This document shows, in pieces, positions 1 to 64,000 of a stretch of DNA of 64,000 nucleotides. How positions within the stretch are numbered: position 1 is the first letter of the stretch; every line of letters begins with the position of its first letter. Made by a program: the position numbers and the translations under genes. The notes beneath the pieces are model-generated. The model saw only the letters and a list, made by a program, of their open reading frames with translations. It made no database searches and was not told the DNA's origin. The stretch is from Bacillota bacterium (GTDB lineage Bacteria; Bacillota; Clostridia; Lachnospirales; Lachnospiraceae): contig JAQXUQ010000016.1 in the NCBI GenBank assembly GCA_029224465.1, forward strand, positions 1-64,000. Reading direction: 5' to 3'.

Positions 1-51
1 TTTTTGGTTTTAAAAAACCGGTGGCCGATTTTTTTTTAAAATAATACTGCA

Positions 52-78
52 GGCGGGGGGGCCAACCGCCCCCCCGCC
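52..78 (-). terminator. Intrinsic-terminator-like hairpin downstream of the 93..1103 gene
   Basis: GGCGGGGGGG-ccaa-CCGCCCCCCCGCC stem; AT-rich tract follows on the minus strand. Confidence 0.6.
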
Positions 79-92
79 TCTTCTGTGTCTTG

Positions 93-1103
93 TTATTCCG
101 TGGCAGCATCATAAAGACAGGTACCGTCTTTGAACATCAGGAGGACGGTGTTCCGGTCGCGGTCGTCCAGCAGGATCACCATCACGTTCCCGTCTTGGGA
201 AACGGAAGTAGTGAATTTGTTTTGCGCGGCCGTGCACATTTTCTGTATGCTGGTTTTCATGTCGTTCCATTCGCCGGTGAGCTCTGCGCTGCCCTTTTTG
301 ATTCCGTCGCAGGCTTCACCGACGCCATCGTGCCAGATCTGGATGATGCAGCCGGTTTCATCGGTGGAAATCCGGTAGCTGTCACCATACTCTGTCGATA
401 ATACAGGCTCCATCGCAGCCGCGTAAGCAGCCGATTTGCTGCCCGCCGAGTTCTCGGAACGCGCCTGCGCGGTCTCATTAACAGCCTGATTGATCGCGTT
501 CGCCTGCTCACCTGTGATTGCCTGCGGATTCCGGTTCCGGTCATGCAGGTTATAGCTGACTGCGCCGGCAAAAACAACGATGGAAACGATGATGCCCGCC
601 ATAGCGATATATTTGCTGCGCCCTTTCCGCAGGGCAATGATGCCGAGGATCACGCCGATCAGCGCACAGGGATAAATAATAAATCCAAGAAGTCCGAAGA
701 TGACCGAAAGAATCCCTAAGCGGTTGCCGCGCCTTGCAGTGGCATTTGGCGCAGACTTTTTCCGCGGAAATTTCTTTCGACGGGCAGCAGGAGTATCCGC
801 CGCGCTGCCCGCCTCAGCGCCGCTGACGCTCCCTTCCGCCTCGCCATCGCCTGAACTGCCCGCACCAACGCCCGCCGGCGCCATGTTATCGCCTGAACTG
901 CCCGCACCAGCGCCCGCCGGCGCCATGTCATCGCCTGAACTGCCCTCGCCAGCGCCCGCCGGCGCCATGTCAGCGTTTGAACCGCTCACCCCGGCGCCCG
1001 ATGCCGCTCCGGCACCGGAACCGCCGCCGGCCCGCTCCTTCTCAATCGCTGCCCATTCATCGTCCGCAGCCGTATGGATTTTCTGAATTTCATCATTCAT
1101 CAT
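93..1103 (-). CDS. DUF4190-like membrane protein with Gly/Ala/Ser-rich N-terminal tandem repeats
   Basis: 336 aa ORF; NRLGILSVIFGLLGFIIYPCALIGVILGIIALRKGRSKYIAMAGIIVSIVV resembles DUF4190-type paired TM segments; low-complexity N-terminus. Confidence 0.7.
   Translation of the reverse strand: MMNDEIQKIHTAADDEWAAIEKERAGGGSGAGAASGAGVSGSNADMAPAGAGEGSSGDDMAPAGAGAGSSGDNMAPAGVGAGSSGDGEAEGSVSGAEAGSAADTPAARRKKFPRKKSAPNATARRGNRLGILSVIFGLLGFIIYPCALIGVILGIIALRKGRSKYIAMAGIIVSIVVFAGAVSYNLHDRNRNPQAITGEQANAINQAVNETAQARSENSAGSKSAAYAAAMEPVLSTEYGDSYRISTDETGCIIQIWHDGVGEACDGIKKGSAELTGEWNDMKTSIQKMCTAAQNKFTTSVSQDGNVMVILLDDRDRNTVLLMFKDGTCLYDAATE
847..972 (-). repeat. Three tandem 42-bp repeats within the coding sequence (14-aa unit, xMAPAGxGxGSSGD)
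   Basis: Units at 847-888, 889-930 and 931-972, near identical. Confidence 0.9.
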
Positions 1104-1235
1104 TCATAACCTCATTTTCAGACAAAATCATAAGTTCATTTCCATGTCATAACAAGTTAATAACCGTCTTTTAGAATATATTACAGATAGTTCATATGCG
1201 GCTGGCTGCATCACCGCGCGCAGGGGGAACACATC

Positions 1236-2318
1236 ATGAGCCGTAAATATAGCACTATACTGATAATATTGATTCTTACGGTCAATGCAGCAGCCATCGG
1301 CGCGCTGCTGGGGCTTCACACGCCGAAGAATATTCTGGACGCTGACTCCGCGGCGCGGTTTGTCCGCAGCGGCACCAATATCAACGAAATCTATTCCGAA
1401 GAAGAACTGCTCTCGCAGCTGCGGGAGCAGTATCCGAAATTGTATAACGCGCTGGATATGGACGGCTCGCCGGTTTATATTGTCCCGGGAATGATTACAA
1501 CCGCCACAATCGAAACATCGACGGGCAGACCCGGGATCAGCCGCCACATGACGCCGCAGGGCATCGCCCTGACAGATGACTATCTGATCATTTCCGCTTA
1601 TTCCTATGATAACGCATATTACTCTGTTTTGTACGTAATGGATCGCGAAAGCGGCGATTATGTCAAAACAATTGTGCTCCCCGGCACACCGCATGCCGGC
1701 GGTCTTGCATATGATGAGTGCTTCGGGCGCCTCTGGATTGCGGAGACGACAGACGGGAAAAGAGGCATGCTGGCCGCGATTGACGACAAAACATTGCGGC
1801 AGGAAGACTTTTCAAGAAGCGCGGCACCGGTCACTTACGATTATCTGGTGCGTGTTGATTCGCTGGAAAACATTTCCTTCCTCACCTGGCACGGTGGTTC
1901 ACTGTATATGGGAAGCTTTTCGAGAAACGGCGCAGGAAAACTGGAAGCCTATGATCTTGACGACCGGGGACTGCCGGAGGGCGGTGACGCATTTACCGGA
2001 GCAAGAGGAGCAGTCGCTGTGATCAATAAGATCCAGGGCGTCGCCTGTACGGAAGACAGCATGTTTTTTTCGAAGTCGTGGGGGCCTTCGGACTCGACGC
2101 TTCTGATGCACAGGCTGGATGACGGCGATATTTTCGACGATTTCAGGAGCGCGGGCTTTCGCAAGCTGCATTTTCCTCCGTATATGGAACAGATCGTGGC
2201 ATCCGGAGACGATCTGTACGTACTCTTTGAGTCGGAGGCGGCAGGATACCGGGGGAGGGAGAATATTTTACATGTCGATCGTGTTTTCCGATTCCGGATC
2301 TCAAAACTGTTCAGCTGA
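1236..2318 (+). CDS. Membrane-anchored/secreted protein, possible beta-propeller-like fold
   Basis: N-terminal signal/TM segment; repeated beta-rich segments (YLIISAYSYDNAYYSVLYVMDRESG...). Confidence 0.6.
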   Translation: MSRKYSTILIILILTVNAAAIGALLGLHTPKNILDADSAARFVRSGTNINEIYSEEELLSQLREQYPKLYNALDMDGSPVYIVPGMITTATIETSTGRPGISRHMTPQGIALTDDYLIISAYSYDNAYYSVLYVMDRESGDYVKTIVLPGTPHAGGLAYDECFGRLWIAETTDGKRGMLAAIDDKTLRQEDFSRSAAPVTYDYLVRVDSLENISFLTWHGGSLYMGSFSRNGAGKLEAYDLDDRGLPEGGDAFTGARGAVAVINKIQGVACTEDSMFFSKSWGPSDSTLLMHRLDDGDIFDDFRSAGFRKLHFPPYMEQIVASGDDLYVLFESEAAGYRGRENILHVDRVFRFRISKLFS

Positions 2319-2374
2319 CGGACTCTTATGTGTTATACTGCCGATTAGATAACGACGGGAGGATTTGGCATAAG

Positions 2375-3220
2375 ATGATACGGCTGCTCATTACAGATCT
2401 GGATGACACACTGTATCCGTGGCTGGACAGTTTTGTGCCCGCGTTCTACGCGATGGCGGGTGAGACGGCGCGGATTCTGGATCTTCCTCTGTATGCGGTG
2501 CTGCCGGAATTCAAGCAGGTGCATACAGTGTACGGAGACGTCGAGCATCCGTTCGCGATCGCGCAGCTGCCGTCGGTCAGGCGCCGGTATCCGGGGGCGC
2601 CTTTAGAACAGCTTCGGATTGTTTTTGCGGGCGCGCTGCAGGCGTTTTCAAATGTACGGGCACAAAGGCTCCATTTGCTGCCCGGCGTGTACGATACACT
2701 GCGGAAGGTGCATGAGGCCGGAATTCAAATTGCGGGATATACGGATGCGGGAAGCGGGAACGGACTGGAACGACTGCGGGAACTGAAGATAGAGCCGTTC
2801 TTTGACGCGTTATATGTGACTGGCGGTCTGTCATCAGAAGCGGCGGAAAACAGACTGCTCCGGGACGGCGGTCATGCAAAACCCAATCCTGCCATGCTGC
2901 GGAAAATCTGCAGGGATTTCCGCGTTCGTGAAGAAGAGGCTGTTTACGCGGGAGACAGCATGACCTGCGATGTTCTGATGGCTGCACAAACACACGTGCA
3001 TTCTGTGCAAACACTTTGGCTTAAGGAACATAGGAATAAAGAAGATCAGGATAATTACAGAAAACTTGTCGCGATTACCAACTGGACAGAGCAGGATTTT
3101 TCGAAAGATGAGGCGCTTCGGAGAGTATGCCGCAGGAAAAATGTGAGGCCGGAGTTTACAGTCGGCTGTTATTCTGAAATCTGGGAGATTATAACCCGGT
3201 TTGCGGGAAAAGAATCCTGA
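2375..3220 (+). CDS. HAD family hydrolase
   Basis: DLDDTLYP motif I near N-terminus; VYAGDSMTCDVLMA late motif; start placed at 2375 (MIRLLITDLDDTL). Confidence 0.85.
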   Translation: MIRLLITDLDDTLYPWLDSFVPAFYAMAGETARILDLPLYAVLPEFKQVHTVYGDVEHPFAIAQLPSVRRRYPGAPLEQLRIVFAGALQAFSNVRAQRLHLLPGVYDTLRKVHEAGIQIAGYTDAGSGNGLERLRELKIEPFFDALYVTGGLSSEAAENRLLRDGGHAKPNPAMLRKICRDFRVREEEAVYAGDSMTCDVLMAAQTHVHSVQTLWLKEHRNKEDQDNYRKLVAITNWTEQDFSKDEALRRVCRRKNVRPEFTVGCYSEIWEIITRFAGKES

Positions 3221-3243
3221 CGGGCAGAAATGCCGCGGGTATT

Positions 3244-3450
3244 TCAGTTATCGGTTTCCTGAAAAAGATCTTTGACGCTGCACCCGAGAACACTGCAGAA
3301 GAGTTCGAGTGTTTCAAAACGAATCTGTTTGGTCTTGTTGCCGACAATGTTACAGATGTTCTGATAACTGTACCCGGTTTCTTTGGCAAGCCAGTACCGC
3401 GTCTTACCCTTTTCATCAAGGATTTCCTGTACACGTAATTTGATCATCAT
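3244..3450 (-). CDS. Small Cro/CI (XRE)-type helix-turn-helix regulator
   Basis: 68 aa; MIKLRVQEILDEKGKTRYWLAKETGYSYQNICNIVGNKTKQIRFETLELFCSVLGCSVKDLF. Confidence 0.9.
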   Translation of the reverse strand: MMIKLRVQEILDEKGKTRYWLAKETGYSYQNICNIVGNKTKQIRFETLELFCSVLGCSVKDLFQETDN

Positions 3451-3717
3451 ATAAGCCTTTCCAAGATGCTGAATAATTAGTTCGTATTATAGCTGTTTTT
3501 CATACAGAATGTGAATTATGAAAATATTATATATCCCTTCTTTTTTTCTTAAATTTTCGTAAAATGCCCTGCAACAAGTATATCACAAACGAAAATGAAA
3601 ATTATTGACCGAAATGGTGACTGTTTTTAATGTAAAATATGTTATTATTATCATGAATTGCACGTAATCACTGTTGAGAGATATACGTTCATTCAATTGA
3701 CCGAGGGGGAAAATACA

Positions 3718-5889
3718 ATGCCGGATCAGGAAATTGTTAAAGAAAGAGAAATCGTCAATCTGGATTTCTCCGTTGTGCTGCCGGATGGCTATACGGCGCA
3801 GGAAATTCCGGAAGAAGGGCCGTTTATCTTCCGCGCTGCAGGAGAGGACGCCTGCATCGCTTTGGAAAAACCGGTGGAGATCGGCGGAGAGATGGATTTT
3901 ACAAGGCCGGCGGTTAAAGGCGTGATCCGCAACGTGACAGCGAGGGAATTTATCCGCTGTTATGGACGTGATATTCCGCAGAAATGCCTGATTTCGCAGA
4001 AGGATCTGATGGTCGTCTGCGGAACAAGGTCCGATGACCGCGGCGATGTTCATTATATGATTGCTACAGGCAAAGGCATGTACAGGGGCATGATACATGT
4101 CAAAACATCCGGTGACCGGAACCGCCTGACCGCTGCGGAAAAGTTTCTGACTTCCATAACAATGTATCAGATGACGCCGGAGGAGGCGCAGGAAGCGGAG
4201 AAAAGGGCGGCGCGGGAAGCCAAGAAGCGAAAGGAAGAACTGGCAAAGAGAGCGGAAATCAGCCGGGGTGCCGCACTGGATTCGGTTATTATCGCGCAGG
4301 CGCAGCAGCGCAACGCCGAAGAATTAAAGCGGATCGCCCGCGATCAGGCACTGGCGGAGGAAGAAGCGAGAAAACGCGCGAAAGAGCGTGAAGAAAGAAT
4401 CCGTGCACGCGAAGAAGAGCGCGTAGCCCGTCTTCAGGAAGAAGCGAGACAGCGCGCGGAAAAGAAAGCTGCAGGCCAGGCAGAGCCTGCAGCCATGGAG
4501 CAGCAGACCGCGGACCTGGCGGAGGCGTCGGAGCAGCCTGCGAACCGGTCAGGGGCTGCAGAACACCGGCCTGCAGAAAGGGCAGAGTCCGCTGCAGCAG
4601 CAAAGAGCGCTGCGGACGGAGCAGAAGCCGCTGCGCAGGAGAGAGTAAATGCGGAAAAGCCAAAGAATAAAGAGGACAGTACGCAGCTGACACCGGAGCA
4701 GAAAGAGATCCTGCAGCTGGAAGAAAAGCGCAGCCTCAGAACGCAGAAGCTGCGGGAAAAATATCAGGGGAATCCGGAAGAAGAGCTGGAAGTCGACCAC
4801 CTGATCGCGCAGCTGGACAGGGAATCCGAAGAAGTCATCGGACATTTTCACGAGTTTCTCGGCTGGGTGCAGGATGTTTTCAATACGACACCGTTTACCG
4901 GCGAAGACGACCCGAAACTGCTGGATCTGTTTGCGCAGATCCATATGAATATTGACGGGTTCGGCCAGCAGCTGGATCAGATGACAGACCGTCTGGACGA
5001 AGTCGGCACGAAGGCGCTTGCCGGCGGAATCCGGGAAGCCTGCGTTATCCGCCTGATCAAATTCGCGGCCAAGCTGGACGGCAAGTACAGGAAGCTGGCT
5101 GTGCGTTTCAATGAAGAAAACCGCGTAAGTTACGCAAGACCTGCCGAAACGGATGAAATTTTCGACAAATGGCAGAAGACAAAAATGCAGCTTCCTTCCT
5201 GCATCGAGGAAGCGGATGTGCGCAGAGAGCGCGCTGTGACAGAATCGCTGCAGGCACAGATGGACGAGCTTGTCGAAACGATGCAGCTGACCCGCGCGAA
5301 TGTGCAGCAGCTTGCCGGGGAAAAGGAAACTGCGCAGGAAGAGCAGCTCCTTGCACAGGAAAATCTGAACCGGTTCCTTGATGATGAAGAGGAACGAAAG
5401 GCCGGAATCCACAAGGAAGAGAAGCGCCTGCTGGAGCAGATCCGAAAGAAACTCGATGAGAACCGGGGACTGTTACAGGCAAAACAGGAGGAGATCTTAA
5501 AACTCAGGGATGAATTTGAGCACACGTTTGTTTTAAGTGGCCGGAAAAAACAACTGCAGGCGGAAGTGGAGAAGGCGGAAGACGAAGAACGCGCGCTGAA
5601 GGAAGAAACGGTCAAGCTCACGGAGAGCCGGGAGAGCGCTGCGGATAATACCGGAGAGAGCCTGAAGGCACTTGAAGATGAGAAGCGGGGACTCGAAGAG
5701 CGGCTCCGCATTGCGGAAGCTGCGCTTGATAAAGCCGGAGAAAAGCTTACACAGGCGCAGAAGGAGCTCGAAGAGCAGGAAAAGAAGACACGGGAAACAA
5801 ATGAGGCTTTTTCTCATGTACACAGAGATTTCCTGCGCGGCAGATATGATAACTTTCCGATGCCGGAAGAAAAGGCGGAGGTAAGGTAA
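3718..5889 (+). CDS. Long coiled-coil protein with a globular N-terminal domain
   Basis: About 723 aa; N-terminal ~150 aa globular, then Glu/Lys/Arg/Ala-rich heptad-like region; start at 3718 after an RBS-like purine stretch. Confidence 0.75.
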   Translation: MPDQEIVKEREIVNLDFSVVLPDGYTAQEIPEEGPFIFRAAGEDACIALEKPVEIGGEMDFTRPAVKGVIRNVTAREFIRCYGRDIPQKCLISQKDLMVVCGTRSDDRGDVHYMIATGKGMYRGMIHVKTSGDRNRLTAAEKFLTSITMYQMTPEEAQEAEKRAAREAKKRKEELAKRAEISRGAALDSVIIAQAQQRNAEELKRIARDQALAEEEARKRAKEREERIRAREEERVARLQEEARQRAEKKAAGQAEPAAMEQQTADLAEASEQPANRSGAAEHRPAERAESAAAAKSAADGAEAAAQERVNAEKPKNKEDSTQLTPEQKEILQLEEKRSLRTQKLREKYQGNPEEELEVDHLIAQLDRESEEVIGHFHEFLGWVQDVFNTTPFTGEDDPKLLDLFAQIHMNIDGFGQQLDQMTDRLDEVGTKALAGGIREACVIRLIKFAAKLDGKYRKLAVRFNEENRVSYARPAETDEIFDKWQKTKMQLPSCIEEADVRRERAVTESLQAQMDELVETMQLTRANVQQLAGEKETAQEEQLLAQENLNRFLDDEEERKAGIHKEEKRLLEQIRKKLDENRGLLQAKQEEILKLRDEFEHTFVLSGRKKQLQAEVEKAEDEERALKEETVKLTESRESAADNTGESLKALEDEKRGLEERLRIAEAALDKAGEKLTQAQKELEEQEKKTRETNEAFSHVHRDFLRGRYDNFPMPEEKAEVR

Positions 5890-5919
5890 TTCTCAAACAC
5901 TATATTTGAAAACATGCAG

Positions 5920-5985
5920 CCGGACCAGACGGTATGCGAAGCGAAATGCTGCAGAAGCGGCATGGCGGAGCGCTGTCTGGCCCGG
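5920..5985 (+). terminator. Large-loop terminator-like hairpin
   Basis: CCGGACCAGAC ... GTCTGGCCCGG followed by TTTGTTTT. Confidence 0.45.
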
Positions 5986-6004
5986 TTTGTTTTAACAAAA
6001 GACT

Positions 6005-6019
6005 TGCAAATCATTTGCA
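6005..6019. promoter_or_regulatory. Fur-family-type operator, copy 1
   Basis: Perfect 7-1-7 palindrome TGCAAAT-C-ATTTGCA. Confidence 0.75.
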
Positions 6020-6048
6020 GATGTGTATAATAGCAATTATTATAAATT

Positions 6049-6061
6049 GCAAATCATTTGC
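6049..6061. promoter_or_regulatory. Fur-family-type operator, copy 2
   Basis: GCAAAT-C-ATTTGC, same core as 6005-6019, 44 bp downstream and just before the regulator start. Confidence 0.75.
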
Positions 6062-6083
6062 GCATTCGCGCAGAGAGGAAACG

Positions 6084-6560
6084 ATGGCGAAAGAATATCA
6101 TTCCAGATACAGAATCCGGATCTTGCAATATTTCGAAGAGCAGCCGGACAGGCGCATGAGCGCCGCAGGTGTCTACGAGAAAATGACGGAAGAAGGAATG
6201 CACGTAAATCTCGCGACGGTCTACCGGAATCTCGACCGGCTGGTTCAGGATCAGATGCTGATTGCTCTGAAAGCGCCGAAAGAAGAGGAAAAGTATTATC
6301 AGTACATGCGCCCCGGACTGAAATGCGCCGAGCACCTGCATCTTTGCTGCAGCCGCTGCGGCAAGGTTATCCATCTGAACTGCGGATTTATGCGTGAAAT
6401 TCAGGAACATCTGATGGAGGACCACGGCTTTCTTCTGGACTGCGGAGAGTCGATGCTGACCGGCCTTTGCAGCGAATGCCGCGCTATTGTCCGCATGAAG
6501 GGACAGACTAGGGATCAGAAACCGGAGAAAGGTACAAGATATGATGGAAATGTTACTTGA
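6084..6560 (+). CDS. Fur family transcriptional regulator (Fur/Zur/PerR type)
   Basis: MAKEYHSRYRIRILQYFEEQPDRRMSAAGVYEKMTEEGMHVNLATVYRNLDRL; HLCCSRCGKVIHLNC metal-site motif; C-terminal CSEC. Confidence 0.9.
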   Translation: MAKEYHSRYRIRILQYFEEQPDRRMSAAGVYEKMTEEGMHVNLATVYRNLDRLVQDQMLIALKAPKEEEKYYQYMRPGLKCAEHLHLCCSRCGKVIHLNCGFMREIQEHLMEDHGFLLDCGESMLTGLCSECRAIVRMKGQTRDQKPEKGTRYDGNVT

Positions 6561-7422
6561 CGCGCTGCAGGATGCTTTTACCGACACGGCAAAGCTCATT
6601 CCTTTCCTGTTCGCTACCTATATTGTAATGGAAATACTGGAACGCAAGGCATCGAACGCGTCGGTGAATCTGCTGCAGAAATTCGGACGTTTCAGCCCTG
6701 CGGCCGGCGCCGCGGTCGGCGTTGTTCCGCAGTGCGGATTTTCGGCGGCTGCCGCGAGCCTGTATTCCGGAGGGCTGATTTCAATCGGAACGCTGCTGGC
6801 TGTTTTTCTTTCCACATCGGACGAAATGCTGCCGATCTTTATATCGGAGAGGGTGCCGGCGGCGTCGGTTTTGAAAATTCTGCTGACGAAGGCGCTCATC
6901 GGCGCCGTGTCCGGTATGGCGGTTGATTTCGCTCTCCGGTTCACGAAGTACCGGCACAAGACGGAAAAACATATCCGGGATCTGTGCGAAGAGGAACACT
7001 GCGGCAGCGAGGAAGGTGAAGAAGACGGCGTACTGAAAGCGGCATTTATTCATACGCTGCATATCATTGTGTTTGTCTTTCTGATCAGTCTGGTGCTGAC
7101 TATTCTGGTCGAAGGATTCGGGCAGCAGGCGATTGCGGGCTTTCTTACAAATCGTCCGGTGATCGGCGTTGTTTTAGCGGCTCTCATCGGGCTGATTCCG
7201 AACTGCGCCGCTTCCGTCATGATCACGCAGCTGTATCTGTCCGGCATGCTCGGCGCGGGGCAGATGATGGCGGGCCTGCTCGTCGGCGCGGGCGTAGGCT
7301 TGCTCGTCCTGTTCCGTACGAATGAAAGACACCCTTCGGAAAACGTGAAAGCGGCGCTGCTTTTGTATGTCATCGGTGTATTTTGGGGGCTTTTATTTGA
7401 GGCTCTGAAAATTACGTTCTGA
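6541..7422 (+). CDS. Multi-TM putative metal (arsenic/manganese-efflux-like) transporter
   Basis: Hydrophobic protein with two related blocks (FSPAAGAAVGVVPQCGFSAAAASLYSGGLIS and VIGVVLAALIGLIPNCAASVMITQLYLSGMLGAGQM), typical of the ArsP_2-like 'putative manganese transporter' family; overlaps the Fur-family gene. Confidence 0.75.
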   Translation: MMEMLLDALQDAFTDTAKLIPFLFATYIVMEILERKASNASVNLLQKFGRFSPAAGAAVGVVPQCGFSAAAASLYSGGLISIGTLLAVFLSTSDEMLPIFISERVPAASVLKILLTKALIGAVSGMAVDFALRFTKYRHKTEKHIRDLCEEEHCGSEEGEEDGVLKAAFIHTLHIIVFVFLISLVLTILVEGFGQQAIAGFLTNRPVIGVVLAALIGLIPNCAASVMITQLYLSGMLGAGQMMAGLLVGAGVGLLVLFRTNERHPSENVKAALLLYVIGVFWGLLFEALKITF

Positions 7423-7498
7423 ATTGTCCCTGACAGCGGCATGGGAAAGCCGCACGGTACTGCTGCAATGCAGCGGGAGAATCCGTACAGCCCGGAAA

Positions 7499-7543
7499 GC
7501 CGGAGCGGACCTGTCACATCGTGGCAGGTCCGCTCCGGCTTTT
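7499..7543 (+). terminator. Intrinsic terminator
   Basis: GCCGGAGCGGACCTG ... CAGGTCCGCTCCGGC then TTTT. Confidence 0.9.
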
Positions 7544-7717
7544 CGTCTGCAGACAGCTGCACTTTTTATAAAGCAATATATGCATAGTAATAAAATAGCT
7601 GCCAGTCACAGGAAAAACACAGCAAAATCACTTATACAACAATGAAAGACGCTGTTTTATCGTTAATATACAGTCACAATTACCTATTTAACCGCAAAAA
7701 TAGATGTAAAAATGTGC

Positions 7718-7758
7718 AAAACGGCAATTACTGTCAAACGAAACGCAATTTATGTCAA
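7718..7758. promoter_or_regulatory. Imperfect direct repeats upstream of the sugar ABC operon
   Basis: AAACGGCAATTACTGTCAA (7718-7736) and AAACGCAATTTATGTCAA (7741-7758). Confidence 0.5.
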
Positions 7759-7852
7759 CATTCGAAAACGATTAGATGATACAAATAATATGTAACAGGG
7801 GACAGACAGCTGCAACGGGAAACAGCTGTAAATGTATTGCAAGGAGGTACGT

Positions 7853-9340
7853 ATGAAAAAGAAGGCATTAGCCATTGTTTTGACGGGAGTCATGGCAGCG
7901 TCCATGCTCGCCGGCTGCGGAAGCTCCGGTTCGAAGGATGATACCGCGAAGGCATCTTCGGATGCGGAAGCTGCGGAAGCCACGACAGAAGCTGCAACAG
8001 AAGAGGCTGCTGCTTCCACGGAAGCGGCTACCGAGCCGATTGAATCCACACCCGCGAACGGCGGCAAGGAAGGCACGATCAATCTCTGGACATTTACAAA
8101 CGAAGTTCCGGGCATGGTTGACCACTATCTCAAAGACCATCCGGATTTCCCTTACAAAGTCAGCTCGACAATCATCGCGACGACCGACGGCGCTTATCAG
8201 CCCGCACTCGATCAGGCATTGCAGGCAGGCGGCGACGACCAGCCGGATCTGTACTGCGCGGAGTCCGCGTTCGTCCTGAAATACACCAAGGGCGATATGC
8301 AGGATTACGCGATGCCTTACAAGGATCTGGGCATTGATGTGGACAAAGCGCTGAAGGATGCGGATATCGCGCAGTATACGATTGATATCGGCACGAACAC
8401 AAACGGCGATCTCGATGCTCTCGGATATCAGGCAACCGGCGGCTGCTTTATCTACAGACGTTCGATCGCAAAGGACGTTTTCGGAACGGACGATCCGAAG
8501 GAGATTTCCAAGATCATCGGCGGCGGCTCCGGCTCGTTCGACAAATTCTGGGAAGCGGCGAAGAAGCTCGCGGACAAGGGTGACGCGATCGTTTCGGGCG
8601 ACGGCGATGTATGGCACGCTGTAGAGAACAGCTCGGACAAGGGCTGGCTCAACGACGCGGGGCAGCTGCAGATCGACCCCAAGAGAGAAGCATTCCTTGA
8701 TATCTCCAAGAATCTGACCGACAACGGCTGGTCCAACATCACGCAGGACTGGCAGGACGCATGGTTTGCGGACATGAAGGGTGAAGGCCAGAAACCGGTA
8801 TTCGGCTTCTTCGGACCCGCATGGCTGATCAACTACACTCTGGCTCCGAACTGCGGCGGCACAAAGACCGGCGAAGGAACCTACGGTGACTGGGCAGTCT
8901 GCGATTCTCCGATCGGCTTCTTCTGGGGCGGCACATGGCTGCTTGCCAACAAGAACATGGATTCCAAGAAGGTTGACGCTGTAAAGCAGATCATCGAGTG
9001 GATCACGCTGGATACGAGCGAAGACGGCCTGCAGTACAAGTGGGCGAATGGCACGCTCAACGGCGAAGGCGGCACGAAGGATGCAGTTGCATCCGGTACG
9101 GTTATGTCGAAGTCGGACGGCAAGCTCGAGTTCCTCGGCGGCGAGAACATGTTCGATTATTTCGTCCCTGCAAACCAGTACGCAAACGGCAAGAACCTGA
9201 CCCAGTATGACGAGTCCATCAACCAGATCTGGAGAGATCAGGTACGCGCTTACGCGGCAGGCGAGAAGGACCGCGACGCGGCCATCAAGGATTTCAAGCA
9301 GACAGTATCTGACAACCTTGGAATTGAAGCGGCACAGTAA
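7853..9340 (+). CDS. Sugar ABC transporter substrate-binding lipoprotein (CUT1-like)
   Basis: Lipobox LAGC; SBP-like body; RBS aaggaggt; followed by two permeases. Confidence 0.9.
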   Translation: MKKKALAIVLTGVMAASMLAGCGSSGSKDDTAKASSDAEAAEATTEAATEEAAASTEAATEPIESTPANGGKEGTINLWTFTNEVPGMVDHYLKDHPDFPYKVSSTIIATTDGAYQPALDQALQAGGDDQPDLYCAESAFVLKYTKGDMQDYAMPYKDLGIDVDKALKDADIAQYTIDIGTNTNGDLDALGYQATGGCFIYRRSIAKDVFGTDDPKEISKIIGGGSGSFDKFWEAAKKLADKGDAIVSGDGDVWHAVENSSDKGWLNDAGQLQIDPKREAFLDISKNLTDNGWSNITQDWQDAWFADMKGEGQKPVFGFFGPAWLINYTLAPNCGGTKTGEGTYGDWAVCDSPIGFFWGGTWLLANKNMDSKKVDAVKQIIEWITLDTSEDGLQYKWANGTLNGEGGTKDAVASGTVMSKSDGKLEFLGGENMFDYFVPANQYANGKNLTQYDESINQIWRDQVRAYAAGEKDRDAAIKDFKQTVSDNLGIEAAQ

Positions 9341-9361
9341 ATCATCATAGTCTTCATAACA

Positions 9362-9396
9362 GGCAGGGCGGCCTCTTTCCGGGGAGCTGCCCTGCC
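9362..9396 (+). terminator. Intercistronic hairpin/attenuator between SBP and permease genes
   Basis: GGCAGGGC ... GCCCTGCC stem followed by a pyrimidine-rich tract. Confidence 0.55.
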
Positions 9397-9434
9397 CTCC
9401 TTATTTCATCAAAGAGCAATTCGGGGTAAAAACA

Positions 9435-10412
9435 ATGAAGAAAAAGAAACGCGTCGGATACGCTAAATACGGCTATCTTTTCAGCCTGCCATTTGTCATT
9501 GCTTTTGCGGTCTTTTCGCTGTATCCGACGCTCTATACGGCGTTCATCGGATTCACGGACCTCAAAGGCATCGGCAAGACAACATTCCATTTCCTGTGGC
9601 ATGATCCGTTCCTGAATTTCCGGACGATCCTGACAAGCCCCACATTCCTGATCGCGCTGAAGAATACACTTGTCATGTGGATTTTAAACTTCATACCGCA
9701 GCTCGCGCTTGCGCTTCTCCTGGCGGCGTGGTTCACGAACCGAAGATTCAAGATTCCGGGAGAGGGCGCATTCAAGGTTCTGTTTTACATGCCGAACATT
9801 ATTACGGCGGCAACGGTCGCGATTCTGTTCAACGCTCTGTTCGGATATCCTATGGGACCTGTCAATGATCTCCTGACGAGATTCGGCATTCTCTCCGAAC
9901 CTTACAATTTCCTGGTCAAGAAAAATGTCGCCCGCGGCATTGTCATCTTCATCCAGACATGGATGTGGTACGGCTATACCATGATCATCCTGATCTCGGG
10001 CGTTTTAGGCATCAGTCCTGATATTTTCGACGCGGCGGAAGTGGACGGCGCGAACGGCTGGCAGACATTCTGGCGTGTTACGCTTCCCAACATCCGCACA
10101 ATCCTTCTGTTCACACTGGTTACGAGTCTGATCGGCGGCTTGAACATGTTCGATATTCCGAAGCTCTTCCTTCTTGGCGGACCGGACAACGCGACGCTGA
10201 CGACGAACGTCTTCATTTACAATCAGGCATTCAGCGGCGGGTATCTCTACAACCGCGCGGCTGCGGCCAGCATGATTATGTTCGTTCTGATTATTCTGAG
10301 CTCCGCGGTGCTGTTTTACCTGCTGCGGGATAAGGATGAGGAAAAACTGCGCAGGATTGAGAAAGCCGAAGCGAAGAAAGAGCGCAGGGCAAAGAAGGAG
10401 GGCGCAAGATGA
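9435..10412 (+). CDS. Sugar ABC transporter permease (MalF/UgpA-like)
   Basis: Multi-TM; EVDGANGWQTFWRVTLPNIRTI EAA-loop-type motif. Confidence 0.92.
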   Translation: MKKKKRVGYAKYGYLFSLPFVIAFAVFSLYPTLYTAFIGFTDLKGIGKTTFHFLWHDPFLNFRTILTSPTFLIALKNTLVMWILNFIPQLALALLLAAWFTNRRFKIPGEGAFKVLFYMPNIITAATVAILFNALFGYPMGPVNDLLTRFGILSEPYNFLVKKNVARGIVIFIQTWMWYGYTMIILISGVLGISPDIFDAAEVDGANGWQTFWRVTLPNIRTILLFTLVTSLIGGLNMFDIPKLFLLGGPDNATLTTNVFIYNQAFSGGYLYNRAAAASMIMFVLIILSSAVLFYLLRDKDEEKLRRIEKAEAKKERRAKKEGAR

Positions 10413-11251
10413 GCAAATCGAAAAAGCATTACGGCGCCAGAACCATCATCTTCATCATCTGCGTGCTTCTCGCTATTATCAGTGTTCTGCCGTTTATTAT
10501 CATGCTGGTCAACGCGACAAGATCCACACCGCAGATTCAGGCGCACGCGGTATCCCTGATCCCTTCGCACTATCTTTCGAAGAACATGAAGATTCTGCTT
10601 GGCAAGAGCTTCAAGCCAAGCGTCGGCTTCATGAATTCGATGATTGTTTCGGTCTGCGCGACGGCCCTGTCAACCTATTTCTCGACGCTGACAGCATATG
10701 CCCTTGTTGTCTATGAGTGGAAGCTGCGCGATGCCTTTTTCCGTTTTATTCTGGCGGTTATGATGATCCCCGCGCAGATCACGACGATCGGCTTCTATCA
10801 GATGGTTTACCGGATTCACATGACCAACAAGCTGATCATGCTGATTCTGCCGGCCATTGCGGCGCCTTCGATGGTGTTCTTCATGCGGCAGTATATGAAG
10901 CCTGCGCTTTCACTCGAGATTGTGCAGTCCGCACGAATCGATGGGGCGAAGGAATTCTACATTTTTAATCATATCGCGCTGCCGATCATGAAGCCCGCGA
11001 TTGCAACACAGGCGATCTTCACGTTTGTTTCTTCCTGGAACAACCTGTTCACGCCGCTCGTTCTTCTGACCAAACAGAATAAGTTCACACTGCCGATCAT
11101 GATTTCCCTGCTGCGCGGCGATATCTACAAAACAGAGTACGGAGCCGTTTACCTCGGACTTTCCCTGACGGCCCTTCCTCTGATTGTCATCTATCTGGCG
11201 CTTTCCAGATATATCGTCGCGGGTGTCGCTCTCGGCAGTGTCAAGGGATAA
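10409..11251 (+). CDS. Sugar ABC transporter permease (MalG/UgpE-like)
   Basis: Multi-TM; SARIDGAKEFYIFNHIALPIMKPAIATQ; ATGA overlap with the upstream permease. Confidence 0.92.
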   Translation: MSKSKKHYGARTIIFIICVLLAIISVLPFIIMLVNATRSTPQIQAHAVSLIPSHYLSKNMKILLGKSFKPSVGFMNSMIVSVCATALSTYFSTLTAYALVVYEWKLRDAFFRFILAVMMIPAQITTIGFYQMVYRIHMTNKLIMLILPAIAAPSMVFFMRQYMKPALSLEIVQSARIDGAKEFYIFNHIALPIMKPAIATQAIFTFVSSWNNLFTPLVLLTKQNKFTLPIMISLLRGDIYKTEYGAVYLGLSLTALPLIVIYLALSRYIVAGVALGSVKG

Positions 11252-11253
11252 AA

Positions 11254-11287
11254 ATACTACCGGGGGGTGTTATTCCTCCGGCAGTAT
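11254..11287. terminator. Bidirectional hairpin between convergent genes
   Basis: ATACTaCCGG...CCGGcAGTAT, extends into the 3' end of the AraC gene. Confidence 0.5.
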
Positions 11288-12286
11288 GATTCGATCCGAA
11301 AATTTGCCCTGATAGCGTTCGGCGTAGTTTCTGTATTCCGACGGCGAAATGCCGGTGAACGAGCGGAAGCTTCTGCTGAACGAAGTCAGGTTGTGAAAAC
11401 CGCACCGGTAGGCGATTTCGGTGACCGAAAGATTCGTGCCGAGCATTTCCTGTGCTGCCCGGATCCTCCTTCGGAGAAGATAGTCATAGAAGGTTGTGCC
11501 GGTATATTCGTGGAACAGTCTTGTAAAATGAAACTTGGAAAAACCGACATAGGAAGCGGCGTCCATGAGCGAAATATCTTCATTGTAATGTTCGTCAATG
11601 TAATCGAGCAGGGCGGAAAATTTGTCGTAGTTGATCTTTCCGTGTTCGCTTGAGGAAGGGGAGAAGCTGTTCGTTTTGTCGAAATAGTCCCTACCGATTG
11701 CTGCCGTGATATTCAGAAGCTGGGCATAAACGCTGATTTCCCACATCGCCTGCTGGGAAAAGTACAGGTCGATCATACGCTCGAAGCGTTCCTGAACGGC
11801 GCAGTAAAGATCCGGCCTTTCCTTCTTGCAAAGATGGAAAGGCTCGCTCATGACAGGTGCGAGGAGCCTCGTTTCACGGAACATGGAAGCCGGCTCCAGA
11901 TCGAACAGCATGATGAAACGCACGCCCTGCACGCCGCCGATCAGGCGGTGGATGACATTCGGAGGAATGAACAGGATATCACCCTGTTCGAGCGAATACG
12001 TTTCGCGTCCCGCGGTCACGGTGTACGTGTTCTGGACACAGTATATGATTTCGAGAGCCGCATGGTGATGCAGCTCATAGCCCTCCATCTGGCAGTTGTA
12101 CCAGATCCTTAAGTGTGTCTGCGGAACATAATCCACGATCTCAAGAGAATCGTCTTTCACTGTGCGTCCGCCGTAATTATCGACATCGGGCTGCCGGTAT
12201 TTGGCGGGAACCGATCCGAGTGCCTTGTCACGGAAGCGCGCGATTTCGGTGGCGGTCAGACTGCTCATGGAATACCCCCTTCCCAT
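11270..12286 (-). CDS. AraC family transcriptional regulator with N-terminal cupin-like sensor domain
   Basis: HHHAALEIIYCVQ cupin-like segment; C-terminal double HTH (SLMDAASYVGFSKFHFTRLFHEYTG...SVTEIAYRCGFHNLTSFSRSFRSFTGISPSEYR). Confidence 0.92.
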   Translation of the reverse strand: MGRGYSMSSLTATEIARFRDKALGSVPAKYRQPDVDNYGGRTVKDDSLEIVDYVPQTHLRIWYNCQMEGYELHHHAALEIIYCVQNTYTVTAGRETYSLEQGDILFIPPNVIHRLIGGVQGVRFIMLFDLEPASMFRETRLLAPVMSEPFHLCKKERPDLYCAVQERFERMIDLYFSQQAMWEISVYAQLLNITAAIGRDYFDKTNSFSPSSSEHGKINYDKFSALLDYIDEHYNEDISLMDAASYVGFSKFHFTRLFHEYTGTTFYDYLLRRRIRAAQEMLGTNLSVTEIAYRCGFHNLTSFSRSFRSFTGISPSEYRNYAERYQGKFSDRIILPEE

Positions 12287-12329
12287 CAGTCAGATATTAT
12301 AATTTTACAATACTCTAAGGTGAATGAAA

Positions 12330-14483
12330 ATGGACAGAGCAAAAGCGAAAGCGGCAGCCGAAAAACTGGTTGCGAAAATGACACTCGAAGAAAAAGCCTC
12401 GCAGCTGCGCTACGATGCTCCCGCGATTGAACGGCTTCATATTCCGGCTTACAACTGGTGGAATGAAGCACTGCACGGCGTCGCGAGAGCCGGGACGGCA
12501 ACGGTTTTTCCGCAGGCGATCGGTCTTGCGGCGGCCTTCGACCCGGATCTCATGGAGGAAATCGGAAAAGTGATTTCCGTGGAAGGCAGGGCTAAATACA
12601 ACGCCCAGAAAGCACGCGGAGACCGGGACATTTATAAAGGAATTACATTCTGGGCGCCGAATGTCAATATCTTCCGGGATCCCCGCTGGGGTCGGGGACA
12701 TGAGACCTACGGCGAGGACCCGTTTCTGACATCGGTTCTGGCGGTACGGTTTATCCGCGGCATTCAGGGGGACGGCAAATACATGCGGGCAGCAGCCTGC
12801 GCCAAGCATTTCGCGGTGCATTCGGGACCGGAAGCACTGCGGCATCAGTTCAACGCGAAAGCCTCCGCAAAAGACATGGAAGAGACCTATCTGCCGGCCT
12901 TTGAAGCCTGCGTCAAGGATGGAAAAGTCGAAGCGGTCATGGGGGCTTATAACAGAACAAACGGCGAAGTCTGCTGTGCGAGCCCTTCTCTGCAAAACAT
13001 CCTTCGGCGCAAATGGGGATTCAAAGGACATTTTGTCTCGGACTGCTGGGCTGTGCGGGATTTCCATGAGCATCATAAGGTAACGGGAAGCCCCGAAGAG
13101 TCGGCGGCGCTTGCTCTGCAAAACGGTACGGACCTCAACTGCGGCTGCACCTACCAGAAGATTCTGGACGCGGTAAGAGAAGGTCTTGTGGACGAAAAGC
13201 ACATCACACAGGCGTGCGTACGGCTTTTCACCTGCAGATATTTGCTGGGTATGTTCGAGAGCACCGAATACGATCAGATCCCTTATGAGGAAGTCGAAAG
13301 TCCGGCGCATCTGTCGCTTGCCGAAAAGGCGGCGGAGGAAAGCCTTGTCCTTTTGAAAAACGACGGTATCCTTCCGCTCGAGCGCACCGCGGTCAGGACC
13401 ATCGGCGTGATCGGACCGAACGCGGACTCCAGAAGTGCTCTGATCGGCAACTATCACGGCACATCTTCCCGTTATACGACCGTTCTCGAGGGAATCCAGA
13501 AGATCGCGGACGCTTCCGGCATCCGCGTGCTGTATTCGCAGGGCTGCGATCTTTCCAAAGATAACGTGGAGGCACTGTCAAAGCCGGAGTCCGCGGACAG
13601 AATGGCGGAAGCCCTGACGGTGGCGGAATGCTCGGATGTGACTGTGCTGGTCATCGGACTTGATGAAACGCTGGAGGGTGAAGAGGGCGATGACGGAAAC
13701 GCCTATTTCTCCGGCGATAAGAAGGATGTTTCTATTCCGCCGTTCCAGATGGAACTCGTCCGAAGAATCCTGGACACAGACCGCCCTGTCATTCTGATAA
13801 ACATGTCCGGCTCGGATCTGGACCTTTCGCTGCCGGCTGAAAAGGCGGACGCGGTACTGCAGGCATGGTATCCCGGAGCGGCGGGCGGCGACGCGGTCTC
13901 CAGGGTCCTGTTCGGCGAAGTTTCGCCGTCCGGAAAGCTGCCGGTTACGTTCTATCAGTCGTGTGATGACCTGCCGGCCTTTGAAGATTACTCGATGCGC
14001 GGCAGGACCTACCGCTACTATGACGGGACGCCGGTCTACCCGTTCGGCTTCGGCCTGACCTACGGAGACTGCAGCGTACAGGATTTGCATGTTGTTTCGG
14101 TAACCGACGCGAACACCTTCACAAGAGGATATACCGATAAAACATCCGCCTTCGGAGAAAGAAAAGCAACGCTTTCCGTAACCGTCCGGAACGATGGCAG
14201 GGAGACGGACGATGTTCTTCAGATTTATATCCATGACAACGGATGCAAAGACGCAGTGCCGCATCCGTGCCTGTGCGCCGTGCAGAGAATTCACCTTGGA
14301 AAAGGAGAGGTCAGAACCGTAAAAATCGATCTTCCCGAACGCGCCTTCACATCCGTCGACGCGGAAGGGAACCGCATGATCCGGAGCCGTCAGTTTACGG
14401 TTTATGCGGGCTTTACGCAGCCGGATGACGTAAGCCGCAAACTTTCCGGGCATTCCTGTATATCGAAAGACATCGAGCTGTAA
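12330..14483 (+). CDS. Glycoside hydrolase family 3 (beta-glucosidase/beta-xylosidase-like)
   Basis: NWWNEALHGVARAGTATVFPQAIG; FWAPNVNIFRDPRWGRGHETYGEDP; GFKGHFVSDCWAV. Confidence 0.9.
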   Translation: MDRAKAKAAAEKLVAKMTLEEKASQLRYDAPAIERLHIPAYNWWNEALHGVARAGTATVFPQAIGLAAAFDPDLMEEIGKVISVEGRAKYNAQKARGDRDIYKGITFWAPNVNIFRDPRWGRGHETYGEDPFLTSVLAVRFIRGIQGDGKYMRAAACAKHFAVHSGPEALRHQFNAKASAKDMEETYLPAFEACVKDGKVEAVMGAYNRTNGEVCCASPSLQNILRRKWGFKGHFVSDCWAVRDFHEHHKVTGSPEESAALALQNGTDLNCGCTYQKILDAVREGLVDEKHITQACVRLFTCRYLLGMFESTEYDQIPYEEVESPAHLSLAEKAAEESLVLLKNDGILPLERTAVRTIGVIGPNADSRSALIGNYHGTSSRYTTVLEGIQKIADASGIRVLYSQGCDLSKDNVEALSKPESADRMAEALTVAECSDVTVLVIGLDETLEGEEGDDGNAYFSGDKKDVSIPPFQMELVRRILDTDRPVILINMSGSDLDLSLPAEKADAVLQAWYPGAAGGDAVSRVLFGEVSPSGKLPVTFYQSCDDLPAFEDYSMRGRTYRYYDGTPVYPFGFGLTYGDCSVQDLHVVSVTDANTFTRGYTDKTSAFGERKATLSVTVRNDGRETDDVLQIYIHDNGCKDAVPHPCLCAVQRIHLGKGEVRTVKIDLPERAFTSVDAEGNRMIRSRQFTVYAGFTQPDDVSRKLSGHSCISKDIEL

Positions 14484-14556
14484 AGGTGGTAAAATAACTG
14501 CATAAAGAATCCGGAAGACGCAGGAGACAGAATACACAATATCAGGGGGTTGCGTC

Positions 14557-14949
14557 ATGATTATTGCAGTACCGGTTCGTCATGGGGAGATCGAGCAGGA
14601 TTTTGGAAAAGCCGGAACATTCCGCGTATTTGACATCGACAACAGGAGCGGGAAATGTCTCCGGACGCAGGACTTTAAAATTCCCGGGGAGGCGGACCAA
14701 AAAGTCTGGCCGTCCATGCCGCGGGACCTTGAAATCGCGGAGTTTCTGGAAGCCAATGGCGTGGACAGCGTGATCTGCGGCGGCATCTCGAAGAAGATGC
14801 GGGAAGCGCTTTCGCAGCAGAGCATTCAGTATTACGCGGGGGTCTCCGGTGACTGTGAAGAGGCGGTTTCGGCTCTTCTTGGCGGCTCTCTGGAATTTCT
14901 GGACACGCAGGAAGCGATTGATCTGTATAATTCTGTGCTTGCGCGATAA
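14557..14949 (+). CDS. NifX/NafY-like (dinitrogenase Fe-Mo cofactor biosynthesis) domain protein
   Basis: MIIAVPV...DFGKAGTFRVFDID...; GVDSVICGGISKKMREAL. Confidence 0.75.
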   Translation: MIIAVPVRHGEIEQDFGKAGTFRVFDIDNRSGKCLRTQDFKIPGEADQKVWPSMPRDLEIAEFLEANGVDSVICGGISKKMREALSQQSIQYYAGVSGDCEEAVSALLGGSLEFLDTQEAIDLYNSVLAR

Positions 14950-14977
14950 TTCCGTGCCCTTGCGCCGGCGGTAAGTC

Positions 14978-15007
14978 TTGCATAACAAGGGCTGTACGTC
15001 TTATAAT
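14978..15007 (+). promoter_or_regulatory. Candidate sigma-70-type promoter
   Basis: TTGCAT-N18-TATAAT upstream of the Fe-S scaffold operon. Confidence 0.55.
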
Positions 15008-15034
15008 CCCTAAAGAAGTGTGTTAAAAAAATGA

Positions 15035-15060
15035 CGGTTCAGATGGAGACATCCGGACCG
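15035..15060 (+). promoter_or_regulatory. Leader hairpin with GNRA tetraloop
   Basis: CGGTTC-a-GATG-gaga-CATC-c-GGACCG. Confidence 0.5.
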
Positions 15061-15097
15061 CCATGTTTTGCGCGTTTTTCAAGGAAGGAGAACTTTT

Positions 15098-15790
15098 ATG
15101 GTTTACTCAAAGGAAGTACAAGACATGTGCGTCGTTCACCAGGGCGTACACCATGGCGCTGCTCCCATTCCGGAAGAGGCAAAGTGGGTTAAGTCAAGAG
15201 AAGTCAAGGACATTTCCGGCTATACACACGGTGTCGGCTGGTGCGCTCCCCAGCAGGGTGCCTGCAAGCTGTCCCTGAACATCAAGGAAGGCGTTATTCA
15301 GGAAGCCCTGGTTGAGACAATCGGCTGCTCGGGCATGACGCATTCCGCTGCCATGGCCGCGGAAATTCTTCCCGGACTGACGGTCCTGGAAGCGCTGAAC
15401 ACAGACCTTGTCTGCGATGCCATCAACACTGCCATGAGAGAGCTGTTCCTGCAGATCGCTTACGGCCGTTCCCAGTCCGCGTTCTCCGAAGACGGCCTGC
15501 AGATCGGCGCCGGCCTTGAAGACCTCGGCAAGGGTACACGTTCGATGATCGGCACAACCTACGGCACACTTGCGAAGGGACCCCGTTATCTCGAGCTGAC
15601 CGACGGCTACATTACAAAGATCTGCCTCGACGAGAATGATGAGATCATCGGATACAGATATGTCAACTTCGGCAAGATGATGGATTTCATCAAGGCGGGT
15701 GATGACGCGAATACCGCATTCGAGAAGGCTTCCGGCAAGTACGGCCGCGTACAGGATGCTGTAAAGGAAATCGATCCGAGGAAAGAGTAA
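15098..15790 (+). CDS. NifU/IscU-like iron-sulfur cluster assembly scaffold protein
   Basis: GCSGMTHSAAMAAEILPGLTVLEAL...; organised like IscU-type proteins; RBS aaggagaact. Confidence 0.8.
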   Translation: MVYSKEVQDMCVVHQGVHHGAAPIPEEAKWVKSREVKDISGYTHGVGWCAPQQGACKLSLNIKEGVIQEALVETIGCSGMTHSAAMAAEILPGLTVLEALNTDLVCDAINTAMRELFLQIAYGRSQSAFSEDGLQIGAGLEDLGKGTRSMIGTTYGTLAKGPRYLELTDGYITKICLDENDEIIGYRYVNFGKMMDFIKAGDDANTAFEKASGKYGRVQDAVKEIDPRKE

Positions 15791-15810
15791 GGTAGAGGAG
15801 GACTAAGAAG

Positions 15811-16830
15811 ATGGCATTATTTGAATCATATGAAAGAAGAGAGCCCCAGATCCTTGCTTGCCTGAACAAGTACGGCATCAAATCCATTGAAGAGTGCAAG
15901 GAGATCACAGAGGCTGCAGGTCTTGATGTTTATCATCTTGTAGAAGGCATTCAGCCGATCTGTTTCGAAAACGCGAAGTGGGCTTACACGGTAGGCGCCG
16001 CGATCGCAATCAAGAAGAACTGCCGCACAGCACCGGAAGCGGCTGCTGCAATCGGCGAAGGACTGCAGTCTTTCTGCATCCCCGGCTCCGTCGCTGACCG
16101 CCGCAAGGTAGGTCTCGGCCACGGCAACCTCGGCAAGATGCTGCTCGAAGAGGATACAGAGTGCTTCGCGTTCCTTGCAGGACATGAGTCTTTCGCGGCT
16201 GCGGAAGGCGCGATCGGCATCGCGGAGAAGGCGAACAAGGTCCGCACCAAGAAACTGCGTGTCATTCTGAACGGCCTTGGCAAGGACGCGGCGAAGATCA
16301 TTTCCCGTGTCAACGGCTTCACCTATGTTGAGACAGAATATGATTACAAGACCGGCGAGCTGAAGGAACTTTCCAGAACCTGCTATTCCAAGGATCCCAC
16401 AAGCCCGCGTGCTCTTGTAAACTGCTACGGCGCTGACGATGTACAGGAAGGCGTTGCGATCATGTGGAAGGAGAATGTTGATATCTCCATCACTGGCAAC
16501 TCCACGAACCCGACTAGATTCCAGCATCCGGTTGCAGGCACATATAAGAAAGAAAGACTTGAAGCCGGAAAGAAGTATTTCTCCGTGGCTTCCGGCGGCG
16601 GCACAGGCCGTACGCTTCATCCGGATAACATGGCTGCAGGCCCTGCATCCTATGGCTTTACGGATACGCTCGGCCGTATGCATTCCGACGCGCAGTTCGC
16701 TGGTTCTTCTTCGGTTCCCGCGCACGTTGAAATGATGGGCCTGATCGGTGCCGGCAACAACCCGATGGTCGGCATGACCGTTTCCACCGCTGTTTCCGTA
16801 GCTCTTGCGGCGCAGCAGGGTAAGTTCTGA
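15811..16830 (+). CDS. GGGtGRT family protein (function unknown)
   Basis: Contains the diagnostic ASGGGTGRTLHPDNMAAGPASYGFTDTLGRMHSDAQFAGSSSVPAHVEMMGLIGAGNNPMVG. Confidence 0.9.
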   Translation: MALFESYERREPQILACLNKYGIKSIEECKEITEAAGLDVYHLVEGIQPICFENAKWAYTVGAAIAIKKNCRTAPEAAAAIGEGLQSFCIPGSVADRRKVGLGHGNLGKMLLEEDTECFAFLAGHESFAAAEGAIGIAEKANKVRTKKLRVILNGLGKDAAKIISRVNGFTYVETEYDYKTGELKELSRTCYSKDPTSPRALVNCYGADDVQEGVAIMWKENVDISITGNSTNPTRFQHPVAGTYKKERLEAGKKYFSVASGGGTGRTLHPDNMAAGPASYGFTDTLGRMHSDAQFAGSSSVPAHVEMMGLIGAGNNPMVGMTVSTAVSVALAAQQGKF

Positions 16831-16859
16831 TTGCACAGTCTTTTGGAAGGAGCATACAT

Positions 16860-18518
16860 ATGGAAATTTCTCCGCTTCAGAAAGAAAGACTGAAGTATCA
16901 GCCCAAGCTTCCCGGAATGCTGCGTCATGGCATTGCCGACATCTGCGTAAAGGAAGGCGAAGAGACCGCCAGCGTTTCTGATCAGGACAAGATCAGAGAA
17001 CTGTTCCCGAATACGTATGGCAAGCGGGAAATCATCTTCGAGAAGGGGCATAACACTTCCGCGGCGAAGAGACAGGTTGTCGGCGTTATTCTTTCCGGCG
17101 GGCAGGCGCCCGGCGGCCACAATGTCATCAGCGGACTGTATGACGCGCTGAAGGCGACAGACAAAGACAATGTTCTTCTTGGCTTCAAGGGCGGTCCGAG
17201 CGGTCTTGTGGATGACGACTATGTGGAATTCACGGACGAGTTCATTGACGCGTACCGCAATACCGGCGGCTTTGACATCATCGGCTCCGGCAGAACAAAG
17301 ATCGAGACAAAGGAACAGTTCGAAGCGGCAGCTGCAACGGCAAAGAAACATGGACTGACCGCTGTAGTCATTATCGGCGGCGACGATTCCAATACGAACG
17401 CGGCGGTTCTCGCAGAGTATTTCGCGGCGAACAGCACCGGCGTGCAGGTCATCGGCTGCCCGAAGACGATCGACGGCGATCTGAAGAATGACGACATTGA
17501 CTGCTCGTTCGGTTTTGACACGGCGACGAAGACCTATTCCGAGCTGATCGGCAATATAGAAAGAGACGCGAATTCGGCGAAGAAGTACTGGCATTTCGTT
17601 AAGGTTATGGGCCGCAGTGCTTCGCATGTAGCGCTTGAGTGCGCACTTGAGACACAGCCGAATATCTGCCTGATCGGCGAAGAAGTGGCACAGAAGAAGC
17701 TTTCCCTGTCGCAGATCGCGGATCAGATCGCGGATTCCGTAGAGGAAAGATCCAGGACCGAAGGCAATTTCGGTGTTGTCATTATCCCGGAAGGCATTGT
17801 GGAGTTCGTTCCGGAGTTCGGCGTACTGATCCGTGAAATCAGCGAGATGCTCGCGGGTTCGAAGACCGAAGAGTTCAACGCGCTTCCTTCGTGGGAGAAC
17901 AAGAAAGAATACATCCGCAAGGGACTGACAGAGGAATCCTTCAAGGTATTTGACATTCTGCCGGAAATGATTCAGAAGCAGCTGTTCCTTGAAAGAGATC
18001 CGCACGGCAACGTGCAGGTATCCCTGATCGAGTCCGAGAAGCTGTTCGCGGAGCTGGTTAAGAACAAACTGGAAGAGCGCCGCAAAGCCGGCACTTACAA
18101 CGGCAAGTTCAGCACACAGTTCCATTTCTTCGGCTATGAAGGAAGATGCGCGTTCCCGTCGAACTTTGACGCGGATTACTGCTACAGTCTCGGTTATAAC
18201 GCGTTCATGCTGATTCAGTATGGTTATACCGGCTATCTTTCCAAGGTATCGCACCTGAACAGACCTGCCGAGGAGTGGGTCGCGGGCGGAATGCCGATTA
18301 CGAAGATGATGAACATGGAGCGCAGAAACGGACAGGATAAGCCTGTTATCCGCAAGGCGCTCGTGGATCTTGAGGGAAAGCCGTTCCAGTATTTCGAAGC
18401 GCACCGCGCGGAATGGGCTGCTCACACCTGCTACACCTATCCGGGCGCGATCCAGTATTACGGACCTTCGGATGTCTGCGACATCACAACGAGAACGCTT
18501 GCGCTTGAAAAAGGCTGA
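16860..18518 (+). CDS. pfp: Diphosphate--fructose-6-phosphate 1-phosphotransferase (PPi-PFK)
   Basis: GVILSGGQAPGGHNVI; GGDDSNTNA; PKTIDGDLKN; GFDTATKTYSELIGN. Confidence 0.93.
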   Translation: MEISPLQKERLKYQPKLPGMLRHGIADICVKEGEETASVSDQDKIRELFPNTYGKREIIFEKGHNTSAAKRQVVGVILSGGQAPGGHNVISGLYDALKATDKDNVLLGFKGGPSGLVDDDYVEFTDEFIDAYRNTGGFDIIGSGRTKIETKEQFEAAAATAKKHGLTAVVIIGGDDSNTNAAVLAEYFAANSTGVQVIGCPKTIDGDLKNDDIDCSFGFDTATKTYSELIGNIERDANSAKKYWHFVKVMGRSASHVALECALETQPNICLIGEEVAQKKLSLSQIADQIADSVEERSRTEGNFGVVIIPEGIVEFVPEFGVLIREISEMLAGSKTEEFNALPSWENKKEYIRKGLTEESFKVFDILPEMIQKQLFLERDPHGNVQVSLIESEKLFAELVKNKLEERRKAGTYNGKFSTQFHFFGYEGRCAFPSNFDADYCYSLGYNAFMLIQYGYTGYLSKVSHLNRPAEEWVAGGMPITKMMNMERRNGQDKPVIRKALVDLEGKPFQYFEAHRAEWAAHTCYTYPGAIQYYGPSDVCDITTRTLALEKG

Positions 18519-18598
18519 CCTCCTTCCTGGCGCAGGGGTGTTGAAGAGAATACGGGATCTGTACAGAGCAGACAGACTGCTCTTATGAAAAAACAAAA

Positions 18599-18649
18599 GG
18601 AAGCTGCGGCTTCGGTGACGTCAGTCACTGGAGTGCAGCTTCCTTTTTT
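18599..18649 (+). terminator. Intrinsic terminator
   Basis: GGAAGCTGC...GTGAC-GTCA-GTCAC...GCAGCTTCC TTTTTT. Confidence 0.85.
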
Positions 18650-18666
18650 GGAGAGTGCAAAACCCT

Positions 18667-19023
18667 TTATTTGTCCGGCCCGACCACGTCAACCGTAATG
18701 CCGTGCGGGAGGCAGACAATCGGGATGCCCGGCTGCGTCACCTTACCCTGATAGACGCAGAGCTGGTTCGGGCAGTTGGACTCTTCCATCCAGACTGTCT
18801 TGTCTTTAATTCGGACAACATTGGTGAAACCATTCTGCTCAATACGGATATCCTGATCGTCATTGATGGAGTATGTTCCATAGACTTCATTGCCGACGTA
18901 GATAACGACCTGATAACCGCTGCCTTTACTTGCGGCTGTGCGGTAAATCAGAATGCCGGAAAGGAGCGCGAGCATAATGACGATCAGGATTTTATCATTT
19001 CTTTTCAGTAATTTTTTCTTCAT
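18667..19023 (-). CDS. NusG domain II-containing membrane-anchored protein
   Basis: N-terminal TM; ESNCPNQLCVYQGKVTQPGIPIVCLPHGITVDV motif. Confidence 0.85.
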   Translation of the reverse strand: MKKKLLKRNDKILIVIMLALLSGILIYRTAASKGSGYQVVIYVGNEVYGTYSINDDQDIRIEQNGFTNVVRIKDKTVWMEESNCPNQLCVYQGKVTQPGIPIVCLPHGITVDVVGPDK

Positions 19024-19142
19024 GTCACAACAGACTTTCGTAATGTTTTTACCTGATTATAGCATATGGAACCCCGCGGATATTTGATATAATGGAAAGG
19101 GGCAGGGACCTTCAACAACAAAATGATCAGGGGGAATGACAT

Positions 19143-19499
19143 ATGGAAGAGGGTTCAAGAATCTGTGAAATTCAGACACTGACGTTTTCAAGAGATAACG
19201 CAACGGAAATTCTGACCGAGCTGTTCGGACTGAATCTGATTTCGGACGCGCGTATTTCCAATGTGGATCTTGCAGTCAAGAACGTATACAACGAGGGGGG
19301 CATTACGATTCTGAAGCGCTGCGAAATTACCATGCGGACCAAGCTTTCGCTCGCGGGAAAGGTCGTGGAAATTGCCAATGCGCGCAACCGCGTAATGGAT
19401 CCCGTGACAACGGTAACGGAGCTGCGGGACACTTCGGTCGGATACTACAGTTTTGTTGACCGGCATGTCAGCTGTGGCGAGAAGAAGGATCACGGTTAA
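19143..19499 (+). CDS. Small conserved hypothetical protein
   Basis: 118 aa ORF after a purine-rich RBS; own promoter region and downstream terminator. Confidence 0.65.
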   Translation: MEEGSRICEIQTLTFSRDNATEILTELFGLNLISDARISNVDLAVKNVYNEGGITILKRCEITMRTKLSLAGKVVEIANARNRVMDPVTTVTELRDTSVGYYSFVDRHVSCGEKKDHG

Positions 19500-19542
19500 G
19501 CGGCAGAAATGACCGGAAAACCGCACAGATTCCGGATCATCA

Positions 19543-19586
19543 GCACCTTGTCCGGCAGGGAATACCCGCCGGACAAGGTGCCTTTT
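19543..19586 (+). terminator. Intrinsic terminator
   Basis: GCACCTTGTCCGGC...GCCGGACAAGGTGC then CTTTT. Confidence 0.9.
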
Positions 19587-19662
19587 GTTGTTTTCCGCCG
19601 GATATGATATAGTTGTTAGTTAACAGTGTGGCAATATACAGCACTTTATCTGAGGTAAGCAT

Positions 19663-22600
19663 TTGAGCAGAAGACGGAACGAATACAACAGATATTCCGA
19701 AGGCGCTTATACCGGCGAAGACGACGGAAGATATGATGGCGGGTACGCGGGGCAGGACGGCTCTTTGTACAATGACGGGTACACCGGTCAGGATAACTCT
19801 TCGTATATTGACGGATACGCGGATACGGACGGGCGTCTGTATGAGGGCGGATATTCCGGGCAGAACCGCGGAGCATACGACAACGGTTACGCGGATACGG
19901 AGGAGCCGGCATATGATGAACGGTATGAGGGGAATGACCGCTGCGGATATGCAGGTGACGCGCGCCGCGGCGGTTATGATGACGACCTTGACGATGCACA
20001 GGCGTTCCGGGGGCGCCGCGGCAGCAGCCGCAGGGCGGACGACCGCAGCAGATTCACCGGGAAGGCACCGCGGAACGGCCGGACGCGGCAGAAAAAAAGC
20101 CGCCGTCCGAAGAAAAGAAGAAGCCTCTTCGCGCGTGTCGCGGGTAAGGTTCTCCTTACTGTTTTTCTACTGCTTCTTGTCACAGGAGGGTATCTCGGAA
20201 TCCGTCTGTACACCAGTATTCTGAAAGATGCGCCGGACATCTCCAAGATCGATGTTACGCCGTCCGGATACGCGACCTTCGTCTATGACGATGAAGGCAA
20301 ACAGACCGCGAAGCTCGTCGCCGCCGATTCCAACCGTATTCCGGTAACACTGGATATGGTCCCGAAGAATCTGCAGCACGCGTTTGTCGCGGTCGAGGAT
20401 GCCAGATTCTACAAGCATCATGGCGTGGATATTGTCGGCATTATACGTGCCGGCTGGAAAGGGATAACGACAGGCAACTTTTCACAAGGCGCATCCACGA
20501 TTACCCAGCAGCTGATCAAGAACAGCGTTTTTACGAATTTTACGGAGGAAACGAAGAAGCAGACTGTGATCCGAAAGCTGCAGGAGCAGTATCTTGCCGT
20601 ACAGCTGGAAAGGCGGATGTCCAAGGATGATATCATGATCAACTATCTGAATATCATCAACCTCGGGCACAATACGCTGGGCGTGCAGGCGGCTTCCCAG
20701 ACGTATTTCGGAAAGCCGGTCAGTGATCTCACACTTTCGGAGTGCGCTGTTTTGGCGGGAATTACACAGAATCCGTCCCGCTACGATCCGATTGTCAATC
20801 CCGAAGCGAATAAGAAGAGAAGAAAAGTCGTGCTGGACGACATGCTGGACCAGAACTGGATCACGAAGGCGCAGTATGACGAGGCGATGGCGGATGATGT
20901 CTACGCGAGAATCAGCGAGCATAACAGCACGAGCACGGCGAGTGTCAATTCGTATTTTGTCGACGCGCTGACAGACCAGCTGCTGACGGATCTCGTCGAC
21001 GTCGCAGGGTATACGGACACGCAGGCGCAGATTCTTCTGTACACCGGCGGCCTGAATATCTATTCGACACAGAATCAGAAAATCCAGAAGATCGCAGACG
21101 AAGAGGCGAACAATGAGGCCAATTATCCGAACGGGACGCGCTGGTATCTGAATTATCAGCTGAGCATCACCAATGATGACGGCTCGACGAGCAATTACTC
21201 GACGGAAATGATGCTCGCCTGGATGAAGGAAAACGGTGTCGGCACGAGCCTTCTGTTCAGCGATCAGGACGCGGCAAAACAGGTGGCTGAAAAGTACAAG
21301 CAGGCTATGCTCGGGAAGGGCGGCAAGCTCGAAGCGGATAAAGTGACGCTCACCGCGCAGCCGCAGATTTCGCTGACGATTGAAGACCAGAAAACAGGAA
21401 ACGTGCTCGCGGTTGTCGGAGGGCGCGGGACCAAGACCGCAAGCAGAACGCTCAACCGCGCGACCGCAACGCTGCGGCAGCCGGGTTCCACGTTCAAGAT
21501 TGTTTCGACGTACGCTCCGGCGCTTGACGCCGGCGGCAAAACACTCGCGACCGTTTACAAAGACGAGCCGTACAATTATTCCGACGGGACGCCGGTGCGC
21601 AACTGGTACGGCGAATCGTACAGAGGCGACACCACAATCCGGACCGCGATCATGAACTCGATGAACATTATCGCCGTCAAGACGCTGACGGACATCACGC
21701 CGCAGCTCGGTTACGAGTATCTGCAGAAGTTCGGCTTCACGACGATTGTGGACAAGGAAACAATAGACGGTAAAGTATATTCGGATATCCAGCAGACGAT
21801 GGCGCTTGGCGGACTGACAAAAGGCGTCAAGAACATCGAACTGAACGCGGCCTATGCGTCGATCGCAGACGGCGGTAAGTATATCGAGCCGAAACTTTAT
21901 ACCAAGGTGACAGACCATGACGGAAATGTGATTCTGGATGTGTCGCAGAGCCGGCAGGAGCGGCAGGTACTCAAGGAGACGACAGCCTGGCTTCTGACTT
22001 CCGCGATGGAAGACGTCGTCAAATCCGGTACCGGAACCGCGTGCCGGATTTCCGAGACACCGGTAGCCGGCAAAACAGGCACGACCTCGAACGAACACGA
22101 CGTCTGGTTTTCGGGCTACAGCAATTATTATACCTGCACGACCTGGGCAGGCTACGACGTGGATACGGATCTGGTGGGGACAGAGTCGGGAATTGCCAAG
22201 ACGCTCTGGCACGCGGTGATGGAACGGGTGCACGAGGGCATGGCATCTTCTTCGTTCAAGATGCCGTCCGGCATTACGCAGGCGATGGTCTGCGGCGTCT
22301 CCGGAAAGCTGCCCGTGCAGGGACTTTGCGACGCGCATCTGGTGACGGATTATTTTGCCGAGGGAACCGTGCCGGTGGAGTACTGCAATGAATCTTATCA
22401 CGCGGATGAGATTGCGGCGCAGAAGCTGGCCGCGGCGACCGCGGATGCGAAGGCGGCGCTGGATTCGGCGAACACGACGCTGACGCAGGCCGGTGAGATT
22501 CTTTCGCAGGCGCAGAATACTCTGTCCGCGGCGCAGGCCTCCGGCGACGCGAACGCGGTGGCAGCCGCACAGAGTGCTTTGGATACGGCGAACCTCAATT

Positions 22601-22932
22601 ATACAGCCGCGGTGCAGCAGCAGTCTGCCGCGGAGGCGGCTTATAACGAAGCGCTTGCCAAAGCGCAGGCGGAAGCCGCGGCAGGTACGGGAAGTTCCGC
22701 GGCTGCAGAAGGTCAGGACGGAACGGAAGGCACCGGCACAGCAGGCGATGGCGCTGCCGGTAACGCGGGCGCAGCAGGCGCGGCGCAGGGGAACGCAGCT
22801 GCAGGTGCCGCGGACGGTTCCGCAGGCGGGGCAGCCGCTTCGCCGGCACAGGGAACAGGCACCCAGAACGGGCAGATGGACAGCGCCGGAGCGGCCGCGC
22901 AGGCGGTATTACAGGGAATCGAAAATCAATGA
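19663..22932 (+). CDS. Class A penicillin-binding protein (transglycosylase/transpeptidase, PBP1A-like), TTG start
   Basis: VEDARFYKHHGVDIVGIIRA...QGASTITQQLIKN (GT51); RQPGSTFK, SMN, KTGT transpeptidase motifs. Confidence 0.93.
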   Translation: MSRRRNEYNRYSEGAYTGEDDGRYDGGYAGQDGSLYNDGYTGQDNSSYIDGYADTDGRLYEGGYSGQNRGAYDNGYADTEEPAYDERYEGNDRCGYAGDARRGGYDDDLDDAQAFRGRRGSSRRADDRSRFTGKAPRNGRTRQKKSRRPKKRRSLFARVAGKVLLTVFLLLLVTGGYLGIRLYTSILKDAPDISKIDVTPSGYATFVYDDEGKQTAKLVAADSNRIPVTLDMVPKNLQHAFVAVEDARFYKHHGVDIVGIIRAGWKGITTGNFSQGASTITQQLIKNSVFTNFTEETKKQTVIRKLQEQYLAVQLERRMSKDDIMINYLNIINLGHNTLGVQAASQTYFGKPVSDLTLSECAVLAGITQNPSRYDPIVNPEANKKRRKVVLDDMLDQNWITKAQYDEAMADDVYARISEHNSTSTASVNSYFVDALTDQLLTDLVDVAGYTDTQAQILLYTGGLNIYSTQNQKIQKIADEEANNEANYPNGTRWYLNYQLSITNDDGSTSNYSTEMMLAWMKENGVGTSLLFSDQDAAKQVAEKYKQAMLGKGGKLEADKVTLTAQPQISLTIEDQKTGNVLAVVGGRGTKTASRTLNRATATLRQPGSTFKIVSTYAPALDAGGKTLATVYKDEPYNYSDGTPVRNWYGESYRGDTTIRTAIMNSMNIIAVKTLTDITPQLGYEYLQKFGFTTIVDKETIDGKVYSDIQQTMALGGLTKGVKNIELNAAYASIADGGKYIEPKLYTKVTDHDGNVILDVSQSRQERQVLKETTAWLLTSAMEDVVKSGTGTACRISETPVAGKTGTTSNEHDVWFSGYSNYYTCTTWAGYDVDTDLVGTESGIAKTLWHAVMERVHEGMASSSFKMPSGITQAMVCGVSGKLPVQGLCDAHLVTDYFAEGTVPVEYCNESYHADEIAAQKLAAATADAKAALDSANTTLTQAGEILSQAQNTLSAAQASGDANAVAAAQSALDTANLNYTAAVQQQSAAEAAYNEALAKAQAEAAAGTGSSAAAEGQDGTEGTGTAGDGAAGNAGAAGAAQGNAAAGAADGSAGGAAASPAQGTGTQNGQMDSAGAAAQAVLQGIENQ
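19705..19956 (+). repeat. Seven degenerate 36-bp (12-aa) Tyr/Gly/Asp-rich units in the PBP N-terminal cytoplasmic region
   Basis: GYAGQDGSLYND / GYTGQDNSSYID / GYADTDGRLYEG / GYSGQNRGAYDN / GYADTEEPAYDE ... Confidence 0.85.
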
Positions 22933-24836
22933 CACAGAGCATAGATAATGCGGGCCGGCAGCCAGCCGAAAGGAACGGGGCTGCCGGCCGGCCTTTACCC
23001 GGGAGAAACCCTGCGGAGGGGGCGGCGCCCGCGCTGGATCCCACGCAGATGAAGGCCGTGCAGCAGCTCGACGGGCCGGTCATGATTCTGGCCTGCGCGG
23101 GAAGCGGCAAGACAACCGTGCTGCTGGAACGGATTCACGCGCTATGCGCGCGCGGCATCTCTCCGGAAAGGATACTCGCCGTCACATTTTCCAGAAACGC
23201 GGCGCAGGAAATGAAGAGCCGGTACGCGGCGCACTATGGCGGGAAAAGCCCGGCCTTCTGCACGATTCATTCGTTATGCTATCAGATACTTAGCGAACGG
23301 TACGGGCGCGGAAAACTGAAGTTTTTTGCGCAGGAAGAGCTGTTTGCCTTTTTGAAGGAAATCAGAATCAGATACAGCGGCACGTACGGCGAACTGCTGG
23401 ACGGCGGTGATCCGCAGGCGGTCACGGATCTGATGAACCGGCTCAGCCGCTGCGCGGCAGCGGACTTTTTCGGGGAGAAGCCGGATCAGGAACAAGCGGT
23501 CGTTGAAATTTTCAAGGCGTACAGGAAACGCAAATACGAGCGGAAGGAGATCGACTACGACGATCTTGTTATGATGGCGTACCGGGTGCTTTCGCGGGAA
23601 GAGACGACGAGAAAACAATGGCAGGAACGCTTTGACTACATTCTGATTGACGAGTTTCAGGACACCGGAAGGCTGCAGGCGCAGCTTTTTTATCTGCTTG
23701 CCGAAAGCCGCAACATCTGCGTCGTCGGAGATGACGACCAGTCGATTTACGGTTTCCGGGACGCCGATCCGCAGGTTTTCAAAGGCTTTGAAAAGCGGTA
23801 TCCGGACTGCGTGAAAATCACACTCGGCGTCAATTACAGGAGCCTCCCCGGGATCGTAGAAACGGCGGATCATCTGATCCGCAGAAATCATCTGCGCTAT
23901 CCGAAAAAGTTCCGGCCGGACAGAGACGGAAGCGCGCTCATCCGCGTCGTAAAAGAGAACGATCAGCTGCATCAGGCGATCGCCCTGCGGACGGAGATCC
24001 GAAAAGACCTGTCGGCGGGGGTTGCCGCGGAGGACATCGCTGTTTTGTACAGGACAAGGCGGACGGGGATGCTGCCGGCGCTGTTTTGCCGCGAAAAGGA
24101 AATTCCCGTGGAAATCGGCGAAGCATTTCCGGACGTTGCAAAAGGACAGGTCTACCGGGACATTGTCAGTTACTACCGGCTGTCTCAGAACCCGGACGAT
24201 ATGTACGCGCTGCGGCGTGTGATCAACCGGCCGACAAGATATATCAGCCCCTCCCTCATAAGGCCCGGAATGAACCGGCGCGCGGTTTACGGCGCGTGCC
24301 TGCAGACTGCGGACAAGGCGTACCGGCGCCGCAGCATTCTCGATAACCTGGACAGCATGTACGAGGATTTTACCGAAATGGCGGGCATGGATCCGCCGCG
24401 GCTTCTGAATTACTTGCAGTACGGTATGGATTACTACGACTATCTGGAAGAGCACGCGGAGTTTCTGCATCAGGATAAAGACTATTTTCAGATGGAATTT
24501 GATCTTCTGCGAAAGCTTGCCGCGGGGACAAAGGATTTTCCGGAGTTTGACCGGAAAGTGCGGGATTTCAGGGAAAGCCTGCAGGGGACAGGCGGAGAGC
24601 GCGGCGTGTTTTTTACAACGTTTCACGGAGCCAAGGGCATGCAGTGGAAGAAAGTCTACATCCTTTCGGCCGACCTTTCGCCGGAGGGCGGGCGGACACA
24701 GGAAGAGCTCGAGGAAGAGCGGCGGCTCTTTTATGTGGCTGTGACAAGGGCCGAGGACGAGCTGTATATCTCTTATACGCAAAAGCCCTGCCGGTATCTG
24801 CGGGATGCCGGGCTGATTCGGACAAAAACCAGATAG
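22929..24836 (+). CDS. UvrD/PcrA-like superfamily 1 ATP-dependent helicase
   Basis: ACAGSGKTTVL Walker A; DEFQDTGRLQAQLF; GDDDQSIYGFRDA; TFHGAKGMQWKKVYI. Confidence 0.92.
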   Translation: MTQSIDNAGRQPAERNGAAGRPLPGRNPAEGAAPALDPTQMKAVQQLDGPVMILACAGSGKTTVLLERIHALCARGISPERILAVTFSRNAAQEMKSRYAAHYGGKSPAFCTIHSLCYQILSERYGRGKLKFFAQEELFAFLKEIRIRYSGTYGELLDGGDPQAVTDLMNRLSRCAAADFFGEKPDQEQAVVEIFKAYRKRKYERKEIDYDDLVMMAYRVLSREETTRKQWQERFDYILIDEFQDTGRLQAQLFYLLAESRNICVVGDDDQSIYGFRDADPQVFKGFEKRYPDCVKITLGVNYRSLPGIVETADHLIRRNHLRYPKKFRPDRDGSALIRVVKENDQLHQAIALRTEIRKDLSAGVAAEDIAVLYRTRRTGMLPALFCREKEIPVEIGEAFPDVAKGQVYRDIVSYYRLSQNPDDMYALRRVINRPTRYISPSLIRPGMNRRAVYGACLQTADKAYRRRSILDNLDSMYEDFTEMAGMDPPRLLNYLQYGMDYYDYLEEHAEFLHQDKDYFQMEFDLLRKLAAGTKDFPEFDRKVRDFRESLQGTGGERGVFFTTFHGAKGMQWKKVYILSADLSPEGGRTQEELEEERRLFYVAVTRAEDELYISYTQKPCRYLRDAGLIRTKTR

Positions 24837-24844
24837 ATCTTATC

Positions 24845-24883
24845 CGGAGCATCCGGTGCCGGAAGAAGGCAGCGGATGCTCCG
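24845..24883 (+). terminator. Intrinsic terminator
   Basis: Perfect 11-bp CGGAGCATCCG...CGGATGCTCCG followed by TTTCTT. Confidence 0.8.
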
Positions 24884-24885
24884 TT

Positions 24886-24929
24886 TCTTAAAAACTTCTT
24901 AATCATATCCTTCAATCCTCTTAAGTGAA
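24886..24929 (+). promoter_or_regulatory. Array of four 11-bp phased direct repeats upstream of the response regulator
   Basis: TCTTAA at 24886, 24897 and 24919 (11/22-bp phasing), degenerate TCCTTC at 24908. Confidence 0.6.
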
Positions 24930-24971
24930 CTCCTGTTACAATAAAACCAGCAAAACAACGAGGTACCTTTC

Positions 24972-25685
24972 ATGAGCAGAATTCTGGTCTGTGATGACGA
25001 TCACGACATCGTAAAGGCAATTTGCATTTATCTGACCGGAAGCGGATACGAAACCGTGACCGCTTTCAATGGAAAAGAGGCTGTTGAAAAACTCGAAACG
25101 GACAAACCGGATCTTGTGATTCTGGATGTCATGATGCCTTTGATGGACGGCATCGAGGCACTTTCCAGAATCCGGGAGAACAGCAATCTTCCGGTTATTC
25201 TTCTTACGGCGAAGGCGGAGGATACCGACAAGGTCCTCGGGCTGAACCTTGGCGCGGATGACTATATTACCAAGCCGTTCAATCCGGCGGAGCTTCTGGC
25301 GAGAGTAAAGAGCGCCCTGCGGCGGTACCTTCTGCTTGGCGGCGCGCAGGGAGAGAAGAATGCGGGCAGCGAAAACAGCGGCGAAGTAAAGACGCTTACT
25401 TACCGCGGCCTTGTACTCGATGACAGGAAGAAGGAAGTTACGCTGGACGGGGATGTTTTGCAGCTGACACCGACCGAATATGACATTCTGCGGCTGCTGC
25501 TTCGCAGTCAGGGGAAGGTCTTTTCACCGAAGGAGATCGTCCGGCAGGTGTGGCACGAGGACTACGAAGGACTTGCAAGCTCGGTTCCGGTGCACATCCG
25601 GCATCTGCGCGAAAAGATCGAAATCAATCCGTCGGATCCGCGGTACATCATTCTTGTCTGGGGCAGGGGATACCGTCTCGGATAA
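24972..25685 (+). CDS. OmpR/PhoB-family response regulator
   Basis: ILVCDDDHDIV; LVILDVMMPLMDGIE; LLTAKAED; winged-helix C-terminus TPTEYDILRLLLRSQGKVFS. Confidence 0.95.
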   Translation: MSRILVCDDDHDIVKAICIYLTGSGYETVTAFNGKEAVEKLETDKPDLVILDVMMPLMDGIEALSRIRENSNLPVILLTAKAEDTDKVLGLNLGADDYITKPFNPAELLARVKSALRRYLLLGGAQGEKNAGSENSGEVKTLTYRGLVLDDRKKEVTLDGDVLQLTPTEYDILRLLLRSQGKVFSPKEIVRQVWHEDYEGLASSVPVHIRHLREKIEINPSDPRYIILVWGRGYRLG

Positions 25686-25720
25686 GCGGCAGTGCTCTTT
25701 GAATCTGAAGGGGAGAAAAC

Positions 25721-27856
25721 ATGCGTAAAGAAAAAAACAGACAGTGGCGTACAAGTACCGCTGTGAAAATCACTTTGTTCATACTGGCAATCGTCTGCAT
25801 TCTGACGACGGCCGCCGGTGGCGGAATGCTGGTTTATTTCGGCGGAGACCTTGGAAAGAGCGAAGCTTCCCTTGAGGGAACATTTTACGAAGATGCCGCG
25901 CGAAAGTACGCGGTTGCCGCGCTGACCGGAGATTCTTCCCTGGACTTTCGAAACAGCAATTTCAAATATGTGATTGTGGAAGGCACGGATACCCGGAGTC
26001 TTTCGGAAGAGGCAAGGAAAGGAAAGCTGAAACTTTCGAAGTATAATATCGCGGATAAAACCGCGGATGCGGATGAGATACAGCTGATCGTGCGGCATCT
26101 GCAAGGGGAGACCGTAATCGGAGGAAGAGTTTTCGCGTTTGACTTTGCCTACGGGAAAGATGCGAGCTATTACACCTTAAGCTATGACCGCGGGCTGTTC
26201 GAGTGGCCGTACAATCTCGGATCTTCCGGTATTTACAATGATTCCTATGATCCGGAGACCGGCATGCCGGTCGAAAAACCGGAAGGCGTATCGGACTGCG
26301 CAATCCTCTGTCTGATTTCGCAGCCGCTGCATTCCGGCGCGGATCTGTTCACGAGGATCGCGCCGGCAGCGCGAAATATCCGGACCATGCTGACAGGACT
26401 TATGATTGTTTTCGCGGCAAGTGTGATTCTCGCGGTAATTTTCGCGGTTCTTTACCTGCTCGCGGCGGGGCATGTGGCGGAGCCGCAGCATAAGGACAGG
26501 CCGGAGAACATACGGATGCTGCGCGAGAATGATTACATCGAAGTGAGCGGCATCGCCCTGCTTCCTGCCGATCTTTCCTGCGTTCTCTATCTGATCCTGT
26601 GCGGAATCCTGCTTGGCACCGCGCCGGCGCTCGGCTCCGGCAGCGCCGCGGCTGATGCAATCGGCTTCATGATTCTGCTGCTTGTCTTATCGGTCTCGAC
26701 GGCGTTGTTATTGCGTGGCATTGCGATCCAGTGCAAAGGCGGGATGTTTCTTCGGAACACGTTGTTTTGCCGTTTCATTGCATGGGTGCGGCGGCAGACC
26801 GCAAACAGCCGGGAAAGGGAAAGCAGCCTGACCGGCGTTGAAAATCTCTACCGCAGAGTACGCGGACACTTTTTACGGGAGACGGGAATTACCGTGATCA
26901 TGGGGCTTGTCGTACTGTTCAGTACGCTGTCCGGATCTTATCCGACGGTGCTGCTGACCGCGGCCCTGTATATTGCGTGGAGAATTTACCGTTACAGGAA
27001 GCTGCAGGAAGCGCTTGGATCTTTTGCGGCGCTCAAGGAAGGCGCGGACAAGATTTCCGAAGGCTGCTTTGATCATAAAGTGCCGGAAGAGGGAATGCCG
27101 GCTGACCTTCTGCAGATGGCGCGGGCGCTCAACTCGATCAGCGATTCCCTCGACAAAGCGGTTGAAGAGCGTATGAAATCCGAGCATATGCAGACGGAGC
27201 TGATTACCAATGTATCCCACGATATCAGGACGCCTCTGACTTCAATAGTCAACTATGTGGATCTTCTGTCCAAAGATGATATCACGCAGGAGCAGCAGAA
27301 AGAATACCTCGCGATCCTGCAAAAACAAGCCGGGCGCCTGCAAAAGCTCACCGTCGACATTATGGACGCCAGCAGGGCCGGCAGTGGCAAGGTGAAGCTC
27401 TCCATGATGCCGCTCGATGTCACAACCATGATCAGTATGATGGCCGGAGAGTACAGCGAAAAGCTGTCTTCGAAGAAAATCGATCTTGATCTTGAAGGAA
27501 CGGGAAAAGGCGCGGTCATGATCACGGCCGATCCGGATCAGCTCGGCAGAGTCTTTTCGAATCTGTTTAGCAACATGTACAAGTATTCGATGCCGGGGAC
27601 CCGCGCGTATATTGACGTGCGGAAGGCGGAGGAAAAGGTGGAGATTGCGTTTTTGAATATTTCGGAGGCGAAGCTTCATATCACGGCGCAGGAGCTGACA
27701 GAGCGCTTTGTCCGCGGCGATCTTGCCCGTTCGACGGAAGGGAGCGGTCTCGGTCTTTCGATCGCGCGCGGCCTGACAGAGCTGATGAACGGAACATTTG
27801 AAGTCTTCATTGAAGGGGATCTGTTTAAGGTAAAGGTGACGTTTCCCGCGGCCTGA
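25721..27856 (+). CDS. Sensor histidine kinase
   Basis: NVSHDIRTPLTSIVNYVDLL H-box; DPDQLGRVFSNLFSNMYKYS N-box; GSGLGLSIARGLTELM. Confidence 0.95.
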   Translation: MRKEKNRQWRTSTAVKITLFILAIVCILTTAAGGGMLVYFGGDLGKSEASLEGTFYEDAARKYAVAALTGDSSLDFRNSNFKYVIVEGTDTRSLSEEARKGKLKLSKYNIADKTADADEIQLIVRHLQGETVIGGRVFAFDFAYGKDASYYTLSYDRGLFEWPYNLGSSGIYNDSYDPETGMPVEKPEGVSDCAILCLISQPLHSGADLFTRIAPAARNIRTMLTGLMIVFAASVILAVIFAVLYLLAAGHVAEPQHKDRPENIRMLRENDYIEVSGIALLPADLSCVLYLILCGILLGTAPALGSGSAAADAIGFMILLLVLSVSTALLLRGIAIQCKGGMFLRNTLFCRFIAWVRRQTANSRERESSLTGVENLYRRVRGHFLRETGITVIMGLVVLFSTLSGSYPTVLLTAALYIAWRIYRYRKLQEALGSFAALKEGADKISEGCFDHKVPEEGMPADLLQMARALNSISDSLDKAVEERMKSEHMQTELITNVSHDIRTPLTSIVNYVDLLSKDDITQEQQKEYLAILQKQAGRLQKLTVDIMDASRAGSGKVKLSMMPLDVTTMISMMAGEYSEKLSSKKIDLDLEGTGKGAVMITADPDQLGRVFSNLFSNMYKYSMPGTRAYIDVRKAEEKVEIAFLNISEAKLHITAQELTERFVRGDLARSTEGSGLGLSIARGLTELMNGTFEVFIEGDLFKVKVTFPAA

Positions 27857-27986
27857 AGGTCACTTGTTATTTCGAATGAATCTGTGCTATAATGCTATCA
27901 TAAACGGCGGACAATAATCTGCTGAAATAATCATATATGATTAAATCAGAAATCAGGTTGAATTGATAATTCGTAAAGGCTTGCGG

Positions 27987-28220
27987 ATGAAAATGGAAAC
28001 CAGAGATAAGATTGACAGCACATTTCAGATTCATTACAGGAACAGGGTTATTACCGAGGAACAGATCGTAACCAGGGCCATGGAAGCATGGCAGCGCTGT
28101 GGGAACTCGCTGGAAGATGTTCATTCGATCGATTTTTCGCTGCAGCCGGAGGAAGACCGCGTCCAGTACACGATCAACGGAAACAGAGGTAGTGTGGGGA
28201 ATTTTCCGCTTTCCTCCTAG
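27987..28220 (+). CDS. Small hypothetical protein
   Basis: 77 aa ORF, followed by a strong terminator. Confidence 0.55.
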   Translation: MKMETRDKIDSTFQIHYRNRVITEEQIVTRAMEAWQRCGNSLEDVHSIDFSLQPEEDRVQYTINGNRGSVGNFPLSS

Positions 28221-28259
28221 AAGTCTGCGGGCAAACGGAATATCTGCAAGTCGTCGTGG

Positions 28260-28293
28260 GGACACGCACTGTGGGGGCAGTGCGTGTCCTTTC
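28260..28293 (+). terminator. Intrinsic terminator
   Basis: Perfect 12-bp GGACACGCACTG-tggggg-CAGTGCGTGTCC then TTTC. Confidence 0.85.
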
Positions 28294-28355
28294 ACTTTAC
28301 CTTTTTAAATTATATTATGAACCGTCAGCCACGGGACACTATATAAGCCCGGACA

Positions 28356-28387
28356 ATTCGTGCCACCGTTGCCCCCGATTCGTGCCA
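28356..28387. promoter_or_regulatory. 10-bp direct repeat, 22-bp phased, upstream of the pilus operon
   Basis: ATTCGTGCCA at 28356-28365 and 28378-28387. Confidence 0.6.
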
Positions 28388-28462
28388 AAACACTTCCCAT
28401 TTTTCAAATTCCGATTACAATAATCCATATCGGTCGTTCATTCGAAAGCGGCCAGCGTTCAG

Positions 28463-28496
28463 GGACAGCTTCCGCGTAATACGCGAAACGCTGTCC
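28463..28496 (+). promoter_or_regulatory. Strong hairpin in the pilus operon leader
   Basis: GGACAGC...CGCGTA-A-TACGCG...GCTGTCC. Confidence 0.55.
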
Positions 28497-28556
28497 GGAG
28501 TCTTTTCGGAGTGCTCTGCATTCTGATCTGCAGTCCTATCTTCAGGAGGTCATATC

Positions 28557-30284
28557 ATGAAATCTTTACACTTTCAGGCTGCTCTGGCAGCCGTTTTTCT
28601 GACAGTATCGCTTTCGGCAGCGGGGGCTGCCGTGCCGGTGCATGCAGCCGGACCCGCTGCGGCGGCGGGAAACGGCGGCGTTACGCTTACAGGCGCGGTC
28701 AACGGACATACATATAAGGCGTATTGTATCTTCACTGGTACAGCGGACGAAAAGGGACGGCTTACGCAGATTCTCTGGGGACCCGGCGTCAGCGCGGACG
28801 CGCAGTTGATCGAAAGGCTGCGGAAGAGCCCTCTGACCGGCAAACGTTTTGCGAATGTCTCTTTGGAGGACGGCGCCGCCGCGGCAGCCGCTGCCATGAA
28901 AGATGCGGGCGCCATGGAGAGCAAGGCGTTCGCGGACGCGTTGTCGCTTTCGCTCAAAGACGCGGCGCAGTCTGTGCAGGGGACGCAGGGAAGCGCTGTT
29001 TTTACGGGGCTGCCGGAAGGATATTATCTTCTGCGCGATGAAAGTGCAATCTCGGAGAAGGATGGAAAAGCGGAGTCTGTTACACAATTCATGCTGAGGA
29101 TCGTTTCGGGGCAGCAGTCTGCGGAGCTCAAGTCGGCGGTGCCGTCGCTGACTAAGAGAGTACGGGAAGACAGCGCCTCCGAAGAAACGCTCCATCACTC
29201 GGAGTATAAGGATGCGGCCGACTGCTCTTTCGGCGACACTGTTTCGTACAAGCTGATCGGCACGCTGCCGGACAATTATGATGTGTATGACACGTACCGG
29301 TATGTTTTTCGGGATCAGGCAGGAGACGGGTTTTCCATGAAAGGCGCGGATTCTGTCAAGGTCTATCTAGCGGATCATGAGAACGCAGCCTATCAGGACA
29401 CGGGAACGAAGGATCTGTCCGATGCAGAAGGACTGAAGATTACCTGCAGCGGGCATGATCTGACCGTGCAGTTCGAGGATCTGAAAAAGGCGGTTCCGTC
29501 TTTCCGGGCGGATCAGAGAATCATTGTGACGTATGACTGCGTTATGAACGGGAACGCGGTTTGCGGCAGTAAAGGAAATGAGAACCGCGCCACGCTCTCG
29601 TTTTCCAACGATCCGAATGAGGGCGGCAAGGGGCGCGTTGATACGACGCCGCAGGAGAAGACAAAGGTCTATACGTATCAGCTTCTGCTCACTAAGACAG
29701 ACAGCAGCAATAATTCGCTCGCGCTGGGCGGCGCTGTATTTGAGCTTTACCGAAAGCGCGGCGGCGTTACCGAGTACGCAACAGGAAAAGACGGCAGTGT
29801 CATCGATTTAACCGGCTGGACAAAAGACGAGAGCAGCGCTGCCAAACTTTCATCCGGACTGACAGGCGCCGGAAAAGGAAAGTTCGGTGTAAGAGGTCTT
29901 GACAGCGGTACATATTACGTAAAAGAGCTGCAGGCGCCGGATGGTTACCGCGCCGGAGATGATGTCAAACTTGTGATTACTGCCGGAATGAAGGATCAGA
30001 ATGGAATGAATGGCAAGCTTGACAGCCTGAAAATCTCCGTGGAGCAGGAGGGAAATACAAGGACACATGACAGCACTTCGAATGAGAACGGGCAGGATCC
30101 GTATGGTGTCCTTCTGGAAGAAGGAACAGTACGCTCGAATGTGACCAATAGGTCAAGCGTGCTCCTGCCGGTTACCGGCGGCACCGGCACAGCGATCTTC
30201 TACGGCGCCGGCATTACAGTGGCAGCGATGGCGGGAATTGTACTGCTTTCCGGCCTTCCCGGAAAGAAAGGAGGCAGACCATGA
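28557..30284 (+). CDS. LPXTG-anchored pilin (SpaH/EbpB-like, isopeptide-forming)
   Basis: Signal peptide; pilin D2-like and Cna-B-like segments (GGAVFELYRKRGG...GLDSGTYYVKELQAPDGY); C-terminal LLPVTGG + TM + basic tail. Confidence 0.9.
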   Translation: MKSLHFQAALAAVFLTVSLSAAGAAVPVHAAGPAAAAGNGGVTLTGAVNGHTYKAYCIFTGTADEKGRLTQILWGPGVSADAQLIERLRKSPLTGKRFANVSLEDGAAAAAAAMKDAGAMESKAFADALSLSLKDAAQSVQGTQGSAVFTGLPEGYYLLRDESAISEKDGKAESVTQFMLRIVSGQQSAELKSAVPSLTKRVREDSASEETLHHSEYKDAADCSFGDTVSYKLIGTLPDNYDVYDTYRYVFRDQAGDGFSMKGADSVKVYLADHENAAYQDTGTKDLSDAEGLKITCSGHDLTVQFEDLKKAVPSFRADQRIIVTYDCVMNGNAVCGSKGNENRATLSFSNDPNEGGKGRVDTTPQEKTKVYTYQLLLTKTDSSNNSLALGGAVFELYRKRGGVTEYATGKDGSVIDLTGWTKDESSAAKLSSGLTGAGKGKFGVRGLDSGTYYVKELQAPDGYRAGDDVKLVITAGMKDQNGMNGKLDSLKISVEQEGNTRTHDSTSNENGQDPYGVLLEEGTVRSNVTNRSSVLLPVTGGTGTAIFYGAGITVAAMAGIVLLSGLPGKKGGRP

Positions 30285-33200
30285 AACGCCCGGGAAGAGT
30301 ATCTTTGCTGCTTGCGCTGCTGCTTTTCCTGCAGCCGCACTTTACGGTACTTGCAAGTGAAAACGCTGCCGCGGAGAGTTTGGCGGAGAGTACTGTGGGG
30401 AATACCAGCACTGCGGAGACGGCGGCAGAAAGTGGGACATCTGCGGAAGTAAACGCGGCCGGGGCGGCGGTGAGCGGAGTCTCCGCGGAAGAGAGCGCAG
30501 CAAGGGCGGCGGTGAGCGAAGACACAGCGGGGGTGCAGGCACCGGAGGAAGACCTGACCGCTGCAAGTTCTAACGCCGGGGCTGCGGCCCGACCGCAGAC
30601 AGACGCTGACAGTAAGACGCCGGAAGAAGAGCCGAAATCGCCGGATGCCAAAGCACCTGCGGCGGATGCTGAAAGCACCGCTACGGATAGTGCGGCAGCA
30701 TCTGAAACTTCTGCGGCAGACACGGCGACTGCGGCTGCCGGCAGGATCCCGGCAGCGGAAGTGACTGCAGACGAGTCGCAGACGAAGGCAAAAGCCGGAT
30801 TTTCTGAGGAAGAAACGGAGCCTGCTGCCATGAAAACCAGAACCGTTTATTTGGATGCAGCGCTTTCCGGTATCTGCTATCAGGACAGCCCGACCGGGTC
30901 TGGAAACGGGATTCCGGGAGAAGACGGGATCGTCCGCTATGTGGTATTCGACGGGCAGAATCAGTGCCTTGCGCAGGGAGAAATGGAACGTCTTCCGGAA
31001 CACGCGGAAGACGGCCGTATATGGAACGCTGTTTACAGCGCGGATGTGCCGGAGGAAGCAGAAGCAATCTGTTTCTGTTCATCAGCGGAAGATCCGGCAG
31101 CAGGGACACCAGATGGAACAATAACCGGTTGTGGAACCAGTACCGGATACCTGCCGATTCCGGAAATGGAGAATCCCTGCTTCTATGCGGATGCGGGTGA
31201 TCCTGTAGTTTACACTTCCGGCGCAAGAGGCGGCTACTGGGACAGTGTGTATTCGATCCGATCGCCGGAAAAAGAAAATGAAAAGAAGGGCGAGCCGCAG
31301 GAAATTCTCGATGTTCCGCAGGGCGGGATGCCGGGGGCCGCGGGTATGACCTATGTTCCCGCTACAGTTTACGATTACTATTCGGACATTGAAATGAACG
31401 GTCTTAACCGGTTCGGAAAGTCGGTAAACGGCGTGAATTACCGTTCGTTCATGCCGTTCCGGATTCTGGACGAGACGATGAGTGATTATTATCGCAGCCA
31501 CAACGCACCGGCACCCATTTACACCGGCGCGTTCTCCGGTTCTGACAGGAAGGAGGAAGCCGGGTTCGAGTATCTTCGAAAGGAAATGAATTTATACGGC
31601 AGTGATGACTTCGCAAAATTTTACTGGGCGAATGTAGCGATCAAGAACATTCATGGAGAAGACGCGGCAGGCAGTTATAACAGCGCTGCATGGAACCTTG
31701 CGGGACATGAACTGCAGGGATATGAAGGAACGGGAAGCGGGAATCTGCTTTGCTACGGAACAGAAGCGCCGATGCCGTATTTTTCCGAAGCGTTTCTGAA
31801 GGGAAAGAACAGCCTGCATGCGCAGGTCGGAAAAGTTTTCACGGATACGGCGTTTCCGTTTTTCCGGTCGGAACGGGATGGTGACGGCATCGCGTACTGG
31901 ACCTATGACAGCATGGCGACATCGCTTCATCTTTATGAAACCGCGTCGGACGAACGGTACAGGTATTATCTGGCGGACACCGGCAGGCAGCCCTGGTCGG
32001 AGAATGTCGGCTGCCCGGGCGATCAGCCTGCTGTAGCGAATCCGTATGGCTTCTTCCCGCTCAATGACAGGAGGGCTTCGATGAGCGGAGCCGATTATGA
32101 CTATGGCTTCGGCGTACGGATGGACATCGATTTCAAACTGACGCCGGACGGCAATCTTGTGGACAAAACAGGCACTCCGCGCCCGATTACATTCAACTTT
32201 TCGGGAGATGATGATGTCTGGGTTTTCATAGACGGGAAACTTGCGCTGGACCTTGGCGGCGCGCACGGAAAATCCTATGGCTGCATCAATTTTTCTTCGG
32301 ATCTTCCGTATCAGAGCAGTTACAACGAATACACTTCTTCGCCGGAAACGGCGCAGGTGCCTGCCGGAACGGTTTTCAACAGCGCCGTCAAGAAAAGCCT
32401 TGGTTTTGAGAATCTGACCGAAGGACCGCAGAGTGTTTCCCTGGACCCGTCGCTTCGATCGCCGGGGATGCACACGATGACTTTGTTTTACATGGAAAGA
32501 GGCCTCTGGGAGTCCAACATGAAGGTGGAATTCAACTTCCTTCTGGATGATACGCTCCATGTCCGCAAAAAGGTCAGCATGGACAGCGTCCATCCGCTTT
32601 TCAAAGAGCTTCTCGGATCACAGACATACAAGCTGCAGGCGGACGGACAGTCGTTTGAACTGGGGGACGGAGATGAGAAGAGCTTCAGAGACGTTTTCAA
32701 GCGCGGCAGCACGGTTCATCTGGAGGAACAGGCGTCGCCGCTGTACAAGACAAAGCTGACGATTCTGGAGAATGGCACCGATGTAACAGAGCTTGTGAAG
32801 GATTCCGGCGCTGATCTGCAGAATCCGGTTTTCCGCTCTTATCTGAACCCGGATGATATCAATGCAGGCATTGATCTCACAGCTTTGTTTACCAATACGG
32901 TCAAAACAGGATCGCTGATCGTGGATAAAAGATCATCCGATGGAAGCAGTCTTGCGGGAACGTATCATTTTAAGGTTCATTTTAATATGTCCTCCGGACA
33001 GACTGCGGATACGGAATTTGATATCGTTGCGTCATCGGGGAAGCACACCTACGCGATCCGCGGCGTTCCAGTCGGCACGCAGTATGAGATAGAAGAAGTG
33101 AGCGCGAGTGACAAAACAAAACTTATGAAAATCCAAGGCTCGTCTTTGCGGCCGGAACTATTTCGCAGCGAAAACGGCAAAGCGTATGGAACGATAGCGC

Positions 33201-33400
33201 CGATAGCGGCTTCGGAACAGTCCGGTGCCACGGGTGATGCATCCGGACCGGAGTATACGGTCACGTTTTACAACGGCCTTCCGCCGGCATTTGATTTGCC
33301 GAAGACCGGCGGCCGGGGCATTCTGCTGTTTCTTCTGGGCGGAGGAACGCTGGCTGCAGCGGGATTTGTATTTCTCCGGGAAAGGCAGGCACTGCATTGA
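30281..33400 (+). CDS. Large LPXTG surface protein with fibro-slime-like domain (putative pilus tip adhesin)
   Basis: PITFNFSGDDDVWVFIDGKLALDLGGAHG; Ala/Ser/Glu/Thr-rich N-terminal stalk; C-terminal LPKTGG + TM. Confidence 0.88.
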   Translation: MKRPGRVSLLLALLLFLQPHFTVLASENAAAESLAESTVGNTSTAETAAESGTSAEVNAAGAAVSGVSAEESAARAAVSEDTAGVQAPEEDLTAASSNAGAAARPQTDADSKTPEEEPKSPDAKAPAADAESTATDSAAASETSAADTATAAAGRIPAAEVTADESQTKAKAGFSEEETEPAAMKTRTVYLDAALSGICYQDSPTGSGNGIPGEDGIVRYVVFDGQNQCLAQGEMERLPEHAEDGRIWNAVYSADVPEEAEAICFCSSAEDPAAGTPDGTITGCGTSTGYLPIPEMENPCFYADAGDPVVYTSGARGGYWDSVYSIRSPEKENEKKGEPQEILDVPQGGMPGAAGMTYVPATVYDYYSDIEMNGLNRFGKSVNGVNYRSFMPFRILDETMSDYYRSHNAPAPIYTGAFSGSDRKEEAGFEYLRKEMNLYGSDDFAKFYWANVAIKNIHGEDAAGSYNSAAWNLAGHELQGYEGTGSGNLLCYGTEAPMPYFSEAFLKGKNSLHAQVGKVFTDTAFPFFRSERDGDGIAYWTYDSMATSLHLYETASDERYRYYLADTGRQPWSENVGCPGDQPAVANPYGFFPLNDRRASMSGADYDYGFGVRMDIDFKLTPDGNLVDKTGTPRPITFNFSGDDDVWVFIDGKLALDLGGAHGKSYGCINFSSDLPYQSSYNEYTSSPETAQVPAGTVFNSAVKKSLGFENLTEGPQSVSLDPSLRSPGMHTMTLFYMERGLWESNMKVEFNFLLDDTLHVRKKVSMDSVHPLFKELLGSQTYKLQADGQSFELGDGDEKSFRDVFKRGSTVHLEEQASPLYKTKLTILENGTDVTELVKDSGADLQNPVFRSYLNPDDINAGIDLTALFTNTVKTGSLIVDKRSSDGSSLAGTYHFKVHFNMSSGQTADTEFDIVASSGKHTYAIRGVPVGTQYEIEEVSASDKTKLMKIQGSSLRPELFRSENGKAYGTIAPIAASEQSGATGDASGPEYTVTFYNGLPPAFDLPKTGGRGILLFLLGGGTLAAAGFVFLRERQALH

Positions 33401-34263
33401 GAAAAATCATCGCGGGTTTTCTGCTTGCCGCCGGGCTTTGTCTGATGCTCGCGCCATGGGCAATGAATCAAATGAACAGGAAAATCCGGCACGGTGAAAT
33501 CGAAAGGTATACGGATAGCGTGCAGAACCGTTCGGAGAATAAACTTGCCGAGGAATGGAACAGGGCCTGCGAATATAACAGAACTGAAAAAATACCTGCG
33601 GATTTGACGGAGCCCGGCCGTGAGCAGGAATATGAAGAACTGCTGAATCCGGGCGGAGACATGGTCATGGGGTATCTTGAAATGAAGAGCGCAGATATCC
33701 TTCTTCCGATTTATCATGGGACTTCGGAAGAGGTGCTGCAGAAGGGCTGCGGGCATCTGAAAGAATCATCGCTCCCTGTCGGCGGAGCCGGAACGCACTG
33801 CGTGCTGACGGGGCATACCGGGATGCCGCAGGAGAAGCTGCTTACGGATCTGGACAGGGTGAAAAAGGGCGATACATTTACGCTGCATGTTTTAGGACAC
33901 GCATTGACTTATAAAGTCGATCAGATACGTGTCGTTCTTCCTGATCAGCAGGAAGGTCTTATGCCTGTAAAGGGGAAAGACTACTGCACGCTGGTAACTT
34001 GTACGCCTTACGGCATTAACACCCACAGACTGCTGGTTCGTGGCAGAAGGGTTATAGAATCTGTAATAACATTAAAGCTGTCAGTACCTTCGGATTTTTC
34101 CGCGTATTACCCGGAGACATACTGCCGCAGCGCAGGCTTTGCGCTGATCGCCGCGTTCAGCGCGGCCGCAGGCGCGGCGCTTGCCGGACTTCTTACGAAA
34201 AGACTGGAGCGTAATGGAACAAAACAATGCATGAAGAAAAGGAGGCTTCCGCTGCATGGATAA
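33397..34263 (+). CDS. Class C-like (pilus) sortase, TTG start
   Basis: LTGHTG, TLVTCTPYGINTHRLLVRGRR catalytic motifs; C-terminal TM; 4-bp overlap with upstream gene. Confidence 0.9.
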   Translation: MRKIIAGFLLAAGLCLMLAPWAMNQMNRKIRHGEIERYTDSVQNRSENKLAEEWNRACEYNRTEKIPADLTEPGREQEYEELLNPGGDMVMGYLEMKSADILLPIYHGTSEEVLQKGCGHLKESSLPVGGAGTHCVLTGHTGMPQEKLLTDLDRVKKGDTFTLHVLGHALTYKVDQIRVVLPDQQEGLMPVKGKDYCTLVTCTPYGINTHRLLVRGRRVIESVITLKLSVPSDFSAYYPETYCRSAGFALIAAFSAAAGAALAGLLTKRLERNGTKQCMKKRRLPLHG

Positions 34264-34924
34264 AAAGCTCAGAATCGGGACGTGGCTTCTCATAGCAGCC
34301 ACACTATCCGTTGTCGTCTGGATGTGCATGCCGGGGAGAGTGCATGCCGCTTCCGGCAGTAGTCAGGTTATCATTACAAACTGTCTGCTGCCGGACCAGA
34401 CACTGTTTCTCTATAAGGTTGGCAGAAGCGCGGGCGGGAAGAAAATTGAGTTCGACTCCGTTTATACCCGAAACGGTATCCGGAATGTTTCCTCTGAGGA
34501 CAAGCGAATCCGTACGGTGCCGGAGGAATTGCTGGGTGTGATCCATAAGTCAGAAGACAGTATACAGCCGGCATACGCGGCGAAGGCGGATGAAAAGCCG
34601 GAATGTCATTTTTACGGCGTGATGCCCGGCATCTATCTTCTGACAGGAAAGGATGTTTCGAAGCAGGGGACCGGCTACTGTGTGGTCCCGGCGCTTATTG
34701 AAGTTCCGGAAGGACAGGAGTATACGAAAGACGCGGTAAAGGCTGCGGTCAAGTTCGAGCTGCAGAAGCGGGATGCGGGGGACGGGCCGCCGGCGGAAGA
34801 AGCTGCGAGGGAAGAAGGGGGAAAAACACCGGCAACCGGCGACACGTCGAAAGAAAGTACATGGGCATTTCTGATGGGGCTCTCCGTTCTTGCCGGTGCA
34901 TTTGTTCAATACAGATGGCGCTGA
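34256..34924 (+). CDS. Accessory pilin-like protein with atypical sorting motif (TPATG)
   Basis: Signal peptide; KTPATGDTSKESTWAFLMGLSVLAGAFVQYRWR C-terminus; overlaps sortase gene. Confidence 0.75.
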   Translation: MDKKLRIGTWLLIAATLSVVVWMCMPGRVHAASGSSQVIITNCLLPDQTLFLYKVGRSAGGKKIEFDSVYTRNGIRNVSSEDKRIRTVPEELLGVIHKSEDSIQPAYAAKADEKPECHFYGVMPGIYLLTGKDVSKQGTGYCVVPALIEVPEGQEYTKDAVKAAVKFELQKRDAGDGPPAEEAAREEGGKTPATGDTSKESTWAFLMGLSVLAGAFVQYRWR

Positions 34925-34937
34925 CAGGCGTATAATA

Positions 34938-35026
34938 ACCTTCCGTAAAGTCATGCCGCGGATATCCTGAATGGGCAGCCGAGGCATGGGAAGCAATTTA
35001 ACATATGAATCACTAAAACGGAAGGT
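34938..35026 (+). promoter_or_regulatory. Candidate cis-regulatory leader with sequestered Shine-Dalgarno
   Basis: ACCTTCCGT (34938-34946) complementary to ACGGAAGGT (35018-35026, contains SD); nested CATGCC/GGCATG. Confidence 0.5.
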
Positions 35027-35032
35027 AACAAT

Positions 35033-35263
35033 ATGGCGAATCCAATGGATATGATGAAAATGGCGCAGAGACTGCAGATTTTTTCTTCCCAGCATCCGCG
35101 GGCAATTGCTTTCCTGCGGGATACCGCGCAGAATGCGGTGCAGACCGGAACCGTCATCGAGATGAAGGTGACGACGCCGGACGGGCACGAACGGATCAGC
35201 AACATCAAGCTGACGCAGGAAGATCTTGAGACAATCGAAATCTTAAAGAACCTGAAAAAGTAA
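35033..35263 (+). CDS. Small hypothetical protein (76 aa)
   Basis: ORF with SD ggaagg 7 nt upstream. Confidence 0.7.
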   Translation: MANPMDMMKMAQRLQIFSSQHPRAIAFLRDTAQNAVQTGTVIEMKVTTPDGHERISNIKLTQEDLETIEILKNLKK

Positions 35264-35283
35264 GGAAAAGCTGCAGCCTTCTC

Positions 35284-36303
35284 CTATTTCAGCTTCAGCG
35301 AAGTCAGATCCTGCATCTGATCATAGGATATATCTGTCAGCTTATTTCCGTTGACCATATCGGATAGTGACTGGTCATAAACCTTTTCATCTACGAGATA
35401 GGTGTCGCCGGGCGGTTCGATCGTCTCACTCTTTTCGGACTTTTCTTCTTCTGTACCGGCGGAGGTGGCGGCAGCAGCCGGTTCACTCCCGGCGGCGCCG
35501 GCTTCCGCCTGTTCCGCGCCAAGTGCCTGTGCGGCGTCCGCAGAGGTGCCGGCGGCAGCATCTGCACCGGAAGCTCCGGAACCGGCAGCGTCAGCAGATG
35601 CTGCGCTCCCTTCCGCCGAAGCCGGCGAGTCCGCGGCGTTTGTCAGAAGATAATTGTCTTTGGAAGTTCCGTCCGCGTCGTCCGGCAGGGAAAAGCCGGC
35701 ATAATAGTAGGTGTGTATCGTGATATCATTTTCAGTCCCGGTGGAAGCAGAGGTATTGTTTCCGCTTTTTCCCGAAGCTTTCCGGATCGCTTCTGCCGCA
35801 TCTCTGTACCCGGAAGCGTCTTTCATGACCGCGCCGACAGCGCTGGATTTACAGCCGCTGATGCGTGAAACTATCTGATAACAGATATTTTCCGTGCCGT
35901 AGGTACTGATGATCCGGTTTTGTTTTTCCGCGTAACTGATTTTTCCGTAAGATGAAAACGGCGCTTCTCCGATCTCGGATACTTCGCCGCTGTCCATATC
36001 GAGTGTAAACACATAGACGCCGTCTTCTCTGGCGTTTCCCGCGCTGATCAGAAGCTCCGGCACATTGTTGCCGTCAATATAGGCAAATGCGCCGCGCGCG
36101 CTCTTTCCCGCAAAATGCGGAATGAATTCGGACTGAAGGAATTTGTCATACGCGCTCTGCGCTGCATCCAGTACGTCTCCCGTAACCCTTTCATTTGTGC
36201 TTCCGCCGGGAGAGGAGGACTCTGTCCCGGCGCAGGCCGACAACATAAAAGGAAGCAGCAGAAGAAGAATCATATTCCGTTTTATGAAGCATTCGTTCAG
36301 CAA
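35284..36303 (-). CDS. Hypothetical lipoprotein with Ala-rich low-complexity region
   Basis: Lipobox LSAC; 339 aa. Confidence 0.7.
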   Translation of the reverse strand: MLNECFIKRNMILLLLLPFMLSACAGTESSSPGGSTNERVTGDVLDAAQSAYDKFLQSEFIPHFAGKSARGAFAYIDGNNVPELLISAGNAREDGVYVFTLDMDSGEVSEIGEAPFSSYGKISYAEKQNRIISTYGTENICYQIVSRISGCKSSAVGAVMKDASGYRDAAEAIRKASGKSGNNTSASTGTENDITIHTYYYAGFSLPDDADGTSKDNYLLTNAADSPASAEGSAASADAAGSGASGADAAAGTSADAAQALGAEQAEAGAAGSEPAAAATSAGTEEEKSEKSETIEPPGDTYLVDEKVYDQSLSDMVNGNKLTDISYDQMQDLTSLKLK

Positions 36304-36380
36304 AATATAGTCTCCTTATATACTGTATAGGATAACCGATTCAGGGTCCGGCATCAATGCAAAGACTGCAAGATTCGGGA

Positions 36381-36410
36381 TTGTAACACAGGTTACAGAC
36401 GTGATATACT
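36381..36410 (+). promoter_or_regulatory. Candidate pflB promoter with overlapping inverted repeat
   Basis: TGTAAC-ACAG-GTTACA (36382-36397) within TTGTAA-N18-TATACT. Confidence 0.55.
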
Positions 36411-36437
36411 CCATGTCGTATGCTCGACCATGAAAGA

Positions 36438-36455
36438 CATACAACATGTTGTATG
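36438..36455. promoter_or_regulatory. 18-bp perfect palindrome in the pflB leader
   Basis: CATACAACATGTTGTATG. Confidence 0.65.
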
Positions 36456-36492
36456 AAGGAAAAATTATCTATCTGTGCAAAAGGAGGCTGCC

Positions 36493-38745
36493 ATGTTAGA
36501 GAACAAAGCTTATGAAGGCTTTGAAGGTCGCATCTGGAAACAGGAATGCAATGTCAGAGACTTCATTCAGAATAATTACACCCCTTATGACGGGGATGAA
36601 AGTTTCCTCGCAGGTCCTACAGAGGCCACGAATAAACTCTGGGGAAAGCTGCAGGAGCTGCAGAAAGAGGAAAGAGAGAAGGGCGGCGTGCTGGACGAGG
36701 AGACCGATGTTGTCTCCGGACTGACAGCTTACGGACCCGGCTACATTGATGAGAGCATGAAGGATCTCGAGCAGATTGTAGGTCTTCAGACAGACAAGCC
36801 GCTCAAGCGCGCGTTTATGCCTTACGGCGGCATCAAGATGGCGGAAGAGGCATGCGAGATGTATGGATACAAGCCGAATCCGCAGCTGCACAAGATTTTT
36901 ACAGAATATCATAAGACACACAATCAGGCGGTTTTTGATGCCTATACACCGGAGATGCGCGCTGCCAGACACAGTCACATCATTACGGGACTTCCGGACA
37001 CCTATGGCCGCGGACGTATTGTCGGTGACTACAGAAGAGTCGCCCTGTACGGTATCGACCAGCTGATCGCCTGGAAGGAACAGGATAAGGAATACTGCGG
37101 CGACGGAACCATGACCGATGATATCATCCGCCTGCGGGAAGAGCTCTCGGATCAGATCAAGGCTCTGCAGGATATGAAGACCATGGCTGCGGCGTACGGG
37201 TTTGATATTTCGAAGCCTGCGGCAAACGCGAAAGAAGCGGTGCAGTGGCTGTATTTCGGCTATCTTGCCGCAATCAAGACACAGAACGGCGCGGCGATGT
37301 CCGTCGGACGTATCTCCACGTTCCTCGACATTTATATGGAGCGTGACCTGAAGAACGGTGTTTTGACGGAGGAACAGGCGCAGGAACTGATCGACCATAT
37401 GGTCATGAAATTCCGTATGGTGAAGTTCGCGAGAATCCGTTCCTATAACGAGCTGTTTTCCGGCGATCCCGTGTGGGCGACACTCGAAGTCGCGGGTATC
37501 GGCATGGACGGCCGAAGCATGGTAACAAAGAATGATTACCGCTTCCTGCATACGCTTGAGAACATGGGACCGTCTCCGGAGCCGAACCTTACCGTTCTGT
37601 ACAGCTCAAAGCTGCCGTCTGCTTTCAAGAAATATGCCGCGAAGATCTCGATCACGACGTCTTCGATCCAGTATGAAAATGATGATGTCATGAAGCCTGT
37701 CTGGGGCGACGACTACTCGATCTGCTGCTGCGTATCGGCAACACAGACCGGCAAGGAGATGCAGTTCTTCGGCGCAAGAGCGAATCTCGCAAAGTGCCTT
37801 CTGTACGCAATCAACGGCGGTGTTGATGAGAAGAACGGAAAACAGGTAGGACCTGCTTATAGAAAAATCACCTTGGAATATCTTGATTATGATGAAGTCA
37901 TGGAGCGCTTTGACAAGATGATGGACTGGCTTGCCGGCCTGTATGTCAACATCCTGAACCTGATTCAGTACATGCACGACAAGTACTACTATGAAGCAGC
38001 CGAAATGGCTCTGATTGATACCGATGTCCGCAGAACCTTCGCGACCGGTATTGCGGGCTTCTCTCATGTGATTGACTCCCTCTCCGCGATCAAATACGCG
38101 AAGGTCAAGGTGATCCGCGATGAGAACGGCCTCGCGCAGGACTATGAGGTGGAAGGCGACTTCCCCAGATACGGCAATGATGATGACAGGGCGGACGAGA
38201 TCGGCGTGTGGCTCCTGCATGAGTTTATTTCCAAGATCAAGAAACACCATACGTACCGCAATTCGGAAGCGACGACTTCGATTCTGACGATTACATCGAA
38301 TGTTGTCTACGGCAAGTACACGGGTAATATGCCGGATGGAAGAAGAGCATGGACCCCGCTGTCACCCGGAGCGAACCCTTCCTATGGCGCAGAGAAAAAC
38401 GGGCTTCTGGCATCGCTGAACTCTCTGACGAAACTTCCGTACGAGTGGGCGCTGGACGGCATCTCCAATACGCAGACCATGAATCCTTCCGCGCTCGGAC
38501 ATGATGAGGAAGAGAGAAAGAATAATCTGGTCAGTGTTCTCGACGGATATTTTGATCAGGGCGCACACCATCTGAATGTCAATGTGTTCGGCAGGGAAAA
38601 ACTGATCGACGCGATGGAGCATCCGGAGAAACCCGAATACGCGAACTTCACGATCCGTGTATCCGGCTATGCGGTCAAGTTCATCAGCCTGACCAGAGAG
38701 CAGCAGGAAGACGTCATCGCGAGAACGTTCCACGATCACCTTTAA
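36493..38745 (+). CDS. pflB: Formate C-acetyltransferase (pyruvate formate-lyase)
   Basis: [24 protein letters not shown] (CC active site); C-terminal [38 protein letters not shown] (glycyl radical RVSGY). Confidence 0.97.
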
Positions 38746-38772
38746 TCAGCAGAAACAGGCGAAGGTAAGACA

Positions 38773-39540
38773 ATGACGAAAGGATATATCAATTCCATCG
38801 AAACCTTTGGCGCGGTTGACGGGCCGGGTGTACGCTTCGTTGTCTTTATGCAGGGCTGTGCGATGCGCTGCAAGTACTGCCATAACCCGGAGACCTGGAA
38901 GGTCGCCGGGCCGGCAGCGTCGCAGGGCGGACAAGGGCTGTCCGGGAATGAAGTTACCGTGCGGACACCGGAGGATGTATTTATGCAGGCCTGCCGGTAC
39001 CGCAGTTACTGGAAAAACGGCGGCGGCATCACGGTTTCCGGCGGCGAGGCGCTGCTGCAGATTGAATTTGTGACAGAGCTTTTTACACTCTGCCATGAGA
39101 AAGGCATTCACACAGCGCTTGATACATCCGGCAATCCGTTTACAAGAAGCGAGCCGTTCTTTTCAAAGTTTCGGAAGCTGATGGCTGTAACCGACCTGTT
39201 TATTCTGGATATCAAGCAGATCAACGGGGAAAAACATAAACAGCTGACCGGATGGGACAACAAGAATATCCTCGATATGGCCAGGTACTTGTCTGATAAC
39301 GGCAAGGATATGTGGATCCGGCATGTACTGGTGCCGGGCATCACGACGGATGAAGAAGATCTTAAAGAACTCCGGAAATTTCTGGACACGCTGCAGACAG
39401 TGCGCCGCGTGGAAGTGCTGCCGTACCATACGATGGGAATTACCAAGTACGAAAAGCTCGGTATTCCGTATCCGCTTCTTTCGGTGGCGCCGCCGACGGA
39501 GGAAGAGATTCAAAAGGCGGAACATATTTTGAAAGGGTAA
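38773..39540 (+). CDS. pflA: Pyruvate formate-lyase-activating enzyme (radical SAM)
   Basis: FMQGCAMRCKYCHNPETW (CxxxCxxC); immediately downstream of pflB. Confidence 0.96.
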   Translation: MTKGYINSIETFGAVDGPGVRFVVFMQGCAMRCKYCHNPETWKVAGPAASQGGQGLSGNEVTVRTPEDVFMQACRYRSYWKNGGGITVSGGEALLQIEFVTELFTLCHEKGIHTALDTSGNPFTRSEPFFSKFRKLMAVTDLFILDIKQINGEKHKQLTGWDNKNILDMARYLSDNGKDMWIRHVLVPGITTDEEDLKELRKFLDTLQTVRRVEVLPYHTMGITKYEKLGIPYPLLSVAPPTEEEIQKAEHILKG

Positions 39541-39600
39541 GCCAGGTACGGTTTTGTTTTTCCGGATTTTACCCGCGGCTGAATAAAAGATGATAAAGAA

Positions 39601-39649
39601 AAGGTGCAGAGGACATGGCATGGAAAATACCGTGTCTCCTGCACCTTTT
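39601..39649. terminator. Bidirectional terminator
   Basis: AAAAGGTGCAG...CTGCACCTTTT between convergent genes. Confidence 0.85.
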
Positions 39650-39664
39650 GCGTACAAGAAATGT

Positions 39665-40933
39665 TTAGTGCCAGACAAACCAGATGAAGAGATAGCCTGC
39701 CGTGACAGCGACCAGCGTGAAAGGAACGCCGATTCTTACGAATTCTTTCATCGAAACATCATGACCGTCTTTGAACAGAATTCCGATTGCCGTGATATTG
39801 GCGGACGCGCCGACCGGCGTCAGATTGCCGCCCAGCGTTGCCCCGGAAAGGAGACCGAAGTAAAGGAGATAGGGATCCATATTCATAGCGGCGGCAACGC
39901 CCTGAATAACAGGCAGCATCGTCGCGACATACGGAATATTGTCGATGAACGCGGAGATCGCGACGGAACCCCAGACGATGATCGAATACAGAAGGAACAG
40001 ATTGTTTCCGCCAACGCCCGCGATCCAGTCCGCGACATCATCGATGACACCGACGTTCCGGATACCGGCGATGACGATGAAAAGCGAAGCCAGAAGAACA
40101 ATTGTCTGCAGATCTACCGACTTCAGAGCATGCGCGGAATCCTGAAAGCTCTGATAATGCACCGCGTTCCTGATGATGCAGATCAGCGCGATGATACAGC
40201 AGATCACACCGTTGGTGATATCCGGCTTTCCGGGGATAAAAGAAGCAATAATCAGCGTTACAACGACCGCGAGCAGCATGACCGTCGGAAAATAATCTTC
40301 GACGGTTGTGAAGACGTCCGCGGAAACGGGTTGCTTTTCCCTGCGGAAGACCAGCATCATGACGGGAATCGTTGCGAGCGCGCCCAGTTCAACGGCGAAG
40401 AAGATGCCGGGCCTGCCGTTCAACCAGAAGAAATTCGTGAAATCCATCTTTGCGTAGGCACCCAGCATGATCGAAGTTGTATCTCCGACCAGCGTTGCGG
40501 CGCCCTGCAGATTGGAAGAAACTGCGATGGACAGGATCATCGGCACGGGGTTGATTTTCAGCTTCTTGCAGACGGCCATGCCGACCGGCGCGACCATGAG
40601 AACAGTTGCCACATTATCGATGAAAGCGGAAATAATCCCGGCGAAAAGGGACATGAAGATTGTAACCCACATGACGTTCGGGGCTTTGTCCAGAAGATAG
40701 TCGGCGATTTTGTTCGGCATTTTCGACTCGATGAAGAAGTCGACGACGACCATGGTGCCGGAAATCATCATGAGTACGTTCCAGTCGATGGCGGAGGGAA
40801 TGCCGGCAAGCGGAGATATACCTGCGGCGGCAAAGATGACCGCGGTGATCGCCGCGACGTAAGTGCGCCACTTCGGACGGATAATCATGATAGTGTACAT
40901 CGCTACAAAGAGGATAATTGCTGCAAGTTTCAA
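39665..40933 (-). CDS. SLC13/ArsB/NhaD-superfamily permease
   Basis: Multi-TM; FIDNVATVLMVAPVG and FIDNIPYVATMLPVI, GATLGGNLTPVGASANI duplicated-half motifs. Confidence 0.88.
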   Translation of the reverse strand: MKLAAIILFVAMYTIMIIRPKWRTYVAAITAVIFAAAGISPLAGIPSAIDWNVLMMISGTMVVVDFFIESKMPNKIADYLLDKAPNVMWVTIFMSLFAGIISAFIDNVATVLMVAPVGMAVCKKLKINPVPMILSIAVSSNLQGAATLVGDTTSIMLGAYAKMDFTNFFWLNGRPGIFFAVELGALATIPVMMLVFRREKQPVSADVFTTVEDYFPTVMLLAVVVTLIIASFIPGKPDITNGVICCIIALICIIRNAVHYQSFQDSAHALKSVDLQTIVLLASLFIVIAGIRNVGVIDDVADWIAGVGGNNLFLLYSIIVWGSVAISAFIDNIPYVATMLPVIQGVAAAMNMDPYLLYFGLLSGATLGGNLTPVGASANITAIGILFKDGHDVSMKEFVRIGVPFTLVAVTAGYLFIWFVWH

Positions 40934-41155
40934 ATCAAGGTCCTTTCCTGTGTATTATTCACTGCGGCGGGACTGGAAAATGCCCGCTGCGTAATGACAT
41001 AATTATATAAGGCAGCACAGGAAAAAACAAATTCAGCCGGTTCAAAATTTTGCGGATATTTTTGTTTTCCATTGCAGCATTTCTGCAGATATTACGTCTA
41101 TACAGGCAGAACGGATGACAAGCGGTCCCGTTCAAAGGGAAAGGCGCCTTGATTT

Positions 41156-41716
41156 ATGAATGATGAACAGATCGTAAATCTGTACTGGGCGCGGGATGAA
41201 GCCGCGATCAGGCAGACAAAAGACCAGTACGGAAGCTACCTTACAGTCATTGCCGCCAATGTTCTTTCAAACCGGCAGGACGAGGAGGAGTGCGTGAACG
41301 ACACGTATCTGCGTGCATGGAATTCCATGCCGTCGGACCGGCCGCGCAGCCTTGCGGCATATCTGGGCAGGATCACCAGAAATCTTGCCATCGATATGTA
41401 CAGAAAACGGCATACTGCAAAACGCGAAGGCAGCACTTACGAAGCTTCGCTCGAAGAGCTCGCGGAGTGTGTCGGGACGCAGGATCCTGCAGAAGCGCGG
41501 CTGGCCGCGGCTGCGCTTGGAGAAGCGATATCGGCTTATTTGCGCAGTCTCGATCAGCAGAAAAGGCAGATCTTCATCAGCCGGTATTTCTTTCTCGACA
41601 ATTGCGCGGATATCGCGGACAAGGCGGGAATCCCGGAAGGAAGCGTCCGCAGCATTCTCTCCAGAACGAGAAAAGGACTGAAAAATTATCTGGAAAAGGA
41701 GGGCTTCGTTATATGA
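41156..41716 (+). CDS. RNA polymerase sigma factor, ECF/sigma-70 family
   Basis: EECVNDTYLRAWNSMPSDRPRSLAAYLGRITRNLAIDMYRKR (sigma2); ADKAGIPEGSVRSILSRTRKGLKNYL (sigma4). Confidence 0.92.
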   Translation: MNDEQIVNLYWARDEAAIRQTKDQYGSYLTVIAANVLSNRQDEEECVNDTYLRAWNSMPSDRPRSLAAYLGRITRNLAIDMYRKRHTAKREGSTYEASLEELAECVGTQDPAEARLAAAALGEAISAYLRSLDQQKRQIFISRYFFLDNCADIADKAGIPEGSVRSILSRTRKGLKNYLEKEGFVI

Positions 41717-42624
41717 AACAGGAGGGCGCAAGGCGCCTTTTGGATGCCGTCGGTGAGATTGATGAAGACCTGATCGAAGAAACCGCACGCTTCCGGCAGA
41801 GGTCGTCCGCACGGCAGATGTCACCACAAAAGCCCGGCAAAACTGCAAACAGGCGAAGAACTGTGACCATACTGGTTACACTTTCGGCAGCAGCACTGAT
41901 TGCGCTAACCGTCTTCCGGTTCACCGGAGAGTTTTCAAGACCAGCCGGAGTTTCTTCAGGAACCGCGCCGGCAGCCGCGGAGGAGGCGCCGGCATTCTAC
42001 GGAGCAGACACTTCCGGCGATGCCGCGATGAAAAAGAGCGCGGACAACACGCAGAAACCGGCCGCAGCATCTGCCGGGGCGCCGGAGTCCGCGGCTGCAG
42101 TCCGGCAGTATGAAATCCGCGCAGCGGATGATCAGAACGGGATAAGTAAGGCGTATCTTGTAGCATCATCCTTCGAAGGAACGGTCTCTTCCGAAACAGA
42201 CGGCAGCATGCAGGAAAGAGCTGCAGCCGAGGCAGCCGCTCTGAATACGGTTACTTTTCACGTGAGCGGGCTTCTTCTTCCAAATGGCAACACAGGTTCC
42301 TATCAGGTGCGCGTCATGGCGGAAAGCGGGGAGACGGTACAGGCGGTAGAAAACGGTGCGGCAGCCGAGAAAGAGAAATCCTATGAATTTTCAGCGGGGG
42401 GACAGAAATATCAGGCGCTGATCAGCGCGTCGTCCCTTTCGGAAAAGGCGGAAAGATTTACGGTGAAAGCGGGTAGTGATGCACTCAAGGACATCGTGAT
42501 TTATGTGCAGGACATCCGTGAAACCGATGAAAACGGAGAGAGGGCAGACAGCAGCATAACGTATCAGGACATTTTGTCCGACAGCGGTTTCTGGGAGACG
42601 TTATCCATCACAAAAGCGGAATAA
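41713..42624 (+). CDS. Putative anti-sigma factor/membrane protein
   Basis: ATGA overlap with sigma gene; single TM (TVTILVTLSAAALIALTVFRF) after a short cytosolic N-terminus. Confidence 0.75.
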   Translation: MKQEGARRLLDAVGEIDEDLIEETARFRQRSSARQMSPQKPGKTANRRRTVTILVTLSAAALIALTVFRFTGEFSRPAGVSSGTAPAAAEEAPAFYGADTSGDAAMKKSADNTQKPAAASAGAPESAAAVRQYEIRAADDQNGISKAYLVASSFEGTVSSETDGSMQERAAAEAAALNTVTFHVSGLLLPNGNTGSYQVRVMAESGETVQAVENGAAAEKEKSYEFSAGGQKYQALISASSLSEKAERFTVKAGSDALKDIVIYVQDIRETDENGERADSSITYQDILSDSGFWETLSITKAE

Positions 42625-42651
42625 CAGCGACAGGAAAGGAGAAAACACAAG

Positions 42652-43425
42652 ATGAAGAAAAGAGTGATTGTAACAGCAATTCTGGCAGCAGTGGCGCTCG
42701 CAGCGGCAGGCTGCGCGGAGACGGCAGAGCAGGTGAAGGAATCCGGGGCTGCGATCACGGCGCAGGCGGCTTCTCCGGCAGACGCGCAGGTGTCCGGCAA
42801 TACCGTTACGGTGACCGCGAAAGGCTCGGTCAGGGAAACACCGGACATGGCGGCCATTTCGCTTGGCATCACCACGAACGAAAGTTCCGCGGAAAAAGCG
42901 CAGAAAAAGAATACCGAATCGGTCAACAAGGTCAAAGAGAAGCTGAAAGCTCTTGGCGTAGAGGAAAAGAGTCTTCAGACCAGCGGGTACGACATCTACC
43001 CGCAGTATGATTACAATTCGAATAAAATCACATCGTATCAGGTAACAACAACACTGACGGTTTCCGACCAGAAGATCGCGGATACCGGAAGGCTTATTAC
43101 TGAGGCGGTCGCTGCCGGCGCCAACAACATCAACAGCGTGACCTATACCTGCAGCACCTACGATGAGAAATATCAGGAAGCCCTGCAGGCGGCTGTCAGC
43201 GCCGCGAAGGAGAAGGCGCAGGTTCTTGCGGAAGCTGCCGGAAAGACGCTTGGAGAGCCGTCCGTTCTCGTTGAGGGTTATCAGGATACTTCCGCACAGT
43301 ATGATCCGACCGTCAGCGGGAAAACAATGGCCATGGCATCCGCGGAAGCCGAAGACAGCATGCAGATGGAGCCCGGCCAGATGAGTATCGACGCCAATGT
43401 AACCGTAACGTACAGCATGCAGTAA
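42652..43425 (+). CDS. SIMPL (DUF541) domain lipoprotein
   Basis: Lipobox AAGC; VTVTAKGSVRETPDMAAISLGI...; RRR-type C-terminal DANVTVTYSMQ. Confidence 0.88.
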   Translation: MKKRVIVTAILAAVALAAAGCAETAEQVKESGAAITAQAASPADAQVSGNTVTVTAKGSVRETPDMAAISLGITTNESSAEKAQKKNTESVNKVKEKLKALGVEEKSLQTSGYDIYPQYDYNSNKITSYQVTTTLTVSDQKIADTGRLITEAVAAGANNINSVTYTCSTYDEKYQEALQAAVSAAKEKAQVLAEAAGKTLGEPSVLVEGYQDTSAQYDPTVSGKTMAMASAEAEDSMQMEPGQMSIDANVTVTYSMQ

Positions 43426-43442
43426 ATTCGATACATGAACGC

Positions 43443-43508
43443 AATGCAATACGAGGGCAGCCTGCAAATTTGTCCTGAATATTCATGCAGTTCGGAAGGT
43501 ATTGCATT
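43443..43508. other. Structured intergenic element (nested inverted repeats)
   Basis: AATGCAATAC...GTATTGCATT enclosing CTGCA...TGCAG and TGAATATTCA. Confidence 0.45.
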
Positions 43509-43540
43509 AGAACGAAAAGTGCGTCCGTCGGACGCACCGC

Positions 43541-43587
43541 GCAAAAGGAAAGGGGAGGCTGCAGATGCAGTCTCCCCTTTCTTTTGC
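43541..43587. terminator. Bidirectional terminator
   Basis: GCAAAAGgAAAGGGGAGgCTGCA-ga-TGCAGtCTCCCCTTTcTTTTGC. Confidence 0.9.
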
Positions 43588-43590
43588 AGC

Positions 43591-45174
43591 TTATTGTCCG
43601 GAAGCTCCGTAGTTGGCAAGAACGCGGGCGGAAGGATCGTTGACATCGCAGCCCTTCCAGCTCTTGTTCGGCATCCAGAATGCCGGGATCATCTGACCCT
43701 GCCCCGGATAATATTTTTCGAAAATCTCGCGGTAGAGCAGCGATTCTTTTGTAAACGGCATCGCGTGCGGATACAGCTTGCGGCGCTTCTCATATTCCTC
43801 ATCTGTATACAGAGACTCCGCGTATTCGATCAGATCATTGCGCAGAGAGTGGCCGACTGCATCGGAAAAGGCGGCCTTCTCACGCATCAGAATATTTCTC
43901 GGAATCAGCTCGTCTGCCTCAAACGCATGCCGGAGAAGGTATTTACCGATGCCGTAGGTGTTCATCTTCTTTTCCGGATTAATGTGCATGACATAATCGA
44001 CAAAATCCAGATCGCCGAACGGTACGCGCGCCTCGAGCGAATTTACGGAAATGCAGCGGTCTGCCCGCAGCACATCGTATACATTGATTTCACGGATACG
44101 TTTTTCGGCTTCCTTCTGAAAAGCGTCGGGGGAAGGAGCAAAATCCGTATATTTATAACCGAAGAGCTCGTCGGAAATCTCGCCGGTCAGGATGACACGG
44201 ATGTTCGTGTTTTCATGAATCCACTTGCAGACAAGATACATGCCGATCGAAGCGCGGACCGTCGTGATATCAAAGGTGCCGAGAGCCGCTATGACAGGCT
44301 CGAGCGCGTTTATGACATCGTCTCTCGTGATGATGACTTCATGGTGGTTGGAACCGATATAGGCAGCGACTTCACGCGCGTATTTCAGATCGATGGCGTC
44401 AATGTCCATACCGATCGAGAAGGTTTCGAGCGGCTTCTTCATGAGCTTCGCGGCAGCCCCGCACACAAGCGAGGAATCCAGACCGCCGGAAAGCAGATAA
44501 CCGATCGGCGCGTCCGCGTCCAGACGCTTCTGAATGCCGCACAGAAGCTTGTCGTGAATGTTTTTGCAGATTTCCGGAAGATCGTCGTCCAGATACCGGT
44601 CAACCTTCGAAGGATCTTTGTAAGTATGGAACTCGCCGTCCGCGTAATAGCATCCGGGAGGGAACGGGAAAATCTTCGCGCAGGTACCGACCAGGTTCTT
44701 CGGCTCGGAGGCGAAGACGATGGTTCCTTCCGCGTCATATCCGTAATATAAAGGCCGAATGCCGATCGGGTCTCTCGCGGCAATATATTCTCCGGTGCTG
44801 CCGTCGTAGATGATCAGCGCGAACTCCGCATCCAGCACACGGAACATGGAAACACCAAGTTCCTCATAAAGAGGAAGCAGAATTTCACAGTCGGATTCGG
44901 AACGGAAAGTATAACCCTTGCCGCAGAGGTATTCACGGATCGGGCGGAAGCCGTAGATTTCACCGTTGCATACGCAGTAATTTCCATTATATTCGAAGGG
45001 CTGCATGCCCGCCTCGGTCAGGCCCATGATCGAGAGGCGGTTGAATCCCAGATACCCGTCCCCGGTCTTCATGATCCGGGACATATCCGGTCCTCTGGAA
45101 ATTGTCTTGGCGAGCATCGCCTGCATCGCTTCATATGATGCAGGCTTGCCGCAGTAGCCTAGAATGCTGCACAT
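43591..45174 (-). CDS. asnB: Asparagine synthase (glutamine-hydrolysing) family
   Basis: MCSILGYCG N-terminal Cys nucleophile; YLLSGGLDSSLVCG PP-loop. Confidence 0.95.
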   Translation of the reverse strand: MCSILGYCGKPASYEAMQAMLAKTISRGPDMSRIMKTGDGYLGFNRLSIMGLTEAGMQPFEYNGNYCVCNGEIYGFRPIREYLCGKGYTFRSESDCEILLPLYEELGVSMFRVLDAEFALIIYDGSTGEYIAARDPIGIRPLYYGYDAEGTIVFASEPKNLVGTCAKIFPFPPGCYYADGEFHTYKDPSKVDRYLDDDLPEICKNIHDKLLCGIQKRLDADAPIGYLLSGGLDSSLVCGAAAKLMKKPLETFSIGMDIDAIDLKYAREVAAYIGSNHHEVIITRDDVINALEPVIAALGTFDITTVRASIGMYLVCKWIHENTNIRVILTGEISDELFGYKYTDFAPSPDAFQKEAEKRIREINVYDVLRADRCISVNSLEARVPFGDLDFVDYVMHINPEKKMNTYGIGKYLLRHAFEADELIPRNILMREKAAFSDAVGHSLRNDLIEYAESLYTDEEYEKRRKLYPHAMPFTKESLLYREIFEKYYPGQGQMIPAFWMPNKSWKGCDVNDPSARVLANYGASGQ

Positions 45175-45240
45175 GGAATCCTCCTCCTCATCCGGCCGGC
45201 GCTCCGGCGGACAATGTACGTTGTACTTTCTTTAATAAAT

Positions 45241-45339
45241 GTACATACAAACGCGGCAGAGAGCCGCATCCACCAACGGAGGGCACATAAATGCTGCCCG
45301 CAGGGTGGAAAGCGACGTCTCTGCCGCGTTTGTATGTAC
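45241..45339. other. Structured inverted-repeat element in the asnB/glnA divergent intergenic region
   Basis: Perfect 22-bp arms GTACATACAAACGCGGCAGAGA / TCTCTGCCGCGTTTGTATGTAC; internal CCACC/GGTGG and GGGCA/TGCCC. Confidence 0.85.
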
Positions 45340-45412
45340 TTGCTTTATGGAAGGCATTATGACGCTCTCCCGGCGACTTGTCAAGCCTATTGCATTATTG
45401 TATACAAAAGTC

Positions 45413-45441
45413 TTGACAGGCAGGAAGCCATGTGATAAAAC
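45413..45441 (+). promoter_or_regulatory. Candidate glnA promoter
   Basis: TTGACA-N17-TAAAAC (alternative GATAAA); transcript would start just before the attenuator. Confidence 0.45.
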
Positions 45442-45450
45442 CAGTTGCAT

Positions 45451-45515
45451 GAAGCAAAGGCGCTTCGGGAGACAGCCCGCACGGGCGGTCTCCCGAGGCG
45501 CTTTTTCGTTTTTTT
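45451..45515 (+). terminator. Leader terminator with overlapping alternative hairpin, directly before the glnA RBS
   Basis: Terminator 45456-45505 then T-runs to 45515; alternative GAAGC-AAAGGC-GCTTC hairpin 45451-45466; SD AGGAGG 45518. Confidence 0.8.
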
Positions 45516-45528
45516 GCAGGAGGAGCTT

Positions 45529-47634
45529 ATGGAAAATATCAATTCTGTACCGGAAATGTACGGAAGTCTTGTTTTCAATGACAAGGTCATGAAGGAACGG
45601 CTTCCCAAGGACATTTATAAGGCAGTTCACGCATGTGCTACGAATGGCACGCACCTGCAGCTGGACGTCGCCAATACGGTTGCCGCAGTAATGAAGAACT
45701 GGGCACTCGAGCATGGCGCCACACACTTTACGCACTGGTTCCAGCCGATGACAGGTCTTACCGCCGAGAAGCATGACAGCTTCATCAATCCGCAGGCAGA
45801 CGGTTCCGTGATCATGGATTTCTCTGGCAAGGAACTGGTAAAAGGCGAACCGGACGCTTCCTCGTTCCCCAGCGGCGGCCTTCGCGCGACCTTTGAAGCA
45901 AGAGGTTATACCGCGTGGGATCCTTCTTCTCCGGCATTCATTAAAGACGGCACCCTGTATATCCCGACCGCTTTCGCTTCTTACGGCGGCGAAGCGCTCG
46001 ACAAGAAGACTCCGCTTCTGCGTTCGATGGAAGCCCTCTCGAAGGAAGCCGTGAAGGTTCTGCACCTTCTCGGCAATACGGAAGTCACGCATGTTGATAC
46101 AACCGTCGGCTCCGAGCAGGAATATTTCCTGATTGACAAGGAGATGTATCTCAAGCGAAAAGATCTTCTCATGACCGGCCGCACACTCATCGGCGCTCCC
46201 GCTCCGAAGGGACAGGAGATGGAGGATCATTACTTCGGCGTCCTCAAGCCGAAGGTTTCCGAGTTCATGCACGATCTGGATCAGGAGCTCTGGAAGCTGG
46301 GTGTTCCCGCCAAAACAAAACACAACGAAGTCGCTCCCTCCCAGCACGAGCTGGCTCCGGTTTTCGAAACCGCGAACATCGCCGTTGATCACAACCAGCT
46401 GACCATGGAGATGATGAAGAAGGTCGCCGACAAACACGGTTATGCCTGCCTTCTGCATGAGAAGCCGTTCGAAGGCGTCAACGGCTCCGGAAAGCACAAC
46501 AACTGGTCGATCATTACCAATACCGGTGTGAACCTCCTGGATCCCGGCAAAACACCGGACCAGAACATCCAGTTTCTGGTCTTCCTGATGGCGACGATCG
46601 CCGCTGTAGACGAATACGCGGATCTGCTTCGTGTATCGGTCGCTACGGCCGGCAATGACCACCGTCTTGGCGCGAACGAGGCACCGCCGGCTGTCATCTC
46701 GATCTTTGTCGGCGATGAGCTCGCGAAGGTATTGAAGTCGATTGACGAAGGCACAGCTTTTGTATCCGAAGGAAAGACTTCGATGGGTCTTGCGGAAGTT
46801 CTGCCGCATATCACAAAAGATACGACAGACCGCAACAGAACATCGCCGTTTGCTTTCACAGGCAATAAATTCGAGTTCCGTATGCCGGGATCCTCGCTTT
46901 CCGTGGCTGACCCCAACATGGTACTGAACACGGCGGTTGCAGAGTATCTTTCGCGAATTTATGACGCGCTCAAGGATGTGCCGGAAGAGAGCCGCGACGC
47001 GGAAGTCAAGAAGCTTTTAAAGAAGCTGCTCGACGAGCACAAGAAGATTCTGTTCAACGGCAACGGTTATACGGACGAATGGATTGACGAAGCGCAGAAG
47101 CGGGGACTCTACAATCTCAAATCTCTTCCGGATGCAATGCCGCACCTGATCGGCGACAAGAGCGTCGATCTGTTCACAAAACACGGCGTATTCACGAAAG
47201 AAGAGCTGCGTTCGCGCTATGAGATCTTCCTTGAAAACTATGTGAAGACGATTCATATCGAATCTCTCACGATGCAGGAAATGGTCCGCAAGGACTTCAC
47301 ATCCGGCCTCGTATCCTATATGAAGGATGTCACAAACGAAGCGCTGAAGAAGAAGCAGCTGATGCCGGAGCTCAAGGTCAGCTACGAGACGGATATCATC
47401 GGAACGCTCGACGAGGCGGAAGGTGAAATCGATCAGGCGCTCGAAAAGCTGTCGGAGGATACACACAAGGCGGAAGCGGAAACCGATGCCTTGAAGACAG
47501 CAAGATATTATCACGACACAATCCTTACGGATATGGATACGCTCCGCGCGTCTGTAGATGCCGCGGAAGCGATTATCCCCGAGCAGTATCTGCCGTATCC
47601 GACGTACGGAGAACTGCTGTTTTCCCTCAGATGA
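45529..47634 (+). CDS. glnA: Glutamine synthetase type III
   Basis: KHNEVAPSQHELAPVFE; EKPFEGVNGSGKHNNWS; about 701 aa GSIII size. Confidence 0.95.
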   Translation: MENINSVPEMYGSLVFNDKVMKERLPKDIYKAVHACATNGTHLQLDVANTVAAVMKNWALEHGATHFTHWFQPMTGLTAEKHDSFINPQADGSVIMDFSGKELVKGEPDASSFPSGGLRATFEARGYTAWDPSSPAFIKDGTLYIPTAFASYGGEALDKKTPLLRSMEALSKEAVKVLHLLGNTEVTHVDTTVGSEQEYFLIDKEMYLKRKDLLMTGRTLIGAPAPKGQEMEDHYFGVLKPKVSEFMHDLDQELWKLGVPAKTKHNEVAPSQHELAPVFETANIAVDHNQLTMEMMKKVADKHGYACLLHEKPFEGVNGSGKHNNWSIITNTGVNLLDPGKTPDQNIQFLVFLMATIAAVDEYADLLRVSVATAGNDHRLGANEAPPAVISIFVGDELAKVLKSIDEGTAFVSEGKTSMGLAEVLPHITKDTTDRNRTSPFAFTGNKFEFRMPGSSLSVADPNMVLNTAVAEYLSRIYDALKDVPEESRDAEVKKLLKKLLDEHKKILFNGNGYTDEWIDEAQKRGLYNLKSLPDAMPHLIGDKSVDLFTKHGVFTKEELRSRYEIFLENYVKTIHIESLTMQEMVRKDFTSGLVSYMKDVTNEALKKKQLMPELKVSYETDIIGTLDEAEGEIDQALEKLSEDTHKAEAETDALKTARYYHDTILTDMDTLRASVDAAEAIIPEQYLPYPTYGELLFSLR

Positions 47635-47690
47635 CGGCCTGGCCGCAACCCTCGCGGCTTTGACGTAGTTCCTTAACTGTATACACCGAT

Positions 47691-47718
47691 GGCCCCGGGC
47701 ACTCACCTGTCCGGGGCC
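47691..47718 (+). promoter_or_regulatory. GC-rich hairpin in the glnA-gltB intergenic region
   Basis: GGCCCCGG...CCGGGGCC, no U-tract follows. Confidence 0.5.
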
Positions 47719-47742
47719 GGCTGGTATTCAATGGAGAATAGA

Positions 47743-50700
47743 ATGAACGATACAAAAAGATCCGAATGGACCAGTGAAGATTACGAGGCTCTTCTCACAG
47801 AGCACGATGCCTGCGGGATCGGAACCGTCGTAAATATTGACGGGCATCCGGATCACCGGGTGCTGGACGACGCTCTGACAATCGTGGAGAAGCTCGAGCA
47901 CCGCGCGGGCAAGGACGCTACCGGAAAGGTCGGCGACGGCGTCGGTATTCTCGCGCAGATTTCTCATAAGTTTTTCAAAACAGCCGCCGCAGCCGCAGGC
48001 ATCACCCTGGGCGGCGAGCGCGATTACGGCATCGGCATGCTGTTTCTTCCGCAGGACCAGATGAAGCGCATGTTCGCGATGCGCATGCTCGAAGTCATCA
48101 CGCAGAAGGAAGGACTCGAACTGCTTGGCTGGCGCAGCGTACCGGTACACCCGGAAATTCTGGGCGGACCCGCGCGCGCGTGCATGCCGTGCATCATGCA
48201 GTGCTTTATCAAACGCCCGGAGGAGACACCCCGCGGCGTCGAATTTGACAGAAGACTTTATGTTGTCCGCCGCGAGTTTGAACAGAGCTCCGAGGACACC
48301 TATATCTGCTCTCTTTCCTCGAGAACGATCGTCTATAAAGGCATGTTCCTCGTAAAACAGCTCCGCCGCTTCTATGAAGACCTGCAGAGCAAAGATTACG
48401 AGACCGCGATTGCAATTGTCCACTCGAGATTTTCAACGAATACCACGCCGTCGTGGAACCGCGCGCATCCTTACCGCATGATCGCGCACAACGGCGAGAT
48501 CAATACCATCCGCGGCAATGTGGACCGCATGCTCGCCCGTGAGGAGACCATGCACAGCCCGAACATGGAAAAGGATATCGACAGGATTTTCCCTGTCGTC
48601 AACAAATCCGGCTCCGATTCCGCGATTCTCGACAATACACTCGAATTCCTGTATATGAACGGCATGGATCTGCCTCTGGCAGTCATGGTTACAATTCCCG
48701 AGCCGTGGAAGCATAATCAGTTCATGTCCGAAGAGCGCAGGGATTTCTATCATTATTACGCAACCATGATGGAGCCGTGGGACGGCCCTGCGGCAATCCT
48801 GTTCAGCGACGGCGACCTTGTCGGCGCGACTCTCGACAGGAACGGACTGCGCCCTTCCAGATATTATGTGACCGATGACGGACGCCTGATTCTTTCTTCC
48901 GAAGTCGGTGTACTGGATATCCCTCCGGAACATATCGTGAAAAAGTCAAGACTCGAGCCCGGCCGCATTCTTTTAGTTGACACGAAGCAGAAGCGTATCA
49001 TCTCGGACGAGGAGTGCAAAACATATTACGCAAGACGCCAGCCGTACGGCGAATGGCTGGACCGGAACCTGCTGCATCTGTCGCAGCTTCCGATCCCGAA
49101 CCGGAGAGTCGAGACGCACGAGCAGGAGCTGCGGGACAAGCTTTACAAGGTCTTCGGTTATACCTATGAAGACGTAAAGGACGAAATTCTTCCGATGGCG
49201 AAGAACGCCGTGGAGCCTACCCTTTCGATGGGGCATGATGTGCCGCTTGCTGTTTTGTCAAGGCAGCACCAGCTGCTGTTCAATTATTTCAAGCAGCTGT
49301 TCGCGCAGGTCACAAACCCGCCGATTGACTCACTCCGGGAGAAGGTAGTTACCGACACAACGGTATATATCGGTTCCGACGGCGATCTGCTGCAGGAAAA
49401 GAGCGGCAACTGCACCGTGCTCGAAGTTAATGATCCGATCCTGACCGAGGTCGATCTGATGAAGATCAAGGCGCTTGATCAGCCGGGCTTTCATGTGGAG
49501 ACGGTATCGCTGCTGTTTTACAAGAACACATCGCTGGAACGGGCGCTGGAACAGCTCAATATCACGGTTGACCGCGCGGCTTCCAACGGGAAAAACATCA
49601 TCATCCTTTCCGACCGCGGCGTGGACGAGAACCATGTGCCGATTCCGTCACTGCTGGCCGTTTCGTCCGTCGAGCAGCATCTGGTCAATACCAGAAAGAG
49701 AACAGCGGTATCGCTGATTCTCGAATCCGCGGAGCCGAGGGATGTACATCAGGTAGCGGCGCTGCTTGGCTTCGGCGCGCGGGCAATCAACCCGTACCTT
49801 GCGCACGAGTGCATCGCCGAACTGATCGACAGAAGAATCCTCGACAAGGATTATCACACGGCGATTGAAGATTACAACAAAGCGCTGCTGTCCGGCGTCG
49901 TGAAAATCGCGGCGAAGATGGGCATCAGCACGATCCAATCCTATCAGTCGGCACGCATCTTTGAGGCAATCGGCCTCTCGAAGGATGTCATAGACAAATA
50001 CTTTACGGGCACGGTCAGCCGTGTCGGCGGCATCGGCATCCGTGAGATTGAGGAAGGCATCACATTCCGCCATGATCATGCGTTTGATCCTCTGGGACTC
50101 GGCGTCGACACAGCGCTTGACTCGGTCGGCTTCCATAAGCTCAGAAGCGGACGGGACAAGGAAGACCACATGTACAATCCGGAGACGATCATCGCACTGC
50201 AGCGGGCGGTCCGCGCCGGAGACTATGCAATGTTCCGCAAGTACACGGAGATGGTTGACGATGAAAAGCGTCCGCACACGCTGCGCGGCCTGACAGAGTT
50301 CGTGCCGCAGCAGCCTCCGGTTGCGATCGAAGAGGTCGAGCCGGTTGAGAGCATTGTTAAGCGGTTCAAAACAGGCGCCATGTCCTACGGCTCCATTTCG
50401 CAGGAAGCACATGAGACAATGGCCGAGGCCATGAACAGCATCGGCGGCAAGTCCAACACCGGTGAAGGCGGTGAAGACGTTTCCCGCTACGGGACGAAAT
50501 ACAACAGCGCAATCAAACAGGTCGCTTCCGGGCGTTTCGGCGTTACGAGCGCGTACCTGAACAGCGCGGTTGAAATACAGATCAAGATGGCACAGGGCGC
50601 GAAGCCCGGCGAAGGCGGACATCTTCCCGGGAAGAAAGTATATCCGTGGGTTGCAAAGGTCAGATACTCAACGCCCGGCGTATCTTTGATTTCGCCGCCG

Positions 50701-52293
50701 CCGCACCATGACATCTATTCGATCGAGGATCTGGCGCAGCTGATCTACGATCTGAAAAACGCGAACCGTTATGCAAGAATCTCGGTCAAACTTGTTTCAG
50801 AAGCAGGCGTCGGAACAATCGCTTCCGGCGTTGCCAAAGCCGGTGCGCAGGTTATTCTGATTTCCGGCTATGACGGAGGAACCGGCGCGGCGCCGGGCAG
50901 CTCGATTCATAACGCTGGTCTTCCGTGGGAGCTGGGCGTTGCCGAAGCGCAGCAGAGTCTTGTCAGCAGCGGACTGCGTGACAGAGTGTGCATCGAGACA
51001 GACGGCAAGCTCATGAGCGGCCGGGATGTCGCGATCGCGGCGCTTCTGGGAGCCGAAGAGTTCGGTTTCGCGACGGCACCGCTTGTGTGCATGGGCTGCA
51101 TGATGATGCGTGTCTGCTCGAAGGACACCTGCCCTGTCGGCATTGCGACGCAGAACGAGGTTTTACGAAAGCGTTTTGCCGGCAAGCCGGAGTACGTTGT
51201 GAACTTTATGAAGTTCATCGCGCAGCAGCTGCGGGAGATCATGGCGTCTCTCGGCTTCCGCACCGTTTCCGAAATGGTCGGACGCACCGACTGCCTGCGG
51301 ACAAGGGAGCATCAGATTACACAAAGAGCCGCGGAAGTCGATCTTTCCGGCATTCTGGATCAGACCTACGCGCATGCGGAAGGCACGCACTTTGACCCGG
51401 CACACGTTTACAATTTCCATCTGGAAAAGACGCTCGATGCATCCGCGCTTCTGCCGGCCTTTGAAAAGGCACTGCATATGAAGGCGGAAGAGGTGAAGCC
51501 GCAGCAGTTTTCGCTGAAGGTTTCCTCAACGGACAGAGCATTCGGCTCGATTCTGGGCTCCGATATAACGAGAAACTTCGGAAGCGCCCTGCCGGATGAC
51601 ACATTCACGGTCTTCGCGGAAGGCGGCGGCGGACAGTCGTTCGGCGCGTTTATTCCGAATGGCCTTACGATCCGTCTTTCGGGAGACGCGAACGACGGCT
51701 TCGGCAAGGGACTTTCCGGCGGCAAGCTGGTTGTGGTTCCGCCGGAGAAATCCAGGTTTAAAGCGAGCGAAAACATCATCATCGGCAACGTGGCACTGTA
51801 CGGCGCAACGTCCGGAAAGGCGTATGTCTGCGGCATCGCGGGCGAGCGTTTCTGCGTCCGTAATTCAGGCGCGACGGCAGTCGCGGAAGGCTGCGGTGAT
51901 CACGGCCTGGAATACATGACAGGCGGCCGCGCGGTGATTCTCGGACCTACCGGCAAGAACTTCGCGGCAGGTATGTCCGGCGGTTTTGCTTATGTACTGG
52001 ACAGCGATCACACGCTGTACCGCAGAATGAACAAGGATATGGATACTCTGCAGGAGCTGACAGACAAGTATGACATCCAGGAGCTCAAGGATATCCTGAC
52101 AGATTATGAAAAGGAAACCGGGTCGGAGCTGGCCGCGCGGATTCTGTCCGATTTCGACCGGTATCTGCCAGATTTCAAGAAGATTGTTCCGAACGATTAC
52201 CAGCGGATGCTGACAGCCATCAGCAAGTACGAGGAGCAGGGAATATCGCACGAAAACGCGATGCTCGAAGCATTCGAGGAGGTGACAGCGTAA
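47743..52293 (+). CDS. gltB: Glutamate synthase large subunit
   Basis: HDACGIGTV N-terminal Cys; FMN-synthase motifs GGKSNTGEGGED, SAYLNSAVEIQIKMAQGAKPGEGG; CSKDTCPVGIATQ. Confidence 0.96.
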   Translation: MNDTKRSEWTSEDYEALLTEHDACGIGTVVNIDGHPDHRVLDDALTIVEKLEHRAGKDATGKVGDGVGILAQISHKFFKTAAAAAGITLGGERDYGIGMLFLPQDQMKRMFAMRMLEVITQKEGLELLGWRSVPVHPEILGGPARACMPCIMQCFIKRPEETPRGVEFDRRLYVVRREFEQSSEDTYICSLSSRTIVYKGMFLVKQLRRFYEDLQSKDYETAIAIVHSRFSTNTTPSWNRAHPYRMIAHNGEINTIRGNVDRMLAREETMHSPNMEKDIDRIFPVVNKSGSDSAILDNTLEFLYMNGMDLPLAVMVTIPEPWKHNQFMSEERRDFYHYYATMMEPWDGPAAILFSDGDLVGATLDRNGLRPSRYYVTDDGRLILSSEVGVLDIPPEHIVKKSRLEPGRILLVDTKQKRIISDEECKTYYARRQPYGEWLDRNLLHLSQLPIPNRRVETHEQELRDKLYKVFGYTYEDVKDEILPMAKNAVEPTLSMGHDVPLAVLSRQHQLLFNYFKQLFAQVTNPPIDSLREKVVTDTTVYIGSDGDLLQEKSGNCTVLEVNDPILTEVDLMKIKALDQPGFHVETVSLLFYKNTSLERALEQLNITVDRAASNGKNIIILSDRGVDENHVPIPSLLAVSSVEQHLVNTRKRTAVSLILESAEPRDVHQVAALLGFGARAINPYLAHECIAELIDRRILDKDYHTAIEDYNKALLSGVVKIAAKMGISTIQSYQSARIFEAIGLSKDVIDKYFTGTVSRVGGIGIREIEEGITFRHDHAFDPLGLGVDTALDSVGFHKLRSGRDKEDHMYNPETIIALQRAVRAGDYAMFRKYTEMVDDEKRPHTLRGLTEFVPQQPPVAIEEVEPVESIVKRFKTGAMSYGSISQEAHETMAEAMNSIGGKSNTGEGGEDVSRYGTKYNSAIKQVASGRFGVTSAYLNSAVEIQIKMAQGAKPGEGGHLPGKKVYPWVAKVRYSTPGVSLISPPPHHDIYSIEDLAQLIYDLKNANRYARISVKLVSEAGVGTIASGVAKAGAQVILISGYDGGTGAAPGSSIHNAGLPWELGVAEAQQSLVSSGLRDRVCIETDGKLMSGRDVAIAALLGAEEFGFATAPLVCMGCMMMRVCSKDTCPVGIATQNEVLRKRFAGKPEYVVNFMKFIAQQLREIMASLGFRTVSEMVGRTDCLRTREHQITQRAAEVDLSGILDQTYAHAEGTHFDPAHVYNFHLEKTLDASALLPAFEKALHMKAEEVKPQQFSLKVSSTDRAFGSILGSDITRNFGSALPDDTFTVFAEGGGGQSFGAFIPNGLTIRLSGDANDGFGKGLSGGKLVVVPPEKSRFKASENIIIGNVALYGATSGKAYVCGIAGERFCVRNSGATAVAEGCGDHGLEYMTGGRAVILGPTGKNFAAGMSGGFAYVLDSDHTLYRRMNKDMDTLQELTDKYDIQELKDILTDYEKETGSELAARILSDFDRYLPDFKKIVPNDYQRMLTAISKYEEQGISHENAMLEAFEEVTA

Positions 52294-53798
52294 TGGGGAA
52301 GCCAACCGGATTTCTGGAATTCCAAAGAATCGAAAACAAAGGCGTCCCTGTACGCGAACGGGTATTGAATTTCAAAGAATTTCATACACCGCTCTCCAGG
52401 GATGAAAGAAGAGAGCAGGCAGCCCGCTGCATGGACTGCGGCGTACCGCTTTGCCAGTCCGCTATGAAATTGAACGGCATGGTGACGGGATGTCCTCTGC
52501 ACAATCTGATCCCGGAGTGGAATGATCAGATCTACAATGACAATCTGGAGCATGCCTTCTCCAGACTCGCCAAAACAAACAATTTCCCGGAATTCACCGG
52601 CCGTGTCTGCCCGGCGCTTTGTGAAAAAGCCTGCATCAACGGCGAATACGGTGAACCGGTCACCATCCGCGACAACGAGCTTTTTACGGTTGAGACAGCA
52701 TATGAAGACGGCAGCATAAAGCCGAGAATTCCGAAGGTCAGAAGCGGAAGAAAGGTGGCCGTGATCGGCAGCGGCCCTTCGGGGCTCGCCGCGGCGGATG
52801 AACTCAATCACAGAGGGCATCTTGTCACGGTATTCGAGCGGGATGAGCGGATCGGCGGGCTATTAATGTACGGCATTCCGAACATGAAGCTTGAAAAGGA
52901 TGTGATCGCAAGAAGGCAGAAGCTGATGGAGGCGGAGGGCGTTGTTTTCCGGACCGGCGTGAACGTCGGAACGGACGTCTCCGCAGCAGAGCTCTTAAAA
53001 GAGTACGACGCGGTTGTTCTGTGCTGCGGCGCGAAGAAGGCAAGACCGCTCCCCGGAGCCGATCCAGAGAAAATCAAAGGCATTTACTATGCTGTTGATT
53101 TTCTTTCGTCGACGACAAAGAGTCTTCTTTCCTCCGGCGGAAGAACCGTGCAGGAGCTTGAAAAAGCCGGCGGCTATATCAGCGCGCACGGAAAAAACGT
53201 CGTTGTAGTCGGAGGCGGCGACACCGGCAATGACTGCATTGCGACCGTGATCCGTCACGGCTGCAAGTCGGTGACAGCACTTGAGATGATGCCGGAACCG
53301 CCCGCGGAGAGAACCGCTTCCAACCCGTGGCCGGAATGGCCGAGGGTCCGCAAAGTGGACTATGGTCATGAAGAAGCGCAGACGCTCTTCGGGCATGATC
53401 CGCGTGTGTATGAGACAACGGTCAAGGAGTATCATACGGACAAAAAAGGGTGCCTGAAGGAAATTGTCACTGTCAAGGTTTGTTTTGACAAGGACCGGAA
53501 GATGAGCGAGGTGCCGGGCAGCGCGAAAACCATTCCGTGCGAGCTTCTCCTCATCGCTGCAGGCTTCCTTGGCTGTGAAGAGAAGACGCCCGAAGCGTTC
53601 GGCGTCAAAATTTCCGGCAGAAACACTGTCCTTACAAAAGACCCCGAAGAGTATCAGACGAATGTTCCCAAGGTATTTACAGCAGGAGACATGCACCGGG
53701 GACAGTCGCTGGTCGTCTGGGCGATCACCGAAGGACGCAAGGCCGCGAGAGCGGTTGATGAATTTCTTATGGGATATACGAATCTGCGCGAAGTATGA
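52293..53798 (+). CDS. gltD: Glutamate synthase small subunit
   Basis: ARCMDCGVPLCQ...GCPLHNLIPEWN Fe-S motif; VAVIGSGPSGLAAADEL; translationally coupled to gltB. Confidence 0.96.
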   Translation: MGKPTGFLEFQRIENKGVPVRERVLNFKEFHTPLSRDERREQAARCMDCGVPLCQSAMKLNGMVTGCPLHNLIPEWNDQIYNDNLEHAFSRLAKTNNFPEFTGRVCPALCEKACINGEYGEPVTIRDNELFTVETAYEDGSIKPRIPKVRSGRKVAVIGSGPSGLAAADELNHRGHLVTVFERDERIGGLLMYGIPNMKLEKDVIARRQKLMEAEGVVFRTGVNVGTDVSAAELLKEYDAVVLCCGAKKARPLPGADPEKIKGIYYAVDFLSSTTKSLLSSGGRTVQELEKAGGYISAHGKNVVVVGGGDTGNDCIATVIRHGCKSVTALEMMPEPPAERTASNPWPEWPRVRKVDYGHEEAQTLFGHDPRVYETTVKEYHTDKKGCLKEIVTVKVCFDKDRKMSEVPGSAKTIPCELLLIAAGFLGCEEKTPEAFGVKISGRNTVLTKDPEEYQTNVPKVFTAGDMHRGQSLVVWAITEGRKAARAVDEFLMGYTNLREV

Positions 53799-53832
53799 CG
53801 TTTACCTTCCGCGGAATACAGAAAAATCATTT

Positions 53833-53888
53833 CGGCAGCAAAGGGGCTGCCGCACAGGCAAAATGCCTGCGCGGCGGCTCCTTTTATG
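53833..53888 (+). terminator. Leader terminator with overlapping alternative hairpin upstream of amt
   Basis: Alternative CGGCAGC-AAAGGG-GCTGCCG 53833-53852; terminator stem 53840-53884 ending CCTTTT. Confidence 0.75.
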
Positions 53889-53947
53889 ATAACTGCAGCC
53901 GCTCACCGGCAGCAGCCGAGGGGCAGAACCAAAAGGAGGAGTGAGTT

Positions 53948-55717
53948 ATGGAAATCAGTGTATCTACTGTCATATGGGTGCTGGTAGCGACAGCGCTCGT
54001 CTATTTCATGCAGGCAGGCTTCGCTCTATGCGAATCCGGTCTGACCAGAGCCAAGAACACCGGCAATATCCTCATGAAAAACATGATGGACTTCTGCATC
54101 GGCACGCCGTGCTTCTGGTTTATCGGCTTCGGCCTGATGTTCGGCGGTACCGGCCCGCTGATCGGCCGCTTTGATCCTTTTATCCGGGGCGACTATGCGG
54201 GAACGGTGGTTCCGCAGACAATGCCTCTATGGTGTTTTGTCATTTTCGAAACGGTTTTCTGCGCGACGGCAGCGACGATCGTTTCGGGATCCATGGCAGA
54301 ACGTACAAACTTCAAAGCCTACTGCGTCTATTCCGCGGTGATTTCTCTGATCATATACCCGATTGAAGGACACTGGGTATGGGGCGGCGGCTGGCTTGCG
54401 GCGCTTGGTATGCATGATTTCGCTGGCTCCGCGGTTGTTCACAATGTCGGCGGTGTGATCGCCTGCCTCGGCGCGTGGATGCTTGGCCCCAGAATCGGCA
54501 AGTACGACAAGGACGGCAAGGCAAGAGCGATTCCCGGCCATAACCTGACCGCGATGGCACTCGGCGTATTCGTTCTGTGGTTCTGCTGGTTTGGTTTCAA
54601 CGGCGGCTCGACGATCGCGATGGACACGGCGGACAATGCGGTTACCGCTTCCAATGCTTTCATGACAACAAACCTCGCGGCGGCTGTCGCAACCGTTGTT
54701 GCTATGATCTTTACCTGGTTCAAGTACGGCAAGCCGGACGTATCGATGACCTTCAACGCGTCTCTCGCGGGCCTTGTAGCGATTACGGCAGGATGCGACT
54801 GCGTATCTCCGGCCGGCGCATTCTTCATCGGTATGGTTTCCGGTTTCATTGTCGTTCTTTCGGTTGAGTTCTTTGATAACGTCGCGAAGATCGATGATCC
54901 GGTCGGCGCGGTTTCGGTTCACATGGTCAACGGCATCTGGGGAACACTGGCGGTCGGCCTGTTTTCCACCGGCGCGGACGGCGTAGGAAAGGGACTCTTC
55001 TACGGCGGCGGCTTCCGGCAGCTCGGCATTCAGATACTCGGCATTATCGCAATTGACGCGTATGTTCTGGTTACGATGTTTATTGCTTTCAAGATCATTG
55101 ACAAGTTCATCGGACTTCGTGTTCCGGCACAGGTTGAAATTGATGGTCTGGATATTCATGAGCACGGTCTTGCAAGCGCGTACTCCGGCTTCGCGATTAC
55201 CGATGTAACACAGATGGAAGTCGACGCGAACGAAAACACGGATCTTGGCGAGAGCGATTATGACAAGGCGGAAGATTTCCGCAAGGATGCCGCGGTCAAG
55301 GTTTACCGCGCGCCGGAAACTTCTACGGATCAGGCGCCTGTACCTGTCGGCAGTTACGATACAGGCATGCACAAGGTTTCCATCGTATGCAGACTTTCCA
55401 GATTTGATGAACTCAAGAAAGCGCTCAACGAGCTCGGCGTCACCGGCATGACAATGTATCAGGTTATGGGCTGCGGCATTCAGAAAGGTTCCACCGAGCG
55501 TTACAGAGGCGCTGTCGTTGACTCTACATTGATACCGAAGGTAAAGGTGGAAGTCATTGTGTCGAGAATTCCTGTGGACAAGGTGATCGAGGCAGCCAAG
55601 AGAGCACTCTATACGGGACATATCGGAGACGGCAAGATCTTCGTTTACAATGTCACGAAGGTTGTCAAGGTCAGAACAGGAGAGGAAGATTTTGACGCTC
55701 TGCAGGACGTGGAGTAA
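53948..55717 (+). CDS. Ammonium transporter fused to a C-terminal P-II (GlnB/GlnK) domain
   Basis: Amt motifs (MQAGFALCESGLTRAKN; NVGGVIACLGAW; HMVNGIWGTLAVGLF); C-terminus from 55367 MHKVSIVCRLSRFDELKKALNELGVTGMTMYQVMGCGIQKGSTERYRGA... Confidence 0.93.
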   Translation: MEISVSTVIWVLVATALVYFMQAGFALCESGLTRAKNTGNILMKNMMDFCIGTPCFWFIGFGLMFGGTGPLIGRFDPFIRGDYAGTVVPQTMPLWCFVIFETVFCATAATIVSGSMAERTNFKAYCVYSAVISLIIYPIEGHWVWGGGWLAALGMHDFAGSAVVHNVGGVIACLGAWMLGPRIGKYDKDGKARAIPGHNLTAMALGVFVLWFCWFGFNGGSTIAMDTADNAVTASNAFMTTNLAAAVATVVAMIFTWFKYGKPDVSMTFNASLAGLVAITAGCDCVSPAGAFFIGMVSGFIVVLSVEFFDNVAKIDDPVGAVSVHMVNGIWGTLAVGLFSTGADGVGKGLFYGGGFRQLGIQILGIIAIDAYVLVTMFIAFKIIDKFIGLRVPAQVEIDGLDIHEHGLASAYSGFAITDVTQMEVDANENTDLGESDYDKAEDFRKDAAVKVYRAPETSTDQAPVPVGSYDTGMHKVSIVCRLSRFDELKKALNELGVTGMTMYQVMGCGIQKGSTERYRGAVVDSTLIPKVKVEVIVSRIPVDKVIEAAKRALYTGHIGDGKIFVYNVTKVVKVRTGEEDFDALQDVE

Positions 55718-55766
55718 GCAAAAACAGATGCGGGCAGCGCAGGAAACGATGCCCTGAAAAGATAGG

Positions 55767-55799
55767 AAAAGGACCGGCGCGTCATGGCCGGCCCTTTTT
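55767..55799 (+). terminator. Intrinsic terminator
   Basis: GGaCCGGC...GCCGGcCC TTTTT. Confidence 0.85.
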
Positions 55800-55804
55800 C
55801 TATG

Positions 55805-55860
55805 GGCGCACCGAATGGCCTTGCCGCCGGCCTGCTGTTCACTGCAGTGTCCGGTGCGCC
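55805..55860. other. Structured intergenic inverted repeat
   Basis: GGCGCACCG (55805-55813) / CGGTGCGCC (55852-55860) with internal GGCC and CTGC/TGCAG complementarities. Confidence 0.4.
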
Positions 55861-55976
55861 GTAAACTGTCCTGTGACCGCGGCCTGTAAAGGCTTTCCTG
55901 TACGGGGCGTGGCGCTTTTGATAGAATAAAAGAAGCCGCGCCGGCGGAAAGCCGGCCGCAAGGAAAGGATGTTCCT

Positions 55977-56594
55977 GTGGATAACAACCCGATTTACGCA
56001 AGAAAGCCGGTGATTACCTATCTGTTAATTGCGGCCAATATTCTGCTGTGGCTGCTGGAGACGGCGGCGGGAGGCAGCGACAACATCGATGTCGCCATGA
56101 AGTTCGGTGCGCTGTATACGCCGTATGTCCTGCAATACGGACAGTGGTGGCGGCTGATTACGTCCATGTTCCTGCATTTCAGCATCGATCATCTTGCCTC
56201 GAATATGATCTCTCTGGGCGCCATCGGACCGTACGCGGAATGGTATTATGGCAGAGCCGGCATGCTTGTTCTTTATTTCGCAGGCGGCATCAGCGGAAAT
56301 CTTCTGACGATTGCGGTGGAAAACAGAAGCGGTGACTACGGCATTTCCGCAGGCGCCTCGGGCGCGATTTTCGGCCTCGTCAGTATCTTCATCATTTTCG
56401 CGTTAACGCCGGGCCTGCGCCGGATTTTTCCGATGGAACGGGTTATCCTTGCGATTGTCCTGATGCTGCTGCCGGGGGTTTCCGATCACTCGATCAGCAT
56501 GACCGCGCACATGGGCGGCCTGCTGGGCGGTTTGGTCATGGCATTGCTACTTCTTCCGCTGCGTGCTCACAGAGAGCATTCGCGGGGGCGGTAG
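55977..56594 (+). CDS. Rhomboid family intramembrane serine protease, GTG start
   Basis: ISAGASGAIFG (GxSG) and MTAHMGGLLGG; six-TM hydrophobicity. Confidence 0.9.
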   Translation: MDNNPIYARKPVITYLLIAANILLWLLETAAGGSDNIDVAMKFGALYTPYVLQYGQWWRLITSMFLHFSIDHLASNMISLGAIGPYAEWYYGRAGMLVLYFAGGISGNLLTIAVENRSGDYGISAGASGAIFGLVSIFIIFALTPGLRRIFPMERVILAIVLMLLPGVSDHSISMTAHMGGLLGGLVMALLLLPLRAHREHSRGR

Positions 56595-57574
56595 GTATAA
56601 AGCTCCGTCGAGAGATATTTGCTGCCGCCGTCGGGAATGATGACGATGATGTTTTTCCCCCGTGCCTCTTCCTTGCGTGAAATCTTCGTTGCGGCATACA
56701 AGGCCGCGGCGCCGGAAGTCCCGATCAGCACTCCTTCCATGTGGGCGATTTTCTGTGCGGTCAGATACGCGTCCCCGGTCTGCACATCCATGCATTCATC
56801 GTAAAGCGAATGCCGGAGGAAGCTTGTCAGTTCCTTTTCCGGCACATCGTCGAAATTCAGTACGCCGTCAATGATCTTTGCGTCAGGATTTGTTCTGGAA
56901 CGCCGGGATGACGGTGCAGGCTCTGCGGCGATGACCTGGAGTGCGGGGTTCTTGTTTTTTAGATATTCGGAGAGCCCAGTGATGGTTCCGCCGGTGCCGG
57001 CCATGCAGACCAGATAATCGGCTTTTCCGTCTGTGTCTTTCCAGATTTCGGGCCCTGTCGTCCGGATATGCGCTTCCGGGTTCGCGGGATTGGTCACCTG
57101 ATTCAGATAGTGGAAACGCGGTCCTTTTGACCGGCAGTAGCGGAAAATCTCCGCCATGGTCGCTTCCCGGAACGGGTCAAACGGCGCGTCTTTTGCCGCA
57201 GCTCCCGGAATATCCCTGTAATCGAGAAGCTCGCATCCGTATGCAAGAAGGATCGCCCGGCGCTCTTTCGTTACGCCGGCTTCGAGAAAAATCTGCATAT
57301 GATAGCCCCGTGCCGCAGCGTATGCAGCAAGCGCGATTCCGGTATTGCCGCTCGTCTGTTCGACAATGGTATCGCCTTTTTGGAGTGTCCCGTCTTCCTC
57401 TGCGCGCAGGATCATATTCAGGGCGGCTCTGTCCTTGATGCTCCCCGCCGGATTCAGATATTCGAGCTTGAGCAGCAGATGCGCCGCGGCGTTTTCTTCC
57501 TTTTCATATCGAAGCGGTTCCAATAGCGGCGTGTGGCCGGCTAGCTGCGCGATGCTCTGATAGATTTTAGCCAT
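56567..57574 (-). CDS. PLP-dependent cysteine synthase family protein
   Basis: NPAGSIKDRAALNMI PLP-Lys motif; VEQTSGNTGIALA; CMAGTGGTITGLSEYLK. Confidence 0.93.
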   Translation of the reverse strand: MAKIYQSIAQLAGHTPLLEPLRYEKEENAAAHLLLKLEYLNPAGSIKDRAALNMILRAEEDGTLQKGDTIVEQTSGNTGIALAAYAAARGYHMQIFLEAGVTKERRAILLAYGCELLDYRDIPGAAAKDAPFDPFREATMAEIFRYCRSKGPRFHYLNQVTNPANPEAHIRTTGPEIWKDTDGKADYLVCMAGTGGTITGLSEYLKNKNPALQVIAAEPAPSSRRSRTNPDAKIIDGVLNFDDVPEKELTSFLRHSLYDECMDVQTGDAYLTAQKIAHMEGVLIGTSGAAALYAATKISRKEEARGKNIIVIIPDGGSKYLSTELYTYRPRECSL

Positions 57575-57716
57575 AATTTTTCCTTTCAACTATTATCCTA
57601 CTAAACATATATGATAAATATTAAAAAACGTGTTGTAAAGTATTGACTTTTCATTTTTACAGGGATATATTGCAATTCATACATAAACTTTATGAATACT
57701 ATCAATGAGGTGGCAA

Positions 57717-58262
57717 ATGGGAAGAATTTCGATGATTGATCCGCAGACCGCACCGGAGAACGTACAGGAAGTGATCCGCAGACATCTGGCCGGAGGGCAT
57801 CAGCTGACCAATGAAAAACGGACGCTCCTGCACAACGTGAACGCGTTCCTTGCAATCGAGGAAGCTTCCTATACGCTGGACCGTGACCTGCAGGAGAGAA
57901 TCGGCAAGCTCGACGCGGACCTTTTCGAATACGCGATTTCCGTCTCCAATGCGTGTCTTGTCTGCACGACGTATTTCAGCAGGCTCCTGCGGGAGGAGCA
58001 TCATCTGGACCCTTCGGATTTCAAGCTGACAAGAAGGCAGGAGCTCCTGATGAATTATGCCCGTAAACTCGGCTCCGATCCGAAATCCATTACAGACGGG
58101 GAGTTCACAGAGCTTAAGGAAGATTTCCTGCGTCACGGAGATAAAGACGGAGCGCCGGTTTCCGAAGAAAAGGCCGAGGAAATCATGGTGATTCTGACAG
58201 CCATGGGAGCGATGATGGTCGCGAACAATTATGTGAACGATGCGCTTCGTGTCGACGCGTGA
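57717..58262 (+). CDS. AhpD/carboxymuconolactone-decarboxylase-like protein
   Basis: All-helical composition with SNACLVCTTYFSRLL CxxC; RBS gaggtgg. Confidence 0.6.
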   Translation: MGRISMIDPQTAPENVQEVIRRHLAGGHQLTNEKRTLLHNVNAFLAIEEASYTLDRDLQERIGKLDADLFEYAISVSNACLVCTTYFSRLLREEHHLDPSDFKLTRRQELLMNYARKLGSDPKSITDGEFTELKEDFLRHGDKDGAPVSEEKAEEIMVILTAMGAMMVANNYVNDALRVDA

Positions 58263-58304
58263 ACGGCAGCACTGCGTGAGCCGCGTAAAGGGAGGAAATT
58301 TACA

Positions 58305-58979
58305 TTGTCCGAACGAGTTATACAGATTCTGATCCAGTCCTTTCCAAGGATTCTGCTGCCGGGGCTTCTTGCGACCATTCCGCTTACGATTCTCGCGTTT
58401 TCACTTTCGCTTGTGATCGCGGTGATCGCGGCGATGATCCGATTCGCGCGTGTGCCGGTGCTCCGGCAGATCGTAAGATTCTATGTCTGGGTGATCCGCG
58501 GAACGCCGCTGCTAGTACAGTTAATGGTCGGTTACTACGGGCCATCGGCGTTCGGACTCCGGCCGAACGGGTTCCTCGTGGCGGTTATTGTTTTTGCGGT
58601 CAATGAAGGCGCCTACAGCGCCGAAACGCTCCGCGGGTGTCTGGAAAGCGTACCCGCGGGCCAGATTGAGGCGGGATACTGCGTCGGCATGAACTATCTG
58701 CAGGTGATGTGGCATATCGTTCTGCCGCAGGCATTCAGAACTGCTTTCCCCGCGCTGTCCAATTCCGCAATCGGCATGGTTAAGGACACGTCGCTCGCGT
58801 CCAATATTACCGTCACGGAGATGTTCCTCGCGACAAGGCAGATTGCGGGAAGAACCTACGAATTCCTGCCGCTGTATATTGAAGTCGCGGCCGTGTACCT
58901 CCTGTTTTCCACGGTTATGACTTGGATACAAAGATACGGCGAGCGAAGGCTCGGTTCATACGGCAAGGTCAGGAATTAA
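58305..58979 (+). CDS. Polar amino-acid ABC transporter permease, TTG start
   Basis: VIRGTPLLVQLM; EAGYCVGMNYLQVMWHIVLPQAFRTAFPAL. Confidence 0.92.
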   Translation: MSERVIQILIQSFPRILLPGLLATIPLTILAFSLSLVIAVIAAMIRFARVPVLRQIVRFYVWVIRGTPLLVQLMVGYYGPSAFGLRPNGFLVAVIVFAVNEGAYSAETLRGCLESVPAGQIEAGYCVGMNYLQVMWHIVLPQAFRTAFPALSNSAIGMVKDTSLASNITVTEMFLATRQIAGRTYEFLPLYIEVAAVYLLFSTVMTWIQRYGERRLGSYGKVRN

Positions 58980-59015
58980 CCGGTATGAATGAAGCAGCAG
59001 ATCGGAGATGACGCA

Positions 59016-59759
59016 ATGGCACTTCTGGAAGTCAAAGACATACATAAGAAATTCGGGGATCTGACGGTTCTGGACGGCGTGGATCTTTCGGTCGAAAAGG
59101 GAGAAGTGGTGTCTGTCCTCGGACCGTCCGGCTCCGGCAAAACAACACTTCTGCGATGTATCAACTTCCTCGAGCGCGCGGACAGCGGGACGATGACATT
59201 TGAAGGCCGCGCATATGATCTTCATAACGCGACGCGCCGGGAAATCGCCGGGATCCGCAGTCACACCGGTTTTGTTTTTCAGAACTACAATCTGTTCGCG
59301 AACAAAACAGCGCTCGAGAACGTGACGCTCGGCCTTATGGTTACAGGAAAGAAGACAAAGGCGGAAGCGGACAGAATCGGTCTCGATCTTCTGGAGAAGG
59401 TCGGGATGGGAAACCGGTTCAGTTATTATCCGTCGCAGCTTTCCGGCGGGCAGCAGCAGAGAGTCGGCATCGCGAGAGCTCTCGCGGCAGACCCCGATAT
59501 CCTTTATCTCGACGAGCCGACGTCGGCGCTGGATCCGGAGCTGATCGGAGAAGTCATGGAAGTACTGCGGCTCCTTGCGAAAAGCTCGGTTACGATGGTC
59601 ATCGTAACGCACGAGATGCGGTTTGCGAGAGAAGTATCATCGAAAGTTGTTTTTATGGACAAAGGAAAAGTGGTGGAACAGGCAGATCCGGAAACGTTCT
59701 TTACGGCTCCGGAAAAAGAGAGAACCAGAGAGTTCCTGCGGCTTGTTACCAAAAGATAA
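59016..59759 (+). CDS. Amino-acid ABC transporter ATP-binding protein
   Basis: LGPSGSGKTTLLRC; LSGGQQQRVGIARAL; YLDEPTSALDP. Confidence 0.95.
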   Translation: MALLEVKDIHKKFGDLTVLDGVDLSVEKGEVVSVLGPSGSGKTTLLRCINFLERADSGTMTFEGRAYDLHNATRREIAGIRSHTGFVFQNYNLFANKTALENVTLGLMVTGKKTKAEADRIGLDLLEKVGMGNRFSYYPSQLSGGQQQRVGIARALAADPDILYLDEPTSALDPELIGEVMEVLRLLAKSSVTMVIVTHEMRFAREVSSKVVFMDKGKVVEQADPETFFTAPEKERTREFLRLVTKR

Positions 59760-59774
59760 AGAAAGGACAAAATC

Positions 59775-60656
59775 ATGAGAATGAAAAACATTACGGTATC
59801 CATCGCGGCGGCAGCCCTTGCGGCGGGAGTACTTGCGGGCTGCGGACAGTCCGGAACCGCAGGCGTTTCAGCTTCCACCGCTGCCGCTTCGGAAAGTACG
59901 GCTTCCGCGGGAGAGAGCGCGCAGGAAACAGCTTCCTCCGGAGATCACCTTTCCAGAATCAAGGCGGCCGGTGTGATCACGGTGGCAACCGAAGGCGACT
60001 GGGCGCCGTTCACCTACCACGATGAAGCAACCAATGATCTGGTCGGTTTTGACGTCGAGACAGCGCAGGAGATCGCGAAGAGACTCGGTGTTACCGCGGA
60101 GTTCAAGGAAGGGGACTTTGACGGCGGCCTTACCGGTGTCAGCCAGGGGACATTCGATATGATGGCGAACGGCGTGGACGTTACACAGGAGCGCTCGCAG
60201 ACGTTTGACTTTACGGACCCCTATGCGTATGATCACGCCGTGGTTGTCACAAAGGCAGATAATGATACGATTCACTCATTCGCGGATCTCAAAGGCCTGA
60301 CGACAGCGAACTCTGTCGGTTCCACCTATGCGGAGATGGGAAGCGAGAACGGAGCGAATGTAACCAATGTTCCGACACTTGCGGAAACGATGGAGCTTGT
60401 TCTGAACGGAACCGCGGACGCGACGATCAACGCGAATACATCCGTGCAGGATTACTTTAAAACATCCGGAACCAAGGAACTCAAAGTCGCGGCCACGGAT
60501 GATCAGGTAACCGAATACGCGATCCCTCTGAAAAAAGGTTCGGACAATGATTCTCTGCGTGAAGCGGTCAACAAGGCAATTGCGCAGATGAAAGAGGACG
60601 GTACACTGACGAAGATTTCGGAAAAGTACTTCGGATCGGATATCACAGAAGAATAA
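59775..60656 (+). CDS. Amino-acid ABC transporter substrate-binding lipoprotein
   Basis: Lipobox LAGC; SBP_bac_3-like (VATEGDWAPFTYHDEATNDLVGFDVETAQEIAKRLG). Confidence 0.94.
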   Translation: MRMKNITVSIAAAALAAGVLAGCGQSGTAGVSASTAAASESTASAGESAQETASSGDHLSRIKAAGVITVATEGDWAPFTYHDEATNDLVGFDVETAQEIAKRLGVTAEFKEGDFDGGLTGVSQGTFDMMANGVDVTQERSQTFDFTDPYAYDHAVVVTKADNDTIHSFADLKGLTTANSVGSTYAEMGSENGANVTNVPTLAETMELVLNGTADATINANTSVQDYFKTSGTKELKVAATDDQVTEYAIPLKKGSDNDSLREAVNKAIAQMKEDGTLTKISEKYFGSDITEE

Positions 60657-60675
60657 GCGGAAAAACTATGAAAAT

Positions 60676-60720
60676 AGCCCGGAACGGTAGGATTTGGTTC
60701 CTTCTGTTCCGGGCTTTCTT
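60676..60720 (+). terminator. Intrinsic terminator
   Basis: AGCCCGGAAC...GTTCCGGGCT TTCTT. Confidence 0.88.
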
Positions 60721-60736
60721 AACATTCGCTTTGTAC

Positions 60737-60778
60737 CGGGTTCGTCATGACGAACCCGCGCAAAACCGCTGTGCGGTT
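60737..60778 (-). terminator. Two adjacent hairpins, likely nagB terminator
   Basis: AACCGC-aca-GCGGTT then TTG on the minus strand; plus CGGGTTCGTCATGACGAACCCG palindrome. Confidence 0.65.
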
Positions 60779-61496
60779 ATGCTGGAAGAGCCGCCTCGTC
60801 GCAGACGACAATCAGGTTCGGATGCAGCTGTAGAATGGATGCCGGCAGATCCGGTGTAACAGGGCCGTAGAGCGCGCCGCGCAGGGCAGCCGCCTTCTTC
60901 GGCCCGTTTGCGACAAGCAGCACTTCCTTAGAAGTCATGATTCCCCAGAGGCCCATGGTGATTGCCTGCGTCGGAACCTCGGAAATGTCCCGGAAAAGTC
61001 TCGAGTTCGCCTCGATGGTGCTGCGCGTCAGCTTCACGATATGCGTGCCGGCGATAAAAGCACCCGGCTCGTTAAAGCCGATGTGGCCGTTCTCGCCAAG
61101 CCCCAGAAGCTGCAGGTCCGTGCCGCCAAGGCTTTTTATCTTTTCATCATAGGCTCTGCCCGCGGCTTCCCCGTCCGCTGCCATCCCGTCCGGGACAAAA
61201 GTGTTCGCCTTGTCGATATTGACATGATCGAAGAGCTGATGGTTCATGAAATACCGGTAGCTCTGCTCATTTGTCCCGTCCAGCCCTCTGTATTCATCCA
61301 GATTGACGGTCCTGACCGCTGAAAAATCAAGACCGCCTCGCTGATATGCGTCGATCAGTTTCTGATAGGCGCCGATCGGTGTGGAACCGGTCGCGAGCCC
61401 CAGAACGCAGTCCGGCTTCTGCATAATCAGAGAGCCGATAATACAGGCTGCCCTGCGGCTTACTGCTTCATAGTCTTTTTCTCTGTAGATTCTCAT
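60777..61496 (-). CDS. nagB: Glucosamine-6-phosphate deaminase
   Basis: LGLATGSTPIGAYQKLI; VNLDEYRGL; LLGLGENGHIGFNEPG. Confidence 0.96.
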   Translation of the reverse strand: MRIYREKDYEAVSRRAACIIGSLIMQKPDCVLGLATGSTPIGAYQKLIDAYQRGGLDFSAVRTVNLDEYRGLDGTNEQSYRYFMNHQLFDHVNIDKANTFVPDGMAADGEAAGRAYDEKIKSLGGTDLQLLGLGENGHIGFNEPGAFIAGTHIVKLTRSTIEANSRLFRDISEVPTQAITMGLWGIMTSKEVLLVANGPKKAAALRGALYGPVTPDLPASILQLHPNLIVVCDEAALPA

Positions 61497-61773
61497 CTGT
61501 ATGTGACCCCCTTGCCACTGAAAAACAGTGTTATGTTTTGCGTACTGAATTCATTGTAGCACGCTCTTTCGTTCTGACAATAAAAAAATATTCTTTTCAA
61601 GACTAAAATATAAAATAATTTGCAATAATGGCATGATTGTCAACAAGAACGTCATATATGAAGAATAAAAAATGCATTATGCACAAAAATGAAAAATATT
61701 TTTTTGTCAATTCATGAGATTGAAAATAATTTCTAAGCATGCTAGAATCACAGCAGTTAAAGGAGGAAGTCCG

Positions 61774-62484
61774 ATGGACAGCACGATGGAAGCTAAAATC
61801 AGGTCGCTCAAGGGAAGCCTTATCGTTTCCTGCCAGGCGCTGCCGGCGGAGCCGATGCATTCGTCGTTTATCATGGGGCGGTTCGCACTGGCTGCGTATC
61901 AGAGCGGCGCAAAGGGAATCCGGGCGAATACGAAGGAGGACATTGCCGAGATCCAAAGGCAGGTGGACCTGCCGGTCATCGGTATCGTGAAGCGGGACTA
62001 TCCGGGAAGTTCGATCTACATTACGCCGACGATGAAGGAAATTGAAGAGCTGATGGAAGTGAATCCGGAAATCATCGCGATGGACGCAACGGACAGGCTG
62101 CGACCCGGGGGAGTCACGATCGACGAATTTTTCAGGGAAGTGAAGAAAGCTTATCCGGACAGGCTTTATATGGCGGACTGCTCGACAGTTGAAGAAGCGC
62201 TGCATGCGGATGATCTCGGTTTCGACTTTATTGGGACGACGATGGTGGGTTATACAAAGGAGAGCGAAGGCGATCATATCGAGGCGAATGATTTTGAGAT
62301 TCTCCGGAAGATTCTGGCGAAGGTGAAGCATCCGGTCATCGCGGAAGGCAACATTGATACACCGGAGAAACTGGTGAGGGTCATACAGCTCGGCGCGTAC
62401 GCGAGTGTGATCGGATCCATTATCACAAGGCCGCAGGTGATAACGAAGCGGTTTACGGACGCGCTGAAGGAAGCCGGATACTAA
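61774..62484 (+). CDS. nanE: N-acetylmannosamine-6-phosphate 2-epimerase
   Basis: LIVSCQALPAEPMHSSFIM; GAKGIRANT; PVIGIVKRDYPGSSIYITPT; VIAEGNIDTPEK. Confidence 0.95.
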   Translation: MDSTMEAKIRSLKGSLIVSCQALPAEPMHSSFIMGRFALAAYQSGAKGIRANTKEDIAEIQRQVDLPVIGIVKRDYPGSSIYITPTMKEIEELMEVNPEIIAMDATDRLRPGGVTIDEFFREVKKAYPDRLYMADCSTVEEALHADDLGFDFIGTTMVGYTKESEGDHIEANDFEILRKILAKVKHPVIAEGNIDTPEKLVRVIQLGAYASVIGSIITRPQVITKRFTDALKEAGY

Positions 62485-62558
62485 CCGGCGGAGGCTGTGG
62501 GTTGTATTGGTACTTGAGGGGTACTTCTACATAATACTTATATTCAGGAGGGAAATAC

Positions 62559-63965
62559 ATGAAAAAGATACTGGCACTTGGTCTTGCAACCGTTATGGCA
62601 GCAGGGCTGACCGCGTGCGGATCATCCAAGCCCGCACAGGCACCTGCGGATACCACGAAGGCGGAGACGGCGCAGAGCGCGGCAACCGAAGCTCCGGCAG
62701 CTTCTACCGAAGCGGCAGCTTCCGCCGAAGGCGCTGATCTGAATACATCAATTACACTCTGGACATACCCTGTCGGCAAGTGGGGCGATTCGGCTACGGT
62801 CGACGCGCTGATTTCCGACTTTAACGCGAAGTATCCGAATGTTAAGGTTACCGTAGAATATCTTGATTACACGAACGGCGACGATCAGGTCAATACCGCG
62901 ATCGAAGGCGGTCAGGCTCCGGATATGGTTCTGGAAGGACCGGAGAGACTGGTTGCCAACTGGGGTGCCAAGGGATACATGGTGGATCTTTCCGATATTA
63001 TGTCGGAAGACGCGGCGTCCGATCTTTACGAATCTGTTAAGAACGCCTGCACCGGCAAGGACGGAAAGGTTTATGAATATCCGCTCTGCATGGTAGCGCA
63101 CTGCATGGCAGTCAACAAGACCTACATGGAGAAGGAGAACGCGATGCAGTATATCGATGAAGCCACGAATACATGGAAATCCACAGATGATTTCCTGAAA
63201 GCGGTACAGGCGGTTTATGACAGCGGTCAGAAAGATGTGCTCGCAGTTTACTGCGCAGGCCAGGGCGGCGATCAGGGAACCAGAGCTTTGATCAACAATA
63301 TGTATAGCGGCACGTTCACAAACGCGGAGCATACAGAATACACGGCGGATTCCGAGCAGAACGTAAAGGCCCTGACGGCTCTCAAAAACCAGAAGGGTGT
63401 CAACTTTGACGCTTCCCTTGTCGGCGGCGATGAAATCAACCTGTTCCGTCAAGGCGTTCTCGCGATGTCTCTCTGCTGGAACGCGGCGCAGCAGACCAAT
63501 ACCGATGCCGGAAACGAGATGGGCAAGACGAATAACGGAGACGAGATTCTTCCGCTTCTGTTCCCTTCGGACGATGGAAAGACAGAACTGTGCGGCGGTA
63601 TCTGGGGATTTGGTGTTTTCGATAACGGCGATCAGGACAAAATCGCGGCTTCCAAGGCATTCATCGACTTCTTTACAAATTCCGACGAGACAGCAAAGGC
63701 AGTCAAGGCTTCCGGCTTCTTCCCGGTACACCAGAATCTGACCGGTGTCTATGACGGTGAAGCGACAGCAGATGTAATGGCACTGTTCACAAAGAACTTC
63801 ATGCCTTCGATGGGCGATTACTATCAGGTAGTACCCGGCTGGGCAGAGGCACGCACGGCATGGTGGAATATGCTGCAGAGAATCGGCTCCGGCGGAGATG
63901 TGAAGACAGAACTTGCAGCATTTGACAAGGAAGCAAACGCGGCTGCATCAGCAGCCGGCAAGTAG
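62559..63965 (+). CDS. Sugar ABC transporter substrate-binding lipoprotein (putatively amino-sugar/sialoside related by context)
   Basis: Lipobox LTAC; ITLWTYPVGKWGDSATVDALISDFNAKYPNVKVTVEY; downstream of nanE. Confidence 0.9.
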   Translation: MKKILALGLATVMAAGLTACGSSKPAQAPADTTKAETAQSAATEAPAASTEAAASAEGADLNTSITLWTYPVGKWGDSATVDALISDFNAKYPNVKVTVEYLDYTNGDDQVNTAIEGGQAPDMVLEGPERLVANWGAKGYMVDLSDIMSEDAASDLYESVKNACTGKDGKVYEYPLCMVAHCMAVNKTYMEKENAMQYIDEATNTWKSTDDFLKAVQAVYDSGQKDVLAVYCAGQGGDQGTRALINNMYSGTFTNAEHTEYTADSEQNVKALTALKNQKGVNFDASLVGGDEINLFRQGVLAMSLCWNAAQQTNTDAGNEMGKTNNGDEILPLLFPSDDGKTELCGGIWGFGVFDNGDQDKIAASKAFIDFFTNSDETAKAVKASGFFPVHQNLTGVYDGEATADVMALFTKNFMPSMGDYYQVVPGWAEARTAWWNMLQRIGSGGDVKTELAAFDKEANAAASAAGK

Positions 63966-64000
63966 AGCATTTGTCAGCAATACGTCAGTACTGAAAAGTT

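Follow-up and report, generated by a model that had tools for sequence, protein, structure and literature searches.

What does a 99-bp element with long inverted arms do between two divergently transcribed genes of glutamine metabolism? It was picked out by a sequence-only reading of the 64,000-nt stretch of DNA analysed here (the window), which offered a cis-acting asnB leader RNA, a small RNA gene or a MITE-like insertion as explanations. We now consider it likely that the asnB mRNA begins with this element, as a leader that attenuates transcription in the manner of ANTAR antitermination targets. The features of the locus are collected in Table 1.

The 22-bp arms are, as that reading had it, exact reverse complements (45241-45262 and 45318-45339). 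They form the longest perfect inverted repeat in the window at spacers of up to 100 bp, with about 4e-7 such repeats expected by chance and a runner-up of 18 bp; a second perfect inverted repeat, with 18-bp arms around an 11-nt spacer, lies at window positions 7496-7542. Folding puts the element far beyond its shuffles on both strands, the minus strand being the best (-71.2 kcal/mol, z -13.5, 0/200 shuffles; plus strand -64, z -12.1). One of the two nested interior pairs proposed earlier, CCACC/GGTGG, does form on the minus strand, while GGGCA/TGCCC gives way there to GCGGG/UCCGU and GCAU/GUGC. The flanking genes do both handle glutamine -- asnB on the minus strand, a type III glutamine synthetase (GSIII) on the plus strand -- and the earlier impression that this is no known riboswitch or T-box agrees with Rfam, which at gathering threshold detects no riboswitch, T-box or other family in the window and at relaxed thresholds gives nothing relevant, only weak matches at the locus.

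Table 1. Features of the asnB-GSIII locus, in window positions
Feature	Position	Strand	Evidence
asnB promoter TTGACA-17-CATAAT	45356..45384	-	11/12 consensus matches
asnB-leader antiterminator hairpin GCGGC[AGAGAC]GUCGC (hexaloop, A1 and G4, C-G closing pair)	45312..45327	-	identical in L033, L036, L037
Terminator-like stem, 5' arm, overlapping the antiterminator hairpin	45318..45339	-	reverse complement and folding
Terminator-like stem, 3' arm	45241..45262	-	reverse complement and folding
Decayed U-tract UUUGUAUGU	45243..45251	-	sequence comparison
asnB, glutamine-hydrolysing asparagine synthase B	43591..45174	-	NF006949, 594.7 bits
Palindrome TTGTATACAA, common to the divergent promoters, candidate operator	45398..45407	.	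palindrome survey near leaders
GSIII glnA leader promoter TTGACA-17-TAAAAC	45413..45441	+	sequence; R1 29.6 bits
GSIII-leader antiterminator hairpin GAAGC[AAAGGC]GCUUC	45451..45466	+	folding
GSIII hexaloop and textbook terminator unit	45450..45515	+	R2 47.9 bits, E 2e-9 in genome
Type III glutamine synthetase (GSIII)	45529..47634	+	PF12437
Glutamate synthase, large- and small-subunit genes, following GSIII	47689..53798	+	named from translations
Tentative amtB leader CAGC[AAAGGG]GCUG	53834..53890	+	R2 15.5 bits, E 0.1
Ammonium transporter with fused C-terminal P-II (GlnK-like) domain	53948..55717	+	TIGR00836, NF008111

The asnB leader

A TTGACA-17-CATAAT promoter lies directly upstream on the minus strand, ending at 45356, so that the asnB transcript begins with the element, which lies 66 nt ahead of the asnB ATG. 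This promoter, together with the homologous asnB leaders of relatives, bears out the proposal of a cis-acting leader RNA. The small RNA gene was dropped, since a consensus scan found no plus-strand promoter at the element and since relatives have the leader arrangement. The sequence-only reading had argued against a terminator from the absence of a plus-strand U-tract, but the relevant strand is the minus strand; there, the G+C-rich portion of the stem leads into a degenerate U-tract, GUUUGUAUGU. That reading is supported in part; it missed that the 5' arm contains a hexaloop antiterminator, that the divergent glnA has a matching leader and that an ANTAR gene lies 27 kb away.

The 5' arm can refold on the minus strand (45327-45312) into the hexaloop hairpin of Table 1, which has a stem of 5 bp and is the sole fold of the nascent leader (-7.3 kcal/mol); in the full leader the long stem folds (-72.7). 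The same 16-nt hairpin is found in the asnB leaders of L033, L036 and L037, whose asnB proteins show 98%, 82% and 82% identity, while the remaining hairpin sequence differs. L036 and L037 have proper terminators with six-U tracts, GUUUUUUG and CUUUUUUG, and the sister L033 has GUUUUAUUUG; the changed U-tract of the window copy has made its right flank fully complementary to the left one, in which window copy and sister agree. In this lineage a 10-bp terminator stem has thereby been lengthened across what was the U-tract, giving the perfect 22-bp arms. Judging from the two sequences, the change looks like correction of an imperfect palindrome during replication, and termination may be weaker in the window copy.

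This copy is the least typical member of the leader family described below, in its AGAGAC loop, its spacing and its U-tract; of two covariance models, R1 gives it 7.8 bits and R2, a model of the hairpin plus terminator, does not list it, and its hairpin alone arises in 1.2% of leader shuffles. It might conceivably be a relic, ANTAR control having been lost in this lineage and the hairpin now being a 5' structure that stabilises the mRNA or is cut by RNase III. The U-tract has indeed decayed and been replaced by a perfect complement of the 5' flank, and neither model calls the leader; yet the hexaloop hairpin is unchanged with respect to the three relatives, the promoter has been kept, and the A/U flank pairing also occurs in L036 and L037, where the U-tracts are retained. 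We think a relic rather unlikely.

Related leaders in Clostridia

Known ANTAR targets have a hexaloop with A1 and G4 that overlaps a terminator; EutV depends on A1, G4 and a conserved closing pair, and NasR too depends on A1 and G4 (PMC3369931). The loops AGAGAC of the asnB leader and AAAGGC of the GSIII leader both have this signature. Terminator overlap is seen in the GSIII leader and the family, and in the window asnB leader the stem overlaps, but the U-tract is degenerate.

In many asnB upstream regions of relatives, a promoter is followed closely by a terminator with a hexaloop hairpin in its left arm, and in about 80 related leaders the transcript opens with the hexaloop hairpin, which overlaps the terminator. 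An unbiased scan of 882 kb around asnB, taking any hexaloop hairpin that overlaps a U-tract terminator and leaving the loop unconstrained, gave 441 hairpins; A1 with G4 occurred in 114 of them and the other 15 combinations in 13-41 each. An upstream promoter matching at least 9/12 positions accompanies 59 of the 114 A1G4 hairpins, against 29 of the 327 others. In 43 of 55 cases 11-18 nt separate the -10 from the start of the loop, and leaders from other genera repeat this spacing.

An alignment of 55 leaders shows covariation in both stems. The hexaloop stem is 87% paired with 67 double-changed cells against 22 in shuffles, where a stem of at least 3 bp was a criterion of selection, so that the inner three pairs are biased and the outer ones are not; the closing pair is C-G in 55/55, partly through selection. 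The terminator stem is 89% paired, with 101 double-changed cells against 31 in shuffles. These folds are mutually exclusive, and both covary despite the bases that they have in common. In the genome itself, the promoter-hexaloop-T-run pattern is not enriched (11 matches, 10 for a reversed-pattern control), and only matches with both hairpin and promoter were therefore used; the own-genome matches of R1 were mostly promoters, for which reason R2 was used instead.

Many leaders also have a TGTATACA palindrome, often TTGTATACAA, just before the -35, on the -10 or immediately past it, and of the 25 TGTATACA sites in the 882 kb, 10 have a leader loop no more than 150 nt downstream. Palindromes of this type are present in the window (45398-45407), in own-genome leaders at L127, L114, L137, L139 and L140, and in loci L046, L048, L049, L063, L069, L070 and L091; they are candidate operators for a DNA-binding regulator, which would add a second layer of control. 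Paired hexaloop-terminator units stand close together in L082, L083, L092, L103, L046 and L073, in several cases apparently in tandem before one gene.

Genes behind the leaders and the ANTAR protein

By R2 and inspection, the leaders of this genome precede GSIII-glutamate synthase, a GlnQ-type ABC ATPase, acetolactate synthase, putrescine aminotransferase, a cytosine deaminase-like enzyme, a GltP-like symporter, pyrG-glnA-ANTAR and, tentatively, amtB-PII. In relatives, related leaders precede GSIII, asnB, amtB, pyrG, AsnA, carB and murT-like genes: the genes after 83 leaders include 31 GSIII, about 20 asnB (a count inflated by the picking of loci by asnB), 7 ammonium transporters, 5 CTP synthases, 3 AsnA, 3 Mur-ligase-like genes, 2 carbamoyl-phosphate synthases, glutamate dehydrogenase and others. 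The Mur-ligase-like genes (leaders at L048:2513, L070:2847 and L091:2963) may be murT, one half of the MurT-GatD pair that uses glutamine, which would tie cell-wall amidation to the same control as the glutamine genes.

A single ANTAR domain was found in the genome (61.3 bits), on the window's contig and 27 kb from the GSIII leader. It belongs to a 195-aa protein with matches in the PDB to Rv1626, EutV, AmiR and NasR, and its gene directly follows that of a second, type I-like glutamine synthetase, with pyrG ahead of both (L114:8891-10827). The hexaloop leader upstream of pyrG-glnA-ANTAR makes autoregulation likely. Aligned with EutV (chain numbering two ahead of the paper's), the protein keeps Lys149, Glu160 and Met172, has His for Tyr164 as in AmiR, and does not keep Arg142. 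Its receiver has Asn in place of the phospho-acceptor Asp and so departs from the phosphorylated response regulators of EutV type; in relatives with this region aligned the position is mostly N, H or other, with Asp in two.

A related ANTAR gene falls inside the fetched stretch at 13 of the 80 asnB loci. In a sample of 243 Clostridia genomes, with a leader defined as an R2 match at E 1e-4, ANTAR is present in 69 of 75 leader-bearing and 65 of 168 other genomes (odds ratio 18, p=4e-16, kinship ignored), and 21 genomes have a leader and the ANTAR gene no more than 10 kb apart. Six genomes have leaders and no detected ANTAR gene, and 65 have ANTAR and no leader at that E value. The six, and the receiver without its Asp, would suit leaders read by a non-ANTAR RNA-binding protein or by a small molecule, but the leaders carry exactly the ANTAR determinants, A1, G4 and the C-G closing pair (PMC3369931), leaders and ANTAR genes are linked as well as co-occurring, and no Rfam family is matched; we regard such a reader as improbable.

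The best reading of the regulon is NitR-like ANTAR antitermination with single 5'-terminal hexaloops, in which the one ANTAR protein of the genome probably operates the switch, through its predicted binding to the hairpin. RNA polymerase would start about 10 nt upstream of the stem, and the hexaloop hairpin would, from folding, be the first structure able to form. Held by the NitR-like protein, with its pseudo-receiver and ANTAR domain, the hairpin would keep the left arm unavailable and transcription would run on into asnB; left unbound, it would give way to pairing of the arms into the long terminator-like hairpin, where transcription would tend to stop, although the U-tract, strong in relatives, is weak in this copy. 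In this genome leaders of the same design would also control the operon of the divergent GSIII and glutamate synthase genes, the pyrG-glnA-ANTAR operon and some six other nitrogen genes, and in other Clostridia many glutamine genes. By analogy with what is reported for NitR of C. saccharobutylicum (PMC6316151), the genes are probably switched on under nitrogen or glutamine scarcity.

Single hexaloops and the known ANTAR systems

As defined by Ramesh 2012, an ANTAR target has a stem of at least 3 bp, a conserved closing pair and two tandem hexaloops with a short linker, and deletion of P1, the first hexaloop, abolishes eutP induction in E. faecalis (PMC3369931). A 2022 EutV-RNA structure has one hexaloop as the minimal binding unit, with contact to both loops needed for antitermination, and its authors asked how widely single-hexaloop sites are used (PMC8934654); the literature searched, mostly outside the subscription journals, yielded no later paper on single-hexaloop antitermination.

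Could the present leaders be ordinary dual-hexaloop sites whose cryptic first hairpin escaped the scan? Some 20-30 nt do lie ahead of the hexaloop in the window asnB and C9 leaders, but no second, tandem hexaloop hairpin was found in the former, and of 48 promoter-bearing leaders, 0 have a first A1G4 hexaloop in the stretch from the -10 to the hairpin; most have no room for one, with only 5-10 nt there. When the promoter is ignored a first hexaloop appears in 2 of the 48 (0.6 expected), both times inside promoter sequence. We hold a hidden first hairpin to be quite unlikely. A MITE-like or other mobile inverted repeat, to which the long perfect arms and distinct interior might point, can be practically dismissed: the element has one copy in the 2.55-Mb genome, DNA comparison yields a single relative (89%) among 62 genomes of the genus and, in 299 family genomes, nothing beyond a weak 33-nt partial match, so that by DNA similarity it reaches no further than its closest relative, and homologous leaders stand at the same position before asnB.

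On balance we favour, with some reserve, a glutamine regulon of Clostridia (GSIII, glutamate synthase, asnB, AsnA, amt, pyrG, carB, murT-like genes and others) under ANTAR antitermination at a single 5'-end hexaloop, in which case the requirement for two hexaloops would not be general. Here the hairpin would be the first RNA to leave the polymerase, and a first loop for recruitment may perhaps not be needed. The leaders are dozens of candidate natural single-hexaloop ANTAR sites, with a built-in test of mechanism; if the reading is true, it names a global glutamine control for rumen and gut Clostridia, and it suggests that dual-hairpin search models would overlook such sites.

The class of mechanism is known and the architecture is new. 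The eutP, nasF and amiE leaders likewise have an A1/G4 hexaloop on a short stem with a C-G closing pair, overlap an intrinsic terminator and serve nitrogen genes in genomes with an ANTAR protein, but they have two tandem hexaloops with a fixed linker where the present leaders have one, at the 5' terminus. AmiR resembles the ANTAR protein found here in carrying its ANTAR domain behind a receiver-like domain and in the His at the EutV Tyr164 position, and differs in serving one operon through a dual-hairpin leader. NitR of C. saccharobutylicum, also an ANTAR protein, reportedly induces GS/GOGAT genes via antitermination on nitrogen limitation (PMC6316151, citing Stutz 2007); relative to the genes cited there, the regulon proposed here additionally takes in asnB, pyrG, transporters and other glutamine-using enzymes.

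Follow-up and report, generated by a model that had tools for sequence, protein, structure and literature searches.

The closest described relatives of the leader studied here are the eut leaders of the EutV/EutW system in Enterococcus and Clostridia, NasR-nasF and AmiR-amiE. In each of them a hexaloop hairpin with A at loop position 1 and G at position 4 contributes its 3' arm to the 5' foot of a terminator (PMC3369931, PMC3369936, PMC8934654), an ANTAR protein is present and the genes are related to nitrogen. Classical ANTAR targets need two such hairpins, P1 and P2. P1 lies 5-12 nt upstream of the second hairpin in E. faecalis eut (Ramesh et al. 2012, PMC3369931), and its deletion from eutP ablated induction, so that by the EutV model one hairpin should not suffice (PMC3369931). 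The accepted model is that an ANTAR protein needs two hexaloops; from the EutV-RNA structure, Walshe et al. proposed one hexaloop as the minimal ANTAR binding unit, expected single sites only where polymerase imposes no time limit, and asked to what extent single hexaloops are used (PMC8934654). Dual-hairpin nitrogen regulons known from Desulfotomaculum and others likewise include the leaders of glutamate synthase, ammonium transporter and glutamine synthetase genes (PMC3369931).

We analyzed a window of 64,000 nt (positions 1-64000 of contig C16 in a draft genome of 2.55 Mb), with rumen and gut Lachnospiraceae as relatives, and focused on the leader of a glutamine synthetase gene. The leader shares the A1/G4 hexaloop and its overlap with the terminator with the eut, nasF and amiE systems, and differs from them in its loop, AANGGN, and in the absence of P1. 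The features of the locus are collected in Table 1.

Table 1. Coordinates of the glnN leader and of related features in the window
Feature	Position	Strand	Basis and details
Palindrome TTGTATACAA, directly 5' of the glnN -35	45398-45407		Conserved in most congeneric glnN leaders
Predicted glnN promoter	45413-45441	+	Sequence: TTGACA 45413-45418, 17 nt, TGn-TAAAAC 45436-45441; most congeners have TTGACA-TATAAT at this position
Predicted glnN transcription start	~45448	+	From the promoter sequence
Putative antiterminator hairpin, P2-type	45451-45466	+	Hexaloop A1 and G4: GAAGC 45451-45455, AAAGGC 45456-45461, GCTTC 45462-45466
Intrinsic terminator of the glnN leader	45456-45515	+	18+4 bp stem 45456-45505: AAAGGCGCTTCGGGAGAC (45456-45473) pairs with 45488-45505, apical GCCC/GGGC extra; T5 45502-45506, T7 45509-45515
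Translation signals of glnN	45518 onward	+	AGGAGG from 45518; ATG at 45529
glnN, glutamine synthetase type III, controlled gene	45529-47634	+	PF12437, PF18318, PF00120
Candidate third hairpin, asnB leader	45312-45327	-	GCGGC-AGAGAC-GTCGC (A1, G4); within giant-hairpin arm 45241-45339
Putative second antiterminator hairpin, 5' of amtB	53833-53852	+	CGGCAGC-AAAGGG-GCTGCCG; hexaloop pattern
Terminator stem overlapping the amtB hairpin	53840-53884	+	z = -6.5; weak T tail
amtB fused to PII (ammonium transporter)	53948-55717	+	PF00909 + PF00543; PII domain at the C-terminus

The original prediction had described a terminator stem of about 20 bp followed by T5 and T7 and ending 2 nt before AGGAGG, together with a competing hairpin that uses the terminator's 5' foot; its coordinates and letters proved exact. 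No plus-strand gene lies upstream, as had been stated, and asnB is divergent. The downstream gene does encode a glutamine synthetase, but the name glnA has to be given up, as PF12437 identifies it as type III, glnN. The leader folds with -49.2 kcal/mol (z = -7.0), and none of 200 shuffles was equally stable. In folds of the growing transcript, the minimum-energy structure up to about 47 nt was the small hairpin (-4.9 kcal/mol), and beyond this length the terminator (-41.8 kcal/mol) displaced it. Since AAAGGC and GCTTC also form the terminator's 5' foot, the two structures are mutually exclusive. No Rfam family (T-box, glutamine riboswitch or others) matched the window at gathering score. Relaxed thresholds gave nothing credible, the best sub-threshold match being rli56 with 27.6 of 47 bits.

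Within the genus, some 25 further glnN leaders retain promoter, hairpin and terminator in identical order. The -10 in the window is non-consensus, and most congeners have TATAAT there; their promoters often read TTGACA-TATAAT with TTGTATACAA before. This palindrome is probably an operator for an unidentified DNA-binding regulator, and is consistent with a GntR-type operator. When 20 glnN leaders were aligned by sequence alone, pair 7-18 of the hairpin was A-U in 13 and G-C in 7, and 9 of 15 terminator pairs had changed on both sides. The earlier terminator/antiterminator reading is supported by the covarying hexaloop stem. Within the genus, loop positions A1, A2, G4 and G5 are invariant, with A, G or C at position 3. 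When hexaloops were selected without any demand on loop sequence, A1 was present in 98 and G4 in 101 of 103, and position 3 was again free. Among individual leaders, L165, upstream of glnN in an ANTAR-bearing genome, has the loop AAGAGC with G4 changed, and L176, L181 and L231 have the loops GAGGGC, GAAGGT and GAAGGC, in which A1 is changed.

A search with covariance model R1, which was built from mostly ANTAR-bearing species, found several copies of the element per genome. The genes behind them, checked with Pfam, were glnN, asnB, carB, amtB, gltB, purF and pyrG, and also an LL-diaminopimelate-type aminotransferase (dapL), an aminotransferase IV and a TPP enzyme. The glnN element also occurred elsewhere in Clostridia, and MAGs with the labels Treponema and Spirochaetaceae had it too. 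Judged from these sequences, the targets are glutamine and nitrogen genes with a regulon-like spread. In the window, glnN is followed by gltB, gltD and the amtB-PII fusion. A pattern scan of both strands gave matches only at the glnN leader and at 53840, and amtB-PII is probably a second target of this type of attenuator. Five relatives keep an A1/G4 hexaloop stem in their asnB leaders, four of them with different loop letters. A weak model match at 39591-39654 was rejected, being most simply the terminator of a minus-strand gene ending at 39665. Elsewhere in the window's genome, two candidates have weaker support, one before a TPP enzyme (G000:C24 near 23217; L094 618) and the other some 0.5 kb ahead of an RpiR-like regulator (G000:C4 near 60296; L093 697).

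The genome of the window holds a single ANTAR gene (PF03861, E = 2e-16), on the same contig 27 kb downstream. It directly follows a gene for type I glutamine synthetase (GSI), an arrangement seen in 39 of the 40 loci examined and one that sets it apart from the ANTAR proteins of the eut, nasF and amiE systems. The pairing recalls the GS-GlnR circuit of Bacilli, in which a glutamine synthetase gene likewise stands beside a regulator; there GlnR is a DNA-binding repressor (PMC9249791), whereas the partner of GSI here carries an RNA-binding ANTAR domain. The protein's nearest solved structures are Rv1626, EutV and AmiR. It appears from its sequence to lack a phosphorylatable aspartate and would be a pseudo-receiver. 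Of the EutV residues that contact RNA, E160, K149 and M172 are kept and K147 is replaced by R; Y164 is H, as in AmiR, and R142, K143, R175 and R177 are not kept. We also observed that pyrG, GSI and the ANTAR gene are consecutive in the window's genome, and that in one relative within the family (L229; G079:C13 57000-60500, minus strand) CTP synthase (PyrG) has an ANTAR domain fused to its C-terminus.

Element and ANTAR gene occur together. Across 200 genomes of the family, the element was found in 111 of 175 with an ANTAR gene and in 3 of 25 without (p = 1.2e-6); in the genus the counts were 44 of 52 and 1 of 9 (p = 3.4e-5), and among 77 glnN leaders of named genomes 35 of 67 and 0 of 10 (p = 0.0015). 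The genus and family counts were tallied by hand from tables, and the Fisher p values are optimistic because the species are related and the model derives from mostly ANTAR-bearing species. The congeners G001 and G041 have neither ANTAR gene nor glnN hairpin. One genome, G042, has an intact element and no detected ANTAR gene, which counts against the ANTAR reading. It leaves a place for the possibility that the leader is a true attenuator whose hairpin is bound by another RNA-binding protein or by GSI itself, ANTAR being only genetically linked. The departure of the protein's RNA-binding loop from EutV points in the same direction, as do the two hairpins of classical ANTAR targets (PMC3369931). 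Against it, conservation of the A1/G4 hexaloop and genome co-occurrence favour ANTAR in three data sets, and all three A1-to-G loops (L176, L181 and L231) come from genomes in which no ANTAR gene was detected, although this rests on small numbers and one of the three genomes is 70% complete. We therefore consider binding by another factor unlikely. The original proposal of ANTAR control is well supported by the A1/G4 conservation, the recurrence of the element before nitrogen genes, the co-occurrence and the GSI-adjacent ANTAR gene, with binding and response to nitrogen still unproven.

That proposal had come with the admission that no second ANTAR hairpin could be found. P1-like hairpins, sought upstream with 3- or 4-bp stems, were detected in 2 of 124 elements, against 0.75 expected, which is chance level, and a second hexaloop downstream of P2 was observed 6 times in the element set against 5.2 expected. 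When the same rule was applied to loci around EutV-like genes as a positive control, four of the five eut-type attenuators that the analyst judged real proved to have a P1, located 3-10 nt upstream. On this sequence evidence the absence of a second hairpin is a genuine feature, shared by nearly all 124 elements. A promoter was present in 98 of the 124 distinct elements, and the end of its -10 mostly falls 10-17 nt ahead of the loop (4.7% in shuffles); this places the predicted transcription start at the 5' arm of the hairpin. P1 would then be missing because no room is left upstream, and the little space that the promoter had been thought to leave is borne out at glnN by its predicted start. 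Unlike in the eut, nasF and amiE leaders, the hairpin of glnN-type leaders begins at the predicted start or no more than a few nt from it. In the papers searched, which leave out most subscription papers, single-hexaloop attenuators of Clostridia were not described; the search of Ramesh et al. used a dual-hairpin model, which by design would miss single-hairpin leaders (PMC3369931). Set against the proposal of Walshe et al. (PMC8934654), the single site here sits in a transcription attenuator, and these leaders contradict or extend their view.

A hairpin so close to initiation could also work without any protein, if the presence of the antiterminator arm in the RNA depended on the choice of start site or on nucleotide levels, in the manner of pyrG-type leaders. 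A shift of 3-5 nt from the predicted start would indeed remove the 5' arm, and pyrG is among the targets; but this leaves the A1/G4 loop conservation and the tie to ANTAR unexplained, and the letters at the 5' start do not form a conserved homopolymer run, so that we regard protein-free control as very improbable.

We also assembled 110 promoter-proximal terminators solely by a foot AANGGN and a promoter 10-18 nt upstream, without requiring the hairpin. In this hairpin-blind set, 97 of the 110 form a hexaloop stem of at least 4 bp; with loop sizes from 3 to 10 other than six, only 0-1 do so, and other loop sizes are thus not favoured. Stem pair 4 covaries in the set (AU 72, CG 15, GC 8). The pattern was absent from all 1540 dinucleotide shuffles of glnN leaders. 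An ordinary strong leader terminator, with the small hairpin arising by chance or from terminator composition, can appeal to AAAGGCGC...GCGCCTTT being a common terminator base and to a terminator far more stable than the hairpin, but we give it hardly any credence, since the hairpin's 5' arm lies outside the terminator and yet covaries with the 3' arm, and the preference for a loop of six and the empty shuffles speak against it.

We conclude that the glnN leader is likely an ANTAR-type transcription attenuator, a variant with one hexaloop hairpin. This reading draws on what the sequences themselves establish, namely the exclusive structures, their conservation and covariation, the lack of P1, the regulon-like spread, the co-occurrence with ANTAR and the GSI-ANTAR pair; the start, the binding, the signal and the direction of control are inferred. 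RNA polymerase would initiate at about 45448, and the first ~19 nt would form the hexaloop hairpin. Unless something held this hairpin, the terminator would close some 30-40 nt later and displace it, and transcription would stop before the ribosome-binding site of glnN. Under nitrogen limitation, the presumed signal, the single ANTAR protein of the genome, whose gene stands beside that of GSI, would bind A1 and G4 of the hexaloop; the hairpin thus held would keep the terminator open and allow expression of glnN and its downstream genes. This protein would also control amtB and probably asnB, and in relatives its targets would include gltB, carB, purF, pyrG and dapL. Counted against this explanation are the lack of any experiment, the need for P1 in the EutV model, the partly lost EutV contacts and the weak T tail at amtB.

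Beyond this locus, we think it likely that a widespread glutamine and nitrogen regulon of Clostridia is governed by one ANTAR protein through a single hexaloop made of the first transcribed nucleotides, with P1 dispensable, and that the adjacent GSI may be the sensor. Such a regulon would be one possible explanation of how many gut Clostridia control the synthesis of glutamine and the enzymes that use it. The leaders are natural one-hexaloop attenuators of about 60 nt, so the single-hexaloop question becomes directly testable, and the element pattern can be used to annotate such regulons.

Several observations stand apart from this argument. The minus-strand leader of asnB forms a 99-nt near-perfect giant hairpin, with -92 kcal/mol for the leader and z = -10, which contains the A1/G4 hexaloop stem and has no clear T tract. 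A repeated or mobile origin of this hairpin was rejected, as no further copy exists in the genome. In two congeners, a second, short ANTAR ORF of 115-119 aa adjoins the other glnN paralogue, at G044:C40:67734-67862 and G053:C32:90254-90382. Finally, tandem attenuators, in which a single glnN gene is preceded by two successive hexaloop-terminator units, were seen at L144 (1500-1640) and L102 (436 and 551).
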